DNA of 64,000 bases from Rhodospirillaceae bacterium SYSU D60007 (lineage in GTDB: Bacteria > Pseudomonadota > Alphaproteobacteria > Reyranellales > Reyranellaceae), in NCBI GenBank assembly GCA_003574685.1, contig QOCQ01000015.1, positions 62,001 through 126,000 on the forward strand. Reading direction: 5' to 3'. The first letter of the stretch is position 1, and the number at the start of each line of letters is the position of its first letter. Positions 1 through 64,000 of this stretch are shown in pieces. Made by a program: the position numbers and the translations under genes. The notes below the pieces were generated by a model. It saw nothing but the letters and a program-made list of their open reading frames with translations, had not been told where the DNA came from and ran no database searches.

Positions 1-1385
1 AAGCGGGCCTGGATGCGTGCGGGATGGCGCTTGGTCGTGGCGGCCATGCTTTCCGGCCGGGTGTAGATGCAGGCCACCGGCCTTCCCAGCCGCCATGCCG
101 CCAGCGCTACCAGCGGCTGCACCGACAGATCCAGCTTGCCGCCGAAACCGCCGCCGCAGGCGGTGGGCACGATGCGCACCTGCTGCGGCTTCAGCCGCAT
201 CACGCTCGCAACCTCATCGCGGTCCATGTAGGGCGTCTGCGTCGTGACGTGGATTTCCAGCCGGTCGCCCACGCGCCGTGCCCAGCCCGCTTCCGGTTCG
301 ATGTAGGCATGCTCGACGAAGGGCGTCTCGACCGCGATTTCCGCGACAGCCTCCGCGTTTGCTAATGCCGCTTCAACATCACCGCAGCGCACCCCACCTT
401 CCATCAGCAGGTTGCCCGGCCTGTCGTCCTGCACCAGCGCCGCGCCTGGTGCGCGTGCCTCATCGACGCCAGTAATCGGCGGCAGCATGGTCCACACAAT
501 CGGGAGCACTTCGTCGGCGAGGCGCATCACGACCTCGCGGGTGCCGACCAGAGCCAGGACCGCTTCACCGCGATAGCGCACGATGCCATCCGCCAGCACG
601 GGCTGGTCCTTGATGTCGGGGTAGATCCCGAAGCCGTTGAAAGGCACGTCCCGTGCCGTGAGGATTTGCTCCAGCCCGGGATGGGCGCGACGCACCGCCT
701 CCAGATCGCCCAGCGCGAATCGGGCATGGGCGTGCGGCGAACGCACCACGCGCAGCCAAAGCGCGTCGTGCGGGATGGCATCGGCGCCATACGACTCCGT
801 GCCCGCGACCTTGGCAATGCCATCGACGCGGATCGCACGCGCACCGACGGCCTGCCCCACAGGTGGCGAATCCACACCGGCCGAGGTGGCGGCCGCCAGG
901 ACGGCATCGATGATCTTCTGGTAGCCGGTGCAACGGCAGAGCGTACCACCGATGGCGTCGAGCACTTCCGCGCGTGACGGACGTGCCGTCCGGCGCAGCA
1001 AGTCCGACGCCGACATCAGCATGCCGGGCGTGCAGATGCCGCACTGCGCCGCGCCGTGCGCCAGAAAAGCCTGCTGCAGTTTTGAGAGCGTACCGTCCTG
1101 CCTCAAGCCCTCGACGGTTTCGACGCTGCGGCCCTCCACCTGTCCCATCGGCGTAAGGCAAGCACACACCTGCCGGCCGTCGAGCAGAACGGTGCAGGCC
1201 CCGCAGTCGCCGGCATCGCAGCCGATTTTCGTGCCGGTGAGTCCCAGATCGTCGCGCAGCACCTGCGCCAGCCGCGTGAGCGGACTGGCCGCAACGGCGG
1301 CGGGTCGGCCGTTCACGATGAAGCGCACCGCGGCGTCTCCATCGATGGCCGCGTTCTGGCGGGCACCCGCATCAGGCGGTGTCAC
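1..1385 (-). CDS. Fused [2Fe-2S]/molybdopterin hydroxylase (xanthine dehydrogenase family), 3' end cut by window
   Basis: Reading on the minus strand from a GTG at 1385, about 461 codons lie in the window and the gene runs off position 1. Residues 20-80 form a plant-type ferredoxin domain (IGCDAGDCGACT, cysteines near 56, 61, 64, 76). Residues 110-160 carry the second cluster motifs CGICTPGM and CRCTGY. From about 185 a molybdopterin-binding domain begins (IRVDGIAKVAGTESYGAD, then CGGGFGGKLD near the cut end). Enzymes of this family hydroxylate N-heterocycles, purines or aldehydes using water and pass electrons through Fe-S to FAD. Small and large subunits are usually separate genes; here they are one chain. 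The start overlaps the FAD-subunit stop by 14 nt, so the two are translationally coupled. GTG 1385 was chosen because the frame is open from there and no ATG precedes the ferredoxin fold. Substrate is unknown. Confidence 0.9.
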   Translation of the reverse strand, partial: MTPPDAGARQNAAIDGDAAVRFIVNGRPAAVAASPLTRLAQVLRDDLGLTGTKIGCDAGDCGACTVLLDGRQVCACLTPMGQVEGRSVETVEGLRQDGTLSKLQQAFLAHGAAQCGICTPGMLMSASDLLRRTARPSRAEVLDAIGGTLCRCTGYQKIIDAVLAAATSAGVDSPPVGQAVGARAIRVDGIAKVAGTESYGADAIPHDALWLRVVRSPHAHARFALGDLEAVRRAHPGLEQILTARDVPFNGFGIYPDIKDQPVLADGIVRYRGEAVLALVGTREVVMRLADEVLPIVWTMLPPITGVDEARAPGAALVQDDRPGNLLMEGGVRCGDVEAALANAEAVAEIAVETPFVEHAYIEPEAGWARRVGDRLEIHVTTQTPYMDRDEVASVMRLKPQQVRIVPTACGGGFGGKLDLSVQPLVALAAWRLGRPVACIYTRPESMAATTKRHPARIQAR

Positions 1386-2235
1386 GGTGCGACTCCACGA
1401 GCCGTGCGGCGAGCTCTTGCAGCAGACGCCGCGTCAAGGTCATCGCGCCATCGCGGCGATACGCGGCGCTGGCCCGCACGTCGTCAATCGGCCGCAGCGC
1501 CGAAAAATGCTGCGGCTCGACCGCATCCTGCGAATCGGACAGGTACCGGCCCAGCAGCGCCTGCTCCAAGCCGGGCAGACGCTGGGCGACCTCCGAGCAG
1601 GCACCGATGGCAATGTGCGCGGCTACAATCCGCCCTGCCGTGTCGGCTTCGATCACGCCGGCAGCCATGGCGATTGAAATCACGAGATAACGCCGTGCAC
1701 CGAGCTTCAGGAAATGTGTGGCAGCACGTGCCGAGCGTTGCGGCACCAGGATCGCGCTCACCAGCTCATCCGGCCGCGCCGCGGTACGCCGGTTACCGCG
1801 GATAAAGTCGGCAATGGGCAGCATCCGGGTCCCGGCGGCGCTGCGCAGCTCAAGGCGGGCATCCAGCGCCATCAGCACAGGCACGCTGTCGGCCGCGGGC
1901 GAGGCGTTGCACAGATTGCCGGCGACAGTAGCGGCGTTCTGGATCTGGGCACCGCCCACCTCGCGTGCCGCCAGCTTCAGCCCGTCGAACAGCGGCGGCA
2001 GCGGTGCATCAAGGACATCGCGCCACGTCGTGGTCGCGCCAATCCGCCAGACATCGCCGTCCTGGTGAATGCCGCGCAACGCGCCGACGGCGGTGATGTC
2101 CACCACGTTCTCGTCGAGGGCGCGTCCGACTCGGGCGGGATAGAAATCCGTGCCGCCGGCCAGCACAACGAACCGGGAGTCCGCCAGCGCTGCGACGGCT
2201 TCCTCGATCGTGCGTGGCCGTAAATACAGGCCCAT
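1372..2235 (-). CDS. FAD-binding subunit of molybdenum hydroxylase (CoxM/XdhB-type)
   Basis: 287 aa. The N-terminal half is the PCMH-type FAD domain: LAGGTDFYP near residue 26 is the pyrophosphate loop and ATVAGNLCNASPAAD near 103 is the isoalloxazine-side motif. The C-terminal part matches the CO dehydrogenase flavoprotein C-terminal domain. It should take electrons from the Fe-S clusters of the fused partner and pass them to NAD or another acceptor. It is the first gene of a two-gene operon, and the fused subunit starts inside its 3' end. The ATG lies 13 nt downstream of a perfect palindrome, so initiation is probably under direct repressor control. Length is normal for the family. Confidence 0.92.
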   Translation of the reverse strand: MGLYLRPRTIEEAVAALADSRFVVLAGGTDFYPARVGRALDENVVDITAVGALRGIHQDGDVWRIGATTTWRDVLDAPLPPLFDGLKLAAREVGGAQIQNAATVAGNLCNASPAADSVPVLMALDARLELRSAAGTRMLPIADFIRGNRRTAARPDELVSAILVPQRSARAATHFLKLGARRYLVISIAMAAGVIEADTAGRIVAAHIAIGACSEVAQRLPGLEQALLGRYLSDSQDAVEPQHFSALRPIDDVRASAAYRRDGAMTLTRRLLQELAARLVESHRDTA

Positions 2236-2248
2236 GTGACGGCGTCCA

Positions 2249-2280
2249 TCCCATATCGTTCGCTTACGAACGATATGGGA
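2249..2280. promoter_or_regulatory. Perfect inverted repeat, probable MarR operator
   Basis: Arms TCCCATATCGTTCG (2249-2262) and its exact complement (2267-2280) surround a 4-nt centre CTTA. The element ends 13 nt before the FAD-subunit start and lies just downstream of the MarR gene. Such long, partly AT-rich palindromes between a MarR gene and a catabolic operon usually are the repressor site. No T-run follows on either side, so a terminator is less likely. Confidence 0.7.
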
Positions 2281-2305
2281 ATCTTAGGACGATCCGGCTG
2301 CGCTG

Positions 2306-2324
2306 AAAAGGCGGTTCCCGCCTT
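2306..2324 (-). terminator. Short hairpin at the end of the MarR gene
   Basis: On the minus strand AAGGCGG, loop GAA, CCGCCTT is followed by only two further T. The 7-bp stem overlaps the stop codon of the MarR gene. A weak intrinsic terminator or mRNA-end hairpin is plausible; the short T-run keeps confidence modest. Confidence 0.4.
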
Positions 2325-2827
2325 CAGGCGATGCGCGCCAGCAGGTTGACGAGCTGGCGCTGCTCCTCGGCAGAAAGCGGCTTCAGCGTCTCGGTCGTCA
2401 CGCGCGGCCCGGCCAGCATCAGGCGCTGCACGAGGCGCTCGCCTTCAAGCGTCAGCCGGAGCCGCGTGCGACGGGCATCGCCAGGATCGGCCCGCGCCGA
2501 GACAAGATTCCGGGCCTTCAGGCGACGGATCACGCCCTGGGTCGTTGCCTTGTCCATGCCCACGAGGCGGCCGAGATGGTTCTGCGACAGCTCGCCTTCC
2601 TCGTGCAGCTTCACGAGACTGGAGAACTGCGTCGGCGTGATGTTGGGATCGCCGATCTGTTCCTGGAAGATCGCGGACGCGCGCTGATGCGCGCGCCGGA
2701 GAAGGTATCCGATCTGCCGTTCGACGCGGTAACGCGCCTCGTCGAACTCCACCGGAGGATAAGGGGTACGCCGTTCGTTGCGAGATGACCGATGCGCGGC
2801 TGTGCCGCGATCCGTCTGGGTATCCAT
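2324..2827 (-). CDS. MarR-family transcriptional regulator
   Basis: 167 aa from ATG 2827, preceded by an AGGGGG ribosome site; the frame is open further upstream but that part has no family resemblance. After an N-terminal tail, residues 30-165 match MarR: an N-terminal dimerisation helix (YRVERQIGYLLRRAHQRAS), helix-turn-helix with recognition region LGRLVGMDKATTQGVIRRL, the wing ADPGDARRTRLRLT, and a C-terminal helix ending LVNLLARIA. MarR proteins are dimeric repressors released by small aromatic or heterocyclic ligands. It lies directly upstream of, and in the same direction as, the molybdenum hydroxylase operon with a perfect palindrome between them, so it very likely represses that operon. 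The inducer would be the hydroxylase substrate or a related compound; this is inference. Confidence 0.9.
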   Translation of the reverse strand: MDTQTDRGTAAHRSSRNERRTPYPPVEFDEARYRVERQIGYLLRRAHQRASAIFQEQIGDPNITPTQFSSLVKLHEEGELSQNHLGRLVGMDKATTQGVIRRLKARNLVSARADPGDARRTRLRLTLEGERLVQRLMLAGPRVTTETLKPLSAEEQRQLVNLLARIA

Positions 2828-3013
2828 GCCTCGCCCCCTGGCCATTCCCTGCGCAGTACATCCGCGCTTGTGGTTGGCGCAATCAGAACGCGCGAAAGCG
2901 ATCCGATCAAGTGCGATCATTGCCAGACGGTTCAGGATGCGCGCTGCAAAGACTCCATCATGGACCGATGTCAAGTGGCATCAGTGCGACCAAAAAGCCT
3001 GTCCTGCGGTGAT

Positions 3014-3568
3014 TCACATGGATGCATTCCACGCGGTTGCCGGCGCGGCAGTGACACGCTTGTTCATGAAGGCGCGGATACCCCAGACCACGAGAAGGCC
3101 GGCGCCCAGCGTCAAAACAAATGCGATGCCAACGGTAAGCCAGTCGATGTGGCTTTCGCTTTCGAAGCGCGACTTAAGGCCGTTGATCCCCGGATTCGTG
3201 CGATCGTGCACGACCGCAACCGTGGCGCCGCCGCGAATGGTGCCGGGACGATTCGGATCGGTCAGTGCCGCGTACTCGGCGGCGGTCGCGGTATCACTCC
3301 CGTCGAAACGACGCATCTGCCGATCCCAGAACGCATAACGGATGGTGTAGGTCGTGGTCGATCCGCCCCGCCGTCTCTTTTGCGTCGAACTGCTGGCCCA
3401 GGTCGGCGTCGCCGCAACATGAACACCCTGCCCGAGCATCTGGCTTGCCGCGGCCGCTTCTGCAGCCTCGTCCGCATACAGCGCGCCACCGGCGCCAAGA
3501 GCGACAATCACGGAGAGGACGACACCAATCCACCCCACCACTGACACCGTGCTGCGCCTGAACGTCAT
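3014..3568 (-). CDS. DUF3592-like membrane protein
   Basis: 184 aa from ATG 3568, chosen because GGAGGATGGG sits immediately upstream. A hydrophobic segment at residues 8-30 and a second near 150-172 (TVGIAFVLTLGAGLLVVWGI) flank a soluble middle with a beta-rich pattern (STTTYTIRYAFWDRQMRRF, then GGATVAVVHDRTNPGINGLK). This two-TM layout with a domain ending VxVxYDPxNP is typical of DUF3592, whose function is unknown. The next-but-one gene (3797-4342) has the same architecture, so the two look like diverged paralogs. Confidence 0.72.
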   Translation of the reverse strand: MTFRRSTVSVVGWIGVVLSVIVALGAGGALYADEAAEAAAASQMLGQGVHVAATPTWASSSTQKRRRGGSTTTYTIRYAFWDRQMRRFDGSDTATAAEYAALTDPNRPGTIRGGATVAVVHDRTNPGINGLKSRFESESHIDWLTVGIAFVLTLGAGLLVVWGIRAFMNKRVTAAPATAWNASM

Positions 3569-3645
3569 CCCATCCTCCACCTGCAATCGGCGACGGGACA
3601 AACACACAGGATCGCACTTCATTCCGGCGCAGTCTCATGGAGTCG

Positions 3646-3732
3646 CCTTCATGGTGAGCTTGTCGAACCATGAAGGCATCGCACCGCCGGCAGCGAGGGT
3701 CGCTTCATGGTTCGACAAGCTCACCATGAAGC
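3646..3732. repeat. Dispersed palindromic repeat, family A, copy 1
   Basis: Two inverted arms, CTTCATGGTGAGCTTGTCGA and its complement, enclose about 30 nt that include GGCAGCGAGGGTCGC. Copies lie at 32291-32376 and 41343-41426. Copy 3 shares the loop (GGCAACGAGGGCCGC) and the right flank GCGGTTCTC. Each copy is intergenic at a gene 3' end. These look like REP-type elements able to form a long hairpin. No transposase is nearby. Confidence 0.85.
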
Positions 3733-3796
3733 GGTTCTCCGACATAAGACGTTGCCGGGTGGAGCCAGCCGGGCAATCAGATTCCCGAACGCGACG

Positions 3797-4342
3797 CTAG
3801 TCGGGCCTGAAGCGGCGTTCCATCATCGTGCCGACGCCAATGACGATGGCGGCGACGATAACCGCCGTGCCGAGGCCGGCCATGAAGCCCCAGGAACCTT
3901 CCGGTACACGCGCCATGTCGTAGCGCAGCTTGAGGCCATTCCGGCCAGGATCGGCCGGCAGGTACATGACCTCGACGCGCGCATCGGGCTTGATGCCGCT
4001 GGACGCGGCAGGATCGCGCATGGCCTCGAAGCTGTTGCGCGCTGCGCTGTTGGGTGCGACCGAGATCGAATCACGGCCCGTGACGCTGCGTCCGGCGGCA
4101 TCCGCAAAGCGATAGGCGATCTCGTAGTGGTATGTCCGCCGCTGCCAGCCGAGGCTGCCGTCGATCGACAGCGGCACGGCCTCGACGACCCTGCCTTCGC
4201 TGCGCATGCGCTCCAGCGCAGCGGTACGATTGACGAAGAGCCAGTGCGAGAGCCCCCACACCGCCGGCCACGAAACCAGCGCCACGAGAAAGCCGGCGCG
4301 TGTGAACAGCCTGATGGTGCGCCGGGTGAAAGTCAGCGCCAT
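3797..4342 (-). CDS. DUF3592-like membrane protein
   Basis: 181 aa. A TM helix at about residues 13-35 (AGFLVALVSWPAVWGLSHWL) and another near 150-172 (MAGLGTAVIVAAIVIGVGTM) frame a soluble domain with WQRRTYHYEIAYRFADAAG and ARVEVMYLPADPGRNGLKL, the DUF3592 pattern. Same layout and strand as the protein at 3014-3568, from which it is separated by a palindromic repeat. It also sits 15 nt downstream of the CoA transferase gene, so it may be read from that transcript. No function can be assigned. Confidence 0.7.
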   Translation of the reverse strand: MALTFTRRTIRLFTRAGFLVALVSWPAVWGLSHWLFVNRTAALERMRSEGRVVEAVPLSIDGSLGWQRRTYHYEIAYRFADAAGRSVTGRDSISVAPNSAARNSFEAMRDPAASSGIKPDARVEVMYLPADPGRNGLKLRYDMARVPEGSWGFMAGLGTAVIVAAIVIGVGTMMERRFRPD

Positions 4343-4357
4343 CGCATTTGAAACCGG

Positions 4358-5515
4358 TCAGGCCTGCGGTCCGACGACTCCCGCCCTGGTCAGTTCCGCG
4401 ATCTCGCCGGCAGAGAAGCCGTGCTCGGCCAGCACCTCCGCAGTGTGGCTGCCGCGCTTCGGCGCGGGGCCGGCCACCGCCTCCCGGGTGCGGCTGAAGC
4501 GCGGTGCAGGCGCAGGCTGCATGAATCCGCCGACATCGACATAGGCATTGCGTGCCTTGGCCGCGGGATGGTGCGGCGCCTCGCTCATGGTCAGCACCGG
4601 CGCAAAGCAGACATCGCTGCCTTCCATGATGGCGCACCACTCATCGCGGGTCTTCGTTTTGAAGATCGTCTCCATGCGCTTCTTCATGTCGGGCCACGCC
4701 TTGCGGTCATGCTGCGCCGGCAGCTCCTGCCCTTTCAGACCGGTCTTCTCGACCAGCAACTCGTAGAATTGTGGCTCGATCGAGCCGATCGATACGTACT
4801 TGCCGTCCTTCGTCTCGTACGTGTCGTAGAAGTGCGCGCCGCCATCCAGCATGTTGCTCTCGCGCTCCTTGTCGTTCCACAGCCCGGCGCCATTCATGCC
4901 GAAGAGCGCACCCAGCAGCAGCGCCGCGCCGTCGACCATGGCGGCGTCGACGACCTGGCCCTTCCCCGACTTCTGCGCTTCGAGCAAACCGCAGACCATG
5001 CCGAAGGCCAGCAGCATGCCGCCGCCGCCGAAATCGCCCACCAGATTGAGCGGCGGCACGGGCTTCTGGCCCTTCCGGCCGATGGCGTGCAGCGCGCCGG
5101 TGAGTGCGATGTAGTTCTGGTCGTGGCCGGCCGCCCTGGCGAGCGGCCCGTCCTGGCCCCAGCCGGTCATCCGGCAATAAACGAGCTTCGGGTTGCGCTT
5201 CAGGCAGGGCTCGGGGCCGATACCGAGACGCTCGGCAACGCCGGGCCGGAACGGCTCCATGATGCCGTCGGCTTTCGCACACAGCCGCAGCACGACTTCC
5301 GCGCCCTCCGGTTTCTGCAGGTCGACGGAAATCGACCGCCGGCTGCGTCCGTGCACGTTGAACTTCGGGTCGGCGAAGCGGTCCATGACGTGCGTTTTCG
5401 TCCGGTCGATTCGAATGACGTTGGCGCCCATGTCGCCCAGCATCATGGCTGCCATCGGCCCCGGGCCGATGCCGGCAACTTCGATTAGCGTGTAGCCTGT
5501 CAGCGGTCCGGACAT
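4358..5515 (-). CDS. CoA transferase family III, alpha-methylacyl-CoA racemase type
   Basis: 385 aa, full length. N-terminal LIEVAGIGPGPMAAMMLGDMG is the standard class III opening. GHDQNYIALTG (about residue 130) and GDFGGGGMLLAFG (about 160) hold the His and Asp positions used for proton exchange in AMACR-type racemases. HFYDTYETKDGKYVSIGSIE near 230 is also typical. AMACR-like enzymes epimerise 2-methyl-branched acyl-CoA thioesters so they can enter beta-oxidation; other members transfer CoA between acids. The GHD-NY and GDFGGGG pair makes racemase the better guess. It is transcribed as a single gene or with the DUF3592 gene behind it. Confidence 0.88.
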   Translation of the reverse strand: MSGPLTGYTLIEVAGIGPGPMAAMMLGDMGANVIRIDRTKTHVMDRFADPKFNVHGRSRRSISVDLQKPEGAEVVLRLCAKADGIMEPFRPGVAERLGIGPEPCLKRNPKLVYCRMTGWGQDGPLARAAGHDQNYIALTGALHAIGRKGQKPVPPLNLVGDFGGGGMLLAFGMVCGLLEAQKSGKGQVVDAAMVDGAALLLGALFGMNGAGLWNDKERESNMLDGGAHFYDTYETKDGKYVSIGSIEPQFYELLVEKTGLKGQELPAQHDRKAWPDMKKRMETIFKTKTRDEWCAIMEGSDVCFAPVLTMSEAPHHPAAKARNAYVDVGGFMQPAPAPRFSRTREAVAGPAPKRGSHTAEVLAEHGFSAGEIAELTRAGVVGPQA

Positions 5516-5685
5516 GGTCGATATCCTCGCAATGCCTGTCGCAATGAAGCCGCGATGTTAGCCCAAGCTGCGTACTTGGAAAGGCCGCACCGCCGTCAAA
5601 CGTGGTGATGCTTCCACCCGGCGGAACGGCAGTCTACAGTCCGCCCGCCTCCTCCTTTACCCCGTTGCGCCGAGGTTCGCCGCGC

Positions 5686-7458
5686 ATGTCGTTTGTTGTG
5701 AGCTGCATTCGCTTGTCCTGTTGTGCCGGCGCCCTCATGACGGCGCTGCTTGCCGCACCGGCCTTGTCCCAGCAGAAGCCCGCGGCACCCAAGGGCACAG
5801 CGGCTGCCGGTGCCGCACCGGCGCCGGCCGGGCCGGCCCGCATACCGGCATCGTTCGTGCCGCAAATCCTCGTGCCCGGCTCGCATTTCCACGGCGTGCA
5901 TGGACTTGCCTTCAACAAGGACGACCAGCTGTTCGCGGGCAGCGTGGTGGGCCAGGCGATCTATCGCGTCAACGTCGATGGCGGCGATGTCGAGATCGCG
6001 GTCGATGCGCCCAACGGCATGGCCGACGACATTGCCTTCGCCCCGGATGGTACCATGGCGTGGACGGCGTTCCTGACCGGCACGATCTACGTGCAGCGCC
6101 CCGGGCAGAAGGAAGCGCGGATCATCGCCACCGGCCTGCCGGGCATCAATTCGCTGGCCTTCAAGACCGAGAAGGACAAGGAACCGCGGCTGTTCGCCAC
6201 CCAGGTTTTTCTCGGCGACGCCCTGTGGGAGATCGACCTCAAGGAGCTGAAGAACATCGAGCGGCCTGACTTCAAGCCGGTCAACTACGGCGACGGGCAG
6301 CGCCGGCCGATCATGAGCGGGATCGGCGGTCTGAACGGCTTCGACTTCGGCCCGGACGGACAGCTCTATGGTCCCTTGTGGTTCCGCGGGCAGGTGGTGC
6401 GCATCGACGTGGACCGCGCGACGATGACCGTGGTGGCCGACGGGTTCAAAACACCGGCTGCCGTCAATTTCGATCGCCGCGGCAATCTCTATGTCGTGGA
6501 CACCGCCCTGGGCCAACTCTGGCAGGTCAATGCCGCGAGCGGCGACAAGTCGCTGGTGGCGACGCTGAAGCCGGGCCTCGACAATCTTGCGATCGACGGG
6601 CGCGACCGGGTCTTCGTCACCAGCATGGTCGACAACGGCATCTACCTGATCGATACCGCGACCGGCTCATGGCGCACGATCATCGAGGGACGCCTCGCGA
6701 TTCCCGGTGATGTCGCCGTCCACAGCGAGGGCGAGCGGGAGACTCTCCATCTCGCCGACATCTTCTCATACCGCACCGTGGATGGTGCGACCGGTACGGT
6801 CACTACCAGGCTGCGCATGCAGGGAGACGCGCTGGAGTATCCGCTGGGCGCGTCGGTCAACGACAAGCACGTGATCCTCACGAGCTGGTTCACGAACAGC
6901 GTGCAGCGGATTGATCGGCATACCGGCAAGAGCATCCAGATCCTGCACGAGTTCACGGCGCCGATGGATGCTGTCGAAACGCCCAAAGGCGAGCTGTTCG
7001 TGCTGGAGGCCGGCGGCAACCTCGTCAAGGTCACTGGTGCAGAGGGCAAGGAACGCACGGTGATCGCCAAGGACCTCGCCGCGCCGACCGCGATGGCGGA
7101 GGGGCCCGGCAATGTCGTCTATGTCAGCGAAACCGGCACCGGAACCATCGTGCGCATCGACCTGGGCACGGGCGCACGCACGCTGGTGGCCGACAATCTC
7201 AAGGGGCCCGAAGGCATTGCCATGGGCCCCGACGGCCGCCTCTACGTCGCCGAAGTGGGCACCGAGACGGTGCTGGCGATCGACCCGAAGGATGGCACGC
7301 GCACCGAAGTGGCGCGCAATATCCGGATGGGGTTGCGCCCGACCCCAGGACTGCCGCCGGCCTATGTCGTGACCGGCGTGGCCGTCGGCCGATCGGGCGC
7401 GGTCTACGTGACATCCGACAAGCGCAACGCCATCTACAAGCTGATCCCGCAATACTAG
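5686..7458 (+). CDS. Secreted NHL/SMP-30-type beta-propeller protein
   Basis: 590 aa from ATG 5686, with GAGG 10 nt upstream; an in-frame start at 5602 adds sequence without a leader. Residues 1-30 are a signal peptide ending LLAAPALSQ, followed by a Pro/Ala linker. The rest is built of repeated blades of the form GLAFNKDDQLFAGSV, DIAFAPDGTMAWTAF, GFDFGPDGQLYGPLW, GIAMGPDGRLYVAEVG, about ten or more, enough for one large or two small propellers. Such proteins may be periplasmic lactonases, quinoprotein-like carriers or binding scaffolds. The MBL hydrolase follows 28 nt downstream, so the two are probably co-transcribed. Specific activity cannot be inferred. Confidence 0.8.
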   Translation: MSFVVSCIRLSCCAGALMTALLAAPALSQQKPAAPKGTAAAGAAPAPAGPARIPASFVPQILVPGSHFHGVHGLAFNKDDQLFAGSVVGQAIYRVNVDGGDVEIAVDAPNGMADDIAFAPDGTMAWTAFLTGTIYVQRPGQKEARIIATGLPGINSLAFKTEKDKEPRLFATQVFLGDALWEIDLKELKNIERPDFKPVNYGDGQRRPIMSGIGGLNGFDFGPDGQLYGPLWFRGQVVRIDVDRATMTVVADGFKTPAAVNFDRRGNLYVVDTALGQLWQVNAASGDKSLVATLKPGLDNLAIDGRDRVFVTSMVDNGIYLIDTATGSWRTIIEGRLAIPGDVAVHSEGERETLHLADIFSYRTVDGATGTVTTRLRMQGDALEYPLGASVNDKHVILTSWFTNSVQRIDRHTGKSIQILHEFTAPMDAVETPKGELFVLEAGGNLVKVTGAEGKERTVIAKDLAAPTAMAEGPGNVVYVSETGTGTIVRIDLGTGARTLVADNLKGPEGIAMGPDGRLYVAEVGTETVLAIDPKDGTRTEVARNIRMGLRPTPGLPPAYVVTGVAVGRSGAVYVTSDKRNAIYKLIPQY

Positions 7459-7486
7459 GCGCAGACCCCTTCATTTCGAGCACGGC

Positions 7487-8377
7487 ATGGCGATCCCCTT
7501 CATCAAGGAACTTGATTTCCAGTACGGCGAACCGCGCAGCGTGACGCCCAATGTGCGCCGGGTGGTGGCGCGCAACCCCAGCGCCTTCACCTTCAAGGGC
7601 ACCGGCACCTACGTCATCGGCCACGGCCATGTCGCCATCGTCGATCCCGGTCCCGCGATCCAGGAGCACGTGGACGCGGTGCTCAACGCCATCCGCGGCG
7701 AGACGGTGACGCACATCCTGGTGACGCACACCCATGTCGATCATTCGCCGGCCACGCCCGCGCTGAAAGCCGCGACCGGTGCGCCGGTCTATGCCTTCGG
7801 CCCGCATCCCAAACCGCCGGAGGGTGTCATCACCGAGCAGGGCGGCGATCATGATTTCGCGCCCGATATTACGCTGCGCGACGGCGAGGTGGTGAACGGC
7901 AAGGGCTGGACGGTCGAAGCGATACACACGCCCGGCCATATCTCCAACCATCTCTGTTTCGCGTTACGCGAGGACAACGTGCTGCTGAGCGGCGATCACG
8001 TGATGGGCTGGTCGACGGCCGTGATCTCGCCGCCGGATGGCAACATGCGCAGCTATTTCGATTCTTTGCGCAAGCTGCTGCCGCGCGAGGAGAGTCTTTA
8101 TATCCCGACGCACGGCGCCGAGATCCGCGATCCGCGACCTTTCGTGCAGGCCTATATCGACCATCGCCTCGAGCGCGAGCGCCAGATCCTGGCCTGCCTG
8201 CGCGACGGGCTGGACACCGTACCGGCCATGGTTCAGCGCATGTACAAGGACGTGCCCGCCATCCTGCATCCGGCGGCGGGCCGCTCGGTGCTGGCGCATC
8301 TCATCCAGTTTGTCGCCGAAGGCCGCGTCCACTGCGACGGCCCGCCCACCGTCGAGGCGCGGTTCAAGGCGGCGTAA
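7487..8377 (+). CDS. MBL-fold metallo-hydrolase (LACTB2-like)
   Basis: 296 aa. The metal motif THTHVDHSP at about residue 84 gives HxHxDH; later ligands are the His in HTPGHISNH (about 146) and Asp in LLSGDHVMGW (about 168), then PTHGAEI near 207. The C-terminal 80 residues (RQILACLRDGLDTVPAMVQRMY onward) look like the winged-helix domain of LACTB2/glyoxalase II-like hydrolases. Cytoplasmic, with no signal. It should bind two metal ions and hydrolyse a thioester, ester or nucleic-acid bond; the substrate is not evident. It follows the propeller gene by 28 nt. Confidence 0.88.
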   Translation: MAIPFIKELDFQYGEPRSVTPNVRRVVARNPSAFTFKGTGTYVIGHGHVAIVDPGPAIQEHVDAVLNAIRGETVTHILVTHTHVDHSPATPALKAATGAPVYAFGPHPKPPEGVITEQGGDHDFAPDITLRDGEVVNGKGWTVEAIHTPGHISNHLCFALREDNVLLSGDHVMGWSTAVISPPDGNMRSYFDSLRKLLPREESLYIPTHGAEIRDPRPFVQAYIDHRLERERQILACLRDGLDTVPAMVQRMYKDVPAILHPAAGRSVLAHLIQFVAEGRVHCDGPPTVEARFKAA

Positions 8378-8394
8378 AGCAGTGATCCAAAAAA

Positions 8395-8514
8395 CCTTCC
8401 CCCGGAGGGGGAAGGTGCCCGAAGGGCGGAAGGGGGATCGTGCAACAGGCACCGCGCTTGTTGAGACATCCCCCTTCCGGCGCTGGCGCGCCACCTTCCC
8501 CCTCCGGGGGAAGG
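8395..8514. repeat. Dispersed palindromic repeat pair, family B, copy 1
   Basis: Two units in inverted orientation. The left is CCTTCCCCCGGAGGGGGAAG followed by GTGCCCGAAGGGCGGAAGGG. The right is the complement, with GGCGCTGGCGCGCC in place of the CCCGAAGGG hairpin. Each unit contains its own small palindromes, so the whole can fold as a cruciform. It sits between the convergent MBL and glycosyltransferase genes. Other copies: 23538-23676, 26869-26988 and a variant at 52497-52772. Confidence 0.88.
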
Positions 8515-8530
8515 CCGAAGACTGCTTGCG

Positions 8531-9733
8531 TCAGGCACCAAAGGTGCGGGTGAAGGCCTCCATGTAGAGGCGCTCGAAGCTGGCTTGCGCGTAGCGCTGG
8601 CGGATCAGCGCCACGCCGGCGTCGGCGAGGCGCTGGCGCAGCACGGCATTGCCGGCCAGCTCGACGAGACGGTCGGCGAAATCGCGCGGCGCGAAGCCCG
8701 ACAGCAGGCCGGTTTCGCCGTCCAGAACATAGTCTTCCGGCCCGCCGCAGCGAGTCGAGACAACGGCGCAGCCGCAGGCCATCGCCTCCGTACCGACGAT
8801 CGACAACCCTTCCTGGTGCGAGACAATGGCAAAGATGTCGAGCGAGCGGTACCACTCGGGCAATGCGTCCCAGGCCACAGGCGGCCCGACAAACAGACGC
8901 TCGCCCAGCGCGCCGGCATCGAAGCGCGCGATGAAGGCCTCGCGATCGAGCGGACCGCGCAGGTGCAGTTCGATCTCGGGAAAGGCTTTTGCCGCCAGCA
9001 TCATCGCCTGGACCAGCAGCGCCATGTTCTTGCGCGGGTCATCGATGCGCCCGTTGAAGCCGATACGCACCTTGCGCGAGCGACCGGAGTCACGGCCCTG
9101 CGGCGTAAACCGCGCCGTATCGACCGGAATCGGCACAACGCCGACAAGGCGGGCCCGCGGCGTGAGTTTAGCCAGACCCTCGAGCGTATAGCGGCTGATC
9201 GCGACCGTGTCGGCGCGCTCCAGCGTACGCCGCTCCTGCCGGCGGCCGACCCAGGCGTTGAGGAAACGGTCATAGCCGCGCCGCCAAAGAGGCCACTTCG
9301 CGACGCGATCGACGCGGTCGGCCATGTAGGGCGTGGCAATCCATTGCAGCGAGGGACGGTCCAGCGCCGTGGGCCCCCAGCCCGCAAGGTTGTTGCCCGA
9401 CACCACGACGTGCCGCGCGTGCCCGTCGAGTAGCACGCGCCACGGCGCCCAGGGTTGATGGTGCGCCCATTCCAGCTCCGGCAGCCAGGTGCCCACCGCC
9501 AGCCGGCGGCAGGGCCAGCCGGGAACGTCCCGGATGGCGGGCTTGCGGCCCCGCACCACCTGCCAGGCCGGCACCGACAGCTCGGGCATATCCTGGTAGT
9601 AGGCGCGCCACGCCACCGTCACGTCGTAGCCGTGGCGCTGCAGCAGATCGACCACCATCCGGCCCTGCGCCGTGACGCCGCCAAGAATCGGCGGCAGGGT
9701 CAGCAGCAGGACCGAACGGGCAGCTTGCGCCAT
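8531..9733 (-). CDS. Glycosyltransferase, GT4-like
   Basis: 400 aa. The N-terminal Rossmann half opens LLLTLPPILGGVTAQGRMVVDLL. The C-terminal half has RIGFNGRIDDPRKNMALLVQA and the EX7E motif EGLSIVGTEAMACGCAVV with GGPEDYVLDGETGLL. This is the retaining GT-B arrangement, using nucleotide-diphosphate sugars. It stands next to a NUDIX gene 11 nt upstream on the same strand rather than in a polysaccharide cluster, so the acceptor (lipid, polysaccharide or small molecule) is unknown. Length is normal. Confidence 0.87.
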   Translation of the reverse strand: MAQAARSVLLLTLPPILGGVTAQGRMVVDLLQRHGYDVTVAWRAYYQDMPELSVPAWQVVRGRKPAIRDVPGWPCRRLAVGTWLPELEWAHHQPWAPWRVLLDGHARHVVVSGNNLAGWGPTALDRPSLQWIATPYMADRVDRVAKWPLWRRGYDRFLNAWVGRRQERRTLERADTVAISRYTLEGLAKLTPRARLVGVVPIPVDTARFTPQGRDSGRSRKVRIGFNGRIDDPRKNMALLVQAMMLAAKAFPEIELHLRGPLDREAFIARFDAGALGERLFVGPPVAWDALPEWYRSLDIFAIVSHQEGLSIVGTEAMACGCAVVSTRCGGPEDYVLDGETGLLSGFAPRDFADRLVELAGNAVLRQRLADAGVALIRQRYAQASFERLYMEAFTRTFGA

Positions 9734-9744
9734 GCGGCGGCCGC

Positions 9745-10524
9745 CTACTCCTCGAGCAGCAAGTGCTTGCGGTGAACGGTCTTGAACAGCGGGATCCGGC
9801 GCGGCACGCCCGGTACCGGCGGCTCGCGCAGCAGGCGCCCAACCTCGCCCAGGATCAGGCCCGTGATGGTGGGCAGCGGCAGCTTCTGCGCCTCGTCAAG
9901 CCGTACCCAGCGGATATCGCCCATTTCGCGGCTTTCCTTGATCGAGCCCTGCAGCACCTCCGCAGTGGTCATCAGGAAGCGGGCGTTGAAGCGGCGCGGG
10001 CGGCCCGGCGGCGTGACGGCGCGGGCAATGTAGTCCAGATGATGCAGCGCCGGCGCCAGCCCCTGGTCGAGAAAACCCTGCCAGTCCTGGCTGACCGCGC
10101 CCGGCGTGCCATCCCATTTCTCGCCGATGATCAGCCCTGTCTCCTCGAAGGTTTCGCGCACCGCCGCCACGGCCAGCGCCCGGGCGCGCTGCGCGCTGGC
10201 GGCGCGCCGCAGCCGTTCATCGACGTCGGGCCGCAGCGGCGTTGCCACCGGCACCCGGGCATCGGCCGGATCGACGCGCCCGCCGGGAAAGACATAGCGG
10301 TTGGGCATGAAGGCATGGCCGGCGTCGCGGCAGCCCATCAGCACCTCGGGCATGCCTTCTGGATTCGCGGGCTTGCGCACGATGATCAGGGTGGCCGCAT
10401 CGCGCGGCTTCATCGCCGGCGTCTTCTGGCCCTCGTAGGTGGCATCCACCGGACGCTCCTTGCCGACTTCCAGCTGCGGCGCGTCGGGCGCCATGATTTC
10501 GGCCGCCGTGGCGGTTTTCGCCAT
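9745..10524 (-). CDS. NUDIX hydrolase
   Basis: 259 aa from ATG 10524, which has AAGGAG 11 nt upstream; the longer in-frame start lacks this. The NUDIX core appears as FMPNRYVFPGGRVDP followed, after an insertion of about 35 residues, by AVRETFEETGLI, i.e. RExxxEExGU. The long insertion between the GG strand and the helix is typical of the NUDT7/19-like coenzyme A or acyl-CoA diphosphatase group. It should hydrolyse an X-diphosphate linkage with Mg2+. The gene is followed after 11 nt by the glycosyltransferase. Confidence 0.87.
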   Translation of the reverse strand: MAKTATAAEIMAPDAPQLEVGKERPVDATYEGQKTPAMKPRDAATLIIVRKPANPEGMPEVLMGCRDAGHAFMPNRYVFPGGRVDPADARVPVATPLRPDVDERLRRAASAQRARALAVAAVRETFEETGLIIGEKWDGTPGAVSQDWQGFLDQGLAPALHHLDYIARAVTPPGRPRRFNARFLMTTAEVLQGSIKESREMGDIRWVRLDEAQKLPLPTITGLILGEVGRLLREPPVPGVPRRIPLFKTVHRKHLLLEE

Positions 10525-10694
10525 TCCTGTGTCTCCTTTTGTCGCGACAACAAGATAAGGCCCTGCCGGCAAGGCTGGTAGGCCGGGAGCGCCGCCGTCC
10601 TATGCGCTGGATGCGGTGCCCGGCGTTTCGCGCATCGGACGGAACCTGTGTGCGGGATGTCCCGTTGTTTTGCGACTGATCGAGGAGTGCCCGC

Positions 10695-11321
10695 ATGCGC
10701 CCCCTTCCTGCCGTTGGTATCGCCGTTGCAGTGCTGGGCATGGCCGGCACCTCGTGGGCGCAGTCGCCGCGTTGCGCTGACATCGCCGATCCGACCCAAC
10801 GCCTCGTCTGCTACGACCGCCTCAGCAAGGAAAGACAGGCGCCAGCGCCGGTACGGCCACGCCCGGCGCCGCCGGCGCACACGCCTTCCTACGATGCCTC
10901 GACTGTCGGCAAGGATGACGTGCCGGTGCCCCCCGAGGATCGCGCCTTCGACCCGCGCCAGCAGCGCCTGTCGCCGGACCACGCCGGCCTGGTCGTGCCG
11001 CAGTGGCGGCGCATCGGCAGCGTGCCGATCCGGTCGGGGCCCAACACCCAGGTTCCCGTCGTGACGCTGGAGCTGCCCTCGCTGCGGGCCATACCGGGCA
11101 GGAACTGGGAGCTTGAGCTGGTGATGGCCAACAACGCCGGCCGCGCCATCGACGCGCGCATCCTGTGCTCGTTCCGCAACGGTCAGCGCCGCGTGCAGGA
11201 CGTGGCCGTGCTGCTGCGCGATGTCGGCCCCGGCGACCGCGTCGCCGCCGTGGTGGACGGCCCGCCGGTGACGGCGTTCGTGGACAACACCCCCTGCAAC
11301 GTCCTGTCGCCGCTGGAATAG
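10695..11321 (+). CDS. Secreted protein with N-terminal CYD motif
   Basis: 208 aa. Residues 1-22 form a Sec signal ending GTSWAQ. The mature N-terminus RCADIADPTQRLVCYDRLS is the short paired-Cys motif common in secreted alphaproteobacterial and type VI-associated proteins (CxxIxDxxxRLxCYD). A Pro-rich linker follows, then a beta-rich C-terminal domain with Cys residues in ILCSF and TPCNVL. Likely periplasmic; role unknown. It is divergent from the NUDIX gene and upstream of the tRNA. Confidence 0.65.
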   Translation: MRPLPAVGIAVAVLGMAGTSWAQSPRCADIADPTQRLVCYDRLSKERQAPAPVRPRPAPPAHTPSYDASTVGKDDVPVPPEDRAFDPRQQRLSPDHAGLVVPQWRRIGSVPIRSGPNTQVPVVTLELPSLRAIPGRNWELELVMANNAGRAIDARILCSFRNGQRRVQDVAVLLRDVGPGDRVAAVVDGPPVTAFVDNTPCNVLSPLE

Positions 11322-11377
11322 CGAGCCGCTTTCTCGCCGCGCACCCCGCTGCTATAAGCAGGGCGGCCACTGGCGAT

Positions 11378-11454
<77 letters not shown>

Positions 11455-11752
11455 CCTCTGAGTTCGATGCAGCGGGCTGGGCGCGTTGCAGCCGCATCGT
11501 GACCGAGGAGCGCGCGGCAGGCTCATTGATACTTTCGGCCCAAGACCAAGGTGTGCCCGCGCGGCGGCTCGCCATTCTTGCGAAAATCCCGGCCGAACAG
11601 GATGTTGCGCGTCAGTTGAGGTGCTGCAGCGGTGCTGCAGGCCAGACTTTCAGCCGATTTATATCGAGCAAGCGGTCACCTACAATATCCCCGATTGCGC
11701 GGCCTTCAGACCCGCGTTCCACCGCGCGCGTTCCTCGATCGCTGAGGGCGTC
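11455..11752 (+). other. Gap between tRNA-Arg and the protease gene
   Basis: 298 nt without a convincing gene. A TACAAT at 11681-11686 could be a -10 box for the protease gene, but no good -35 is visible (TTTATA at the 17-bp spacing). I see no duplicated tRNA 3' end in the following 20 kb, so no attachment site can be claimed. Confidence 0.35.
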
Positions 11753-12508
11753 ATGACCATCTTTCCCGATCTCGCAATTCCTTTCCTGTCAGGCGCCCAG
11801 GTGCCGATGTACGTCAACCCGTTTGGCGCCGCGGCGGGCCGTTATCGACTGGCGCTCTATCCGGAGCTGGGCCGCAAGGATCGCAGCGTGCTGGTGATTG
11901 GCACGACCCTGCAGTTCCAGTTCAAGGACGGGGACAGTGGTCTGAAATGGGGCGCCGGCGAGCAGAAGAAATTCGCCGATGACGCGGTGGCCGCCATCAA
12001 GTCGGTGTGGGACGACAAGTGGCGGATTACCACGACCAGCACGGCCGTGCGGGCCCCGTTCCGCGATGTCGGAGTGATCTTTGTTCCGAAGACCTACATC
12101 AACGGGACGCACATCGACGACGACTTCGAGGTGGTCGTGAAGAAGATCCCGAGGTTGACGGACTCCAAGAGCGAAATCCGCGCTCCACTGGGCAATGCGT
12201 GGCTCGACAGCGAAGACCTCTATCCAGCTTACAAGGGCGACTCGATTCAGCGCCCGGTCGTCCACGAGTTCGGCCACATGCTCGGGCTCAAGGACGAGTA
12301 CGACCGCCGGGGCGGCAGCGCGCCTAACCCGAACTGGCTGAGCGACAAGCAGAGCATCATGCACTCCGGCGAGCGGGTGCGGCCGCGCCACTATGTGCCC
12401 TTCGCCACGTGGCTGACCCGGCAGCTTGCGACGGTCGCGAAGCTGACCACCCGCGACGTCAGCTACAAGGTCGATGGGATGTGGGATGCATCCAACGCGC
12501 GGCTCTGA
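11753..12508 (+). CDS. Metzincin-like zinc protease without visible signal peptide
   Basis: 251 aa from ATG 11753, chosen for the GAGGG site just upstream; the open frame extends to 11486 but that part is low in family character. The zinc site is HEFGHMLGLKD at 171-181, the HExxHxxGxxD form in which Asp can be the third ligand. SIMHSG about 23 residues later resembles the Met-turn of metzincins. The N-terminal 150 residues contain VLVIGTTLQFQFKDG and VGVIFVPKTYI but match nothing I recognise. No signal peptide or TM helix is seen, which is odd for such a protease. A caspase-family gene starts 67 nt downstream on the same strand. Role unknown; toxin, effector or processing protease are all possible. 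Confidence 0.75.
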   Translation: MTIFPDLAIPFLSGAQVPMYVNPFGAAAGRYRLALYPELGRKDRSVLVIGTTLQFQFKDGDSGLKWGAGEQKKFADDAVAAIKSVWDDKWRITTTSTAVRAPFRDVGVIFVPKTYINGTHIDDDFEVVVKKIPRLTDSKSEIRAPLGNAWLDSEDLYPAYKGDSIQRPVVHEFGHMLGLKDEYDRRGGSAPNPNWLSDKQSIMHSGERVRPRHYVPFATWLTRQLATVAKLTTRDVSYKVDGMWDASNARL

Positions 12509-12522
12509 TCCGGCCTGGGTTG

Positions 12523-12553
12523 TTGACGAGCGCCACTCTTTTTGTGGTTCAAG
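12523..12553 (+). promoter_or_regulatory. Candidate promoter of the first caspase-family gene
   Basis: TTGACGAGCGC at 12523-12533 followed by CACTC and TTCAAG (12548-12553). The same blocks occur before the second caspase gene (TTGACGAGCGCTCACTC at 58068, TACAAG at 58091). Conservation between the paralogs suggests function. Spacing here is 19 bp, longer than the ideal 17, so the -10 assignment is uncertain. Confidence 0.45.
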
Positions 12554-12575
12554 ATGCGCCCCGCAGGAGGCTGCC

Positions 12576-13910
12576 ATGGTCCGCGTTCTGACGCTGATCA
12601 CCGCCCTGTTGGTTACACTGATCACATCCTCCGCCCAGGCCGAGCGCCGCGTCGCTCTGGTGATCGGCAATGGCGCCTATGCCCAGGCTGCGCCACTCGC
12701 CAATCCGGCCAACGACGCGCGCGCCGTGGCCGCGGCGCTCACGCGTCTTGGGTTCGAGGTGATTTCAGGCTTCGACCTCTCCAATGCCGACCTGCGCCGG
12801 ACCGTCCGTGCTTTCGTCGACAAGCTGGTCGGTGCTGACGTCGCGATGTTCTTCTACGCCGGCCATGGTCTGCAGGTCGCCGGCGAGAACTACCTGATCC
12901 CGGTGGACGCCGCGATCCGCATTGAAGCCGACCTGGACTTCAACGCCGTGAGGATGGACCTGATTTCGCGGCAGCTCGACCGCGAGGCCAGGGTCAAGAT
13001 CATCATGCTCGATGCCTGCCGCGACAATCCGTTCGAGAAGGAATTGGCGCGAAGCATGGGCAGGACACGGTCCGCCCTGGTCAAAAGAGGCTTGGCCGAG
13101 ATCAACAGCGCCGGCGGCACGTTGATCGCGTTCGCAACCGATCCCGGCTCGGTGGCGCTGGATGGCAGTGGCAGGCACAGCCCGTTCACGACGGCGCTGC
13201 TCAGGCACATCGAAACGCCGGGCGTCGAAATCGGCCTGGTCATGCGCCGTGTGACCAGGGATGTCTTCGAATCGACGGGCGAGCGACAACGGCCGTGGAT
13301 CAACGCCTCGCTTACCGGCGAGCTCTACCTGAAGCCGCGGGAAACGGCGGGCGCAGCGCCGCCGGCGCCTCCGACAGCCACCCCGACACCGCCCGGCGCG
13401 TCCGGCTTCGACGACCGCCAGCTCGAGCTGGCCATGTGGCAGGCAGCCGAAAAAAGCGGCCAGGCCGGCGACTACAAGGAGTATCTCAAGAGGTATCCCA
13501 ACGGCCAGTTCGCCGGCCTGGCGCGCAACCGGCTCGACGCGCTGAGGAACAAGCCGGCCGCCGGCGGTCAGGGCCCACCAGCCGAAACCCCCGTCGCCCC
13601 GAAAAGAACGACAGCGTCGCGCCCGGACGCAGGCGTCAGCAGTCGCTGGGTCGACAACTGGGGTGCCGTGTACTCGATGACCCTGGCCGGCGATCGCTAT
13701 CGCTTCACCGCTTCGGGACAGGCATGTCGCGGGCCTTATACGTCGCAGGGTACCGGCGTGGTAACGGGCCAGCGGGTCGAGGTCAGCTATCGCTCCACCT
13801 ACTCGGTCGGGAGCTGCACCGGGACGATTTCCGCCGATGGCAATCGCATCACATCGGACTGTATGGACTCGGAATGCGGTCCATTCCGGACGACTATCGA
13901 GCGGCGATAG
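12576..13910 (+). CDS. Caspase-family (peptidase C14) secreted protein
   Basis: 444 aa from ATG 12576 (GCAGGAGG upstream). Residues 1-22 are a signal peptide (LITALLVTLITSSAQA). The p20-like domain starts RRVALVIGNGAY. The catalytic dyad is His97 in FFYAGHGLQ and Cys148 in MLDACRDNP, so it should be an active periplasmic or secreted caspase-like peptidase. Residues 285-325 hold FDDRQLELAMWQAAEKSGQA and LKRYPNGQFAGLARNRLDAL, a short helical repeat module. After a Pro/Ala-rich linker, residues 355-444 form a beta-rich domain with four Cys (QACRGPY, GSCTGT, SDCMDSECGPF), probably disulfide-bonded. The paralog at 58124-59572 is nearly identical through the first 330 residues but ends differently. 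It follows the metzincin-like gene closely. Substrate unknown. Confidence 0.88.
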   Translation: MVRVLTLITALLVTLITSSAQAERRVALVIGNGAYAQAAPLANPANDARAVAAALTRLGFEVISGFDLSNADLRRTVRAFVDKLVGADVAMFFYAGHGLQVAGENYLIPVDAAIRIEADLDFNAVRMDLISRQLDREARVKIIMLDACRDNPFEKELARSMGRTRSALVKRGLAEINSAGGTLIAFATDPGSVALDGSGRHSPFTTALLRHIETPGVEIGLVMRRVTRDVFESTGERQRPWINASLTGELYLKPRETAGAAPPAPPTATPTPPGASGFDDRQLELAMWQAAEKSGQAGDYKEYLKRYPNGQFAGLARNRLDALRNKPAAGGQGPPAETPVAPKRTTASRPDAGVSSRWVDNWGAVYSMTLAGDRYRFTASGQACRGPYTSQGTGVVTGQRVEVSYRSTYSVGSCTGTISADGNRITSDCMDSECGPFRTTIERR

Positions 13911-14000
13911 CGACGGGCCGATCCGTTAACGAGCCCATCCGCTTTCGCCTCGCAATTGCCCGGCGCCTTCTACGATCCGTTGGAGTAGCCGGAGGTTCCC

Positions 14001-14120
14001 GTGGCTCGTGAGCAGCGGGAACTGGCAGTGATCCTGGCAGCAAACGGTGTCGGCTACTCCCGCCTCATGGGTCGGGACCAGAGCGGCACTTTGGCCAGGC
14101 TGGCTGCATTTCTCAAACTG
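14001..14120 (+). pseudogene. Remnant of a class III adenylate/guanylate cyclase N-terminus
   Basis: A GTG at 14001 opens QRELAVILAANGVGYSRLMG then RDQSGTLARLAAFLKL, recognisable as the start of the LAADVVGYSRLM-type cyclase catalytic domain. The metal-binding Asp is Asn here, and after about 40 codons the frame runs into a large inverted repeat and soon ends, with no later cyclase motifs in the following 150 nt. This is a decayed fragment. Confidence 0.7.
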
Positions 14121-14288
14121 CAACGCATCGTTTCTTGCCGGGAGCGCGCCACTCCAGTGGCGCATCGCCCGCAGCGAAGCGGAGGGCGACCCGCGACTTG
14201 CCTGCAAGGCTGGATGATGGCGGCGTTGGCACGCCGCCAGCGCCACTGGAGTGGCGCGCTCCCAGCAAGAAAACGGCTTGAGAAATGC
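14106..14288. repeat. Large imperfect inverted repeat (family C) in the cyclase remnant
   Basis: Outer arms GCATTTCTCAA (14106-14116) and TTGAGAAATGC (14278-14288). Inner arms GGGAGCGCGCCACTCCAGTG and its near complement end at TTTCTTG/CAAGAAA. The total folds as a long hairpin with a loop of about 65 nt that has its own GC palindromes. Part of the outer left arm is cyclase sequence, so insertion appears to have captured or duplicated it in inverted form. From 14289 to 14443 I see no gene. Confidence 0.75.
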
Positions 14289-14443
14289 GGATCAGGCGGC
14301 GCGGCCTGACCTTTTCAGGGCCATTGGAACCTATCGGGATTTCGGCTGACAGAGTTTGGTGGATGCTGCCCAGTTCTCACTTTCGACCACTATGGCACGC
14401 CAGCCCGCCATATCTGTCAGCCCGTAACCCACGTTCGTGCAGC

Positions 14444-14836
14444 CTACTCCTCAGAGCGGCTCGTGGCGTCACGATCGCGGTCGTATCGTCGTGTGCGCGG
14501 AAACGGCGGCAGCCAGGACTCGCGACGGACGGTCCATAGTTCATAGGTTGGCGTCAGTTGGTCAGGGGCATCAAGGGCCCCCAGGTTCACGCCGATCTCG
14601 TCCGCAGTGCGTCCGAAAACGGGGGAGCCGCAGCGGGGACAGAAGAACCGCCCGGCATACTCGCGCGTTTCGCCATCGATCGTCACCGCATCCTGGGGGA
14701 ATATCGCGGAAGCATGGAACAGGGCCCCGTGATGCTTGCGGCAATCGAGACAGTGACAAAGGCCGACCCGGTATGGCGGACCCGACGCCACGATTCGGAC
14801 GTTGCCGCACAGGCAACCGCCGGTGAAGCGCTGCAT
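14444..14836 (-). CDS. GFA/CENP-V family protein
   Basis: 130 aa from ATG 14836, with GGAGGAGACG upstream; the open frame beyond it overlaps the divergent amidase promoter and has no homology character. Zinc ligands are in GGCLCGNVR (residue 6 on), LCHCLDCRKHHG (about 26) and FCPRCGSPVFG (about 65), the typical Cys arrangement of the family. Named for glutathione-dependent formaldehyde-activating enzyme, although most members have no proven catalytic role. Small cytosolic zinc protein, divergent from the amidase. Confidence 0.85.
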   Translation of the reverse strand: MQRFTGGCLCGNVRIVASGPPYRVGLCHCLDCRKHHGALFHASAIFPQDAVTIDGETREYAGRFFCPRCGSPVFGRTADEIGVNLGALDAPDQLTPTYELWTVRRESWLPPFPRTRRYDRDRDATSRSEE

Positions 14837-14937
14837 GCCGCGTCTCCTCCAAGTTTTAGGCGATCGGCATGTTACGACGGAAGAACTGGAGTGCGAACAG
14901 CAGCGGCCGCCGCACATGACCGCAAGGGAGAAGTGCC

Positions 14938-16335
14938 ATGACAGAGCTGTGGGAACTGACAGCAACAGACGCGGTCAACCGGCTGCGCCGGCGGGAGGTG
15001 TCGCCGCTGGAGATGGTGGAGGCTGCCGCAGTACGCATCGCTGCCGTCGAACCCCGGGTCAACGCACTGCCCATCCGCTTCCTCGACGTCGCGCGCGATC
15101 AGGCGCGGCATTTCCGGCACGAGGCCAGCGATCATCCCGGCTGGCTGGCCGGCCTGCCGATCGCCGTGAAGGACTACAATGATGTCGGCGGGCAGCTCAC
15201 GACCTGCGGCTCACCCATCTACGCCGATCATGTCGCCGCCCAGGACGACCGCACCGTTGCGATGCTGCGCGGCAACGGCGCCATCCCGCTGGCAAAGTCC
15301 AACGTGCCGGAGTTTGCCGGCAGCCATACCTTCAACCCGGTCTGGGGCGTTACGCACAACCCGTGGGACCTGGGACGCACCGCGGGCGGCTCCTCGGGCG
15401 GGGCGGCGGCGGCACTGGCGGCACACGAGGTCTGGCTGGCCAACGGCTCCTGCCTCGGCGGTTCGCTGCGCATTCCCGCCAGCTTTTGCGGCGTGGTCGG
15501 GCTGCGTCCCAGCCCCGGCGTGGTGCCACGTGGCGACGGGCTGCCGGCCTTCGACAGCCTGTGGGTGGACGGTCCGATGGCGCGCAACGTCGCGGACCTG
15601 GCCCTGATGCTCGACGCCATGGCGGCGCTGACGCCGCATGACCCGCTCTCCCGCCCCGTACCGACGGGCGGCTACCAGGCAGCGATGCAACGGAGCCGGC
15701 CACCGCGGCGCATCGCATTCAGCCCCGAGCTCGGGTTGCGCAAGGTGGAGCCGGAGGTAGCGGCCCTGTGCGCGTCCGCGGCGCAGCGCTGCACAGACAT
15801 CGGTGCGGCCATGGAGCAAACGGCGCCGGACTTCTCGGGCGCGATCGATTGCTTCCAGGTGCTTCGCGCGCTGCTCTTCGCCGATGTCCGCGGCGGGCTG
15901 TTGCCGGCCGAGCGCGACCGCATCAACCCCGACATTGTCTGGAACATCGAGAAGGGACTGACGCTGACCGCGGACGAGATCATCGCGGCACGCCGCACCC
16001 GCCATCGGCTGTTCCACAACGTCGCGCGGTTCTTCGATGAGTATGATCTGCTGCTCTGCCCCACCGTTGCCGTGCCGCCCTTCCCGGTGGAACAGCGCTT
16101 CCCGACCGAAATCGCCGGCGAGAAGCTCGTCACCTACATCGACTGGATGTTCCTGACTTTCGTCATCACGCTCACCGGCTGCCCGGCGATCTCGCTGCCT
16201 TGCGGCCTGACGAGGGACGGGCTGCCGGTCGGGCTGCAGCTCGTCGGCCGGCCTCACGGCGATGCCGAACTGCTGGGCCATGCCCGGCTCGTCGAGCAGG
16301 CGCTGGGGTTCGAGCAGAAGGTGCTTGTTGCCTGA
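14938..16335 (+). CDS. Amidase (amidase-signature family)
   Basis: 465 aa. The catalytic Lys is in LPIAVKDYNDVGG (about residue 80). The Gly/Ser-rich signature GRTAGGSSGGAAAALAAH (about 150) carries the cis-Ser, and the nucleophile Ser is in CLGGSLRIPASFCG (about 180). Amidases of this family hydrolyse carboxamides to acid and ammonia. The gene has AAGGGAG upstream and is followed 145 nt later by a complete HAAT-type ABC operon in the same direction. The substrate could therefore be an amide or amino-acid derivative imported by that transporter; this is inference from neighbourhood. Confidence 0.92.
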   Translation: MTELWELTATDAVNRLRRREVSPLEMVEAAAVRIAAVEPRVNALPIRFLDVARDQARHFRHEASDHPGWLAGLPIAVKDYNDVGGQLTTCGSPIYADHVAAQDDRTVAMLRGNGAIPLAKSNVPEFAGSHTFNPVWGVTHNPWDLGRTAGGSSGGAAAALAAHEVWLANGSCLGGSLRIPASFCGVVGLRPSPGVVPRGDGLPAFDSLWVDGPMARNVADLALMLDAMAALTPHDPLSRPVPTGGYQAAMQRSRPPRRIAFSPELGLRKVEPEVAALCASAAQRCTDIGAAMEQTAPDFSGAIDCFQVLRALLFADVRGGLLPAERDRINPDIVWNIEKGLTLTADEIIAARRTRHRLFHNVARFFDEYDLLLCPTVAVPPFPVEQRFPTEIAGEKLVTYIDWMFLTFVITLTGCPAISLPCGLTRDGLPVGLQLVGRPHGDAELLGHARLVEQALGFEQKVLVA

Positions 16336-16479
16336 CTAAACTAACGGGCGGCCGAACTTGTCTCGCGGACCGCTTTGAATGCGGAACATCGCAGCAAACC
16401 CGATCCCCGCACCGCTTTGACAGGTACGGTGCTTGCTTTCATAGTTCCTGAAAATCATGATGATCGGAGGAGACGGTCC

Positions 16480-17706
16480 ATGGCCCGCATCACACGCAGA
16501 GGTTTCGCCGCGACGGCTGCGGTGGCCACAGGCGCGGCCGTCACCGGATTTCCCTATGTCGTGCGCGCCGCCGAGGAGGCGGCGATCCTCGGCCTGTGGG
16601 ATTTCACGGGCGCCTATGCCGATGTAGGCCCGCTGATGGATGTGGGCGCGCAGGTGGCGCTGGAGCAGGTCGACTATCGCGCCGGCGACGTCAAGCTCCG
16701 CTACGTCACGCGGGACGGCGAGACGAAGGCAGGCGCCGCCACACGGCGCGCCGAGGAGGCGATCGCGTCCGAGAAGGTCGGCTACATCATCGGCCCCTGG
16801 TCCTCGGGCGTCGGCCTCGCCGTCTCGGAAGTCGCGAAGAACAACAAGGTGATGCACTGGTTCAGCGGTGGCACCGAGGACATCTCGGGCAAGCGCTGCC
16901 ACCGCTACGGCTTCCAGTGGGCGGCCAATCCCTGGACCGCCATGGACGCTGTCCTGTATGCGTTCCGGCAGCAGAACGCGAACGCCAGGAGACTCTATCT
17001 CTTCGTCGCCGACTACGCCTTCGGCTGGTCGCTGGAGAAGTATGTCGGGAATCTCGCGCCGAAATACGGCATGGAGGTGATTGGCGCCGACCGCCATCCG
17101 CTCGGCCAGCGCGAATTCTCCTCCTACATCCTGAAGGCGGCGGCGAAGAACCCCGATGCCGTGTTCATGATCAATTTCGGGCTCGACGCGGTCTCCGCGG
17201 CGCGCCAGCTTCACAGCTTCGGGCTGATCCCGAAGGTGCCGCTCATCATGTCCTGGTCCGCAGGGGTCGAGGAGCTGATCCAGCTTGCGCCCGAGATCCG
17301 ATCGAACGTGATCGTCGGCACGAACTACTACTACACGGCGGACAATCCCGTTTCGAAGGCCTTCGTCGAGGCCTACCGGAAGAAGGACAAGCAGGGCAAT
17401 CCGCCAGGCTATGCACCGGCTGCCGCCTACTCGCTCGCCCATATGACGATCGAGGCGATCAAGCGGGCCGGCACGGCGAACGTGCAGAAAGCGATCCAGT
17501 CGATCGAGGGCGCCGAGGTCGAGGGCCTTGTCGGCACGATCAAGGTCCAGGCCTCGAACCACCAGTCGATCCGTCCCTATTTCGTGCTGAAGACGAAGAC
17601 CCCCAAGGAGAGCCAGGGGCCGCTCGATTTCGGGACGATCATCCACACCAGCTCCACGCCGCAGCCCAAGGAGCTGAACGAGTGCGCCGACATCGGCAAG
17701 CTTTGA
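16480..17706 (+). CDS. HAAT-type ABC transporter substrate-binding protein
   Basis: 408 aa from ATG 16480, behind GGAGGAGACGG. The N-terminus ARITRRGFAATAAVATG is a Tat signal (twin Arg, then hydrophobic stretch, cleavage near VRAAEE). The mature protein follows the Leu/Ile/Val-binding protein fold: ILGLWDFTGAYADVGPLMDV, VGYIIGPWSSGVGLAVSEV, LYLFVADYAFGWSLEKYVG. It delivers a ligand to the permease pair encoded next. Tat export implies folding in the cytoplasm, uncommon for this family. The ligand is probably an amide, amino acid or short organic acid. Confidence 0.9.
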   Translation: MARITRRGFAATAAVATGAAVTGFPYVVRAAEEAAILGLWDFTGAYADVGPLMDVGAQVALEQVDYRAGDVKLRYVTRDGETKAGAATRRAEEAIASEKVGYIIGPWSSGVGLAVSEVAKNNKVMHWFSGGTEDISGKRCHRYGFQWAANPWTAMDAVLYAFRQQNANARRLYLFVADYAFGWSLEKYVGNLAPKYGMEVIGADRHPLGQREFSSYILKAAAKNPDAVFMINFGLDAVSAARQLHSFGLIPKVPLIMSWSAGVEELIQLAPEIRSNVIVGTNYYYTADNPVSKAFVEAYRKKDKQGNPPGYAPAAAYSLAHMTIEAIKRAGTANVQKAIQSIEGAEVEGLVGTIKVQASNHQSIRPYFVLKTKTPKESQGPLDFGTIIHTSSTPQPKELNECADIGKL

Positions 17707-17723
17707 CGTTTTCTCCCGCCGGT

Positions 17724-17744
17724 CCGGCGCGCTCGCCGCGCCGG
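17724..17744 (+). promoter_or_regulatory. Stem-loop between substrate-binding and permease genes
   Basis: CCGGCGCG, loop CTCGC, CGCGCCGG: a perfect 8-bp GC stem, extendable by GGTC/GACC outside. There is no T-run, so it is not a full terminator. Such hairpins after a binding-protein gene usually protect its 3' end and lower permease expression. Confidence 0.5.
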
Positions 17745-17773
17745 CCGACCAGGTCTTCGAAATTCCGGCCGCG

Positions 17774-18634
17774 ATGACCTTCCTGATCGTCAGCCAGATC
17801 ATCAATGGCGTCGTCACGGGCATGCTCTATGCGCTGATGGGCGTCGGCCTGACGCTCATCCTGGGCGTCCTGAACATTCCCAACTTCGCGCACGGCGTCC
17901 TGTACGCCTTTGGCGCCTATTTCATGCTGGCGGTGACGCAGCTCATCGGCGGCTTCTGGCTCGGTGTGCTGATCGCGCCGTTCGGCGTCGTGGCGCTCGG
18001 GATGCTGATCGAGTATTTCGGCGTCCGCCAGCTCTACGCCGCGCATCACGACTACCAGCTGCTGTTCCTGTTCGCGGTCGCCCTGATCCTACAGGAGGCC
18101 ATCATCCTCATCTGGGGACCGGTCGGAACGTCGATCCTGCCGCCGGAGCACCTTGCCGGCGCCGTGAACCTCGGCGTCACGATCTATCCGAAGTACCGGC
18201 TGGCAGTGATGGTGATCACCGCCGCCATCGTGATCGCGCTGTGGCTGTTCCTGACCCGCACCAATGTTGGCGCGATCGTGCGCGCCGGGATCGAGAACCG
18301 CGGGATGGTCGAGGTGCTCGGCATCGATGTGCAGAAAGTCTTCCTGCTCACCTTCGGCATCGGCGCCTGGCTGGCCGGGATCGCCGGCAGCCTCGCAACA
18401 CCGATCATGGGACTGACCCCGAGCATGGGCTTCGACATCCTGCCGATCACCTTCGTCGTGGTGGTGATTGCGGGGCTCGGCAGCGTCGTCGGCGCGATCC
18501 TTGCCGGCATTCTGATCGGCCTGGCGCAGAGCCTCACGACGATCTGGTTTCCGGAAGCCGCACAGGTTGTCATCTACCTGCTGATGGGACTCACGATCAT
18601 CCTGCGGCCGCAGGGCCTGTTCGGTAAGCGCTGA
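17774..18634 (+). CDS. Branched-chain amino-acid type ABC permease (LivH family)
   Basis: 286 aa, about eight TM helices. The opening QIINGVVTGMLYALMGVGLT and LGVLNIPNFAHGVLYAFGAY are LivH hallmarks, as is the C-terminal LGSVVGAILAGILIGLAQSL with ILRPQGLFGKR. Pairs with the LivM-type permease that overlaps its stop codon (ATGA), so the two are co-translated. Inner-membrane channel component. Confidence 0.93.
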   Translation: MTFLIVSQIINGVVTGMLYALMGVGLTLILGVLNIPNFAHGVLYAFGAYFMLAVTQLIGGFWLGVLIAPFGVVALGMLIEYFGVRQLYAAHHDYQLLFLFAVALILQEAIILIWGPVGTSILPPEHLAGAVNLGVTIYPKYRLAVMVITAAIVIALWLFLTRTNVGAIVRAGIENRGMVEVLGIDVQKVFLLTFGIGAWLAGIAGSLATPIMGLTPSMGFDILPITFVVVVIAGLGSVVGAILAGILIGLAQSLTTIWFPEAAQVVIYLLMGLTIILRPQGLFGKR

Positions 18635-19560
18635 TGCGGCGCGACCGGTATAGCTTCCTGCTCCTTGCGGTCCTGGCGATCGTCGCGCCGCTGGTGTTGC
18701 GGCCGGTCATCGCCGCAGAGATCCTGATCTTCGCGATCGTGGCGGTCGCCAACAACATCATCCTCGGCTACACGGGACTGCTGTCGTTCGGCCAGGCCAC
18801 CTTCTTTGGCGTCGGCGCCTATATATCCGGCCTGATGATCGTGCACTGGGATGCGCCGCTGTGGCTCATTCTGCCGACGGCCGTCGCGGCCAACGTCCTG
18901 CTCGCAGGGGTGATCGGCTACCTGTGCGTGCAGCGGATCGGCCTCTACTTCATCATGCTGACCTTCGCCTTCAACCAGATGTTCTACTTCATCGCCTATT
19001 CCTGGACGACGCTGACGGGCGGCGAAGACGGCCTTCCCGGCGTGCAGCGTCCGGAATGGCTGCGCGATGATCTTGCCTTCTACACGTTCGTCGCCGTTCT
19101 CGCCCTTATCTGCCTCGCGCTCATGAAGCGCATCGTGGATTCGCCGTGGGGACGCCTGTTCCAGGCGGTGCGCGACAATCCGGACCGGGCGGCGGCGACC
19201 GGGCACAATGTGCGGCTGATCAAGCTCACCAGCTTCGTCGTGGCCGGCGCCTTCACGGGGTTCGCCGGCGCTGTCTACGCCCTGCTTTACGGCATCGTCC
19301 CCGTGGATGCCATTTATTGGCTGCGTTCGGGCGACATCGTGTTCATGACCCTGATCGGCGGGTCCGGCAACTTCTTCGGCCCGGTGATCGGCGCCGTCTT
19401 CTTCATCTGGCTTTCGGAAACGGTGAGCCTGTTCTGGAACCGCTGGCCGATGATACTGGGCATCGTGTTTGCGCTCGTCGTGCTGTTCCTGCGCGGCGGC
19501 ATTGTCGAGGTCCTCGCCCGGATTGCGGGCGTGATGCGGCGGCGGCGGGACGCGGGCTGA
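18634..19560 (+). CDS. Branched-chain amino-acid type ABC permease (LivM family)
   Basis: 308 aa with about ten hydrophobic segments. NNIILGYTGLLSFGQATFFG (about residue 40) is the LivM signature, and WGRLFQAVRDNPDRAAATGH (about 170) is the cytoplasmic loop that contacts the ATPases. FMTLIGGSGNFFGPVIGAVF follows. It starts within the LivH stop codon and ends 3 nt before the LivG ATG. Confidence 0.93.
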   Translation: MRRDRYSFLLLAVLAIVAPLVLRPVIAAEILIFAIVAVANNIILGYTGLLSFGQATFFGVGAYISGLMIVHWDAPLWLILPTAVAANVLLAGVIGYLCVQRIGLYFIMLTFAFNQMFYFIAYSWTTLTGGEDGLPGVQRPEWLRDDLAFYTFVAVLALICLALMKRIVDSPWGRLFQAVRDNPDRAAATGHNVRLIKLTSFVVAGAFTGFAGAVYALLYGIVPVDAIYWLRSGDIVFMTLIGGSGNFFGPVIGAVFFIWLSETVSLFWNRWPMILGIVFALVVLFLRGGIVEVLARIAGVMRRRRDAG

Positions 19561-19563
19561 GCC

Positions 19564-20310
19564 ATGGCGCTGCTCGAGATCCGCGACCTTCACAAAAATT
19601 TCGGCGCCGTCGCCGCGGTCGCGGGCGTGACCCTCTCGGTCGAGCAGGGTTCCCTTCATGCGATCATCGGCCCGAACGGCGCCGGCAAGACGACCTTCTT
19701 CAACTGCATCACCGGCGAGGTGGCCCCGACCAGGGGCCACGTGCTGTTCGACGGCCGTGACATAACCGGAAGCCCGCCGCATCGCCTGCCGGCGCTCGGA
19801 ATTTCCCGCTCGTTCCAGCGCACCAGCATCTTCCCGCGGCTGAGCGTCGCCGAGAACGTCTGGGTGTCCGCATATGGCACGCATCCGCTCGCGGCAGGGG
19901 CCATGCTGCGGCATGCCGACACGATCCCCGGTCTCGACGAGCGGATTCGGGATGCCTTGCATGAGGTCGGCCTCGAGCGGCATGCCGGCCGGCTTGCCGA
20001 TGAGTTGTCGCACGGCGACCAGCGGCTGCTCGATTTTGCCATCGCGCTCGCCGCCAGTCCGCGACTGCTGCTGCTCGACGAGCCGACTGCCGGGCTCTCG
20101 CGCAGTGACACGCAGATGGTGATCGAGCTGGTCGAGCGTCTGAAGGGCCGCTACACCCTCGTCCTTATCGAGCACAAGATGGACATGGTCATGCGCGTAT
20201 CCGACCGGATCTCCGTCATGTATTTCGGGCGGCTGCTGGCCGAAGGCTCGCCCGAGGCGATTCGCGGCGACCTGCGGGTGCGCGAGGCCTATCTGGGAAG
20301 GCGCGCCTGA
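19564..20310 (+). CDS. ABC transporter ATPase (LivG family)
   Basis: 248 aa. Walker A GPNGAGKTT at about residue 35, Q-loop SRSFQRTSIF, signature LSHGDQRLLDFAIAL in place of LSGGQ, Walker B LLLLDEPTAGLS, switch His in LVLIEHKMDMV. The C-terminal extension GSPEAIRGDLRVREAYLG is typical of LivG. It energises import through the LivHM-type pair and overlaps the next gene by one base. Confidence 0.95.
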   Translation: MALLEIRDLHKNFGAVAAVAGVTLSVEQGSLHAIIGPNGAGKTTFFNCITGEVAPTRGHVLFDGRDITGSPPHRLPALGISRSFQRTSIFPRLSVAENVWVSAYGTHPLAAGAMLRHADTIPGLDERIRDALHEVGLERHAGRLADELSHGDQRLLDFAIALAASPRLLLLDEPTAGLSRSDTQMVIELVERLKGRYTLVLIEHKMDMVMRVSDRISVMYFGRLLAEGSPEAIRGDLRVREAYLGRRA

Positions 20311-21002
20311 TGCTGCGGCTCGCCGAGGTCAACGCCTGGTACGGATTGCACCATATCCTCTACGACATCTCGCTCGAGCTGAACCCGGGCGAGATCCTTG
20401 CGTTGCTCGGCCGCAACGGTGCGGGCAAGACGACGACGCTGCGCACGATCATGGGCCTGGTCGATCGCCGGGAGGGAGCCATCGAGCTCGACGGCCAGAG
20501 CCTTCTCGGGCTGCGCGCCAGTGCTGTCAGCCGCCGAGGGATCGCCTACGTGCCTGAATATCGGGGCATCTTCTCCGATCTGTCCGTTCGGGAGAATCTG
20601 GCAATCGCGGCGTGGCGGGAAGGCGGCTGGACGATCGAGCAGGTGCTGGAGCTCTTTCCGGCGGTGAAGGAGCTGCTGGATCGCAAGGGCAGGCAATTGT
20701 CCGGCGGCGAGCAGCAAATGCTCGCGATCGGCCGCGCGCTGCTGTCCGCGCCGCGCTACATGCTGCTGGACGAGCCCTCGCAGGGCCTGGCGCCGATCAT
20801 CGTCGACAAGGTAATGGACACGCTGCACCACCTCCGCGGCCGTGATCTCGGCATCCTGCTGGTCGAGCAAAATGCCGAGGTTGCGCTCGATTCCGCCGAC
20901 CGCGTCTGCATCATCGAGCAGGGTGGCATCGTCTTCCAGGGCACGCCGCTGGAGCTGCGGGATCGTCCCGGCATCCTGTCGACCTACCTCAGCGTGGGGT
21001 GA
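20310..21002 (+). CDS. ABC transporter ATPase (LivF family)
   Basis: 230 aa. Walker A GRNGAGKTTTLRTI at about 36, signature LSGGEQQMLAIGRAL, Walker B YMLLDEPSQGLAP, switch LLVEQNAEVAL. Last gene of the operon that starts at 16480. GIAYVPEYRGIFSDLSVREN is the usual LivF loop. The ORF ends TYLSVG without the longer tail of LivG. Confidence 0.95.
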   Translation: MLRLAEVNAWYGLHHILYDISLELNPGEILALLGRNGAGKTTTLRTIMGLVDRREGAIELDGQSLLGLRASAVSRRGIAYVPEYRGIFSDLSVRENLAIAAWREGGWTIEQVLELFPAVKELLDRKGRQLSGGEQQMLAIGRALLSAPRYMLLDEPSQGLAPIIVDKVMDTLHHLRGRDLGILLVEQNAEVALDSADRVCIIEQGGIVFQGTPLELRDRPGILSTYLSVG

Positions 21003-21080
21003 ACGATGGCGCCGAGCCTGGTCGACGTGCCTCGTTCGCGAAGCGATCAATGTAGCTTATTGGACATGGCGAACCTGACA

Positions 21081-21100
21081 AGATGCAAGCGGTTGCATCT
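21081..21100. promoter_or_regulatory. Perfect 8-bp inverted repeat upstream of the VOC gene
   Basis: AGATGCAA, GCGG, TTGCATCT. It lies 79 nt after the transporter operon and 104 nt before the VOC start. No T-run follows, so a regulator site is as likely as an RNA hairpin. No regulator gene is adjacent. Confidence 0.3.
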
Positions 21101-21203
21101 GCATGGGAGGGTTGTCGGCAGCGACCGTGAAGGGCGTGCGCCGGCTTGTACAATCCGGTTCGTGCCGGCGTGCGTTCACGTTGACACACCAAAGGAGGAG
21201 CCG

Positions 21204-21581
21204 ATGTTCACTCACGTTTTTGTCGGCGCGGACGACGTCGCTGCGTCGAAGAAGTTCTACGATGCGGTGCTCGGCGCCATTGGCATACCGGAAGGCAAGG
21301 CCGATCCCAAGGGTCGGGTCTTCTATCGCACCAAGACCGGCATGTTCGGCATCACGAAGCCGATCGACGGCAAGGCGGCGACACATGCCAATGGCGGCAC
21401 GATCGGCTTTGCCTGTGACAGCCCCGAGAAAGTGAAAGCCTTCCACGATGCAGGCACCGCAAACGGCGGCAAGAGCATCGAGGATCCGCCCGGCTGGCGC
21501 GAGGGTGCTGCAGGAAAGCTCTATCTTGCCTATTTGCGCGATCCTTACGGCAACAAGATCTGCGCGTTGCACCGCGGCTAG
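21204..21581 (+). CDS. VOC-family (glyoxalase/dioxygenase-like) protein
   Basis: 125 aa from ATG 21204, chosen for AAAGGAGGAGCCG directly before it. The single VOC repeat pair runs from HVFVGADDVAASKKFYDAVL to YLAYLRDPYGNKICALHRG. The His at residue 3 and Glu in the FACDSPEKV region may be metal ligands. Members include lyase, isomerase, dioxygenase and antibiotic-binding proteins, so activity is open. Monocistronic, followed by a hairpin. Confidence 0.85.
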   Translation: MFTHVFVGADDVAASKKFYDAVLGAIGIPEGKADPKGRVFYRTKTGMFGITKPIDGKAATHANGGTIGFACDSPEKVKAFHDAGTANGGKSIEDPPGWREGAAGKLYLAYLRDPYGNKICALHRG

Positions 21582-21618
21582 GCCGCCTCCCCTCCACCTG
21601 CCCTGTTGCATCGGACGT

Positions 21619-21645
21619 CGGCGCCCGGGCTCCGCGTGGGCGCCG
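21619..21645 (+). terminator. Terminator-like hairpin after the VOC gene
   Basis: CGGCGCCC and GGGCGCCG form a perfect 8-bp stem around an 11-nt loop. TTGTCTTCC follows, only moderately T-rich. It lies 37 nt after the VOC stop. Confidence 0.45.
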
Positions 21646-21681
21646 TTGTCTTCCGGGCGCGATGGTGTGCGCGGCCTATCT

Positions 21682-21740
21682 CCTCAGTTCCTGTACGGAA
21701 TGATCCGGTTGGTGCGCGCGCAGGTGCAGGCAGCCGATCA
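21682..21740 (+). pseudogene. Internally deleted copy of the 22619-22765 sequence
   Basis: CCTCAGTTCCTGT..GATCCGGTTG (21682-21711) repeats the sequence at 22619-22648. It continues directly into GGTGCGCGCGCAGGTGCAGG, which matches the inside of the small gene at 22701 (AGGTGCGCACGCAGCTGCAG at 22736). About 90 nt between the two blocks are missing. It looks like a decayed duplicate of the 22.6-kb locus, on the far side of the ArsR/AHSA1 pair. Confidence 0.5.
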
Positions 21741-21794
21741 TTGCGACGAAAGAGGGCACGGGTCCTCACCGTCCGGGGTTTTTGCCGGCAGACC

Positions 21795-22205
21795 TCACTC
21801 TATCCGCGCCAGGAACTGCTCCAGGTTGGCAAGGAAGCGTTGCCATCCGCCGGTAGCGCCCTGGTAGGCCTGCTGTTGATCCGCGCGGAAGCCCGACTGC
21901 TCCATGCGCAGGTGAGTCCCTGTACCCGTCGGCGTGAGAGTCCAGGTGACGACGCTCTCCAGACCGTAAGCCGTCCACGCGTAGGACAGTGTCTTGTTCG
22001 GCTCGACTTCCAGGACCCGGCAGTCGACAGCCCCCCAGTCGGCGCGAAAGCTGAAGCGGTGGCCCACGAGAGGCTTGAAGTCGCTCTGCATGAGCCACGC
22101 CTCCATCAGGTGCGGTTGCGTAAGCGCACGCCAGATCTTTTCCGGCGGATGGGGCATCTCGCGTTCGACGACGACGGAACGCATTCCAGTCGATGGTTCG
22201 TTCAT
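21795..22205 (-). CDS. SRPBCC/AHSA1 domain protein
   Basis: 136 aa. VVVEREMPHPPEKIWRALTQPHLMEAWLM is a standard AHSA1 opening (given here by its residues 11-39); TLSYAWTAYGLESVVTWTLT and GGWQRFLANLEQFL complete the helix-grip fold. Such proteins bind hydrophobic ligands. It starts 4 nt inside the end of an ArsR gene; the ArsR-AHSA1 pair is a common operon, with the regulator first. Ligand unknown. Confidence 0.88.
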   Translation of the reverse strand: MNEPSTGMRSVVVEREMPHPPEKIWRALTQPHLMEAWLMQSDFKPLVGHRFSFRADWGAVDCRVLEVEPNKTLSYAWTAYGLESVVTWTLTPTGTGTHLRMEQSGFRADQQQAYQGATGGWQRFLANLEQFLARIE

Positions 22206-22525
22206 TGGTCCATCCTTTTGAGCAAGTCTTCGAGCTGGTCGAAGCGGCCTTGCCAGAAGCCGGTCATTCGGCCGGTCCAGTCGATCAGCGGGGCCAGGGC
22301 GCCGGGTTGCGCGCTATAGTGCGTCTGGCGGCCCTCGTGGCGGTCGCGCACCAGGCCGGCCCGCTTCAGCACCCCAAGATGCTTGGAGACGGCGGGTTGC
22401 GAGACCCTGGCCCGGACCGTGAGAGCTCCGACCGTCTGTTCGCCTTCGCGACACAATCGCTCGAAGATCGCCCGCCGCGTCGGATCGGCCAGCGTTCTGA
22501 AGAGCAGATCGTGCGCTTTCGGCAT
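22202..22525 (-). CDS. ArsR-family transcriptional regulator
   Basis: 107 aa winged helix: LLFRTLADPTRRAIFERLCR, then recognition helix RVSQPAVSKHLGVLKRAGLV and wing DRHEGRQTHYSAQP. No Cys pair typical of metal sensors, so probably not a metal regulator. It is co-transcribed with the AHSA1 gene through an overlapping stop/start and is likely autoregulated through the inverted repeat 19 nt upstream. Confidence 0.9.
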   Translation of the reverse strand: MPKAHDLLFRTLADPTRRAIFERLCREGEQTVGALTVRARVSQPAVSKHLGVLKRAGLVRDRHEGRQTHYSAQPGALAPLIDWTGRMTGFWQGRFDQLEDLLKRMDQ

Positions 22526-22543
22526 TTCTTATCAATAATCCAT

Positions 22544-22567
22544 CGGTTATTGGTTGACTCATAACCG
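22544..22567. promoter_or_regulatory. Candidate ArsR operator
   Basis: CGGTTAT (22544-22550) and ATAACCG (22561-22567) with a 10-nt spacer, immediately upstream of the ArsR start. Spacing places the half-sites 17 bp apart, suited to a dimeric winged-helix repressor. The spacer contains TTGACT on the other strand context, so promoter overlap is likely. Confidence 0.5.
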
Positions 22568-22700
22568 TAGGGATATGAATCGGTCAAGCGGGAAACGCCT
22601 CGAGAGTGCGTCCTGCTCCCTCAGTTCCTGTGCAGGATGATCCGGTTGAGGCGTGGAACGTACCATGCCAGCTTCGCGCGAGTTCACCATGGAGGCGACC

Positions 22701-23033
22701 ATGGACGACAGGACGCGCCAGGCGATCCGTGACGAGGTGCGCACGCAGCTGCAGGCAGAGGTCCAGCGCATGTCAGCCCGCATGGCGTCGCATGAAATGT
22801 TCATGCTGCATCTGGTGTCGGTGATGGACCGCCACAGCACGCTTTCCCGCCGCGAGCTTTCAGCGACCCTGAAACGGTGGATCGACCGTGAAACGCCAAG
22901 GCTTGAGCCGCTGACGCGGCAACGCCTGCTGGGCTTCATCGAGATGCTCAAGCTCACGACCCTCGACCCGACACCACAGGAGATGCGCGCCCGCCTCCGC
23001 ATGCTGCCCGCCTCGGTAGTGCCCAAGGACTGA
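22701..23033 (+). CDS. Small uncharacterised helical protein
   Basis: 110 aa from ATG 22701; GGAGG lies 7 nt before it, while earlier in-frame ATGs at 22653 and 22689 lack a good site. The sequence is mostly charged amphipathic helix (DDRTRQAIRDEVRTQLQAEV, HEMFMLHLVSVMDRHSTLSR, LEPLTRQRLLGFIEMLKL) with no Cys and no signal. Composition suggests a cytosolic coiled-coil or helical bundle. A truncated duplicate of its upstream and N-terminal region lies at 21682-21740. No function recognised. Confidence 0.55.
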   Translation: MDDRTRQAIRDEVRTQLQAEVQRMSARMASHEMFMLHLVSVMDRHSTLSRRELSATLKRWIDRETPRLEPLTRQRLLGFIEMLKLTTLDPTPQEMRARLRMLPASVVPKD

Positions 23034-23072
23034 TCGAGCCGATCCCTTCTCCGGCATTGCTTTCCGTAACCT

Positions 23073-23088
23073 TTTCTGTATACAGAAA
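23073..23088. promoter_or_regulatory. Perfect 16-bp palindrome upstream of the HTH gene
   Basis: TTTCTGTATACAGAAA, with no spacer, 33 nt before the start at 23122. Its position upstream of a DNA-binding protein gene suggests an autoregulatory operator. The centre TGTATACA is AT-rich compared with the surroundings. Confidence 0.45.
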
Positions 23089-23121
23089 TCGCATTCGACG
23101 ACATTGATCGGAGGTCGGCCC

Positions 23122-24219
23122 ATGACCCCCCGGCAGGCAATCAGCCGCGCGCGGCGCACGGCGTTTCTGGCGGCACTGGAGAAGAGCCTTTCCATCACCG
23201 GCGCCGCTGCGGCGGCGGGCGTCAACCGCACGCTCCTCTACAAGTGGCGCGCCCGGTTGCCGGCCTTTGCCGCCGCCTGGGATGACGCGGTCATGACGGC
23301 CATCGACCTGCTGGAGGACGAAGCGCTGCGCCGGGCGGTGCACGGCGTCGAGCGGCCGGTGTTCTATCGCGGCAAGCAGGTCGGCAGCGTCACCACGTAC
23401 AACGACCGCCTGCTGATGCTGCTGTTGCAGCGGCGCAGCCCCCGGCCGCAACACATCAACCGGCCGGTGCCGTTGCGGCCAGCGGACAAGCGCGAATCTG
23501 TCTCCCTGTCCGCCCCAGGGCACCTGACTCAAAACAACCTTCCCCCGGAGGGGGAAGGTGCCCGAAGGGCGGAAGGGGGATGTCTCCACCCGCTCGGAGT
23601 CTCGCCTTTTACACCGTGCTTGTTGAGGCATCCCCCTTCCGGCGCTGGCGCGCCACCTTCCCCCTCCGGGGGAAGGCCTGTGTCCAGCGGAGGAGACGAC
23701 AGGGTGAGCTCAGAGCCGCGCGAATCTGTCTCCTTCTGTCTCCCCGCCCCGGATCGCCAGACATCCCGCGCTGCGGCCGGAACAACGGCGTTCCAGGGCC
23801 GCGTGAATCTGTCTCCTTCTGCCTCCCTGTCCCCGGCTGTCGTTCCGGGTGCAGCGCGGAATCTTTTCGGCCCTCGCGGCGGCGGTGTTTCAGACCCGCG
23901 CGAATCTGTCTCCTTCTGTCTCTCCGTCACCGATTGCCAGGTATCCCGCGCTGCAATCGAAGCAGCCGCGTTCCGTGACCGCGCGAATCTGTCTCCCTCC
24001 GTCTCCCAGGGCATATGGCCCAGTCACGGTGTTTTCGTCGTCCTGAGCGAAGCGAAGGACCTTGCGGTGGTTCGGCCAAGGACTGGCAGCATCGGTGAGT
24101 CACCGCCACCATCGTTCACGGATCGGACGACCGCGGGGTCCTTCGCTTCGCTCAGGACGACGGCAAAGAGTGTGAATCTGTCTCCTTTTGTCTCTCCGAC
24201 TGCCGCAGCACCGGGATAG
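23122..24219 (+). CDS. Terminase-small-subunit-like HTH protein with repeat-derived tail
   Basis: 365 aa from ATG 23122 (CGGAGG upstream). Residues 1-110 hold a helix-turn-helix, SITGAAAAAGVNRTLLYKWR, then RPVFYRGKQVGSVTTYNDRL and LLMLLLQRRSP. This resembles the C-terminal part of phage terminase small subunits (PVFY-G-VG---YD-RLLMFLL). No terminase large subunit or phage gene is nearby. From about residue 124 the frame passes through palindromic repeat family B and six GAATCTGTCTCC repeats, giving RESVSFCL- and VNLSPS-type peptides with no recognisable fold. The true protein may be only the first 120 residues with readthrough into repeats, or the tail may be real. A possible domesticated phage or transposon DNA-binding protein. 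Confidence 0.6.
   Translation: MTPRQAISRARRTAFLAALEKSLSITGAAAAAGVNRTLLYKWRARLPAFAAAWDDAVMTAIDLLEDEALRRAVHGVERPVFYRGKQVGSVTTYNDRLLMLLLQRRSPRPQHINRPVPLRPADKRESVSLSAPGHLTQNNLPPEGEGARRAEGGCLHPLGVSPFTPCLLRHPPSGAGAPPSPSGGRPVSSGGDDRVSSEPRESVSFCLPAPDRQTSRAAAGTTAFQGRVNLSPSASLSPAVVPGAARNLFGPRGGGVSDPRESVSFCLSVTDCQVSRAAIEAAAFRDRANLSPSVSQGIWPSHGVFVVLSEAKDLAVVRPRTGSIGESPPPSFTDRTTAGSFASLRTTAKSVNLSPFVSPTAAAPG
23538..23676. repeat. Dispersed palindromic repeat pair, family B, copy 2
   Basis: Same two-unit inverted arrangement as at 8395-8514: left unit with CCCGAAGGGC, right unit with GGCGCTGGCGCGCC, here separated by a longer middle (about 55 nt). It lies inside the reading frame of the terminase-like gene between the first and second GAATCTGTCTCC cores. 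Confidence 0.87.
24037..24161. repeat. Perfect 25-bp inverted repeat (family D)
   Basis: The arms at 24037-24061 and 24137-24161 are exact complements, core CCTGAGCGAAGCGAAGGAC, enclosing 75 nt. The core resembles the widely dispersed TCCTTCGCTTCGCTCAGGA palindromes of many bacterial genomes. A diverged relative (CATTCCGAGCGCAGCGCGGG) is nested in the repeat at 52497-52772. Confidence 0.8.
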
Positions 24220-24223
24220 CAGC

Positions 24224-24571
24224 ATGACGCGGATCATCAGCATTCATGAATACGTGCTGAAGCCGGGCATCGATGCCGTGGCGTTCGAGCGCGCCGTCCG
24301 GGCGGCAGAAGCCCGAAGGCTGTTCGATCTGCCGGGCCTGGTTGAGTATCGCTTCGTGCGCGGGATCAAGGGCCAGCGCAGGGATGGCCTTGCCGCGATC
24401 TGGGTCTACGAAAGCCGCGAGGCGTGGGAGCGTCTCTGGGGTTCTCCCGACCGTCCCCGCGAGCCGGCGGCGTATCCCGCCGGGTGGCAGGCATGGGAGA
24501 ACGAGATTCTGGCGCCGCTGCTGGCTGAGGCGCCGGACGCGATCGCCTTCACCGCTTATGAGGAGTTCTGA
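24224..24571 (+). CDS. Antibiotic-biosynthesis-monooxygenase-like small protein
   Basis: 115 aa from ATG 24224; ribosome site weak. ISIHEYVLKPGIDAVAFERA, GLVEYRFVRGIKGQRR and AAIWVYESREAWERLWG give the ferredoxin-like beta-alpha-beta pattern of ABM/dimeric alpha-beta barrel proteins. Such proteins are small oxygenases or ligand-binding dimers. The start lies 5 nt after the repeat-tailed HTH gene but with no evident functional link. Confidence 0.6.
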   Translation: MTRIISIHEYVLKPGIDAVAFERAVRAAEARRLFDLPGLVEYRFVRGIKGQRRDGLAAIWVYESREAWERLWGSPDRPREPAAYPAGWQAWENEILAPLLAEAPDAIAFTAYEEF

Positions 24572-24679
24572 CCCGCAAGCCGGTCAGCCATCGGACCGGC
24601 GCACAGCTTCCCCCTTGGCCCGCGGCCCGGCTGGCGGATAGCGTTCCCGTCAGCGCCGTGCAGCGAATGGAGCGGTCCC

Positions 24680-25837
24680 GTGATCCGCAGGTTCCACGTC
24701 CTCTATGTCGGCCAGATCGACCTCGACCATGTCGGCCTTGACGGCACGCCCGCCAATGAGCGCCGCTACAGCAATGAACGCCTCAGCGAGGTGTTCGAGA
24801 CCACGCGCGACGTGGCGCGCACGATGGATGACCTCGGCTATTACGCGCTGTGGACCGCGGAGCACCACTTCCAGCACGAGGGCTACGAGTGCCTGCCCAA
24901 CCTGGTGCAGCTCGGCCTGTGGCTCGCCACGCAGACGAAGCGCCTGAAGTTCGGCTGCGCCTTCAACGTGCTGCCGATGTGGCATCCGATTCGCCTGGCC
25001 GAGGACTACGCCATGGCCGATATCGTCACCGACGGCCGGGTCATCATGGGCGTGGGCCGCGGCTATCATACGCGCGAGGTGGAAACCTTCGGCGCGCCGC
25101 TGATTGATGCCGAGGCCAACCGGGAATATTTCGAGGAGCAGCTTCAGCTCCTGCTGAAGTGCTTCAACGAGGAGTCGTTCCACTTCAAGGGCAAGTACTT
25201 CGAATGCCCGCCGCCGGTCGACTATCGCGGCTACCGCCTGAAGGAGATCACGGTCGTGCCGCGGCCGAAGCACCTGCCAGTCGAGGTGTGGATGCCGATC
25301 GCCAGCGGCAAGACCATCGACATGATGGCGCGCTACGGGCTCAAGGCCATGGTCACGCTGAACGGCGAAAAAATCCTCGACGATGTCGTGCGTGCCTATC
25401 ACGCGGCGTGCGCCCGCCATGGCCAGGCCAAGAAACTCGGCCAGGATGTGATCTGGGGCTCGGGCATGTACCTCGCCGGTAGCCAGGAAGAAGCGATCCG
25501 CAAGGTCGAGCCGGCACATGACGAACGCTACAAGTGGTTCGCGCCGTTCGGCTTCGTGCGCTATGCCGACGAGCACGGCCGGACCTGGGGCACGCCGGGC
25601 GCGCCCGCCTCGATCCCGACCATCCGCGAGGGCGTGAAGCAGAAGGCCTGGCTCTGCGGCACGCCGGCCGAGGTGATCGATGGCATCCGCTCGATCGAAG
25701 CCAAATATCCCGGGCTCGAGGATTTCATGATCCACTGGGCCGAGGGATTGTCGCCGGCCGAGTTCAAGGACCAGTTGCGCTGGTTCGCGCGCGACGTGAT
25801 GCCGGCTTTCTCCGGCGCGAAGCTGGCGGCGGAATAG
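24680..25837 (+). CDS. LLM-class flavin-dependent oxidoreductase
   Basis: 385 aa from GTG 24680, with TGGAGCG upstream. Bacterial-luciferase-like TIM barrel: YYALWTAEHHFQHEGY (about residue 54), RLKFGCAFNVLPMWHPIRLA and ADIVTDGRVIMGVGRGYHTR are typical flavin-binding segments. Usually uses FMNH2 or F420 to oxygenate an aliphatic or aromatic substrate. It is followed after 5 nt by a D-2-hydroxyacid dehydrogenase gene, so both probably act in one catabolic route. Substrate unknown. Confidence 0.9.
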   Translation: MIRRFHVLYVGQIDLDHVGLDGTPANERRYSNERLSEVFETTRDVARTMDDLGYYALWTAEHHFQHEGYECLPNLVQLGLWLATQTKRLKFGCAFNVLPMWHPIRLAEDYAMADIVTDGRVIMGVGRGYHTREVETFGAPLIDAEANREYFEEQLQLLLKCFNEESFHFKGKYFECPPPVDYRGYRLKEITVVPRPKHLPVEVWMPIASGKTIDMMARYGLKAMVTLNGEKILDDVVRAYHAACARHGQAKKLGQDVIWGSGMYLAGSQEEAIRKVEPAHDERYKWFAPFGFVRYADEHGRTWGTPGAPASIPTIREGVKQKAWLCGTPAEVIDGIRSIEAKYPGLEDFMIHWAEGLSPAEFKDQLRWFARDVMPAFSGAKLAAE

Positions 25838-25842
25838 GCAAG

Positions 25843-26838
25843 TTGAAGCTGCTGCTCTCGGCCTTTGCCGCGCGCATCTGGGGCGCGCGCATCGCGGCTG
25901 CCGTGGCACCCGAGGACATCGCGTTCGTCACCGCGGAGGAGGCCATCGCCAGCGACGCGCCGTGCGACGCCGACATCGCGTTCATGACGCGCGAGGTCAC
26001 CGGCAAGTCGAGCAAGAACAACATCACGCCGGAGCTGCGCGACTTTCAGGCCGTGCTGCGCCGCTCGCCGAAGCTGCGCTGGCTGCAAATCCATCCCGCC
26101 GGCGCGGAGCGCCCGATCTACCGCGAGCTGCGCGAACGCGGCGTGAAGGTGACGACGGCGTCCGGCGCTACCGCAGTGACGGTGGCGCACAGCACGCTGG
26201 GCGCCCTGATCGCGCTGAACCGCCGCTTTCCGCTTCTGGCCGACGCGCAGCGCCGCCATGCCTGGGAGCCGCGCCTGGGCGAACGCTCGCCGCGCGACCT
26301 GAAGGGGCAGTGCGCGGTGATCGTCGGGCTGGGTCCGATCGGCCGTCATCTCGCCGCGCTATTGAAGATGCTGGACATGCGCATCGTCGGCGTGCGGCGC
26401 AAGCCGGAGCCGGTGGCGCCCTGCGACCAGACGATCACCTACGAGGAGCTGCGGGGTGTGCTGCCCGGGGCGGACTGGCTGATCCTCTGCTGCCCGGCCT
26501 CGCCGCTGACCCGCGGCATCGCGAATGCCAGCCTCTTTGCGGCGATGCCGGACGGCGCCGGCTTCATCAACGTCGCGCGCGGCGAGGTTGCCGTGGAACG
26601 CGACGTGATCGACGCGCTGGCGAGCGGCAAGCTGGGCGGTGCCTATCTCGACGTGTTCGAGCGCGAGCCGCTGGATCCGGCATCGCCCCTGTGGGACATG
26701 CCGAACGTCATCATCTCGCCGCACACCGCCAGCCACTCGCAGGGCCAGAACGAGGCAATCTTTGAGATCTTCCTCGACAACCTTCAGCGCTGGCGCAGCG
26801 GCCAGAAGCTGCTCAACGACGTCGATGATCTCGCCTGA
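25843..26838 (+). CDS. D-2-hydroxyacid dehydrogenase family protein
   Basis: 331 aa from TTG 25843, the first start codon after the oxidoreductase stop; an earlier open frame overlaps that gene and is only its shadow. NAD(P) loop CAVIVGLGPIGRHLA at about 150, catalytic Arg in FINVARGEV, Glu in DVFEREPLDP, His in ISPHTASHS. Interconverts 2-oxo and D-2-hydroxy acids. Tight coupling to the LLM gene suggests a shared pathway. The unusual TTG start could lower translation. Confidence 0.88.
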   Translation: MKLLLSAFAARIWGARIAAAVAPEDIAFVTAEEAIASDAPCDADIAFMTREVTGKSSKNNITPELRDFQAVLRRSPKLRWLQIHPAGAERPIYRELRERGVKVTTASGATAVTVAHSTLGALIALNRRFPLLADAQRRHAWEPRLGERSPRDLKGQCAVIVGLGPIGRHLAALLKMLDMRIVGVRRKPEPVAPCDQTITYEELRGVLPGADWLILCCPASPLTRGIANASLFAAMPDGAGFINVARGEVAVERDVIDALASGKLGGAYLDVFEREPLDPASPLWDMPNVIISPHTASHSQGQNEAIFEIFLDNLQRWRSGQKLLNDVDDLA

Positions 26839-26868
26839 ACCTCCCGTCATCCCCTTCGCTCTCATACG

Positions 26869-26988
26869 CCTTCCCCCGGAGGGGGAAGGTGGCGCGCCAG
26901 CGCCGGAAGGGGGATGCCTCAACAAGTACGGTGCCGGTTGCAGCATCCCCCTTCCGCCCTTCGGGCACCTTCCCCCTCCGGGGGAAGG
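26869..26988. repeat. Dispersed palindromic repeat pair, family B, copy 3
   Basis: Same inverted pair as copies 1 and 2, but here the left unit carries GGCGCGCCAGCGCC and the right one GCCCTTCGGGC, so the whole is flipped relative to copy 1. It sits between convergent genes, 30 nt after the dehydrogenase stop. Confidence 0.88.
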
Positions 26989-27031
26989 CAGGCAATATGC
27001 GAAGGCCAACGACACGGCAGCATGTCTTGGC

Positions 27032-27424
27032 CTATCCCTCCTTGCGCAGCTCGGCGAAGACCTCCTTTGCCGTCAGCATGGCCTCGCGCACGGCGGGCAG
27101 GCCGATGTAGCCGGCGAGGTGCAGCAGGGCTTCGGAGAGCTCGTCCTCCGTCCAGCCCTGCCGGCGCGCCATGCGGAGGTGGATGGCCAGCTCCGGCAGG
27201 GCGTGGGTCGAGGCATCGGAGATCACGCAGATCAGCGCACGCGTCTTGAGGTCCAGCCCGGGCCGCGACCACAGCATGCCGAACACCGCCTCGCGGGCGT
27301 AGTCGCCGAACTTCTTCATCATCGGATCGTCGTAGACGCTGCCGGCCATCTTATCGACCAGCTTGTCGCCCATGAGCTGCCGCCTGATCTCGGTGCCCTT
27401 CCGGTACAGTTCGCTCTCGGCCAT
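27032..27424 (-). CDS. Carboxymuconolactone decarboxylase family protein
   Basis: 130 aa from ATG 27424 (GGAGGAAACG upstream). The single CMD domain shows YAREAVFGMLWSRPGLDLKT and the DASTHALPELAIHLRMARRQ region with a His, then EDELSEALLHLAGYIGLPA. Resembles PcaC but the genes of the protocatechuate pathway are absent, so it may be an AhpD-like or other small alpha-helical enzyme. Divergent from the aminotransferase. Confidence 0.82.
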   Translation of the reverse strand: MAESELYRKGTEIRRQLMGDKLVDKMAGSVYDDPMMKKFGDYAREAVFGMLWSRPGLDLKTRALICVISDASTHALPELAIHLRMARRQGWTEDELSEALLHLAGYIGLPAVREAMLTAKEVFAELRKEG

Positions 27425-27567
27425 GTCCGTTTCCTCCGTGACGCTTCTGACGCTGCCACGCTGCCCCGGCCGGAGAGCGGGCGCAACATTGTCCCGGCAC
27501 AAACCTGACCCTTGGGGAACGGAGACCGGCCTTGCTACGGTAAGCGCCATCATCGGAAGGACCATTC

Positions 27568-28719
27568 ATGCTGCCCTCGCAACGCGCGCTCTTCGATATC
27601 CCGGCCGATATCTGCTATCTGAACGCGGCCTCGTTCAGCCCGCTGCCGCTGGCGGTGCAGGAGGCTGGCCGCACCGGGGTGGCGCGCAAGGGCCGTCCCT
27701 GGGAACTGGATCCGGCCTTTGCCGGCCAGATCCATGAGCGCACGCGACGGGCCGCGGCGGCGCTGATCAATGCCGACCCGCAGGACATCGCGCTGGTTTC
27801 GTCCGTGGCCTATGGCGTCGCCACGGCCGGCAAGCTGGTGACGATCCCGCGGGGCCATCGCGTGCTGGTACTGCACGAGGACCACTCCTCGCCTGTCCTG
27901 GAATGGATGACACGCGGGCAGGCCGCGGGCTTCACCATCGAGACCGTCCCGCAACCGGAAGACGGCGACTGGACAACGGCCGTGCTGGCCGCCATCGAGC
28001 GGCCCGGTGCGCCGCCGCTGGCGCTGGCATCGATCTCCTCGATCCACTGGTCCGACGGCGGCGCGCTTGATCTCGACCGCATCGCGACGGCCTTGCGCGC
28101 GCAGGGCGCCCTGTTACTGCTCGACGCGACGCACGGCGTAGGCGTGATGCATATGGACGTGCGCAAGCTCGATCCGGATTTCCTGATGTTCCCGACCTAC
28201 AAATGGGTGCTCGGGCCCTACGGGCGGGCTTTCCTGTATGTCGCGAAGCGGCATCAGGACGGCATTCCGCTGGAGCAGACGGGCTATGGCCGGCGCTCGA
28301 TCTCTGCGGAGCAGACGCCCTACATGAAGGATACCGCGTACACAGCCGGCGCGCGGCGGTTCGACATGGCCGAACGCGACCACTTCATTTCCATGGAGAT
28401 GGCGGCGGTGGGCATGGAGATGATGGCCGGCTGGGGTCACGCCGCCATCCGGGAGCGGCTGGCGATGCTGACGCACCGTCTGGCCGAGGCGCTGGGCAAT
28501 ATCGGTGACGTGCGCGTCCCCGACCCGAAGCTGCGGGCACCGCACATCCTGAGCCTGGGCTTCCGCCGCGGCCTGCCGGAGGGCCTTACCGACCGGCTGG
28601 CAGCGGAGAGGGTCTACGTCGCGCCGCGGCTGGGCCGCATCCGCATCAGCCCGCACGTCTACAACGACGAGAACGACATCGAGCGCTTCGCCTCCGTGTT
28701 CCGCCGCCTCACATCCTAG
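27568..28719 (+). CDS. Aminotransferase class V-fold PLP enzyme
   Basis: 383 aa. CYLNAASFSPLPLAVQEAG opens the fold; LLLLDATHGVGVMHMDV (about 192) holds the PLP-ring Asp, and the Schiff-base Lys is in FPTYKWVLGPYG (about 212). The C-terminal RIRISPHVYNDENDIERF is typical. Family members are cysteine desulfurases, kynureninases and isopenicillin-N epimerase-like enzymes; no SufS-type Cys loop is seen, so an epimerase or lyase is more likely. Confidence 0.88.
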   Translation: MLPSQRALFDIPADICYLNAASFSPLPLAVQEAGRTGVARKGRPWELDPAFAGQIHERTRRAAAALINADPQDIALVSSVAYGVATAGKLVTIPRGHRVLVLHEDHSSPVLEWMTRGQAAGFTIETVPQPEDGDWTTAVLAAIERPGAPPLALASISSIHWSDGGALDLDRIATALRAQGALLLLDATHGVGVMHMDVRKLDPDFLMFPTYKWVLGPYGRAFLYVAKRHQDGIPLEQTGYGRRSISAEQTPYMKDTAYTAGARRFDMAERDHFISMEMAAVGMEMMAGWGHAAIRERLAMLTHRLAEALGNIGDVRVPDPKLRAPHILSLGFRRGLPEGLTDRLAAERVYVAPRLGRIRISPHVYNDENDIERFASVFRRLTS

Positions 28720-29559
28720 CTAAGCGCGTTCATCCGGCTTCCGGTTGAGAACAGCGAAACGCTCTTTGGGTGCCTTCTCGCGCGCGGCAGGTCCATAGGT
28801 GCCGCGCTCGATGCGCGTGGGAATGGTCAGCATGTAGTTCTTGAACGCGACTTCGATGGCGGCGCGCTGGCCCTGTGCATCGAGCGTGTCGTTGACCGAG
28901 CGCTTGGCCATGCGCAGCGCCCAGGCATCGTTGACGGCGATACGCCGCGCCAGAGCCAGCACCTCGTCCTCCAGCGCTGCGCGCGGCACCACGCGGTTCA
29001 CCAGCCCCATCGCCTCGGCCTGCGCGGCCGTGAAGAACTCGCCGGTGAAGAGGTACTCCTTGGTCTTGCGCGGCCCGAGGTCCCAGGGCATCGAGAAATA
29101 CTGCACATGCGCGCCACCCCAGCGCACGGCACGGTCGGCGAACAGCGCATCCTCGCTGGCGACAATGAGGTCGCAGCACGAGGCCAGCATCAGGCCACCC
29201 ATGATGCAATAGCCCTGGACCTGCGCGATGGTCGGCTTGGGCACGTCGCGCCAGCGCAGGCACGCGTCGAGGAACAGCTCCGAAAGCCGGCGGTACTCGC
29301 CTTCGAAGCCCGGCTGCACGGGATGGCGCTTCTGGTCCTCCAGCTCCTCCGGGCTGCCAAGGTCATGGCCGGCCGAGAAGTGCTTGCCCGCGCCGGCAAT
29401 GATCACGACCTTGACGTCCGGCTCGCCGGCCGCCCGGTTCAGCGCCTCGTCGAGTTCCGTCAGCAGCACCCGGCTTTGCGCATTGAGCACGTGCGGCCGG
29501 TTGGCGGTGATCCGCAGCACCGCATCGAACCGCTCCCACAGCAGCGTCGTGTAGGTCAT
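28720..29559 (-). CDS. Enoyl-CoA hydratase/isomerase family protein
   Basis: 279 aa from ATG 29559. KHFSAGHDLGSPEELEDQKR (about 62) forms the first oxyanion segment, IMGGLMLASCCDLIVASEDA (about 115) the second. The catalytic Glu of crotonase, expected near WGGAHVQYFS, is not obvious. The subgroup acting on unusual CoA thioesters is therefore open. Its ATG overlaps the stop of the serine hydrolase gene (ATGA), and a cupin gene precedes that. Confidence 0.88.
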   Translation of the reverse strand: MTYTTLLWERFDAVLRITANRPHVLNAQSRVLLTELDEALNRAAGEPDVKVVIIAGAGKHFSAGHDLGSPEELEDQKRHPVQPGFEGEYRRLSELFLDACLRWRDVPKPTIAQVQGYCIMGGLMLASCCDLIVASEDALFADRAVRWGGAHVQYFSMPWDLGPRKTKEYLFTGEFFTAAQAEAMGLVNRVVPRAALEDEVLALARRIAVNDAWALRMAKRSVNDTLDAQGQRAAIEVAFKNYMLTIPTRIERGTYGPAAREKAPKERFAVLNRKPDERA

Positions 29560-30734
29560 GCCGCCTTGTCGAGCGTGGCGCCATAGACCGCTGTCTCGAA
29601 GTCCCGGAACAGCTTGATGGCGTACGTGTCGAAGAACGGCAGGATCTGCATCAGGATCACACCCGTGATGCGGCGTGCCGGGTCGATCCAGTAATAGGTG
29701 TTGGCCAACCCCGCCCAGGCGAGGCTGTTGGCGCTGCGGCCAGTCGGTGCCGGAGCGCTGTTCATGTAGAAGCTGAGAGCCCACTTCGCCGGCAGGCCCG
29801 GGAAGAAATCGGCATCCAGCGACAGCGGCGGCGCGGCCGTCTTCAGCACTTCGAGGTTGATATCCCCGATGGCGTTCTTCGACATCAGCGCCACGGTGTC
29901 GCTTTTCAGCACCCGCCGGCCGTTGAGGATGCCGCCCGCCAGCAGCATGCGCGTGAAGGCGAGATAGTCCGCAGCCGTGCCGTACAGGCCGCCGCCGCCC
30001 ATGTGGAACTCCGGTTCCTGCGGCAGCTCCAGCCCGGTGGGCGTCAGTGATCCATCCTCCCCGCGCTGATGGATGTTGGCCAGCCGCGCGCGCTGGCTGG
30101 CGCCGAGCTTGAACGCCATATCCTTCATGCCCAGCGGCTCGAACAGCTCCTCGGCCAGCACCCGGTCGAGCTTCTTGCCGTGGATCACTTCCACGATCTT
30201 GCCCAGCCAGTCGATGTTGATGCCGTAGTTCCAGCGCTCGCCGGGATCGGCCAGCAGCGGCAGGCGCAACGCCGCGTCGGTGCAGGAGATGATGCCGGGC
30301 GTTTCAGTAGCCTGCATGTACTGGCCCAGCAGCGGACTCCAGATGTCGTAGCCGAAGCCGGCGGTATGCGTGATCAGATGGTGGACGGTGATCGGCCGTC
30401 TGGCCGGCCGGAGCTTCGGCGTATTGCCATCCATTCCTACCAGAACCTGCGGGTTGGCGAGCGGCGGCACGAAATCGGCGGCGTTCTGCTCCAGCCGCAG
30501 CTTGCCACGCTCCACGAGCTGCATGGCCGCGGCCGCGGTAATTGCCTTGGTCATCGAGGCCAGCCAGACCACGGTGTCGGGAGTCATGGCGTCCGGCTTG
30601 GCGAGGTCGCGCTTGCCGAAGCCGCCCTCGTAGATGACTCCGGAATCGTCAGCGACCATGGCAACGACGCCGGGCACACTGCCGGAATCGGTAGCGCGGC
30701 GCAGAACGGGATCGATGCTGGCGGCAAGAGTCAT
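29556..30734 (-). CDS. Serine hydrolase, class C beta-lactamase-like
   Basis: 392 aa, no signal peptide. SxxK motif in WLASMTKAI (about 60), YxN in WNYGIN (about 169), HTAGFGYD. This matches the cytosolic esterase/carboxylesterase group (EstB-like) rather than true beta-lactamases. Co-transcribed between a cupin and an enoyl-CoA hydratase gene, so probably an esterase of a small catabolic pathway. Confidence 0.88.
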   Translation of the reverse strand: MTLAASIDPVLRRATDSGSVPGVVAMVADDSGVIYEGGFGKRDLAKPDAMTPDTVVWLASMTKAITAAAAMQLVERGKLRLEQNAADFVPPLANPQVLVGMDGNTPKLRPARRPITVHHLITHTAGFGYDIWSPLLGQYMQATETPGIISCTDAALRLPLLADPGERWNYGINIDWLGKIVEVIHGKKLDRVLAEELFEPLGMKDMAFKLGASQRARLANIHQRGEDGSLTPTGLELPQEPEFHMGGGGLYGTAADYLAFTRMLLAGGILNGRRVLKSDTVALMSKNAIGDINLEVLKTAAPPLSLDADFFPGLPAKWALSFYMNSAPAPTGRSANSLAWAGLANTYYWIDPARRITGVILMQILPFFDTYAIKLFRDFETAVYGATLDKAA

Positions 30735-30750
30735 GGCGTTCCCTCCCCTG

Positions 30751-31299
30751 TCACGCCGGCCCGGCGGTAGCGCTTTCGATCACCGTCGCCTTGCCGGCGG
30801 TCACGTCGAACTTCAGTCTCTGCACATGGTCCAGGTCCCGCCCGGTCACCCGCACGAAGCGCGAACCCTCGGGATAGTCGATGGAATGGATGGCACCGAC
30901 ATCGTAGACGCCGGCCTTTCCCGGCTGCAGCCTGTAAGAACGCACAGCCCGAAGATCAGCCGGGCCGGCGCCTGCACCGCCATCCACCCGGCGCCATTCC
31001 GTCATATCGGTGTGCAGGACAGCCTGGCCATAGACCGCCCATGAGCTGCCATGGTCGTGCGGCGGCGAGCGGTGGGCACGCGGATTGCAGTGCGCCAGGA
31101 CCACGAAACCGAGCTCGGCGTCCTCGTAGAGCTTGCGCGTGCCGGTCGGTGCCTTCGGGCCTACCGCCTCCTCGACGAAAGCCTTGTTGGCCAGCAGGCG
31201 CTCCAGCAAGTCGCGCACCTTCTCGCGGCCGGCCGGACCGGCATGCTCCTTCAGTGCGGTGCGGCAATCGGAGATGAAGCTTTCGAGCGTGTAGGCCAT
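30751..31299 (-). CDS. Cupin / cysteine-dioxygenase-like protein
   Basis: 182 aa from ATG 31299 (GGGAGGCAGC upstream). PPHDHGSSWAVYGQAVLHTD at about 83 is the HxH...E/D metal motif of thiol dioxygenase-like cupins; VYDVGAIHSIDYPEG near 140 carries the third His. Probably binds Fe(II). The usual CDO Cys-Tyr pair is not evident. First gene of the cupin, serine hydrolase, enoyl-CoA hydratase operon. Confidence 0.75.
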   Translation of the reverse strand: MAYTLESFISDCRTALKEHAGPAGREKVRDLLERLLANKAFVEEAVGPKAPTGTRKLYEDAELGFVVLAHCNPRAHRSPPHDHGSSWAVYGQAVLHTDMTEWRRVDGGAGAGPADLRAVRSYRLQPGKAGVYDVGAIHSIDYPEGSRFVRVTGRDLDHVQRLKFDVTAGKATVIESATAGPA

Positions 31300-31428
31300 G
31301 CTGCCTCCCCTTCCCGCTGAGGCTGCTGTCACCGGGCGAGCCTAGCAGAGCGGAAGGCCATGGCGATAGGCAGGACTTGCCGGCGGTGCTAGCGTCCGCC
31401 GCGCACCATGCGGTGGCGGGAGGAAAGG

Positions 31429-31818
31429 GTGAGCACAGAACTGTCCTTGCTGACGTGGTCCGTGGTCCTGATGTTTGCGCAAATGCTGGTGGCGGCGATG
31501 GGCGCCAACCTCCAGGTCGGCTTGTCGAAGCTGGCTGGCAATCGCGAGGACATGCCGGCACTGACGGGATGGGCGGGCCGGGCCCGGCGTGCGCATCTGA
31601 ACATGCTGGAAAACCTGGTGCTATTTGCTGCCCTGGTGCTGGTGGCACATGCTGCCGGCAAGACCAGCGACATGACCGCGCTGGGCGCGCAGCTTTTCTT
31701 CTGGGCGCGGCTGGCCTACGCCATCATCTACGTCGCCGGCATCCCCTGGCTGCGCACTGCCGTCTGGTTTGTTTCCGTCATCGGCATGATCCTGATCTTC
31801 CTCCAGATCATGAGCTGA
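31429..31818 (+). CDS. MAPEG-family membrane protein
   Basis: 129 aa from GTG 31429, preceded by GGAGGAAAGG. Four hydrophobic helices, with the MAPEG pattern GRARRAHLNMLENLVLFAAL (about 55) and FFWARLAYAIIYVAGIPWLR (about 90). Eukaryotic relatives are glutathione transferases and eicosanoid enzymes; bacterial ones are undefined. The ArfB gene starts 6 nt later, so the pair is co-transcribed. Confidence 0.85.
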   Translation: MSTELSLLTWSVVLMFAQMLVAAMGANLQVGLSKLAGNREDMPALTGWAGRARRAHLNMLENLVLFAALVLVAHAAGKTSDMTALGAQLFFWARLAYAIIYVAGIPWLRTAVWFVSVIGMILIFLQIMS

Positions 31819-31824
31819 GCACCC

Positions 31825-32247
31825 GTGATCCGCATTACCGGCCGCATTGCGCTGGACGAGTCCGAAATCGAGGAAAGCTTCATACGTGCTGGCGGTCCGG
31901 GCGGCCAGAACGTCAACAAGGTCGCGACGGCCGTACAGTTGCGTTTTGACGTGCGGCGATCACCATCGTTGCCCGACGATGTTCGGGCCCGGCTGGAGCG
32001 GCTGGCCGGCCGACGGCTGACGCGAGAGGGTGTGCTGGTGATCGTGGCGCAACGCTACCGCACGCAGCAGCGCAACCGCGAGGATGCGCTGGCAAGGCTG
32101 GTCGAACTGGTCCGTCAGGCCGCCGCGCCGCCCGTGCCGCGCCGGCCCACAAAGCCGACGGCAGCCTCGCGGCAGCGCCGGCTGGAAACGAAAGAACGGC
32201 ATTCCAGGACCAAGACCCTGCGCCGCAGCAGGCCCGACATGGACTGA
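31825..32247 (+). CDS. arfB: Peptidyl-tRNA hydrolase ArfB (ribosome rescue)
   Basis: 140 aa from GTG 31825. GGQ motif in IRAGGPGGQNVNKVATAVQL (about 21-40) and the basic C-terminal tail (RQRRLETKERHSRTKTLRRS) that enters the mRNA channel of stalled ribosomes. Release-factor relative lacking codon-recognition domains, as ArfB should. Releases nascent chains from non-stop ribosomes. Confidence 0.92.
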   Translation: MIRITGRIALDESEIEESFIRAGGPGGQNVNKVATAVQLRFDVRRSPSLPDDVRARLERLAGRRLTREGVLVIVAQRYRTQQRNREDALARLVELVRQAAAPPVPRRPTKPTAASRQRRLETKERHSRTKTLRRSRPDMD

Positions 32248-32290
32248 CGGTTCCCCACTGACCGTCCCCCCAAGGTGTACAGGACAGAAC

Positions 32291-32376
32291 GCTTCATGGT
32301 GAGCTTGTCGAACCATGAAGCGGCCGGCGCTGCCGCCGTGCGACGCCTTCATGGTTCGACAAGCTCACCATGAAGG
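32291..32376. repeat. Dispersed palindromic repeat, family A, copy 2
   Basis: Arms GCTTCATGGTGAGCTTGTCG and complement, with a loop (CGGCCGGCGCTGCCGCCGTG) different from copies 1 and 3. It lies between the convergent arfB and GST genes. Confidence 0.85.
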
Positions 32377-32398
32377 CTATTTCCACGCCTGCCTCCCG

Positions 32399-33010
32399 CT
32401 ATTCACGCATGGCGCGGGCCTTGCGGGCGGCGGGACGGTCCCAACAGCGGTGCAGCCAGTCGCGCGCCGCAGGCTTGTCGTCGAGGTCCATCCATAGGGC
32501 GCGGTACATCACCGAAGCGGCGTTGAGGTCGGCTACGGTGAAACGCTCCTCGACCAGCCACGGCTTCTTCTTCAGGGCACCCTCAAGCACCTCGAGCGGC
32601 CGTTCCAGCTCCAGCCGCGCGGCGCGCGCCCGTTTGGGGTCACGCTCGGCTTCGGGCAGGACCGAGCTGTGCAGCGCCCAGTCGATGATCGTCTTGTCGA
32701 TCTCCGTCACGGCCCAGAAGCTCCATTGCCATGCCAGGGCCTCGCCCTGAAGCGAGGTTGGGTACAGTGCACCGCCATATTTCCTGGCCAGGTAGAGGTT
32801 GATTGCCATCGACTCGCTCAGCACAAAACCGCCATCGTCGATGGCCGGCACGCGTCCGCCAGAGTTCACCGCAAGGTAGTCCGGCTTCAGATTGCTCCCA
32901 TCGTGCGTGCTCACCGGGATGTGCTCGTAGGGGATGTCGAGCTCGCCCATCATCCAGAGCGTGCGCACCGTACGGGTGCGGGCATCGCCATAGACCTTCA
33001 GTGTCGCCAT
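32399..33010 (-). CDS. Glutathione S-transferase
   Basis: 203 aa. N-terminal thioredoxin-like domain (KVYGDARTRTVRTLWMMGEL, VPAIDDGGFVLSESMAINLY with the SES glutathione motif). The C-terminal helical domain includes PWLVEERFTVADLNAASVMY, the conserved N-capping box and Asp. Follows the acyl-CoA ligase gene after 25 nt on the same strand. Could detoxify a reactive intermediate of that pathway or act as an isomerase. Confidence 0.9.
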   Translation of the reverse strand: MATLKVYGDARTRTVRTLWMMGELDIPYEHIPVSTHDGSNLKPDYLAVNSGGRVPAIDDGGFVLSESMAINLYLARKYGGALYPTSLQGEALAWQWSFWAVTEIDKTIIDWALHSSVLPEAERDPKRARAARLELERPLEVLEGALKKKPWLVEERFTVADLNAASVMYRALWMDLDDKPAARDWLHRCWDRPAARKARAMRE

Positions 33011-33035
33011 TGCCGATGCCCTCTTCTGTCCGGAT

Positions 33036-34658
33036 TCACTGTACCAGTGCCTTCGCCAGCTCGCGCAGCCGGAATTTCTGCACCTTGCCGCTGGGGGTGC
33101 GCGGCATATCGTCGACCAGCTCCAACCGCTCCGGCAGGTATTGGCGGGCGACCTTGTGTTCCTGCTCGAGGAACCGCGTAAGCTCCTTCAATGTCAGGGC
33201 CGCTCCCGGGCGCGGCACGACAAAGGCGCAGGCACGCTCGCCCAGCCGCGTATCAGGCATGCCGACAATGGCCACGGCCTGAACATCAGGATGCCGGAAC
33301 AGCAGTCCTTCGATCTCGACCACGGGGATGTTCTCGCCGCCGCGGATCAGGAGGTCCTTGGCGCGGCCGGTGATGCGGACGTAGCCGTCGGCATCGATGC
33401 GGGCCAGATCCCCGGTGTCGAACCATCCCTCGGCGTCATGGCCGTAGAGATGGGGACGCTTCAGGTACCCCACGAAGTTGAAGGCGCCCCGGGCCTTCAA
33501 CAGACCCTCCGCGCCGGTTGGCAGCGGCCTTCCCTCCGGATCGACGACCCGGATCTCCATGCCGGGAAGGCAGACGCCGTCCGTGCCGATGGTTTTGTCC
33601 TGCGGATCTCCGGGGCGGGTCATGGTGACGGCACCGTTCTCCGTCATGCCCCAGGCAGAGATAATGTTCGCGTCAAGAATTTGGCCCGCGCGCTCGACCA
33701 GCGCCCGCGGGATGGGGGCGCCCGCCGACACGAAGGTGCGCAGGCTCGACACGCCGTGGCCGCCTTCCGCAACCACGCCGGTGAGATCGGCGAGGAACGG
33801 CGTGGCGCCCATGGTGAAAGTCACGCGCTCGGCGGCGATGGCTGCCGCGGCGCGGCGCGGATCCCAGATGTCCTGCAGCACGGCGGTCGCACCCAGAACC
33901 AGCGGCATCATCATACCGTACAGGAAGCCGGTCTGATGGGCCATGGGCGAGGCCATCAGCACCACGTCGTTGCGGCTCAGCGCGAGTCGGTCCGCGAAGG
34001 CATCGACGGTGGCCATCAGCGTATTGGAGGTGTGCATCACGCCTTTGGGTTCGCCCGTGGTACCCGATGTGTATTGCACCTCCACGACCTCGTCAGGTCC
34101 CGCCTCGCGGCCAGCAAGTATGTCGCCGCGCTCCTCGCCCGGTGTATTGAGCAGCGCATCGAAGCTGTCGCCGACCACCAGCACGTGCTGCAACGCCGGC
34201 AGCCCGGTGCGCAGGCCGTGCGCCATCGCCGCGTGGTCGAAGCCGCGAAAGCTGCGCGGCACCACGAATACCTTTGCTTCCGCGAGTCCCAGCATGAAGG
34301 TCAGCTCGCGCTCGCGAAAGATCGGCATCAGCGGCCCGGAGATGGCGCCCAGGCGCAGACAAGCCAGGTGCAATGCCGTGAACTGCCACCAGTTGGGCAA
34401 CTGCCAGGCCACCACATCGCCTTTCTCGATACCGAGCGCTGCCAGGCGGACAGCGATGCGATCGACTCGCCGCGCCAGCTCGCGGAAGGTCAGGCGGCTG
34501 GAGGTCCCGGTCATGGAGTTGCTGTCGACCAGTGCCAGCTTGTCCGGCATTTCGGCCACACGCTGGTCGAACATGTCGGTCAGCCGCCGGTCGCGCCAAT
34601 GGCCCTGCGCCTTCATGGCCGCGACCCGGCCCGGCGGCAGGATCGGATCAAACCGCAT
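33036..34658 (-). CDS. Acyl-CoA synthetase (AMP-forming)
   Basis: 540 aa. P-loop VQYTSGTTGEPKGVMHTSNT (about 183), AMP motif ISAWGMTENGAVTM, hinge WFDTGDLARIDADGY, GRAKDLLIRGGENIPVVEIE and the C-terminal catalytic Lys in PRTPSGKVQKFRLREL. All core motifs of the ANL superfamily are present, so it is expected to be active. Resembles cyclohexanecarboxylate- or short/medium-chain-CoA ligases. Lies 67 nt after the dctM gene and before the GST gene. It may activate the acid brought in by the TRAP transporter. Confidence 0.9.
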   Translation of the reverse strand: MRFDPILPPGRVAAMKAQGHWRDRRLTDMFDQRVAEMPDKLALVDSNSMTGTSSRLTFRELARRVDRIAVRLAALGIEKGDVVAWQLPNWWQFTALHLACLRLGAISGPLMPIFRERELTFMLGLAEAKVFVVPRSFRGFDHAAMAHGLRTGLPALQHVLVVGDSFDALLNTPGEERGDILAGREAGPDEVVEVQYTSGTTGEPKGVMHTSNTLMATVDAFADRLALSRNDVVLMASPMAHQTGFLYGMMMPLVLGATAVLQDIWDPRRAAAAIAAERVTFTMGATPFLADLTGVVAEGGHGVSSLRTFVSAGAPIPRALVERAGQILDANIISAWGMTENGAVTMTRPGDPQDKTIGTDGVCLPGMEIRVVDPEGRPLPTGAEGLLKARGAFNFVGYLKRPHLYGHDAEGWFDTGDLARIDADGYVRITGRAKDLLIRGGENIPVVEIEGLLFRHPDVQAVAIVGMPDTRLGERACAFVVPRPGAALTLKELTRFLEQEHKVARQYLPERLELVDDMPRTPSGKVQKFRLRELAKALVQ

Positions 34659-34725
34659 GCGTTTCCTCCTGCATTGCGGGGATTCGTGCGGTTAGCCAGT
34701 CGTCGACGTCAAGGGTGATCCGTCC

Positions 34726-36009
34726 CTAGCCTGGAAACTGCCCCGGCAACCACAGGGAGATGAAGGGGACGTACGTCACCAGCATCAGGACGATGACGAG
34801 GGCAATGTAGAACGGCCAGATTGTTCGTGTGACCTGCTCCATCGTCACGCGACCGACCGCGCAGCCAACGAACAGGGTAGCGCCAACCGGCGGTGTTACC
34901 AGGCCGATGCCGAGGTTCACCAGCATGATCATGCCGAAATGCACCGGATCGACGCCGAGCTTGACCACCACTGGCAGCAGAATGGGCGTGCAGATCAGGA
35001 TCAGTGGCGCCATGTCCATCAGACAGCCGAGCACCAGCAGCATCAGGTTGATCAGCAGCAGAATGACGTACTTGTTATCCGACAGGGTCAGGAAGAATTC
35101 GGTGACATGCGCCGGCAGCCGCATGAGCGCCATGACGTAGCCGAAGCTGGAGGCAAAGGCGATGAGGATCATCACCATCGCCACCGTCTTGACAGTGCGA
35201 TGGATCAGAAGCGGCAGATCGCGCCACTTGTAGTCCCGGTAAACCAGCATGGTGACCAGGAACGCATAGACGCAAGCGACCGCCGCCGACTCTGTTGCCG
35301 TGAACACACCGGTCAGAATACCGCCCAGGATGATCACCATCGTAACGAGGCCCCACATCGCCTCGCCGGCAATCCTGACGGCCTGACGCAGCGGCACCGG
35401 CTGCCCCTTGGGGTAGTTGTTGCGATAAGCGGCCACAAGGCACAACACGATCAGGGAAAGACCAAGCAGCAAACCCGGAAGCACGCCGGCAAGAAACAGG
35501 CTCGCGATCGAGATCGTGCCGCCGGCCGCCAGCGAGTAGATCACGGCGTTGTGGCTGGGTGGAATCAGGATCGCCTGCACCGAGCCGGTAATCGTAACAT
35601 TGACCGCGAACAGCCGCGGATACCCCGCCTTCTCCATCTGCGGGATCATGACGGTGCCGATCGAGGACGTATCCGCCACCGACGAACCCGATATGCAGCC
35701 GAACATGCTGGACGCCAGGATATTGACCAGCGAAAGGCCGCCGCGGATCGTGCCGACGATGACGTTCGCAAAGGCAACAAGCCGCGCCGCCATGCCGCCT
35801 TCCGCCATGATGGCGCCTGCCAGCACAAAGAACGGAATCGCCAGCAGCGAAAACTTGCTGACGCCGTCCGAGATCTTGATCATCACCGCTTCGAGCGGAA
35901 TACCGATCCACAACGCTCCGGCGACGGCCGCCAACCCCATGGCGTAGGCGACCGGCACGCCAAGCGCGATGAACAGGAACATGCTGCCAAGAAGGATTAG
36001 CGCATCCAT
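34726..36009 (-). CDS. dctM: TRAP transporter large permease (DctM)
   Basis: 427 aa, about twelve TM segments. LGVPVAYAMGLAAVAGALWI at the start, then SVADTSSIGTVMIPQMEKAG and VTPPVGATLFVGCAVGRVTM, typical DctM conserved loops. Forms the Na+-coupled translocation unit with DctQ. Third gene of the dctP-dctQ-dctM order. The downstream ligase is probably on the same transcript. Confidence 0.93.
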   Translation of the reverse strand: MDALILLGSMFLFIALGVPVAYAMGLAAVAGALWIGIPLEAVMIKISDGVSKFSLLAIPFFVLAGAIMAEGGMAARLVAFANVIVGTIRGGLSLVNILASSMFGCISGSSVADTSSIGTVMIPQMEKAGYPRLFAVNVTITGSVQAILIPPSHNAVIYSLAAGGTISIASLFLAGVLPGLLLGLSLIVLCLVAAYRNNYPKGQPVPLRQAVRIAGEAMWGLVTMVIILGGILTGVFTATESAAVACVYAFLVTMLVYRDYKWRDLPLLIHRTVKTVAMVMILIAFASSFGYVMALMRLPAHVTEFFLTLSDNKYVILLLINLMLLVLGCLMDMAPLILICTPILLPVVVKLGVDPVHFGMIMLVNLGIGLVTPPVGATLFVGCAVGRVTMEQVTRTIWPFYIALVIVLMLVTYVPFISLWLPGQFPG

Positions 36010-36050
36010 GCCTGCCTGCCGGTCGGACTATGCGGCGTAGACAACCCCGT

Positions 36051-36566
36051 TCAGTTGGCTTCGCCCGGTTCGCGGTAAATGAACGAGGTGGATGGTGGTG
36101 GCCCCAGCCACAGCCGTTCGACGATGAACAGCAGCGTGATGGCACCACCGACCGGAATCGGGAGATAGGTGATGCCGACCGACAGGAAGGGGAACTCCGC
36201 GATGACCTGGTGCCAGGTTGCCTGTACCAGGCCTGTACCCCAGATCACCATGAACACGCCAAGCAAGAGCACCAGCGCGTCGGCGAGACGCAGGACAAGC
36301 CTGCGCAAGATCGGCCCGAGTGCGTTCGTGAACAGCACGACGCTTATGTGAACGCCGGCGCGATAGCAGGCTGCCGCTGCCAGGAAGGTGAACACGATCA
36401 CCAGCAGCACGGACAGCGGTTCTGGCCATGACAACGCGGCATTCAGCTCGTAGCGCCAGAAGACGCCCACCGGAATCACCAGCGTCATCGCGACCAGGCA
36501 CACGCCCGCGAGCCAGATGCACAGCAGGTACAGGCAATCCATCGCCCGGCGGTACGCGTCCGTCAC
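36051..36566 (-). CDS. dctQ: TRAP transporter small permease (DctQ)
   Basis: 171 aa with four TM helices (LYLLCIWLAGVCLVAMTLVI, LSVLLVIVFTFLAAAACYRA with the hydrophilic ADVSVVLF-like region as VHISVVLFTN, and two later). Length and layout fit DctQ. Lies between dctP and dctM. Confidence 0.88.
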   Translation of the reverse strand: MTDAYRRAMDCLYLLCIWLAGVCLVAMTLVIPVGVFWRYELNAALSWPEPLSVLLVIVFTFLAAAACYRAGVHISVVLFTNALGPILRRLVLRLADALVLLLGVFMVIWGTGLVQATWHQVIAEFPFLSVGITYLPIPVGGAITLLFIVERLWLGPPPSTSFIYREPGEAN

Positions 36567-36611
36567 GGCTTTCGCTTCTCCGTGCCAGAGCTATCCCGAC
36601 AGCCGCTCTCT

Positions 36612-37622
36612 TCAGTTCACCGCCTGGATGCGCTTCACAAGTTCAGCGTACTTCGCGCCGTACTTGTCCCACACCGGCTTGACCGCTTCCTGAAAGCGCT
36701 TCTTTTCCGCCGGCGGAATGACGATGACCTCGACGCCAGCCTTCTTGATCAGTTCGAGCGACTGCGCCTCCCGCTCCTGCCAGAGCTTGCGCTCTTCCTG
36801 TTGCGCCTCCTTGGCGAGTTTCGCAATCAGCGCCTGGTCATCCTTGGACAGCTTTTCCCAACTGGCCTTGGAGAAGAGCAGGATCTCCGGGATGATGAGG
36901 TGCTCGGTCAGCGAGTAGTACCTGGCGACCTGGAAGTGCTTGCCCGATTCGTAGCTCGGCGGGTTGTTCTCCGCGCCGTCAACGACGCCCGTCTGCAACG
37001 CGTTGTAGAGCTGGTCGAAGCCCATGGCGATGCCGTTGCCGCCCAGCGCGTTCATGGTATCGACGAAGATGGGATTGCCCATCATGCGGATCTTCAGCCC
37101 CTTGAGATCATCGACGGTGCGCACAGGCTTCTTGCTGTTGTAGACGCTGCGCGCGCCCGCATCCATCCAGCACAGCCCCACCAGCCGCGACTGCGGGCTG
37201 TTGGTCAGCTTGGCCAGCAGCTCGTCGCCGATCGGGCCGTCGATCACCTTGTTCATGTGCGGGATGTCGCGGAACACGAACGGCATGTTGAACACGTTTA
37301 GCTCGTCGACGATCGGCCCGACCGGGCCGACGCTGACACGGGCGAGCTGCAGGGCGCCGACCTGGGCCTGCTCGATCATCTCCTTCTCGCCGCCAAGCTG
37401 CATCGAGGGATACATCTGGATGCTCAGCCGGCCGCCCGTCGCCGCCTCGAGCTTCTTGCCCATGCGGACCACCGCTTCCACCGTGGGATAGCCCAGCGGG
37501 TGCACGTCGGTCGCCTTGAGCACCATCTTGCCCTGCGCGCCGGCCCGTCCCGCCATGCCGGCGAATCCCGCCGTCACCAGCGCGCCGGCGCCGGATTTCA
37601 GGATCTCGCGCCTGACGATCAT
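36612..37622 (-). CDS. dctP: TRAP transporter substrate-binding protein (DctP)
   Basis: 336 aa from ATG 37622 (GGGAGGAAACG upstream). N-terminal RREILKSGAGALVTAGFAG is a Tat-like signal ending GRAGAQG. The mature part shows TDVHPLGYPTVEAVVRMGKK, VYNSKKPVRTVDDLKGLKIR, with the conserved Arg that binds a carboxylate, and GVVDGAENNPPSYESGKHF. Binds organic acids in the periplasm. First gene of the TRAP operon and divergent from the GntR gene. Confidence 0.92.
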   Translation of the reverse strand: MIVRREILKSGAGALVTAGFAGMAGRAGAQGKMVLKATDVHPLGYPTVEAVVRMGKKLEAATGGRLSIQMYPSMQLGGEKEMIEQAQVGALQLARVSVGPVGPIVDELNVFNMPFVFRDIPHMNKVIDGPIGDELLAKLTNSPQSRLVGLCWMDAGARSVYNSKKPVRTVDDLKGLKIRMMGNPIFVDTMNALGGNGIAMGFDQLYNALQTGVVDGAENNPPSYESGKHFQVARYYSLTEHLIIPEILLFSKASWEKLSKDDQALIAKLAKEAQQEERKLWQEREAQSLELIKKAGVEVIVIPPAEKKRFQEAVKPVWDKYGAKYAELVKRIQAVN

Positions 37623-37682
37623 CGTTTCCTCCCGGGTTCGCATTTGCTGCTTGCCGCAACTTCCGGCCCCGCCTAGAAGTCA

Positions 37683-37697
37683 GGTCATACGATGACC
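37683..37697. promoter_or_regulatory. Candidate GntR/FadR operator between dctP and the regulator
   Basis: GGTCAT-ACG-ATGACC, a perfect 6-bp-arm inverted repeat, midway in the 96-nt divergent region. It contains GGTC/GACC half-sites of the kind bound by FCD-domain GntR repressors. Location suits dual control of dctP and the regulator gene itself. Confidence 0.6.
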
Positions 37698-37718
37698 ATA
37701 CCTTAAAAGCGCGCCGCC

Positions 37719-38465
37719 GTGTCAAGCAGCAACAGCAGCCCCGCCTTCCGGCCCCTGACGCCGCCGCGCAACCTGACGCGTACCCTCATCGAACGGCTAT
37801 CGGCGGAAATCCTTGAGGGCACGCTGGCTCCAGGCGCACGCCTGCCCACCGAACCGGAGATGATGGCCGCGCTGGGCGTCAGCCGAACGGTGATCCGCGA
37901 AGCCGTTGCGGCGTTGCGTGCCGAAGGGCTGGTCGAAACCCGGCAGGGTGTCGGTGCCTTCGTCAGCGACAATGCCATGCGCCGGCCGTTCCGCATCGAT
38001 CCGGACGGCCTGCACTCGATCGAAGAAGTCATCAACGTGATGGAGCTGCGCACCGGCGTCGAGGTCGAGGCTGCGGGGATTGCGGCCGAGCGCGCCACGG
38101 CCGGCGGCGTGAATGGCATCGGCCGCGCGCTGAAGGCGATCGACCGCGCCATATCCCGCGACGAGGCGGCGATTGAGGAGGATTTCGCCTTCCATCGCGC
38201 CATTGCCGAGGCCACAGCCAACCCGCAATTCGTGCGCTTTCACGAATACCTCGGCCGCTTCATCATTCCACGCCAGAGCATCCGGGCGGCGCGCGGCCGC
38301 ATGGCCAGCCGGCGGCCCTATCTGGAAATGATCCAGGCCGAACATCGCGCGATCTTCGATGCCATTCACCAGCACCAGCCGGCGGCGGCACGCGCCGCCA
38401 TGCGGCGACACCTCGAGAACAGCCGCAAGCGCTACCGCAAACTCGCTGCGGCGGATAGGGGCTGA
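37719..38465 (+). CDS. GntR-family regulator (FadR/FCD subgroup)
   Basis: 248 aa from GTG 37719. Winged helix: SAEILEGTLAPGARLPTEPE, MMAALGVSRTVIREAVAALR, GLVETRQGVGAFVSD. FCD domain: VMELRTGVEVEAAGIAAERA, DFAFHRAIAEATANPQFVRF and EHRAIFDAIHQHQPAAARAA, with Asp/His metal-ligand pattern. FCD regulators usually sense small organic acids. Divergent from the TRAP operon, which it likely represses. Confidence 0.9.
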   Translation: MSSSNSSPAFRPLTPPRNLTRTLIERLSAEILEGTLAPGARLPTEPEMMAALGVSRTVIREAVAALRAEGLVETRQGVGAFVSDNAMRRPFRIDPDGLHSIEEVINVMELRTGVEVEAAGIAAERATAGGVNGIGRALKAIDRAISRDEAAIEEDFAFHRAIAEATANPQFVRFHEYLGRFIIPRQSIRAARGRMASRRPYLEMIQAEHRAIFDAIHQHQPAAARAAMRRHLENSRKRYRKLAAADRG

Positions 38466-38553
38466 TCCTTCATCCTTGCATGCCGCGCGGCATTCCCTCT
38501 CCGGACGGATGTGCGCTAGCATCCCCCGGCAACCGCCCGCATAAGGACTGCCG

Positions 38554-39663
38554 ATGAAGACGCGCGCCGCCGTGGCCTTTGCCGCCAAACAACCGCTCGA
38601 GATCGAGATGGTGGAGCTGGAAGGCCCGAAGCAGGGCGAGGTGCTGGTCGAACTCAAGGCCACGGGGATTTGCCACACCGACGAGTTCACCTGGTCGGGC
38701 GCCGATCCGGAGGGGCTGTTCCCCGCCATCCTCGGTCACGAAGGCGCCGGCGTCGTGCTGGAGGTCGGATCGGGCGTCACCTCCGTAGCGCCGGGTGATC
38801 ACGTGATCCCGCTCTACACACCGGAATGCGGCGTCTGCAAATCCTGCCGTTCCGGGAAAACCAATCTCTGCACCGCCATCCGTGCCACGCAGGGCAAGGG
38901 GCTGATGCCCGACGGCACCAGCCGCTTTTCGCTGAAGGGCAAGCCGGTCCACCACTACATGGGCTGTTCCACCTTCTCGAACCACACCGTCCTGCCGGAG
39001 ATCGCGGTGGCGAAGATCCGCAAGGACGCGCCTTTCGACAAGGTCTGCTACATCGGCTGCGGCGTCACGACGGGCATCGGCGCGGTTATAAACACCGCCA
39101 AAGTCGAGCCGGGCTCGAACGTCGTGGTGTTCGGTCTGGGCGGCATCGGCCTGAACGTGATCCAGGGTGCGCGCATGGCCGGCGCGAAGATGATCGTGGG
39201 CGTTGATATCAATCCGGCGCGCAAGGCGATGGCCGAGAAGTTCGGCATGACGCATTTCGTGAATCCGAGGGAGGTCGAGGGCGACCTCGTGCAGCATCTG
39301 GTGGCGCTGACCGATGGCGGTGCCGACTACAGCTTCGAGTGCATCGGCAACGTGCAGGTGATGCGCCAGGCGCTGGAATGCTGCCACCGCGGCTGGGGCG
39401 TCTCGACCATCATCGGCGTGGCGGGCGCCGGGCAGGAGATCAGCACGCGGCCGTTCCAGCTCGTCACCGGAAGAGTGTGGAAGGGCACCGCGTTCGGCGG
39501 CGCCAAAGGCCGCAGCGACGTGCCCAGGATCGTCGACTGGTACATGGAAAAGAAGATCAACATCGATGACCTGATCACGCACGTCCTGCCGCTCGAACGG
39601 ATCAACGAAGGCTTTGATCTCATGCATCGCGGCGAGTCGATACGCAGCGTCGTGGTCTACTGA
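38554..39663 (+). CDS. S-(hydroxymethyl)glutathione dehydrogenase / class III alcohol dehydrogenase
   Basis: 369 aa. Catalytic-zinc ligands in [14 protein letters not shown] and LGHEGAGVV; structural zinc Cys cluster [16 protein letters not shown]; long class III block [23 protein letters not shown] loop [19 protein letters not shown]. Class III enzymes oxidise S-hydroxymethylglutathione to S-formylglutathione in formaldehyde detoxification. Followed 26 nt later by the TPP enzyme gene, so co-transcribed. No S-formylglutathione hydrolase adjoins, so a different alcohol substrate is possible. Confidence 0.9.
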
Positions 39664-39689
39664 ACGCCGTATTTCAAAGGAGGAACGCC

Positions 39690-41324
39690 ATGAAAGTCGG
39701 ACCGGCCATCGCCGAGATCCTCAAGCGCGAGGGCGTCGACACCGTCATCGGCTATCCCGTCAACCATATCCTGGAGCATGCAGCGGCCGCCGACATCCGG
39801 CCCATCATCGTGCGCCAGGAGCGCATCGGCCTGCACATGGCGGACGCCATCTCGCGCCTGACACGCGGCAAGAAGATGGGCGTGTTCTGCATGCAGCACG
39901 GCCCGGGGTCGGAGAACGCCTATGGCGGCGTCGCCCAGGCCTTCGGCGAATCGGTGCCGGTCCTGGTGCTGCCCATGGGCTATGCCCGGCGCATCGCACA
40001 CATCCCTCCCAACTTCAATTCCAGCGTGGCCATGGCGCAGGTCTCCAAGCACGCCGAGCCCGTGACCTCGGGCAAAGAAGTACCGAACATCCTGCGCCGC
40101 GCCTTCGCACAGCTCCGCAACGGCCGCGGCGCGCCCGTGGTGGTCGAGGTGCCCACGGACGCCTTTGCCGAGGATGTGCCCGAGCCGCTCGATTACACGC
40201 CGGTGTTCTCCACACGCTGCGGACCGGACCCGGAAACGGTACGCACGGCTGCGAAGGTGCTGGCGGAAGCCAAACGCCCGGTGATCTATGCCGGCCAGGG
40301 CGTGCACTGGGCCAATGCCTATGCCGAGCTGAAGGAGCTGGCGGAGCTGCTGGCCGTCCCGGTCTGCACCAGCTTGCAGGGCAAAAGCTGCTTCGATGAA
40401 ACGCATCCGCTGGCGCTGGGCTCGGGCGGCCGCGCCATTCCCAAGACCGTGCATCACTTCCTGCAGAACTGCGATGTGATCCTGGGTATCGGCTGCAGCT
40501 TCACCGAGACGAATTTCGGTGTCGCCATGCCGAGGGGCAAGACAATCATCCATGCCACGCTCGATCCGGCGCACCTCAACAAGGATGTGCCGGTGCAGTA
40601 CGGCCTGATCGGCGACGCCCAGCTTACGCTGCGGGCGCTGATCGATGCCTGCACGCCGTTGCTCAAGGGCAGCCGCCGCGATCCGTCGGCCGCCGCTGCC
40701 GAGATCCGGGCGATTGAGGCCGAATGGCTGGAGGCCTGGAAGGCCAAGCGCGAGGCCAATGACGCGCCGCTGAACCCCTATCGCGTGCTGGCGGACCTGC
40801 ATCGTACGGTCGATGTCGCCAATACCATCATCACCCACGACGCTGGCAGCCCACGCGACCAGCTCTCGCCGTTCTGGAAGACCACGAAGCCGCTGACCTA
40901 TATCGGCTGGGGCAAAACCACGCAGCTCGGCTATGGCCTGGGACTGGCCATGGGCGCCAGGCTCGCCTGCCCCGACAAGCTCTGCATCAACGTGTGGGGC
41001 GATGCGGCCATCGGCTTCACCGGCATGGATTTCGAGACGGCGGTGCGCGAGCGCATCCCGATCCTGTCGATCCTGCTCAACAATTTCTCGATGGCGATCG
41101 AGCTTGCCGTCATGAAGGTCTCGACCGAGAAGTACCGCGCCACCGACATCTCCGGCGATTATGCGGCCATGGCGCGCGCCTTCGGCGGCTACGGCGAGCG
41201 CGTCACGAAGCCGGAGGACATCGTGCCCGCCATCCGCCGCGGCATCGAGCAGACGCAACAGGGCAAGCCAGCCCTGCTGGAGTTCATTACGTCAAAGGAA
41301 GTCTCGATCTCGACGTTCAAGTGA
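39690..41324 (+). CDS. Thiamine-pyrophosphate-dependent enzyme (acetolactate-synthase-like)
   Basis: 544 aa with three TPP-family domains. N-terminal PYR domain with catalytic Glu in IIVRQERIGLHMADAISRL (about 50). Central domain follows RPVIYAGQGVHWANAYAELK. PP domain carries the Mg-TPP motif NVWGDAAIGFTGMDFETAVR then SILLNNFSMAIE. Related to acetolactate synthase, benzoylformate decarboxylase and oxalyl-CoA decarboxylase; true substrate unclear. AAAGGAGG lies upstream, 26 nt after the dehydrogenase gene. Could make or use an aldehyde handled by that dehydrogenase. Confidence 0.88.
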   Translation: MKVGPAIAEILKREGVDTVIGYPVNHILEHAAAADIRPIIVRQERIGLHMADAISRLTRGKKMGVFCMQHGPGSENAYGGVAQAFGESVPVLVLPMGYARRIAHIPPNFNSSVAMAQVSKHAEPVTSGKEVPNILRRAFAQLRNGRGAPVVVEVPTDAFAEDVPEPLDYTPVFSTRCGPDPETVRTAAKVLAEAKRPVIYAGQGVHWANAYAELKELAELLAVPVCTSLQGKSCFDETHPLALGSGGRAIPKTVHHFLQNCDVILGIGCSFTETNFGVAMPRGKTIIHATLDPAHLNKDVPVQYGLIGDAQLTLRALIDACTPLLKGSRRDPSAAAAEIRAIEAEWLEAWKAKREANDAPLNPYRVLADLHRTVDVANTIITHDAGSPRDQLSPFWKTTKPLTYIGWGKTTQLGYGLGLAMGARLACPDKLCINVWGDAAIGFTGMDFETAVRERIPILSILLNNFSMAIELAVMKVSTEKYRATDISGDYAAMARAFGGYGERVTKPEDIVPAIRRGIEQTQQGKPALLEFITSKEVSISTFK

Positions 41325-41342
41325 GCTGCTATCTCAAAATGG

Positions 41343-41426
41343 CCTTCATGGTGAGCTTGTCGAACCATGAAGGCGCGACGCTGGCAACGAGGGCCGCTTC
41401 ATGGTTCGACAAGCTCACCATGAAGC
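41343..41426. repeat. Dispersed palindromic repeat, family A, copy 3
   Basis: Arms CCTTCATGGTGAGCTTGTCG and complement ending CTCACCATGAAGC. Loop GGCAACGAGGGCCGC and the flank GCGGTTCTC match copy 1 at 3646. It lies 18 nt after the TPP-enzyme gene. Confidence 0.85.
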
Positions 41427-41504
41427 GGTTCTCTGAGGCCGAATCCCCGCCAGCGGAGCAGCCGGGTAGTCAGGTATGCGAATGGCCTGCCTGCGCTGGT
41501 GACA

Positions 41505-42188
41505 TCATCGGTCGTTGCCGAACAGCAGGGTATAGGTGCCGGCCACCGGCGCGTTTTTCACACCAAAGGCGGCGAGCGCGCGGCGTGACAGCAGGGTGCG
41601 GGCAGCCGCCGAAGCGGCCCGCGCGTCTGTGCCCTCCAGCACTACGGCCCATTCGACGGCGTCCACGACCGGGTAGGTGCCGCCCTGCGCCTTGCCCGGT
41701 GCGTTGGCGATGTCGAGGTCATTCTCGCCCGCGAAGGCGCCTACTATCCCCGGCTGCGCGATAGCGGCGGGCAGCACCTCGCGCCGCAGCCAGCCGGCCA
41801 GCCGCGCCGCGCGGCCAGGATCGGGCACGAAGCGCAAGCAGGTGATCGCGCCGCCGAAGCCATTCGCCAGGTCGACCCGGATGCGCAGCGTCAGCCGCTG
41901 GAAATGCGTGAAGCGCGCCATCACCTGCTGGCTCCATGGCGTCTGGTTCGCCAGCAGCTTCAGATAACGCCGCGTCGCCAGAGCATTCACCGTGTCGCAT
42001 TCGTAGGTGGCGAGGTAGCGCGGATCGGTGCGAGCATCGGCGGCAGTGTAGCGCCGCGCCCGGCGGAACCCCGGCAAGCTGACGCGTTCGTCAATGTGTT
42101 CGCGGTTGTACCACTCGTTGAAATCGCGCTCATGGCGCGGCCTCACCGCGTTGAACACGATCAGCATGCCCTTGCCGCGCAGCGCCAT
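41505..42188 (-). CDS. Uncharacterised protein with two dimeric alpha-beta barrel-like halves
   Basis: 227 aa. The N-terminal half, LIVFNAVRPRHERDFNEWYN followed by REHIDERVSLPGFRRARRYT, resembles EthD/DUF4286-type domains in which a His follows the NEWYN motif. The second half (FGGAITCLRFVPDPGRAARL onward) may be a second such domain. Soluble, no signal. Divergent from the TauD gene. Possible small-molecule-modifying enzyme or heme-binding protein; no specific role. Confidence 0.55.
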   Translation of the reverse strand: MALRGKGMLIVFNAVRPRHERDFNEWYNREHIDERVSLPGFRRARRYTAADARTDPRYLATYECDTVNALATRRYLKLLANQTPWSQQVMARFTHFQRLTLRIRVDLANGFGGAITCLRFVPDPGRAARLAGWLRREVLPAAIAQPGIVGAFAGENDLDIANAPGKAQGGTYPVVDAVEWAVVLEGTDARAASAAARTLLSRRALAAFGVKNAPVAGTYTLLFGNDR

Positions 42189-42299
42189 CCCTTCCTCCCG
42201 TTTGCGCAGGCAGCAAGGTTAGCATGCAGCCGGCGCGGAGGGGGTGCCATCGTCCCGTGCTATAGATGCCGACGAGACAAAGGCCAGGGAGAAGCGCTC

Positions 42300-43166
42300 A
42301 TGCCCGACACGGCCATGGTGACGGATCGCATCCGTATCGTTCCGACCGGCGGCGCACTCGGTGCCCGGGTCGAAGGCTTCGATCGCACGCGGCCGTGCGA
42401 TGAGGCGACGTGTGCGGCGCTGAACCGCGCCTTCCTCGAGCATCAGCTCCTGATCGTGCCCGGCGCGCCGATGACTGCGGTGCAGATGCGCGACTTCTCG
42501 GCGATCTTCGGCGAGGTCGTGCCGCAGCTCCTGCGCTACAAGCGCGTCGGTGAGCTGCCCGAAGTGTCGCGGATGGAGAGCACGCTGAAGCCGGACGGCG
42601 GCACCGACAAGACCGCGATCCGCGCGGAATGCTGGCACAGTGACGATTCGTATATGGAGCGCCCGGCCAAGGGCACGGTGCTGCATGCGCTCGAGATCCC
42701 CAGCCGTGGCGGCATGACGTGGTTCTGCAACATGTACGCCGTCTATGAGGCCTTGCCGGAAGCAACAAGGCGGCAGCTCGATGGCATGAAGGCGGTGCAC
42801 GCCTACGACACGCCGCGGGCGCTGAACCGTCCTTCCCCGCGCACCGCCGAGGAGATTGCCGAGACTCCCGACGTTGTGCATCCCCTGGTGCGCACGCATC
42901 CGCAGACCGGACGCAAGTCGCTGTACCTGAACTTCAACCGGCTGGATCGTATCCTCGGCCTGCCGCGGGCCGACAGCGACGCGTTGCTCAACGAGCTGCA
43001 GGCACTGGCCGAACTGCCCCGGTTCCACTTCGGCCACCGCTGGGCCGTGGGTGACGCCATCGTCTGGGACAATCGCTGCCTGATGCATCGGGTCGACGTC
43101 GACTATCCCGCGGGCGAGCCGCGCATCATGCTGCGCACGCTGCTGCGCGGCGACCGGCCGGCGTGA
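42300..43166 (+). CDS. TauD/TfdA-family 2-oxoglutarate dioxygenase
   Basis: 288 aa from ATG 42300 (AGGGAGAAG upstream). Iron ligands HxD in ECWHSDDSYMERPA (about 108-118) and distal His in NRCLMHRVDVDYP (about 262). The 2-OG-binding Arg is in PRIMLRTLLRGDRP. Catalyses oxidative cleavage or hydroxylation with O2 and 2-oxoglutarate. First of three co-oriented genes with the enolase-superfamily and SDR genes, 10 and 18 nt apart, so one pathway is likely. Confidence 0.9.
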   Translation: MPDTAMVTDRIRIVPTGGALGARVEGFDRTRPCDEATCAALNRAFLEHQLLIVPGAPMTAVQMRDFSAIFGEVVPQLLRYKRVGELPEVSRMESTLKPDGGTDKTAIRAECWHSDDSYMERPAKGTVLHALEIPSRGGMTWFCNMYAVYEALPEATRRQLDGMKAVHAYDTPRALNRPSPRTAEEIAETPDVVHPLVRTHPQTGRKSLYLNFNRLDRILGLPRADSDALLNELQALAELPRFHFGHRWAVGDAIVWDNRCLMHRVDVDYPAGEPRIMLRTLLRGDRPA

Positions 43167-43176
43167 GGCTGCCGCC

Positions 43177-44385
43177 ATGAAGATCGCGCGCATCGAGGAC
43201 CTGCACTGCGACGCCGGCTGGCGTGTCTTCTCCTTCCTGAAGATAACCTCTGACGAGGGCATCGTCGGCTGGTCGGAATACAACGAGAGCTACGGCAGCT
43301 ACGGGCTGACGGCGATCATCCGCAAGCTCGGCGAACGGCTGATCGGCCAGGACCCGCGACCCATCGAGCTGATCACCTCGACGCTCTATGCCGTCACCCG
43401 CCAGGCGCCGGGCGGCATGAACGCCCAGGCGATCGCCGCCATCGAGAATGCGCTGCTCGACCTGAAAGCCAAGGCGCTGGGCGTGCCCGTCTACGCGCTC
43501 TTCGGCGGTCCGGTCCGCGACCGTCTGCAACTCTACTGGTCGCACTGCGGCAGCTATCGGCTGAACCACGCCGGGATCATGGGCGTGGAGCCGGTGCGCG
43601 GGCCGAAGGACCTGGTGAAACTGGGACGGCACGTGCGCGAACGGGGCTTCAAGGGCCTCAAGACAAACATTTTCATGTTCGACGCGGAGAAGCCCTTTAT
43701 GTATCAGCCGGGCTTCGCACGCCCCGTGATGCACCGCCCGGGCGACTCCGGCGGCGGCGCGCTCCGTCCCGATCTCAATGTCGACGGCCGCGTGCTGGGC
43801 GCGATCCGCGACGGGCTGGATGCGCTGCGCGAGGGCGCGGGCCCGGACATCGGAATCCACCTCGACCTGAACTTCAATTTCAAGACCGAGGGCTACGTCA
43901 AGGTCGCGCGGTTCGTCGAGCCCTATGACCTCTTCTGGCTTGAGATCGACACCTACGATCCGGAAGGGCTGGGCTACATCCGCAGCCGTGCCAACATGCC
44001 GATCGCGTCATGCGAGTCACTGTTCGGCCGGCGCCAGTTCCGGCCGTTCTTCGAGAACCGGTCAATGGACGTGGCCATCGTGGACGTGCCGTGGAACGGG
44101 TTGGCCGAGTCGCTGAAGATCGCCGCCATGGCCGACGCCTACGAGATCAACTGCGCGCCGCACAATTTCTACGGCCATCTCTCGACGCTGATGAGCGCGC
44201 ATTTCTGCGCCGCCATACCCAACTTCCGGGTGATGGAGATCGACATCGACGACGTGCCCTGGAAGGACGACCTCGTCACCCATCCGCCGGTCATCGAAGA
44301 CGGCCACCTGCTCGTACCGACGCGACCCGGCTGGGGTGCCGATGTCAACGAGGAGGCGATCCGCGCGCACCCGGTCAAACGCTGA
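43177..44385 (+). CDS. Mandelate racemase/muconate lactonizing enzyme family protein
   Basis: 402 aa. Lid domain at the N-terminus (GIVGWSEYNESYGSYGLTAI), then the barrel with Lys in FKGLKTNIFMF. Mg ligands are Asp in IHLDLNFNFKT, Glu in FWLEIDTYDP and Glu in IASCESLFGR; His in CAPHNFYGHLS is the second base. The His and Glu layout fits acid-sugar dehydratases of the mandelate racemase group. Residues about 165-200 include an insertion (MYQPGFARPVMHRPGDSGGG). Operon with TauD and SDR. Confidence 0.9.
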   Translation: MKIARIEDLHCDAGWRVFSFLKITSDEGIVGWSEYNESYGSYGLTAIIRKLGERLIGQDPRPIELITSTLYAVTRQAPGGMNAQAIAAIENALLDLKAKALGVPVYALFGGPVRDRLQLYWSHCGSYRLNHAGIMGVEPVRGPKDLVKLGRHVRERGFKGLKTNIFMFDAEKPFMYQPGFARPVMHRPGDSGGGALRPDLNVDGRVLGAIRDGLDALREGAGPDIGIHLDLNFNFKTEGYVKVARFVEPYDLFWLEIDTYDPEGLGYIRSRANMPIASCESLFGRRQFRPFFENRSMDVAIVDVPWNGLAESLKIAAMADAYEINCAPHNFYGHLSTLMSAHFCAAIPNFRVMEIDIDDVPWKDDLVTHPPVIEDGHLLVPTRPGWGADVNEEAIRAHPVKR

Positions 44386-44403
44386 TCCATCCTGGAGGAA
44401 ACG

Positions 44404-45171
44404 ATGGCTGGCCTTCTCGCAGGCAAGAGCGCACTGGTGACCGGCGGCGCGTCGGGCATAGGGCGGGCAACCGCGCTGGCCATGGCGCGTGAGGGCGCAC
44501 GGATCGCCATCGCGGACCAGACCGAAGCAGGGGCAGCCGAAACGGTGGCGATGGTCAATGCCGCCGGCGGCCAGGCGATCGCGATCGGCGCCGACGTGAG
44601 CCGCGAGGACCAGATCCAGGCCATGGTTGCCCGCACGGTCTCGGCATTCGGCCGGCTTGACTGCGCGTTCAACAATGCGGGCATCGCACCGCGCAACGTT
44701 GGTCCCGCCGGGCAGCGGACGCATGAAATGAGCCGGGAATCCTTTGACGCCATGCTGGCCGTAAATCTGACCGGCGTGTTCCTGTGCATGAAGCATGAGA
44801 TCGTCCAGATGCTGGCACAGGGCGGCGGCGCGATCGTCAATACCGCCTCGATCGCAGGGCTTGTCGGCCTGCCGACGGCCACGAACTACGTTGCCGCCAA
44901 GCACGGCGTGGTGGGCATCACGAAGACGGCGGCGATGGAATATGCGCAGGACAACATCCGGGTGAATTGCGTCAATCCCGGCTACATCAAGACACCGATG
45001 ACCGATCCGACAATGGCCGAGCGCTACGACCAATTGATGACGAAGGTACCCATGAACCGCCTCGGCGTGCCTGAGGAGATCGCCGAGGCGGTGGTATGGA
45101 TGTGCTCTGACAGGGCATCCTTCATGACCGGCGCATCGCACATCATTGACGGCGGTTACTACGCGGCCTGA
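44404..45171 (+). CDS. Short-chain dehydrogenase/reductase
   Basis: 255 aa. Cofactor motif TGGASGIG at about 14, NNAG at about 92, catalytic Ser in NTASIAG, Tyr-Lys in NYVAAKHG (about 162), Asn likely near NLTGVF. Classical SDR of the 3-oxoacyl/glucose dehydrogenase-like kind. GGAGGAAACG lies before the ATG. Third gene of the TauD cluster; might oxidise the dehydratase product or its precursor. Confidence 0.92.
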   Translation: MAGLLAGKSALVTGGASGIGRATALAMAREGARIAIADQTEAGAAETVAMVNAAGGQAIAIGADVSREDQIQAMVARTVSAFGRLDCAFNNAGIAPRNVGPAGQRTHEMSRESFDAMLAVNLTGVFLCMKHEIVQMLAQGGGAIVNTASIAGLVGLPTATNYVAAKHGVVGITKTAAMEYAQDNIRVNCVNPGYIKTPMTDPTMAERYDQLMTKVPMNRLGVPEEIAEAVVWMCSDRASFMTGASHIIDGGYYAA

Positions 45172-45189
45172 CCCCGCCTGAAGATCAGG

Positions 45190-46059
45190 CTATTCCGCCG
45201 CTGTCTTTGCGGCGTTGGCCTTGGTCTGCATCGGCCCCATCAGGCCGGAGGGATCGACCAGCTTGCCGTGCGCCAGCATATTGTGGGCGTGCGCCAAATG
45301 ATGCAGGGCGAACGAGGTCTGCATCGCCGTGCGCCGGCCCTGTGCGTCCTGTGCGGCGTTCACCGCCTCCTTCACCAGCTTGAGGGCGAACAGCGGCTTC
45401 TTCGCGATGCGCTCGGCCATGGCCAGCGTGAACGCCTCCAGCTCGGCCCGTGGCACGACATGGTTCACCATGCCCAGGCGGTGCGCCTCGGCCGCATCCA
45501 GCCAGTCGGCAGTGAACAGGAACTCCTTGGCCTTGCGCACGCCCAGCTCCCAGGGATGCATGAAGAACTCGGCACCGCCCACGCCCATGGCCACGGTCTG
45601 GTCGAGGAACTGCGCATCCTGCGAAGCGATCACGATGTCGCAGGGCCACATCAGCATCAGCCCGCCGGCGATCACCTTGCCGTGGACCTGGGCGATGGTC
45701 GGCTTGGGGATGTTGCGCCAGCGCTCGCAGAAACCGATGTAGATCTCCTTCTCGCGCGCGAACTGCGCCTCGGCGCCGGGTTTGCCGAAGCCGCTCCAGG
45801 TTTCGACCGTGCGATGCTGGCGCATGGCGCCGTGCCCGTCCGGCTCGCGCAGATCGTGGCCGGAGGAGAAGTGCGGCCCGTTGGCGGCGACGATGATTAC
45901 CTTGATGTCGTCATCCTGCGCCGCGCGGTCCATGGCGTCGTTGAAGGCGTAGAGGAACGCCGTGTCCTGCGCGTTGCGCGTCTCGGGCCGGTTCAGCACC
46001 AGACGCGCGACATGCGGCGCCGGCATTTCATAGAGGATGGGCGCGGTTGCCGTGCTCAT
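45190..46059 (-). CDS. Enoyl-CoA hydratase/isomerase family protein
   Basis: 289 aa. Oxyanion motifs PHFSSGHDLREPDGHGAMR and KVIAGGLMLMWPCDIVIASQ. Glu is not at the crotonase site, and the sequence is similar in layout to the protein at 28720-29559, including the GHD (not AGAD) loop. Last gene of the M50, SDR, RidA, hydratase operon. Substrate unknown. Confidence 0.88.
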   Translation of the reverse strand: MSTATAPILYEMPAPHVARLVLNRPETRNAQDTAFLYAFNDAMDRAAQDDDIKVIIVAANGPHFSSGHDLREPDGHGAMRQHRTVETWSGFGKPGAEAQFAREKEIYIGFCERWRNIPKPTIAQVHGKVIAGGLMLMWPCDIVIASQDAQFLDQTVAMGVGGAEFFMHPWELGVRKAKEFLFTADWLDAAEAHRLGMVNHVVPRAELEAFTLAMAERIAKKPLFALKLVKEAVNAAQDAQGRRTAMQTSFALHHLAHAHNMLAHGKLVDPSGLMGPMQTKANAAKTAAE

Positions 46060-46078
46060 GGGGTTCCCCGGTATGCCG

Positions 46079-46474
46079 TCAGCTGCTTGAGCCTACGATG
46101 GCGATCGCCTCAATCTCGACCAGGATGTCCGGCGAGGCCAGCGCGCGCACCTCGACCAGCGTGCTGGCGGGGAAATCGCCGCTGAACACCTCGGCGCGCG
46201 CCTTCCACACTTTGGTATTGTTGCGGATATTGGTCAGGAAGACCGTGATCTTGACCACGTCGTCGACCTTGCCGCCAGCGGCCTCAACCAGGTGCCGGAT
46301 CTTGCCGAAGATGACACGCGCCTGCTCGTACTCGTCGGCCCCTTCGATGCGATCGCCGTTGCGCGCCACCATGCCCGAGATGAACAGCATGTCGCCCACG
46401 CGCAGGCAGTTGGACCAGCGCTGCGGCGGCGGCTCGGGGACATCCGGGCTGATGATGCGGGTGCGTTTGGCCAT
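46079..46474 (-). CDS. RidA/YjgF-family protein
   Basis: 131 aa from ATG 46474, with GGAGGACACC upstream. LFISGMVARNGDRIEGADEY, VIFGKIRHLVEAAGGKVDDV, VKITVFLTNI and PASTLVEVRALASPDILVEI follow the RidA trimer fold, including the Arg-containing active-site strand VEVRAL. RidA proteins deaminate reactive enamines/imines; others act as chorismatase-like or aminoacrylate hydrolases. Lies 11 nt after the SDR gene. Confidence 0.88.
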   Translation of the reverse strand: MAKRTRIISPDVPEPPPQRWSNCLRVGDMLFISGMVARNGDRIEGADEYEQARVIFGKIRHLVEAAGGKVDDVVKITVFLTNIRNNTKVWKARAEVFSGDFPASTLVEVRALASPDILVEIEAIAIVGSSS

Positions 46475-46485
46475 GGTGTCCTCCA

Positions 46486-47235
46486 TCAATGAAAGATGCG
46501 ACCGGAATCGATCACCAGCGTCTGGCCGGTCATGGTGTTGGTGCGACACATGGTGACCACCTGGTCGGCAACATCGTCCTTGTCGGCGGCCTTGCCAAGC
46601 AGCGCGGTGCTGGCCGCCTTCTCGATCTGCTCGCGCCGCAGGTTCGCGGTTGCGCGCGTGCCTTCCAGCAGGCCGGGCGCGACGCAGTTCACCAGCACCT
46701 CGGGCGCCAGCGCCACGGCCATGCACTTCGTCAGGTGGATCAGCCCCGCCTTGGAGACCGCATAGGCGATCGAGGAGCCGGTCGGCCCCAGCCCCGCCAC
46801 CGACGAGATATTGACGATGCGGCCCTGCCCCTGCCGTTTCATGACCGGCGCCACCGCCTTGGTGGTGAGCATGGGACCGGTCAGGTTGATGTCGATAATC
46901 TTCGTCCACTCCTCGTAGGTGAGGTTGTCGAGATCGGGAAACGGGATCGACTTGTTGTAGGCGGCGTCGTTCACGAGGATATCGAGCCGGCCGAAGCGCG
47001 CCACGACGTCATCGACCAGGCGCTGCACCTGGTTCCTTTGCGTCACGTCGCAGGCAAAGGCGGCAGCCGCGACCTGGTGTTTCTCCAGCTCGCGCGCGAC
47101 GCCCGCAGCCTGCTCCCGGCTGCGGGCACAGACGACGGCGATGTGGCAGCCCTGGGCCGCCAGCGCATGACAGATGCGCTGCCCCAGCCCGCCATTGCCG
47201 CCGGTCACGACGGCGACCGCACCTTTGAGATCCAT
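46486..47235 (-). CDS. Short-chain dehydrogenase/reductase
   Basis: 249 aa from ATG 47235; a TTG six codons earlier is possible but less likely. TGGNGGLG cofactor loop, NDAAYNKS, catalytic Ser in NISSVAG, Tyr-Lys in AYAVSKAGL. The NAG motif is NDAA here. Ends with TGQTLVIDSGRIFH. Operon with the M50 protease gene 24 nt upstream and RidA downstream. Confidence 0.9.
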   Translation of the reverse strand: MDLKGAVAVVTGGNGGLGQRICHALAAQGCHIAVVCARSREQAAGVARELEKHQVAAAAFACDVTQRNQVQRLVDDVVARFGRLDILVNDAAYNKSIPFPDLDNLTYEEWTKIIDINLTGPMLTTKAVAPVMKRQGQGRIVNISSVAGLGPTGSSIAYAVSKAGLIHLTKCMAVALAPEVLVNCVAPGLLEGTRATANLRREQIEKAASTALLGKAADKDDVADQVVTMCRTNTMTGQTLVIDSGRIFH

Positions 47236-47259
47236 GAGGTCTATCCCGAACAAATCGAC

Positions 47260-47952
47260 TCAGGCATGTCCAGTAAGGAAAAGGATGGCGCCGGCAACCG
47301 CGTCAGCCATCGCGGAAATGAACCACCAGACGACGTTCAGGTCCATGCCGATCTGCGCCCCCACCATCGGAAGGATGAACAGCAAGCCAATAATGATGAG
47401 CATGCCAAAAGGCTCAAGTCTCGAAAGCGGCAGGGCGAGCCACTCGGGCAACACGCCCACTGCAACGCGGCCTCCGTCGAGCGGCGGCAAGGGGATCATG
47501 TTGAAGACCGCAAGAATGACGTTGATCAGAATGGCGTTCTGAAGATTGCGCAGACCCCATTGATCGGCGCCCGCCGGCAAAAGGCCAACCAGGTGAGCCA
47601 GCAACCCCGCCGCCAGCGCCAGCAGGATGTTCGTGGCCGGCCCTGCGGCCGCGACCAGCACCATGTCCCACCGCGGATTCCGCAGGGCACGGAAATCGAC
47701 CGGAACCGGCTTCGCGTAGCCGAACAGGAACGGCGACTGCAACAGCAGCAGGAGCGCCGGCAGCACAATCGTGCCGAACGGATCGATATGCTTCAGCGGA
47801 TTGAAGGTGACCCGGCCCAGCCGCCACGCCGTCTCGTCGCCCCGCCGCCAGGCGACAAAGCCGTGAGCAGCCTCATGAAGCGTAATCGCGAGAAGAACCG
47901 GAATCACCCATGTCGATGCCACATACAGGGTCGCGCCAAGCCGCTCGTCCAT
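47260..47952 (-). CDS. Site-2 protease-like M50 metallopeptidase
   Basis: 230 aa, about six TM helices. HEAAHGFVAWRRGD at about 26 is the HExxH zinc motif within a helix; NMIPLPPLDGGRV at about 150 supplies the third ligand Asp. This is the minimal, PDZ-less M50 group (SpoIVFB/YwhC-like). Intramembrane protease of unknown substrate. First gene of an otherwise metabolic operon, likely a chance fusion of functions. Confidence 0.9.
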   Translation of the reverse strand: MDERLGATLYVASTWVIPVLLAITLHEAAHGFVAWRRGDETAWRLGRVTFNPLKHIDPFGTIVLPALLLLLQSPFLFGYAKPVPVDFRALRNPRWDMVLVAAAGPATNILLALAAGLLAHLVGLLPAGADQWGLRNLQNAILINVILAVFNMIPLPPLDGGRVAVGVLPEWLALPLSRLEPFGMLIIIGLLFILPMVGAQIGMDLNVVWWFISAMADAVAGAILFLTGHA

Positions 47953-48056
47953 TCATGCTCCGGCAGGATATGTTCATCTGATCATATCACCGGCGCTTGG
48001 CAATAGTGGCGGCAGCACCGCTGCCGCCATGCAGGTTTGTGGCGAGACGGCGCGCG

Positions 48057-50342
48057 CTAGCCCGCCAGTTGCCGGCGCATCGGCAGTTGCCGGATGCGCT
48101 TGCCGGTGGCGGCGGCGATGGCGTTGGCCAGCGCCGGTCCCACGGGCGGCACGCCGGGCTCGCCGACGCCGCCCAGCGGCATCGTGTAATCGGTTGCCGG
48201 CACGAGATGCACATGCACCTCGCGCGGCGCCGAATCCATGCGCGCCACTTCGAAGCCGTCGAAGTTCGACTGCACGACGCGGCCGTCCTTGAAGGTGATC
48301 TCGCTCAGCATGGCGTTGCTCACGCCCATGATCACGCCGCCCTCCATCTGCGCGCGGATGCGTTCGGGGTTGATCTGCGGCCCGCAGTCGATCGCGATGT
48401 CGATGCGCGGGATGCGGATGGTGCCCTTGTCGTCGGCCTCCACATCGGCCACGACGGCGATGTAGCTGACAAAGCTGTAGTGCGCCGCGATCCCGAGCCC
48501 GCGTCCTTTCGGCAAGGTGCGGCCCCAGTTGGCACCCTTGGCCACCGCCTCGATCACGCCGCGCAGCCGGCCGGTGTCGATGGGATAGAGGGCGGGATCC
48601 TCGCCGTGGTTCCACGCATCGCCGATCGACGCCGGATTGATCTTGCGCGCCGGTCCGATCAGCTTGAGCAGGTAGTCTTTCGGGTCCTTGCCCAGCGCCT
48701 GCGCGATCTCGGTGACGAAGGACTGGATCGCGAAGGCGTGCTGGATGTTGGCCACCGAGCGGAACCAGCCGATACGAGTATGGGCTTCGGCTTCGGGCGT
48801 CTCGGCGCGGATGTTGGGGATGTCGAAGGGCAGGTTCACCAGCCCCATGCCGAGCTCGAACGCCGCCGGCAGCTTCATGTTGGACGCGAAGATCGAGGCG
48901 ATCGACGGGAAGGCGCTGCGATGCCGCCACGCCACCAGCTTGCCCGACGCATCGAGGCCGGCCTCAAGCCGCTCCATCGAGACGGTATGCAGATAGCCGT
49001 TCTGCAGATCGTCCTCGCGCGTCCAGGTCACCTTCACGGGCGCGCCGTTCATCGCCTTCGACAGCAGGCCGGCCTCGACGATGAAATCGGGCTTCGACTT
49101 GCGTCCGAAACCGCCGCCCAGCATGGTGACATGCACCGTCACCTTCTCCAGCGGGACGCCGAGGAACTTGGCAAGCCGCGTCTTGGTTGCCTGGGGCGCC
49201 TGCGTGCAGGCCCACGCTTCGCAGTCATTGTCGCCCGCGCGCACGATGGCGGCGGGCGGCTCCATCGGCGCCTGCGCCAGGTGCGGCACGAAATATTCGG
49301 CCTCGATGCGCCGGGCCGCTCCTGCCATCGCGGCATCGACATCGCCCTGGTTGCGCACCACCTTGCCGGGCTTGCGCACCGACGCTTCCATGGCCGCCTT
49401 GTAGCTGTCCGAGCTGTAGGCGCCATTCGGACCGTCGTCCCAGGTGATCTTCAGCGCCTCGCGGCCCTTGATCGCGGCCCAGGTGTTGGACGCCACGACA
49501 GCGATGCCGCCCAGCGGACCGAACTCGGAAGGCGGCGGCGTGCTGTCGATCGACACGATCTTCAGCACGCCCTTGACCTTCATCGCCTCGGCGGCGTCGA
49601 ACGACTTCACCTTGCCGCCATATACCGGCGGACGGGCAATCACCGCGTACACCATGCCGTCGAGCCGTGTGTCGATGCCGAAGCCGGCACGGCCCGTCGT
49701 GATGTCCATGCCGTCGATCGAGGGGAGCCCCTCCTTGCCGATGTAGCGGAACTGCGCCGGTTCTTTCAACTTCACTGACGCCGGTACCGACAGCGCCGCG
49801 GCAGCCTTGGCGATTGCGCCATAGCCGATACGCCGGCTGGACGCCTGATGGACGAGCTCGTGGTTCACCGCTTCGACTTCTCCGGCCGGCACGCCCCAGC
49901 TCGTCGCCGCCGCCTGGATCAGCATGGCGCGGGCCGTAGCACCCATGCGGCGGAAGGTCATGAAATGATGGCGCATGCTGCGCGAGCCATCGGTGTCCTG
50001 GTTGCCGTAGCGCGCTTCGTCACCCGGCGCTTGCGCCACCTTCACCCGGGCCCAGTCGGCATCGAGCTCGTCAGCGACCACCATCGGCAGGCTGGTGCGC
50101 ACGCCCTGCCCCATCTCGGAGCGATGGCACACGACGGTCACCGTGCCGTCCTCGGCAATGGCAACGAACAGCTTCACGTCCTCGCGCAGGCCGTTAGGCA
50201 TGCCGGCGCCAGCGTATTTTTTCTCCTGCGCCAGGGCAGGCAGACCGACGGAGAGCACGAAGCTACCGGCACTCACGCCGGCAAGAAAAGCGCGGCGGCT
50301 GACATTGCGGATCGCGGGGCGGATGGGTCGATGGTATGTCAT
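48057..50342 (-). CDS. Molybdopterin-binding hydroxylase large subunit (IorB-like)
   Basis: 761 aa from ATG 50342. N-terminal [20 protein letters not shown] is a Tat signal; the mature enzyme acts at the periplasmic face. Moco contacts: [32 protein letters not shown] (about 328), and [19 protein letters not shown] near the C-terminus with the catalytic Glu. Same group as isoquinoline 1-oxidoreductase beta subunit. Paired with a [2Fe-2S] subunit that overlaps its start and without an FAD subunit, so electrons should go to a cytochrome or quinone. Probably oxidises an aldehyde or N-heterocycle. Confidence 0.92.
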
Positions 50343-50800
50343 CGCCGGCCTCCTGCTGCCACGCGGTGGATCGCGGCACGGATACGGGGATAGGTGCCGC
50401 AGCGACAGATGTTGCCGCTCATCGCGGCATCGATGTCGTCGTCGCTCGGCTTCGGGTTGTCCGCCAGCAGCGCGGCCGCGGACATGATCTGTCCGACCTG
50501 GCAGTAGCCGCATTGCGCGACATTGAGCTCGCGCCACGCCACCTGCACCGGGTGCGTCCCGTCACGTGACAGACCTTCAATCGTGGTGACGGCGCGGCCC
50601 TCGGCATCCGATACCGGCGTCTGGCAGGACCGCACGGCAACGCCATCGATATGCACGGTGCAGGCGCCGCAGAGCGCGGCACCGCAGCCGTATTTCGTGC
50701 CGGTCATGCCCAGCACGTCGCGCAGCACCCACAGCAACGGCATGTCGCCCTCGACATCCACGCTGCGGTCCTGCCCGTTGAGCTTGATCGTGAATGCCAT
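50339..50800 (-). CDS. [2Fe-2S] subunit of molybdenum hydroxylase (IorA-like)
   Basis: 153 aa. First cluster [20 protein letters not shown] (about 34-53), second [13 protein letters not shown] and [14 protein letters not shown]. No signal peptide: the large subunit's Tat signal would carry the folded complex out. Its stop overlaps the large-subunit start by 4 nt. Confidence 0.93.
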
Positions 50801-51022
50801 CGCTCCCTCGCTTCCGGCTGGGTAAGAGGCACGCCCGGCACATGGCCGGTGCGGCGAAGCCTACGCCGGAACGGATTGCGGGCGCGCGCACGATTTCTTT
50901 ATTGGAGCGATTCGCCTTTATGCACCTGACTGCACCTTGCGTCTGCTCGGCCGCGCTGCCATGGCAATGCAGCGCGCAGGCGAAACGGGCAGGCCCTTTG
51001 CCGGCGACCCGCCACCCGATGA

Positions 51023-51415
51023 TCAAAGCGCCGAAACGATATCTGTATTCGGGAAATCACTGCCCTTGAACAGCAAGGGCTCTCCTCGAGCCTTGGCCAG
51101 GGCATAGGCTGCACAATCGACGATGTTCAGTCCGGCCGGATGTCCCTGACCCTTGCCATACTGACGAAATGCGTCAAATGCCATTCCTGCCTGAACCTCA
51201 TCGAACGCAACGATCAGGACGCCAGCATTCTCAAGCATTTCGTTAAACTCGGCGACCGCCTCTGCGCCGTGGCGAGCATACAGGACTATTCTGGCCTCCA
51301 GCACCGTCACCGAGGAGATTGCGAGCGACGGTGCGTTGAGCATGGCCTTCCGAAATCCGGGACCGTCAGGCTCATTGGTGATCGCGGCAACGATCGCCGA
51401 CGTATCAAGAATCAT
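51023..51415 (-). CDS. vapC: VapC-family PIN-domain toxin
   Basis: 130 aa. PIN acidic residues: Asp in MILDTSAIVAAI, Glu in TVLEARIVL, Asp in NIVDCAAYALA, Asp in KGSDFPNTDI. Putative Mg-dependent RNase. Starts within the stop codon of the vapB gene (ATGA), antitoxin first, as usual for vapBC. Confidence 0.92.
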   Translation of the reverse strand: MILDTSAIVAAITNEPDGPGFRKAMLNAPSLAISSVTVLEARIVLYARHGAEAVAEFNEMLENAGVLIVAFDEVQAGMAFDAFRQYGKGQGHPAGLNIVDCAAYALAKARGEPLLFKGSDFPNTDIVSAL

Positions 51416-51660
51416 CAGGACGGCAGTCCATCAGGACCATAGCCAAGGATATCATCTGCGGGACGAGCATCCCTGACCGGCATGGCGGATACACGGTCGA
51501 AGAATTTCCGCAGTGCCGCCTGCCGTGGCGCACCCGCGGCGGCCTCGACACGGGACAGTCGCTCCTCAATGGCACGCGCCAGCGCAGTCTCCACATCCTC
51601 GCCGGTCAGACGGGCGAGACGTTGCGCAAGTTCATCGACCTTGACGGATACCGCACCCAT
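51415..51660 (-). CDS. vapB: VapB-type antitoxin
   Basis: 81 aa from ATG 51660. SVKVDELAQRLARLTGEDVE (RHH/AbrB-like N-terminus of the Rv0623 group), then a C-terminal helix ending RPADDILGYGPDGLPS that should wrap the toxin. The alternative earlier start adds low-complexity sequence. Directly overlaps vapC. Confidence 0.85.
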   Translation of the reverse strand: MGAVSVKVDELAQRLARLTGEDVETALARAIEERLSRVEAAAGAPRQAALRKFFDRVSAMPVRDARPADDILGYGPDGLPS

Positions 51661-51779
51661 GCCTTTTGCACTCCCTCCTGCGGGCAAGAGGAATATATGG
51701 CGCCACACTCGTTGCAACAACTATGGTACTTGCCCCTTGCCAGTCGGCGATTTTAGGTCGGCCAGCGACCATAACCCGC

Positions 51780-52475
51780 CTACACCATCAGATGCTTGCG
51801 CACCTGATCCGGCGTCAGCGACTGCGCGGGGCCGGCGAGGACGATCTCGCCGCGGTCCATGACGCTGATGTGGTCGGCCAGCGACTGCGCGAAATCGAGA
51901 TACTGCTCGACCAGCAGGATGGCCATGTCGCCGCGGTCGGCCAGCATGCGGATCACGCGGCCGATCTCCTTGATGATCGAGGGCTGGATGCCTTCGGTCG
52001 GTTCGTCGAGCACCAGCAGCTTGGGGCGCGTGACGAGTGCACGGGCGATGGCGAGTTGCTGCTGCTGGCCGCCCGAGAGGTCGCCGCCGCGGCGGCCGAG
52101 CATATCCTTCAGCACCGGGAAGAGCGTGAAGATCTCGTCGGGTATGTGGCGCAGCGCGCGCGGCAGCGGGGCGAAGCCGGTTTGCAGGTTCTCCAGCACC
52201 GTGAGGCGCGGAAAAATCTCGCGGCCCTGGGGCACCAGCGCCAGCCCACGGCGCGCACGCTCATGCGGCTTCAGGGCCGAGATGTCCTGGTCCTGCCAGA
52301 AAATCCGGCCGTTGCGGATGCCTTGCAGACCAAAGATGGCGCGCAGCAGCGACGTCTTGCCCACGCCGTTGCGGCCCAGCACGCAAACGATCTTTCCCGC
52401 CTCGGCCTCTACGCTCACCGACCGCAGCGCATGCGAGGCGCCGTAGAACAGGTTGATCTTCTCGACCCGCAGCAT
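51780..52475 (-). CDS. urtE: Urea ABC transporter ATPase UrtE
   Basis: 231 aa from ATG 52475. Walker A GRNGVGKTSLLRAI at about 37, signature LSGGQQQQLAIARAL, Walker B LLVLDEPTEGIQPSI (the TEGIQ form is characteristic of UrtE), switch LVEQYLDFAQ. Partner of UrtD. Last gene of the urt operon, but separated from urtD by 331 nt of nested repeats, unlike the rest, which overlap. Confidence 0.92.
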   Translation of the reverse strand: MLRVEKINLFYGASHALRSVSVEAEAGKIVCVLGRNGVGKTSLLRAIFGLQGIRNGRIFWQDQDISALKPHERARRGLALVPQGREIFPRLTVLENLQTGFAPLPRALRHIPDEIFTLFPVLKDMLGRRGGDLSGGQQQQLAIARALVTRPKLLVLDEPTEGIQPSIIKEIGRVIRMLADRGDMAILLVEQYLDFAQSLADHISVMDRGEIVLAGPAQSLTPDQVRKHLMV

Positions 52476-52496
52476 GGTCAGGCGCAGCTCCGATCT

Positions 52497-52772
52497 CCTT
52501 CTCCCCGCGAAGGCGGGGAGAAGGTGCCCGAAGGGCGGATGAGGGGCTTCGCGGCCGTGCAACAGGTACGTCGTGCGATTTGTGCTGTCCGTGTCCGGTC
52601 AGCACCTGTCATTCCGAGCGCAGCGCGGGATCTTTGCACGTCGCCGACTACAGGAGTTCTCGCTTTGCTCCGGATGACAGTCTCCGGCTTGTTCGTTGCG
52701 CGTGTTGCGCGGGAGGGAAGCCCCTCATCCGGCGCTTCGCGCCACCTTCTCCCCGCCTTCGCGGGGAGAAGG
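52497..52772. repeat. Nested palindromic repeat between urtE and urtD (family B variant)
   Basis: Outer arms CCTTCTCCCCGCGAAGGCGG and complement are variants of family B (AGGTGCCCGAAGGGCGGATGAGGGG on the left, GGCGCTTCGCGCC on the right, plus the TTCTCCCCGC core). Nested inside, CTGTCATTCCG (52606-) and CGGATGACAG (to 52680) form a second palindromic element. The whole 331-nt gap between urtE and urtD contains nothing else. Confidence 0.82.
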
Positions 52773-52806
52773 AATGAACGCGTGGTTCCGGAACAGTGCA
52801 GCATGG

Positions 52807-53604
52807 TCACCGCCCCAGGTAGACGTCGACCACGCGCTGGTCCTTTTGCACGTGGTCCAGGGAGCCTTCGGCCAACACGGAGCCTTCGTGCAGCACGGTG
52901 ACGCGCACGCCGAGCTCGCGCACGAACTGCATGTCGTGCTCGACCACGACAAGCGTATGGCTGCCGGCCAGCTCCTTGAACAGTGCCGCGGTCTGCTCCG
53001 TCTCGATGTCGGTCATGCCGGCCACCGGCTCGTCCAGCAGCAGGAGCTGCGGGTCGGTCAGCAGCAGCATGCCGATCTCCAGCCATTGCTTCTGGCCGTG
53101 GCTCAGCGCACCCGCCGGCCGGTGCCGGTGCTCGCCCAGCCCGATCAGATCGAGCATATCGGCGATCCGGCGCCGGGCACTGCCGTCGAGCCGCGCCAGC
53201 AAGGTGGCGAAGGTGCCGCGATCGCACTTCAGCGCCAGCTCCAGGTTCTCGAAGACGGTGAGGTTCTCGAACACCGTCGGCTTCTGGAACTTGCGTCCGA
53301 TACCGAGATTGGCCACGCCCGCCTCGTCGAGCCGGGTGAGGTCGATGCGGTCCCCGAACTGCACGCGGCCGGTGTCGGGCCGCGTCTTGCCGGTGATCAC
53401 GTCCATCATGGTGGTCTTGCCCGCGCCATTGGGACCGATCACGGTGCGCATCTCGCCTTTGGCGATGGCCAGCGACAGGGCGTTGAGCGCCTTGAAACCG
53501 TCGAAGCTGACGGTGACGTCCTCCAGGTAGAGCAGCGTGTCGCCCGGTGCGGTTTCGGCGACGGGGTCATGGCCCGTCGCGACGTTCACGGCGGCGGCGT
53601 TCAT
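52807..53604 (-). CDS. urtD: Urea ABC transporter ATPase UrtD
   Basis: 265 aa from ATG 53604. An N-terminal extension of about 25 residues, then LYLEDVTVSFDGFKALNALS; Walker A GPNGAGKTTMMDVI, KFQKPTVFENLTVFENLELA, signature LSHGQKQWLEIGMLL, Walker B LLLLDEPVAGMTD (the PVAGMT form is a UrtD hallmark), VEHDMQFV. Overlaps urtC by 4 nt. Confidence 0.94.
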   Translation of the reverse strand: MNAAAVNVATGHDPVAETAPGDTLLYLEDVTVSFDGFKALNALSLAIAKGEMRTVIGPNGAGKTTMMDVITGKTRPDTGRVQFGDRIDLTRLDEAGVANLGIGRKFQKPTVFENLTVFENLELALKCDRGTFATLLARLDGSARRRIADMLDLIGLGEHRHRPAGALSHGQKQWLEIGMLLLTDPQLLLLDEPVAGMTDIETEQTAALFKELAGSHTLVVVEHDMQFVRELGVRVTVLHEGSVLAEGSLDHVQKDQRVVDVYLGR

Positions 53605-54746
53605 GTGGCCTCCGCCGGCCGGGTTGACGCCAGGACCGTTGCGCGCGCGGCGCTGCGGCGCGCCTGCCAGTCGCGCACGATGCCCACGACTCCATGCGGC
53701 AGGAAGAGCGTGACCACGATGAAGAGCGCGCCGAGGAAGAACAGCCACACCTCCGGCGCGGCGCCGGTCAGCCATGTCTTGGCAGCGTTGACGATGAAAG
53801 CGCCGAGGATCGCGCCGGCCAGCGTGCCGCGGCCGCCGACCGCCACCCAGATGGCGATCTCGATCGAATTGGCCGGAGAGAACTCTCCGGGGTTGATAAT
53901 GCCCACCTGCGGCACGTAGAGCGCGCCGGCGACGCCGGAGATCATGGCCGCCACGACGAAGACGAAAAGCTTGGCGCCGGTCGGCGAGTAGCCGAGAAAG
54001 CGCACGCGGCTTTCGGCATCCCGCAGTGCCAGGCAGACGCGGCCCAGCTTCGAGGTGATGATCCAGCGGCAGAGCAGGAAGGCGAGGCCGAGCCCGATGG
54101 CCGAGGCGATCAGCAGGCCCACGCGGGTGGGCTGGCTCTGTACCGTGAAGCCCAGCAGGTCCTTGAAGTCGGTCAACCCGTTATTGCCGCCGAACCCCAT
54201 GTTGTTGCGGAAGAAAGCCAGCATCAGCGCGAAGGTCAGCGCCTGGGTGATGATCGAGAGATAGACGCCGGTCACCCGCGAGCGGAAGGCGAGCCAGCCC
54301 AATACGAAGGCGAGCACGCCGGGCACTACGACCACCATGAGGGCGGCGAACCAGAACATGTCGAAGCCGTGCCAGTACCAGGGCAGCTCCTTCCAGTTCA
54401 GGAACACCATGAAATCGGGCAACACGGGGTTCTTGTAGACGCCGCGATCGCCGATCTGGCGCATCAGGTACATGCCCATGCAGTAGCCGCCCAGCGCGAA
54501 GAAGGCGCCCTGCCCAAGGCTTAGGATGCCGGCGTAGCCCCAGATCAGGTCCATGGCGACCGCCAGCATGGCGTAGCAGCAGTATTTGCCGATCAGCGGC
54601 ACGAGATATTCGGGCAAATGCAGCGCGCCGCCGGGCGTCACCAGCCGGTTGGCCACCGGGATCAGCACGATCAGCACGAAGCCGACGGCAAGGAACGCCG
54701 CCCAGCCGCGCGGCGTCATCAGGCTCTGTCGATCCGCCTCGGGCAT
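53601..54746 (-). CDS. urtC: Urea ABC transporter permease UrtC
   Basis: 381 aa from ATG 54746. Many TM helices; MDLIWGYAGILSLGQGAFFA and GYCMGMYLMRQIGDRGVYKN are UrtC-specific, as is FFRNNMGFGGNNGLTDFKDL and the C-terminal LLGAFIVNAAKTWLTGAAPE-like stretch. Start chosen 4 nt from the urtB stop. Confidence 0.94.
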   Translation of the reverse strand: MPEADRQSLMTPRGWAAFLAVGFVLIVLIPVANRLVTPGGALHLPEYLVPLIGKYCCYAMLAVAMDLIWGYAGILSLGQGAFFALGGYCMGMYLMRQIGDRGVYKNPVLPDFMVFLNWKELPWYWHGFDMFWFAALMVVVVPGVLAFVLGWLAFRSRVTGVYLSIITQALTFALMLAFFRNNMGFGGNNGLTDFKDLLGFTVQSQPTRVGLLIASAIGLGLAFLLCRWIITSKLGRVCLALRDAESRVRFLGYSPTGAKLFVFVVAAMISGVAGALYVPQVGIINPGEFSPANSIEIAIWVAVGGRGTLAGAILGAFIVNAAKTWLTGAAPEVWLFFLGALFIVVTLFLPHGVVGIVRDWQARRSAARATVLASTRPAEAT

Positions 54747-54750
54747 CACG

Positions 54751-56352
54751 TCACTGCTCCACGAAGCGGCCCTTGAGCGCGAACAGGCCGCGCGGGCGCC
54801 ACTGGATGAAGAGGATGATGAAGACCAGCACTGCGACCTTGCCCAGCACGGCGCCGGCAAAGGGCTCGAGGAGCTTGTTGATGACGCCCAGCGACAGCGA
54901 GGCGACCAGCGTGCCCATCAGGTTGCCGACGCCACCGAACACCACCACCAGGAAGCTGTCGACGATATAGATCTGCCCGAGATTGGGGCTGACATTGCCG
55001 ATCTGGCTCAGCGCCACGCCCGCCATGCCGGCCAGGCCCGAGCCCAGCCCGAAGGTCAGCGCGTCGATTCTGGCGGTGGGAATGCCCATGGCCGCCGCCA
55101 TGTCGCGGTTCTGGGTGACGGCGCGCATGTGCAGCCCGAAGGCGGTCCGCCGCAGGATCACGGCGATGATCGCCAGCATCAGGAAGCAGAAGATGATGAT
55201 GTACAGCCTGTTCCACGAGACGAAGAATCCGGCCACCAGGTCGAAGCCGCCGGTCATCCAGTCGGGGTTGGCCACCTCCTTGTTCTGGGCATCGAAGATC
55301 GAGCGCACGGCCTGCTGCAGCACAAGGCTGATTCCCCAGGTCGCCAGCATGGTTTCCAGCGGCCGACCGTAGAGGTGACGGATGACGCCGCGTTCCAGCA
55401 GCACGCCCACGGCGCCTGATACCAGGAACGCGATGGGCAGCGAGAGGATCAGGTAGAAGCCCACCAGATCGGCCGGCAAAACGGCGCGGCAAACCTGCTG
55501 CACGGTATAGGCGGTGTAGGCGCCCAGCATGATCATCTCGCCGTGCGCCATGTTGATGACGCCCATCACGCCGAAAGTGATGGCGAGTCCCACCGCGGCC
55601 AGAAGCAGCACGGATCCGAGGCTGATGCCCTGGAACACGTTCTCAATGATGTTGACGATGGCCAACTGGCGCTCGATCGACGCGAGCGCGTCGCGCGCCG
55701 CCTTGACGACTTCGGAAGGGGCGTTCCGGTCATTGACAACGGTGTTGAGCAGGTTGCGCACCTGCGGATCAGCGGTTCCCGCCAGCGCCTCGATGGCCTT
55801 GAGCCGGTCGGACAAAGCGCCGGCACTCACGCCCGCTGCCGCCAGGCTGAAGCGGATGGCGGCCATCACCTCGGGATCCTTTTCGCTCCTCAGGGCCCGC
55901 TCGAGAGCAACCGCGGTTTCCGGCGTCGGGTTGGCGAACGCGGCCTTGGCCGCAGCAAGTCGGGTGGCCCGATCGTCGCTGAACAGCGACAGTTTCGAGA
56001 GCGAGGCAGCGATCACACCGCGCAGGCGGTTGTTGACCCTGACCTTGCCGACTTCGCTGTCCGGCAATTCGCCGAGGCCCTGGCCGGTGAGGGCGTCGAA
56101 ATATCGGCTGCCGTTCTGGATGAGCGGCGCCTGGTCCGAAGTGCGGACATAGAGCAGGCCGTCGGCCAGGGCCTTCAACGCCGGCACCGCACGGCCGTCG
56201 CCAAGATCACCCAGCTTCTCGGCCGCCTGCAGCTTTTCGCTGAAATTGTCCGAGGCCAGCTTGCGCACCAGCTCCTCGAAACCCTGGGCATGTGTCGGCT
56301 GCCATGCGAGCGCCAGCAGCAGCACTCCAGCCAGGATACGCAATACAAGCAT
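54751..56352 (-). CDS. urtB: Urea ABC transporter permease UrtB
   Basis: 533 aa from ATG 56352. N-terminal signal (LVLRILAGVLLLALAWQ), then about 210 residues of helical HEAT-like periplasmic domain (VRKLASDNFSEKLQAAEKLG, AVPALKALADGLLYVR), then the LivH-like permease core (FQGISLGSVLLLAAVGLAIT, GVINMAHGEMIMLGAYTAYT). This two-part architecture is typical of UrtB and excludes a generic LivH. Confidence 0.94.
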   Translation of the reverse strand: MLVLRILAGVLLLALAWQPTHAQGFEELVRKLASDNFSEKLQAAEKLGDLGDGRAVPALKALADGLLYVRTSDQAPLIQNGSRYFDALTGQGLGELPDSEVGKVRVNNRLRGVIAASLSKLSLFSDDRATRLAAAKAAFANPTPETAVALERALRSEKDPEVMAAIRFSLAAAGVSAGALSDRLKAIEALAGTADPQVRNLLNTVVNDRNAPSEVVKAARDALASIERQLAIVNIIENVFQGISLGSVLLLAAVGLAITFGVMGVINMAHGEMIMLGAYTAYTVQQVCRAVLPADLVGFYLILSLPIAFLVSGAVGVLLERGVIRHLYGRPLETMLATWGISLVLQQAVRSIFDAQNKEVANPDWMTGGFDLVAGFFVSWNRLYIIIFCFLMLAIIAVILRRTAFGLHMRAVTQNRDMAAAMGIPTARIDALTFGLGSGLAGMAGVALSQIGNVSPNLGQIYIVDSFLVVVFGGVGNLMGTLVASLSLGVINKLLEPFAGAVLGKVAVLVFIILFIQWRPRGLFALKGRFVEQ

Positions 56353-56379
56353 TGGCCGCCTCGCCCGGCTGCAAGCTAT

Positions 56380-56405
56380 CCCTCCCCGCCCAATCGCGGA
56401 GAGGG
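56380..56405 (-). promoter_or_regulatory. Stem-loop between urtA and urtB
   Basis: CCCTCTCCGC and GCGGGGAGGG on the minus strand pair with one G-T position around a 6-nt loop, without a T-run. It lies in the 69-nt gap after urtA. Similar in position to the hairpin at 17724-17744. Probable 3'-end protection of the binding-protein mRNA. Confidence 0.5.
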
Positions 56406-56421
56406 ACAGGATCATCACGCG

Positions 56422-57705
56422 CTATTGCGAGTACTTCGGCTTCTCGCAGTTGCCGCAGACCCAGGGATAGGTCCAGTCGGCCGTCAGCTTCGCGCTCTCG
56501 GGGATGTACTTCGACCAGGCATCGGCCTTGATGGGACCCTTGGTCTGCCAGACGATCTCGAACTGCCCGTTGGCCTGGATCTCGCCGATGAGGACCGGCT
56601 TGCTGAGGTGATGGTTTGTGTTCATCACTGCCTCGAAGCCGGACGGCGCCTTGACCTTCTGGCCATAGAGTGCTTGGCGCACCGCATCGATGTTGGTCGT
56701 GCCGGCTTGCTGCACGGCCTGGGCCCACATCTTGAAGCCGATATAGGTGGCCTCCATCGGATCGTTTGTGACGCGCTTGTCGTTCTTGATGTAGGCCTTC
56801 CACTGCTTGATGAAGGCGTCGTTGACCGGCGACTTGACCGACTGGAAATAGTTCCAGGCCGCGAGGTGGCCTACCAGGTTCTTGGTGTCGATGCCGGCCA
56901 GCTCTTCCTCGCCGACCGAGAAGGCGACCACCGGGATATCGCTGGCCTTGACGCCGGCATTGGCCAGCTCTTTGTAGAACGGCACATTGGCGTCGCCGTT
57001 GATGGTCGACACCACCGCGGTCTTCTTGCCGGCCGAGGCGAACTTCTTGATGTCGGCGACGATCGTCTGCCAGTCGGAATGACCGAACGGCGTGTAGTTG
57101 ATCATGATGTCTTCCTTCTTCACGCCCTTTGCGAGAAGGAAGGCTTCCAGGATCTTGTTGGTGGTGCGCGGATAAACGTAGTCGGTGCCGGCGAGCACCC
57201 AGCGCTTCACCTCGCCGCCTTCAGGTGACATCAGGTACTCGACCGCCGGGATCGCCTGCTGGTTCGGCGCCGCGCCCGTGTAGAAGATGTTGCGCGAGCT
57301 TTCCTCGCCCTCGTATTGCACGGGGTAGAACAGCAGACCGTTGAGCTCTTCGAACACCGGCAGCACCGACTTGCGGCTGACCGACGTCCAGCAGCCGAAC
57401 ACGACATCGACCTTGTCCTTCTGGATCAGCTCGCGCGCCTTCTCGGCAAACAGCGGCCAGTTCGAGGCCGGATCAACGACCACCGCCTCGACTTTGCGGC
57501 CGAGAAGCCCGCCCTTCTTGTTGATGTCGTCGACCATCATCAGGACGGTGTCCTTCAGCGTGGTCTCGGAGATGGCCATCGTTCCCGACAGCGAATGCAG
57601 CACGCCGACCTTGATCGGCGCCTGCTGGGCGACCGCGCCCATGGTCCAGCCCGTCACCGCCGCCAGAACGGCCGATGCCGATGCCCAGGTTTGCCAGTTT
57701 GCCAT
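56422..57705 (-). CDS. urtA: Urea ABC transporter substrate-binding protein UrtA
   Basis: 427 aa from ATG 57705, with GAGGGGGG upstream. Signal peptide (SASAVLAAVTGWTMGAVAQQ), then VGVLHSLSGTMAISETTLKD, VDVVFGCWTSVSRKSVLPVF, LLFYPVQYEGEESSRNIFYT and the Cys pair WVCGNCEKPKYSQ at the C-terminus, all diagnostic of UrtA. Periplasmic urea receptor. First gene of the operon behind a sigma-54-like promoter. Confidence 0.96.
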   Translation of the reverse strand: MANWQTWASASAVLAAVTGWTMGAVAQQAPIKVGVLHSLSGTMAISETTLKDTVLMMVDDINKKGGLLGRKVEAVVVDPASNWPLFAEKARELIQKDKVDVVFGCWTSVSRKSVLPVFEELNGLLFYPVQYEGEESSRNIFYTGAAPNQQAIPAVEYLMSPEGGEVKRWVLAGTDYVYPRTTNKILEAFLLAKGVKKEDIMINYTPFGHSDWQTIVADIKKFASAGKKTAVVSTINGDANVPFYKELANAGVKASDIPVVAFSVGEEELAGIDTKNLVGHLAAWNYFQSVKSPVNDAFIKQWKAYIKNDKRVTNDPMEATYIGFKMWAQAVQQAGTTNIDAVRQALYGQKVKAPSGFEAVMNTNHHLSKPVLIGEIQANGQFEIVWQTKGPIKADAWSKYIPESAKLTADWTYPWVCGNCEKPKYSQ

Positions 57706-57766
57706 GCAGTGCCCCCCTCGAGCGCAAGCGCCGGCTCCCCGATGAGCCGCGCGTGGCCTGCTGCGA

Positions 57767-57782
57767 AGCAAGAGGCGGGCCA
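57767..57782 (-). promoter_or_regulatory. Near-consensus sigma-54 promoter of urtABCDE
   Basis: TGGCCCGCCTCTTGCT on the minus strand matches TGGCACG-N4-TTGCW with one mismatch and exact GG-N10-GC spacing. Transcription would start near 57756, about 50 nt before the urtA ATG. This fits nitrogen-limitation control by NtrC. I do not see a clear NtrC site in the rest of the 418-nt gap (57706-58123). Confidence 0.75.
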
Positions 57783-58067
57783 AGCTGATCAAACCGGCTG
57801 CAGGCTTCTGGATCGGGGAAAGCGGGAAAAACCATCAATCAGCCCCGCCAGTCAGCTTCGTCACACGCAAGCTGCGGGCAATTGCGCAAGAAGCAGGCCC
57901 GCAAAGGACTAAAAATTAGGCATTCACATCTGTGCAGAATATCCCCGCCTAAAATTCAGGCAATCTCTCGGGGTGTCTCCGGGAGCGTTTTTGCCGTATA
58001 GTGCAGTCACACTCGCTTGAGACATGCAGCGTCGCTGAACTCAGTTCAGATTTTTGCCATTTTTCTA

Positions 58068-58096
58068 TTGACGAGCGCTCACTCATTTTCTACAAG
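58068..58096 (+). promoter_or_regulatory. Candidate promoter of the second caspase-family gene
   Basis: TTGACG (58068-58073), 17 bp, TACAAG (58091-58096), 27 nt before the ATG. The TTGACGAGCGC block and CACTC are shared with the region before the first caspase gene (12523), supporting conservation of control. Confidence 0.55.
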
Positions 58097-58123
58097 ATGG
58101 CCCTCTGCCATGGGGAGGCTTCC

Positions 58124-59572
58124 ATGTTCCGCGTGATCGCGCTCATCGCGACCCTGTTTGGCTTTGTGATTGCGTCCCCTGCCCACGCCGACCGCCGGGT
58201 TGCGCTGGTGATTGGCAACGGCTCCTATCAGCACGCCGCACCGCTGGCCAACCCGGCCAACGACGCGCGCGCCGTCGCCGCCGCCCTGGAGCGTCTCGGC
58301 TTCGACGTGGTGTCCGGCTTCGACCTGTCCAATGCCGAGATGCGCAAGACGGTGCGCGCGTTCGCCGACAAGCTGGTCGCGGCGGATGTCGCGATTTTCT
58401 TCTATGCAGGACACGGGCTGCAGGTGGCCGGCGAGAACTATCTGATCCCGGTCGATGCCGCCATCCGGAGCGAAGCCGATCTCGACTTCAATGCCGTGAA
58501 GATGGACCTCATTTCTCGCCAGCTCGACCGCGAGTCCAAGGTCAAGATCATCATGCTCGATGCCTGCCGCGACAATCCGTTCGAGAAGGAGCTGACGCGC
58601 AGCATGGGCAAGACCCGATCGACCGCCGTGAAGAAGGGACTTGCCGAGATCAATACCGCCGGCGGCACGCTGATCGCCTTCGCCACCGATCCGGGGTCGG
58701 TGGCGCTGGACGGTGATGGCAAGCACAGCCCATTTACCACGGCCCTGCTGAAGCACATCGAGACGCCGGGCATCGAGATCGGGCTGATGATGCGCCGTGT
58801 GACCAAGGACGTTTTCGAGTCGACCGGTGAGCGTCAGCGGCCGTGGACGAATGCCTCCCTCACGGGCGAGCTCTACCTCAAGGAAGGCGAGACCGCAGGC
58901 ATTACGCCGGCGCCGCCCGCCGTGCCGCCGCCGTCTTCGGCCTCCGGGTTTGACGACCGTCAGCTCGAGCTGGCGATGTGGCAGGCCGCCGACAAGAGCG
59001 GACAAGCGGCCGACTACGAGGAGTACCTCAAGAGGTATCCCAACGGCCAGTTCGCCGGCCTGGCACGCAACCGCCTGCAGGCGCTGAAGAACAAGCCGGG
59101 GTCGGTGAACACGGCAGCGACCGATCAGACCCGCTCGGCCGACGGCAGCCAGAACCGCTCGACCGAGGAGGCGGCGGAACTGCAAATCGGCATGACGCTC
59201 AACGACCGCATGGGCGTGCAGCGCCGGCTGAACCTGATCGGCTTCAACACGCGCGGCGTTGACGGCGCCTTCGGCCCGGGCACGCGCAACGCCATCTCTC
59301 GCTGGCAGGAATCGCGGAGTTTCGCGCCGGCTTCAGGATATCTGAACGCGCAGCAATACCAGGCCCTGATTGCGCAGACCGAGACGGCCTATGCCAACTG
59401 GATCGCCCAGCAGCGCGCCCGGCCGCCAGCACCGCCGCCACAGCAGCCGACGACTGCCACGGCCCCTGCGCCACAACCGCAGCCGCAACCGCAGCAGCAA
59501 GGACCAACGGCACGCGACGTGCTGCAGGGTGTCGGCACCATCACTGATACGATCCGGATTTTCCGGCGCTAG
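58124..59572 (+). CDS. Caspase-family (peptidase C14) protein with peptidoglycan-binding domain
   Basis: 482 aa from ATG 58124 (GGGGAGGC upstream). Signal peptide 1-22 (LFGFVIASPAHA). Caspase domain with His97 in FFYAGHGLQ and Cys148 in MLDACRDNP, both present. Middle module FDDRQLELAMWQAADKSGQA, LKRYPNGQFAGLARNRLQAL as in the paralog. Then a domain at about 370-425, QRRLNLIGFNTRGVDGAFGP followed by GTRNAISRWQ, which is a PG_binding_1 domain, and a Pro/Gln-rich tail. The module should tether the peptidase to the cell wall. It is nearly identical to the first 330 residues of the 12576-13910 protein but has this different C-terminus. Divergent from the urt operon. Confidence 0.9.
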   Translation: MFRVIALIATLFGFVIASPAHADRRVALVIGNGSYQHAAPLANPANDARAVAAALERLGFDVVSGFDLSNAEMRKTVRAFADKLVAADVAIFFYAGHGLQVAGENYLIPVDAAIRSEADLDFNAVKMDLISRQLDRESKVKIIMLDACRDNPFEKELTRSMGKTRSTAVKKGLAEINTAGGTLIAFATDPGSVALDGDGKHSPFTTALLKHIETPGIEIGLMMRRVTKDVFESTGERQRPWTNASLTGELYLKEGETAGITPAPPAVPPPSSASGFDDRQLELAMWQAADKSGQAADYEEYLKRYPNGQFAGLARNRLQALKNKPGSVNTAATDQTRSADGSQNRSTEEAAELQIGMTLNDRMGVQRRLNLIGFNTRGVDGAFGPGTRNAISRWQESRSFAPASGYLNAQQYQALIAQTETAYANWIAQQRARPPAPPPQQPTTATAPAPQPQPQPQQQGPTARDVLQGVGTITDTIRIFRR

Positions 59573-59592
59573 TTTGCGAGGGGGGAACGGGG

Positions 59593-59621
59593 ACGGCGCG
59601 GCCTTTTGAAGGCCGCGCCGT
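59593..59621 (+). terminator. Terminator-like hairpin after the second caspase gene
   Basis: ACGGCGCGGCCTT and AAGGCCGCGCCGT form a perfect 13-bp stem with loop TTG, 20 nt after the stop. Only ATGTTTG follows, so the T-run is poor, but the stem is strong. Confidence 0.6.
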
Positions 59622-59665
59622 ATGTTTGAGCCCGTCGGTCCGACAATCGGGAGGGAGGCGCGGGC

Positions 59666-60283
59666 GTGCTCGATGTGGCAAGCGGATTTCTCGTCTTCGG
59701 TGCGGCGCTGCTGGTAACGGCAACACCTGGTCCCGGCAGCTTCTATGTACCGGCCCGCACCTTGGCTGGTGGACGCGACGAGGGCCTCGCCTCCAGCCTG
59801 GGCATCGCAGTCGGCGGGTTGGTGCATGTCATGGCCGGCGCGGCCGGTGTGGCTGCCCTGATCCTGGCAAGCCCGCGAGCCTTCACGGCCCTGAAATGGG
59901 CAGGCGCCGCTTACCTGTTGTGGCTGGGCCTCAGAATGTATCGCGAGGCGCACGTCCAGGCGCCGGACATTGCCATGGCGCCGGCAGGCATGCGCCAGGC
60001 CTTCCGCGACGGCATCGTCGTGGAGGCGCTCAATCCCAAGACGGCCGCGTTCTTTCTCGCCTTTATCCCGGGCTTCATCGATCCGGCGCAGAACGTGGCG
60101 TTGCAGTTCATGTACTTCGGCCTGCTGACCGTGCTGGCCGGCGCCATCATCGACGTGACCGTCACCCTTGCTGCCGCCTCGGCGCGCACCGTCCTCGTAC
60201 GCCGTCCCGCTGCGATGGTCCGCGTCCGCCAGGCCGGCGGCGCTATGGTTTGCGCACTGGCGGCGCTGCTGCCATTCGCCTGA
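59666..60283 (+). CDS. LysE-family amino-acid exporter
   Basis: 205 aa from GTG 59666, with GGGAGG upstream. Six TM helices; ATPGPGSFYVPARTLAGGRD (about 19) and YLLWLGLRMYREAH are LysE/RhtB hallmarks, and GIVVEALNPKTAAFFLAFIP is the second conserved loop. Probably exports an amino acid. Its 3' end overlaps ureJ on the other strand by 41 nt. Confidence 0.88.
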   Translation: MLDVASGFLVFGAALLVTATPGPGSFYVPARTLAGGRDEGLASSLGIAVGGLVHVMAGAAGVAALILASPRAFTALKWAGAAYLLWLGLRMYREAHVQAPDIAMAPAGMRQAFRDGIVVEALNPKTAAFFLAFIPGFIDPAQNVALQFMYFGLLTVLAGAIIDVTVTLAAASARTVLVRRPAAMVRVRQAGGAMVCALAALLPFA

Positions 60284-60781
60284 CCGCCAGCCCGGTCGCG
60301 ATCCCCAACCCATGCAGGGCCGCAGTCGCCACTACCAAGCCTGCGACATAGGCAACCGGCGACGAGCCTGCCGGCAACTCGGCGCCGTGCGCGAAGCCAT
60401 GGAACAGTCCAAATCCGCCGGCAACCGCCATCGGCACCCACACCGGCAGGCTCGGGGCGGTCAGCAGGATCACGCCCAGCACCAGGACCGAGCCGACGAT
60501 CCCGACCTCGACCAGCGGAAGGCGGAAGCCGGCCAGTGCCAGGGCGCCGCCGCCCACCATCACTGCGACAAAGGCTGAGGGCACCAGCCACAAGGCCCGC
60601 GAATCACGTCGCGCCGTCTGCGTTGCCCAGATGCCGACTGCCATCATGGCCAGCAGGTGGTCCAGTCCGCCGAACGGATGCAGCATGCCGGCCAGCACGC
60701 CATCTGCCGCGTGCCCGGTATGTGCCTGCGCTACGCCGGCCCCGGCGCCGAGCAGCACCGTGGCAAGGAGCATCCATCTGA

Positions 60782-60785
<4 letters not shown>
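60243..60785 (-). CDS. ureJ: UreJ/HupE-family membrane protein, likely nickel transporter
   Basis: 180 aa. Signal-like N-terminus ([20 protein letters not shown]), then [20 protein letters not shown] with paired His, and [14 protein letters not shown] near 120: the HupE/UreJ His-rich motifs, with six TM helices. Nickel uptake for urease is the accepted role. Start overlaps the ureG stop (ATGA). Confidence 0.9.
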
Positions 60786-61422
<637 letters not shown>

Positions 61423-61426
<4 letters not shown>

Positions 61427-62112
61427 GAGCGAAAGAGCCTCGTGTACTGGATTTCGTGGCGCATCGAGCACCAGTCAAGCAAGGGCGAAGCGGTACCGAC
61501 CTCGTCAAGCGATTCGACCGCAATTGCCGCCGCGACCCCGGAGTTGACCGCGTGCGCCAGGGAGGCCAGCGCAAGCTGGCCGTCGGACTGGCCCAGCGGT
61601 ATGGCCCGCACGGCGGCGGAGCAGAGATTCGCGGCAAAGGCATGCAGATAGCCCGTCAGTGCCGGCTCAAGAGCGATGCCATGCCAGGCCGCCGCCACGC
61701 TCGCGGCCACCGGCAGCGAACATTGTCCGTCGCACCGTGCGGCAAAGGCTTCCAGCCGTTCCTCCGGCCACGCCGTGCGGGTGATCGACAGGAAGGACGC
61801 GCCCTGCTGACGCGATTCGAGCGCCATTTCTGCCGTGCCACGCCAGGCCGCGGCGAGTTCCGCTACCTGCTCCAGCGCAGCGTGGTCGCCCTCGACGGCC
61901 GCACGCCAGGCTGCCGCGAACAGCGCACCATCCACCCGGCCGGTGCCGTGCTCCAGCACGCCGCCGATCCAGGCAATCAGCGTGGCGCGATCCGTCACCA
62001 AGCCGGCTTCGATCGCCGCCTCCAGCCCGTGCGAATAGCTGAACGCGCCGATGGGATACGCCGGCGACAGCCAGGCCAACAGCCTGTACAGCGCCTCGGC
62101 CTCAGTGGCCAT
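61423..62112 (-). CDS. ureF: Urease accessory protein UreF
   Basis: 229 aa from ATG 62112, inside the end of ure[21 protein letters not shown] is the UreF opening, [20 protein letters not shown] follows, and the C-terminal helices end [12 protein letters not shown], the usual end MRHETQYSRLFRS. All-helical chaperone linking UreG to apourease. Confidence 0.95.
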
Positions 62113-62593
62113 GACGTCCGTCGCCGCGGTGGGCGTGGGGGTGGCGGTGATCGTGGTTGTGCTGGCCGTAGGCACCGCCTTCGGGATTGAACGGCGCCGA
62201 GACGTGACGCACCTCCGCACCCAGTCCCCGCAGCATGTCGACGATGACGTGATCGTCGCGGATCAGCATGCGCTCGCCGTCGATTTCTGTAGGCAGGTGG
62301 CGGTTGCCGAGGTGCCACGCCAGCCGCGCAAACAGCAGGGGGTCGCGCGCCCGTATCTCGACCAGCGGTTCGTCGGCTGCCCTGACCAGCACGTAGCCCC
62401 CTTCATCGAGACGCAAACCGTCACCGTCGCGCAGTACCGCGGGCTCCGGCAGGTCGAGCAGGAAGTCGGTGCCGCCATCGCCCAGCAGCCGCAGGCGCCG
62501 ACGATAGCGGTCGTCATAGGCGAGCGTAATGGAATCGACGCACTCCCCTGCCGGCCAGGTACCGGCGCGCGCCACAACCGCCGCACGTCTCAT
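62102..62593 (-). CDS. ureE: Urease accessory protein UreE
   Basis: 163 aa. Two-domain UreE: ITLAYDDRYRRRLRLLGDGG, then the peptide-binding part and metal domain with NRHLPTEIDGERMLIRDDHV (His shared in the dimer). The C-terminus [19 protein letters not shown] is a nickel-storing His tail. Delivers Ni2+ to UreG. Confidence 0.96.
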   Translation of the reverse strand: MRRAAVVARAGTWPAGECVDSITLAYDDRYRRRLRLLGDGGTDFLLDLPEPAVLRDGDGLRLDEGGYVLVRAADEPLVEIRARDPLLFARLAWHLGNRHLPTEIDGERMLIRDDHVIVDMLRGLGAEVRHVSAPFNPEGGAYGQHNHDHRHPHAHRGDGRHGH

Positions 62594-62600
62594 ATCAGCC

Positions 62601-64000
<1,400 letters not shown>

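Follow-up and report, generated by a model that had tools for sequence, protein, structure and literature searches.

Phage pac sites can carry short direct repeats that lie within the gene of a terminase small subunit (TerS), a protein with an HTH domain, or beside it. In the parts of the reports that concern these sites, pac of P1 occupies 161 bp within pacA and has seven hexamers (PMC10028697), and pac of SPP1 has direct repeats that extend over promoters and the beginning of gene 1, which encodes TerS (PMC4737164); the HTH of TerS from SF6, a Bacillus phage related to SPP1, is described there as having little sequence preference (PMC4737164). RAYT-REP/BIME systems join a gene family to a copy of a repeat dispersed between genes, and insertion sequences (IS) using REPs as targets are known from what is said of them in PMC2817692. 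Interspersed intergenic direct repeats are also represented by the staphylococcal STAR elements, for which the relevant text of PMC3532100 mentions no linked DNA-binding gene family. The locus analyzed here shares with the phage systems the TerS-family HTH protein and the repeats in or beside its gene, but its gene exists in many chromosomal copies that have neither TerL nor phage genes beside them, and its sites lie at dozens of loci with a uniform 10-bp spacing and with words that differ by clade. With RAYT-REP/BIME it shares a gene family adjoining a copy of a between-gene dispersed repeat, as well as the presence of IS near the repeats, whereas a tyrosine transposase is missing and the repeats are direct rather than palindromic, without inverted flanking on two sides. 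The repeated unit also differs from that of STAR.

The window, i.e. the whole stretch of 64,000 nt that was analyzed, is part of contig C7 in a genome of 5.34 Mb assembled in 58 contigs. An ORF check of the window gave an open frame on the + strand, starting at 23104 or 23122 and ending at 24219 (Table 1). The first ~120 residues had been said in an earlier note on this DNA to resemble a phage terminase small subunit, and this was borne out: residues 2-107 match phrog_4044, a terminase small subunit family, with an E value of 1.7e-29. Pfam matches of the protein were limited to weak HTH and TerS models, below the cut-off, plus two unrelated ones, and Y1_Tnp (PF01797) was absent from them. With a profile made from 82 relatives, Sf6 TerS chains were found in the PDB at an E value of 0.004. 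The AlphaFold model of the protein (pLDDT 90) also had Sf6 TerS as its best PDB match, which Foldseek placed first (E 0.36, probability 0.96), and its comparison with 3hef gave a Z of 7.5 over 70 residues, the first non-TerS row being at 4.9; such scores are modest for a fold match, and by the tool's own warning a Z below 8 can reflect a common arrangement. By sequence and, at such modest scores, by fold, the protein is of the TerS HTH type. The gene has no phage neighbours, and neither it nor the other close copies described below had a TerL partner downstream in the fetched loci. The ten proteins around the gene, examined by a Pfam scan, include parts of a branched-chain ABC transporter, AHSA1, ArsR, a luciferase-like monooxygenase and similar ones; all are metabolic or regulatory and none is a phage protein, in agreement with the earlier statement that phage genes are missing nearby.

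Table 1. Positions of the features at the locus, numbered from the first nucleotide of the window
Feature	Start	End	Strand	Basis or remarks
Promoter-like block TTGCTT-16 bp-TATACA, upstream of the gene	23057	23084	+	Read from sequence
TerS-like HTH protein gene, probable coding part	23122	23500	+	HTH domain 23134-23454; phrog_4044, codon score, AlphaFold model
Open continuation of the frame across the array, probably not part of the gene	23482	24216	+	Codon score -0.25 per codon
Core 1, degenerate second unit	23494	23505	+	Exact-site search, repeat analysis
Palindromic repeat CCTTCCCCC..GGGGGAAGG within the array	23538	23677	.	Arms 23538-23560/23654-23676, 100% complementary
Core 2, exact CTGTCTC pair, 10-bp spacing	23722	23743	+	Exact-site search, repeat analysis
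Core 3, second unit CTGCCTC	23805	23826	+	Exact-site search, repeat analysis
Core 4, exact pair, 10-bp spacing; core 2 + 180 nt	23902	23923	+	Exact-site search, repeat analysis
Core 5, second unit CCGTCTC; core 3 + 180 nt	23985	24006	+	Exact-site search, repeat analysis
Second palindrome, GTCGTCCTGAGCGAAGCGAAGGACC type, inverted GTCCTTCGCTTCGCTCAGGAC-type pair, within the array	24036	24162	.	Arms 24036-24074/24124-24162, 39 nt, 90% complementary
Core 6, second unit TTGTCTC	24174	24195	+	Exact-site search, repeat analysis

The frame does carry six exact GAATCTGTCTCC cores, as first reported, and their number is above chance, since dinucleotide shuffles contained a mean of 0.29 matches at up to one mismatch and none of 100 reached six. 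Repeat analysis identified a 25-nt family with six copies, and the true unit turned out to be CTGTCTC (GAGACAG on the other strand) at 10-bp spacing, not the 12-mer alone. The duplication described as one of 180 bp kept its offset of 180 nt, but the copies themselves, 23710-23827 and 23890-24007, are 118 nt each with 81% identity. The palindromes noticed in the frame correspond to two real blocks. The 140-bp CCTTCCCCC..GGGGGAAGG palindrome is a separate dispersed repeat, with copies at many other paralogue loci; apparently it is very abundant in this genome.

The reading of the locus as a gene extended by its array stands insofar as the frame is open throughout, but not as regards a translated extension. 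According to a home-made codon model, the score was +0.29 per codon in the HTH part (23122-23481), and the negative value of the tail (23482-24216) is not gene-like; in that segment the actual frame was the best of the six by a small margin, all six being negative. In addition, the offsets of the cores from 23122 modulo 3, calculated by hand, are 0, 0, 2, 0, 2 and 2, which places them in two reading frames. Codon usage and mixed core frames together disfavour a translated tail, and the run-on of the frame is thus probably incidental in the window copy. In the relatives G063 and G070 a gene-bearing unit of ~0.9 kb terminates within the frame and the flanking DNA differs from copy to copy, which along with the codon scores of the tail suggests that the extended frame of the window is a by-product; its translation is therefore doubtful. 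In the tails of the paralogues C58, C28 and C1 translation of the sites seems plausible, since all sites of a copy share a single frame there (LSPTVSVP-like), with a conserved C-terminus after them in the case of C58 and C28.

A genome-wide search for the core in relation to homologues of the HTH gene had been proposed, with a random distribution of the core, or homologues that always end near residue 120 and have no repeats, as outcomes that would speak against a link. When the search was done, neither was found. The GAATCTGTCTCC core occurs 14 times in the genome (reversed control 0), and the paired site TGTCTCNNNCTGTCTC has 136 exact copies (reversed control 0) and 216 at up to one mismatch (control 1), so that the repeat is widely dispersed outside the gene. 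Besides the array of the window, 31 clusters among the matches listed were examined, mostly in contigs C1-C34 plus C41, C45 and C58; together with the window array and five more near IS ends, they make at least 37 array loci, the smallest of which are single pairs. In the 31 arrays among the matches listed, TGTCTC was counted 274 times on the array strand and twice on the other, and 140 of the 243 successive spacings were exactly 10 bp, with eight of 11 bp and none of 9 bp. According to a home-made gene caller, 23 arrays of this set of 31 lie clear of called genes, and most of the other eight only touch an edge; the arrays thus are, like STAR, interspersed, intergenic and made of directly repeated units. 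Their orientation relative to codirectional neighbour genes goes both ways in these 31, and no match near the Rfam gathering score was obtained in 12 loci, which makes a role at the transcript level, as an RNA element, less likely. The pattern had zero or one exact copies in each of 74 other genomes of the family, so the CTGTCTC array family was seen in this genome only; G075, the one genome from beyond the family that a search of the order contributed, had no matches. At L080:3827-3978 and L093:5024-5173 there are nearly perfect tandem 10-mers, AACCTGTCTC and CATCTGTCTC, whose copy number may vary among strains.

Homologues of the HTH gene in this genome number 14 by protein search, and 15 and 14 by two profiles. 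Eleven form one close group; three (L026-L028) are distant, and one of these, L027, is the TerS gene with a TerL. In the loci fetched for the 11 close copies, no TerL motif follows the gene; a contig end cuts one of these loci just past the HTH, leaving 10 with a readable tail. The association of genes and arrays was counted starting from the protein search and not from the site pattern: a paired site at up to one mismatch lies within 700 nt downstream in six of the 10 readable copies (the window copy, C16, C58, C8a, C28 and C1), so that the repeats stand in or next to a TerS-type gene, as in pac. This agrees with the claim that the repeats are both associated with the HTH gene family and dispersed. 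C13 and C8b have a downstream paired site at two mismatches, and the sites lie within the coding frame of their conserved tails; the tail of C4b has only two GAGACAG, 6 bp apart, and that of C33 has no site across 687 nt. In the upstream flanks, the best paired-site match had 4-5 mismatches in all 10 readable copies, and the rest of the window (62.9 kb) has no paired site at up to one mismatch and two at up to two. Neither 8-letter site word was present in the fetched flanks of the distant homologues L026-L028. Conversely, an HTH gene of the family was not seen beside at least 26 of the 31 arrays among the matches listed. The genes duplicate as units of ~0.9 kb: C16 and C33 share 939 bp at 97.6%, C4b and C8b 877 bp at 95.3%, and C4b and C13 909 bp at 89.3%, in all cases with unrelated flanks. 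Each unit starts at a promoter-like TTGA..TATAC block, and by-eye comparison of C4b, C8b, C13, C16 and C33 gave TTGAyTTyCATAAG..TATAC, similar to the block of the window. In addition, an IS-like element, of which only the ends are known, interrupts the assembly at 19 places; nine left ends and 10 right ones coincide with contig ends or lie close to them (L200-L218). Six left and seven right ends, 13 of the 19, are at most 90 nt from a CTGTCTC array and the remaining six are not, so the arrays behave as insertion hot spots.

The HTH family is present in 25 of 75 genomes of the taxonomic family, with 7-26 copies in each of 16 genomes of genus g4, 15 in that of the window, four in G071 and one in each of the other seven. 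Genus g4 is probably Reyranella; a close gene belongs to a Reyranella MAG (L059). The solo label was given to 82 of the 100 loci examined and the TerL-linked label to the other 18, although L026 and L028 are the same domain twice and some solo labels depend on contig ends. Among the relatives' solo genes, the 67 with a tail of at least 300 nt were considered (two shorter ones were dropped), and in 21 of them a word of the form NNNACA is found at least three times in the 350 nt past the HTH, compared with 1.4% of shuffles, none of 17 TerL-linked genes and two of 134 flank windows. Different recognition helices are followed by different words: GGCACA goes with helix SGLARRTVYNWRD, CGAACA with TGIGRNTVYELRK, GCGACA with the TPRTVQRWRA type, GGACAG with IGVSRNTLYRLRR and, in the genome of the window, GAGACA with the NRTLLYKW type. 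Fifteen of the 21 positive genes belong to two clades, the count in L140, L143 and L149 is due to a neighbouring GGCACA element, and six of the 12 solo clusters of relatives have no such word. One TerL cluster also beat its shuffles in a pooled word test, with an unrelated word, which indicates that this test is inflated by common descent; given that orthologues share sequence it is a weak test, and the single-sequence count was relied on instead. Phylogenetic dependence and the clades without a word are the main weaknesses of this comparison. The six Erythrobacteraceae loci L060-L065 have neither a TerL motif within 3 kb nor a repeated NNNACA word; their TerS-like gene encodes about 260-340 aa.

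With about even confidence, we read the window locus as an orphan chromosomal copy of a TerS-like HTH protein together with an array of its putative DNA site, which would be pac-like and dispersed genome-wide. The protein would most likely bind CTGTCTC (GAGACAG), and with sites 10 bp apart neighbouring subunits would face the same side of the helix. The gene-adjacent array looks like the pac site of a phage, from which it may derive; at present it probably serves autoregulation of the gene. The sites have also spread to dozens of other, mostly extragenic positions, at which the proteins would assemble into local nucleoprotein complexes. The little sequence preference attributed to the SF6 TerS HTH in that part of PMC4737164 counts against this explanation, as do the arrays seen without an HTH gene beside them, the tails of C33 and C4b, and the solo clusters of relatives that have no word. 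The suggestion of domestication, with the protein acting on the repeats, stays a good reading of the sequence data, in view of repeats that are at once associated with the gene family and dispersed.

A possible but rather unlikely alternative is that the arrays are an independent family of extragenic direct repeats, grown by slippage and spread by recombination or a mobile element, and that HTH genes and IS share with them harmless intergenic hot spots, so that the association would reflect location and not binding. The many arrays without an HTH neighbour, the perfect tandem 10-mers at C15 and C34, which resemble slippage products, the closeness of IS-like ends to arrays and the other dispersed palindromes sitting within the window array speak for it. 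Against it speak the location of the sites downstream of the HTH and not upstream, their position inside the coding frame of the tails of C13 and C8b, and the other words at the same place in relatives. That the arrays are working pac-like sites, at which an orphan TerS or the terminase of a prophage or GTA starts packaging of chromosomal DNA, is improbable: the relationship of the protein to TerS and the P1 and SPP1 pac repeats in or at the TerS gene point that way, as does a title cited in PMC10028697, according to which more E. coli DNA is packaged when the chromosome contains P1 pac sites, but TerL is missing downstream of the close copies in the fetched loci and the one TerS gene that has it, L027, lacks the site words in its flanks.

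The proposal of the earlier note that the gene is RAYT-like did not survive, and mobilization of the repeats by the protein itself, as in a RAYT-REP-like system, is most improbable. The gene does adjoin a copy of a dispersed repeat, and discrete units of ~0.9 kb have been duplicated into unrelated flanks; nevertheless, the protein has no Y1_Tnp match, its sites are direct repeats on the downstream side only instead of inverted palindromic REPs on both sides, and by eye the ends of two unit families showed neither inverted repeats nor target duplications. Neither do Y1_Tnp genes track the HTH family, being present in five of seven HTH-rich and two of four HTH-free genomes, and RAYT membership was rejected on these grounds.

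Returning to the orphan TerS-like protein and its putative sites, a broader extension, which we regard as unlikely, is that a captured phage packaging module became a chromosomal address system, in which NNNACA words particular to each clade would be read on one helix face and would have spread as pac-like arrays that organize the chromosome or mark DNA for capsid-borne transfer; in the Reyranella-like family such a system would have had at least two origins, with different words, in two genera. If the proteins do read the arrays, they would offer a natural series of HTH proteins and words (at least five clades with a word) useful for the study of DNA recognition by TerS. They would also stand for a type of dispersed repeat that is tied to a protein with no transposase in it, and might connect phage packaging signals with the organization of chromosomes. 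In the open-access literature we found nothing linking a terminase small subunit with extragenic repeats, which does not establish its absence from print.

A dispersed element with a clade word exists in the relatives as well. GGACANNNTTCNGGACA, taken from the GGACAG clade, was found at 60 places; 10 of the 11 HTH-rich genomes searched have it, at 1-12 places each, and none of four HTH-free ones does. Four of the 60 places are HTH tails themselves. Many of them mark RE1, a hairpin-rich element of ~300 bp (12 copies aligned; L224:20-330) that repeats the GGACAG word, and others share only a core. A BLAST search with RE1 matched 17 of 75 genomes; once two matches of 23 and 41 nt were set aside, the remaining 15 were all HTH-rich g4 genomes, out of 16, G020 having no RE1 and G055 a 57-nt core only. 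Possibly the HTH-rich genomes form a single clade and the co-occurrence represents one event, which makes it weaker than the numbers suggest. RE1 is dispersed and extragenic, with no credible Rfam match at the loci searched. GAACAATCYGAACA was found at nine places in four of 15 genomes, at least five of them at loci with an HTH gene. Finally, in the fetched loci the element repeating GGCACA adjoins four genes of the CGAACA clade and one remnant (L140, L143, L149, L172 and L245), L245 resembling a CGAACA-clade gene with its HTH part deleted.
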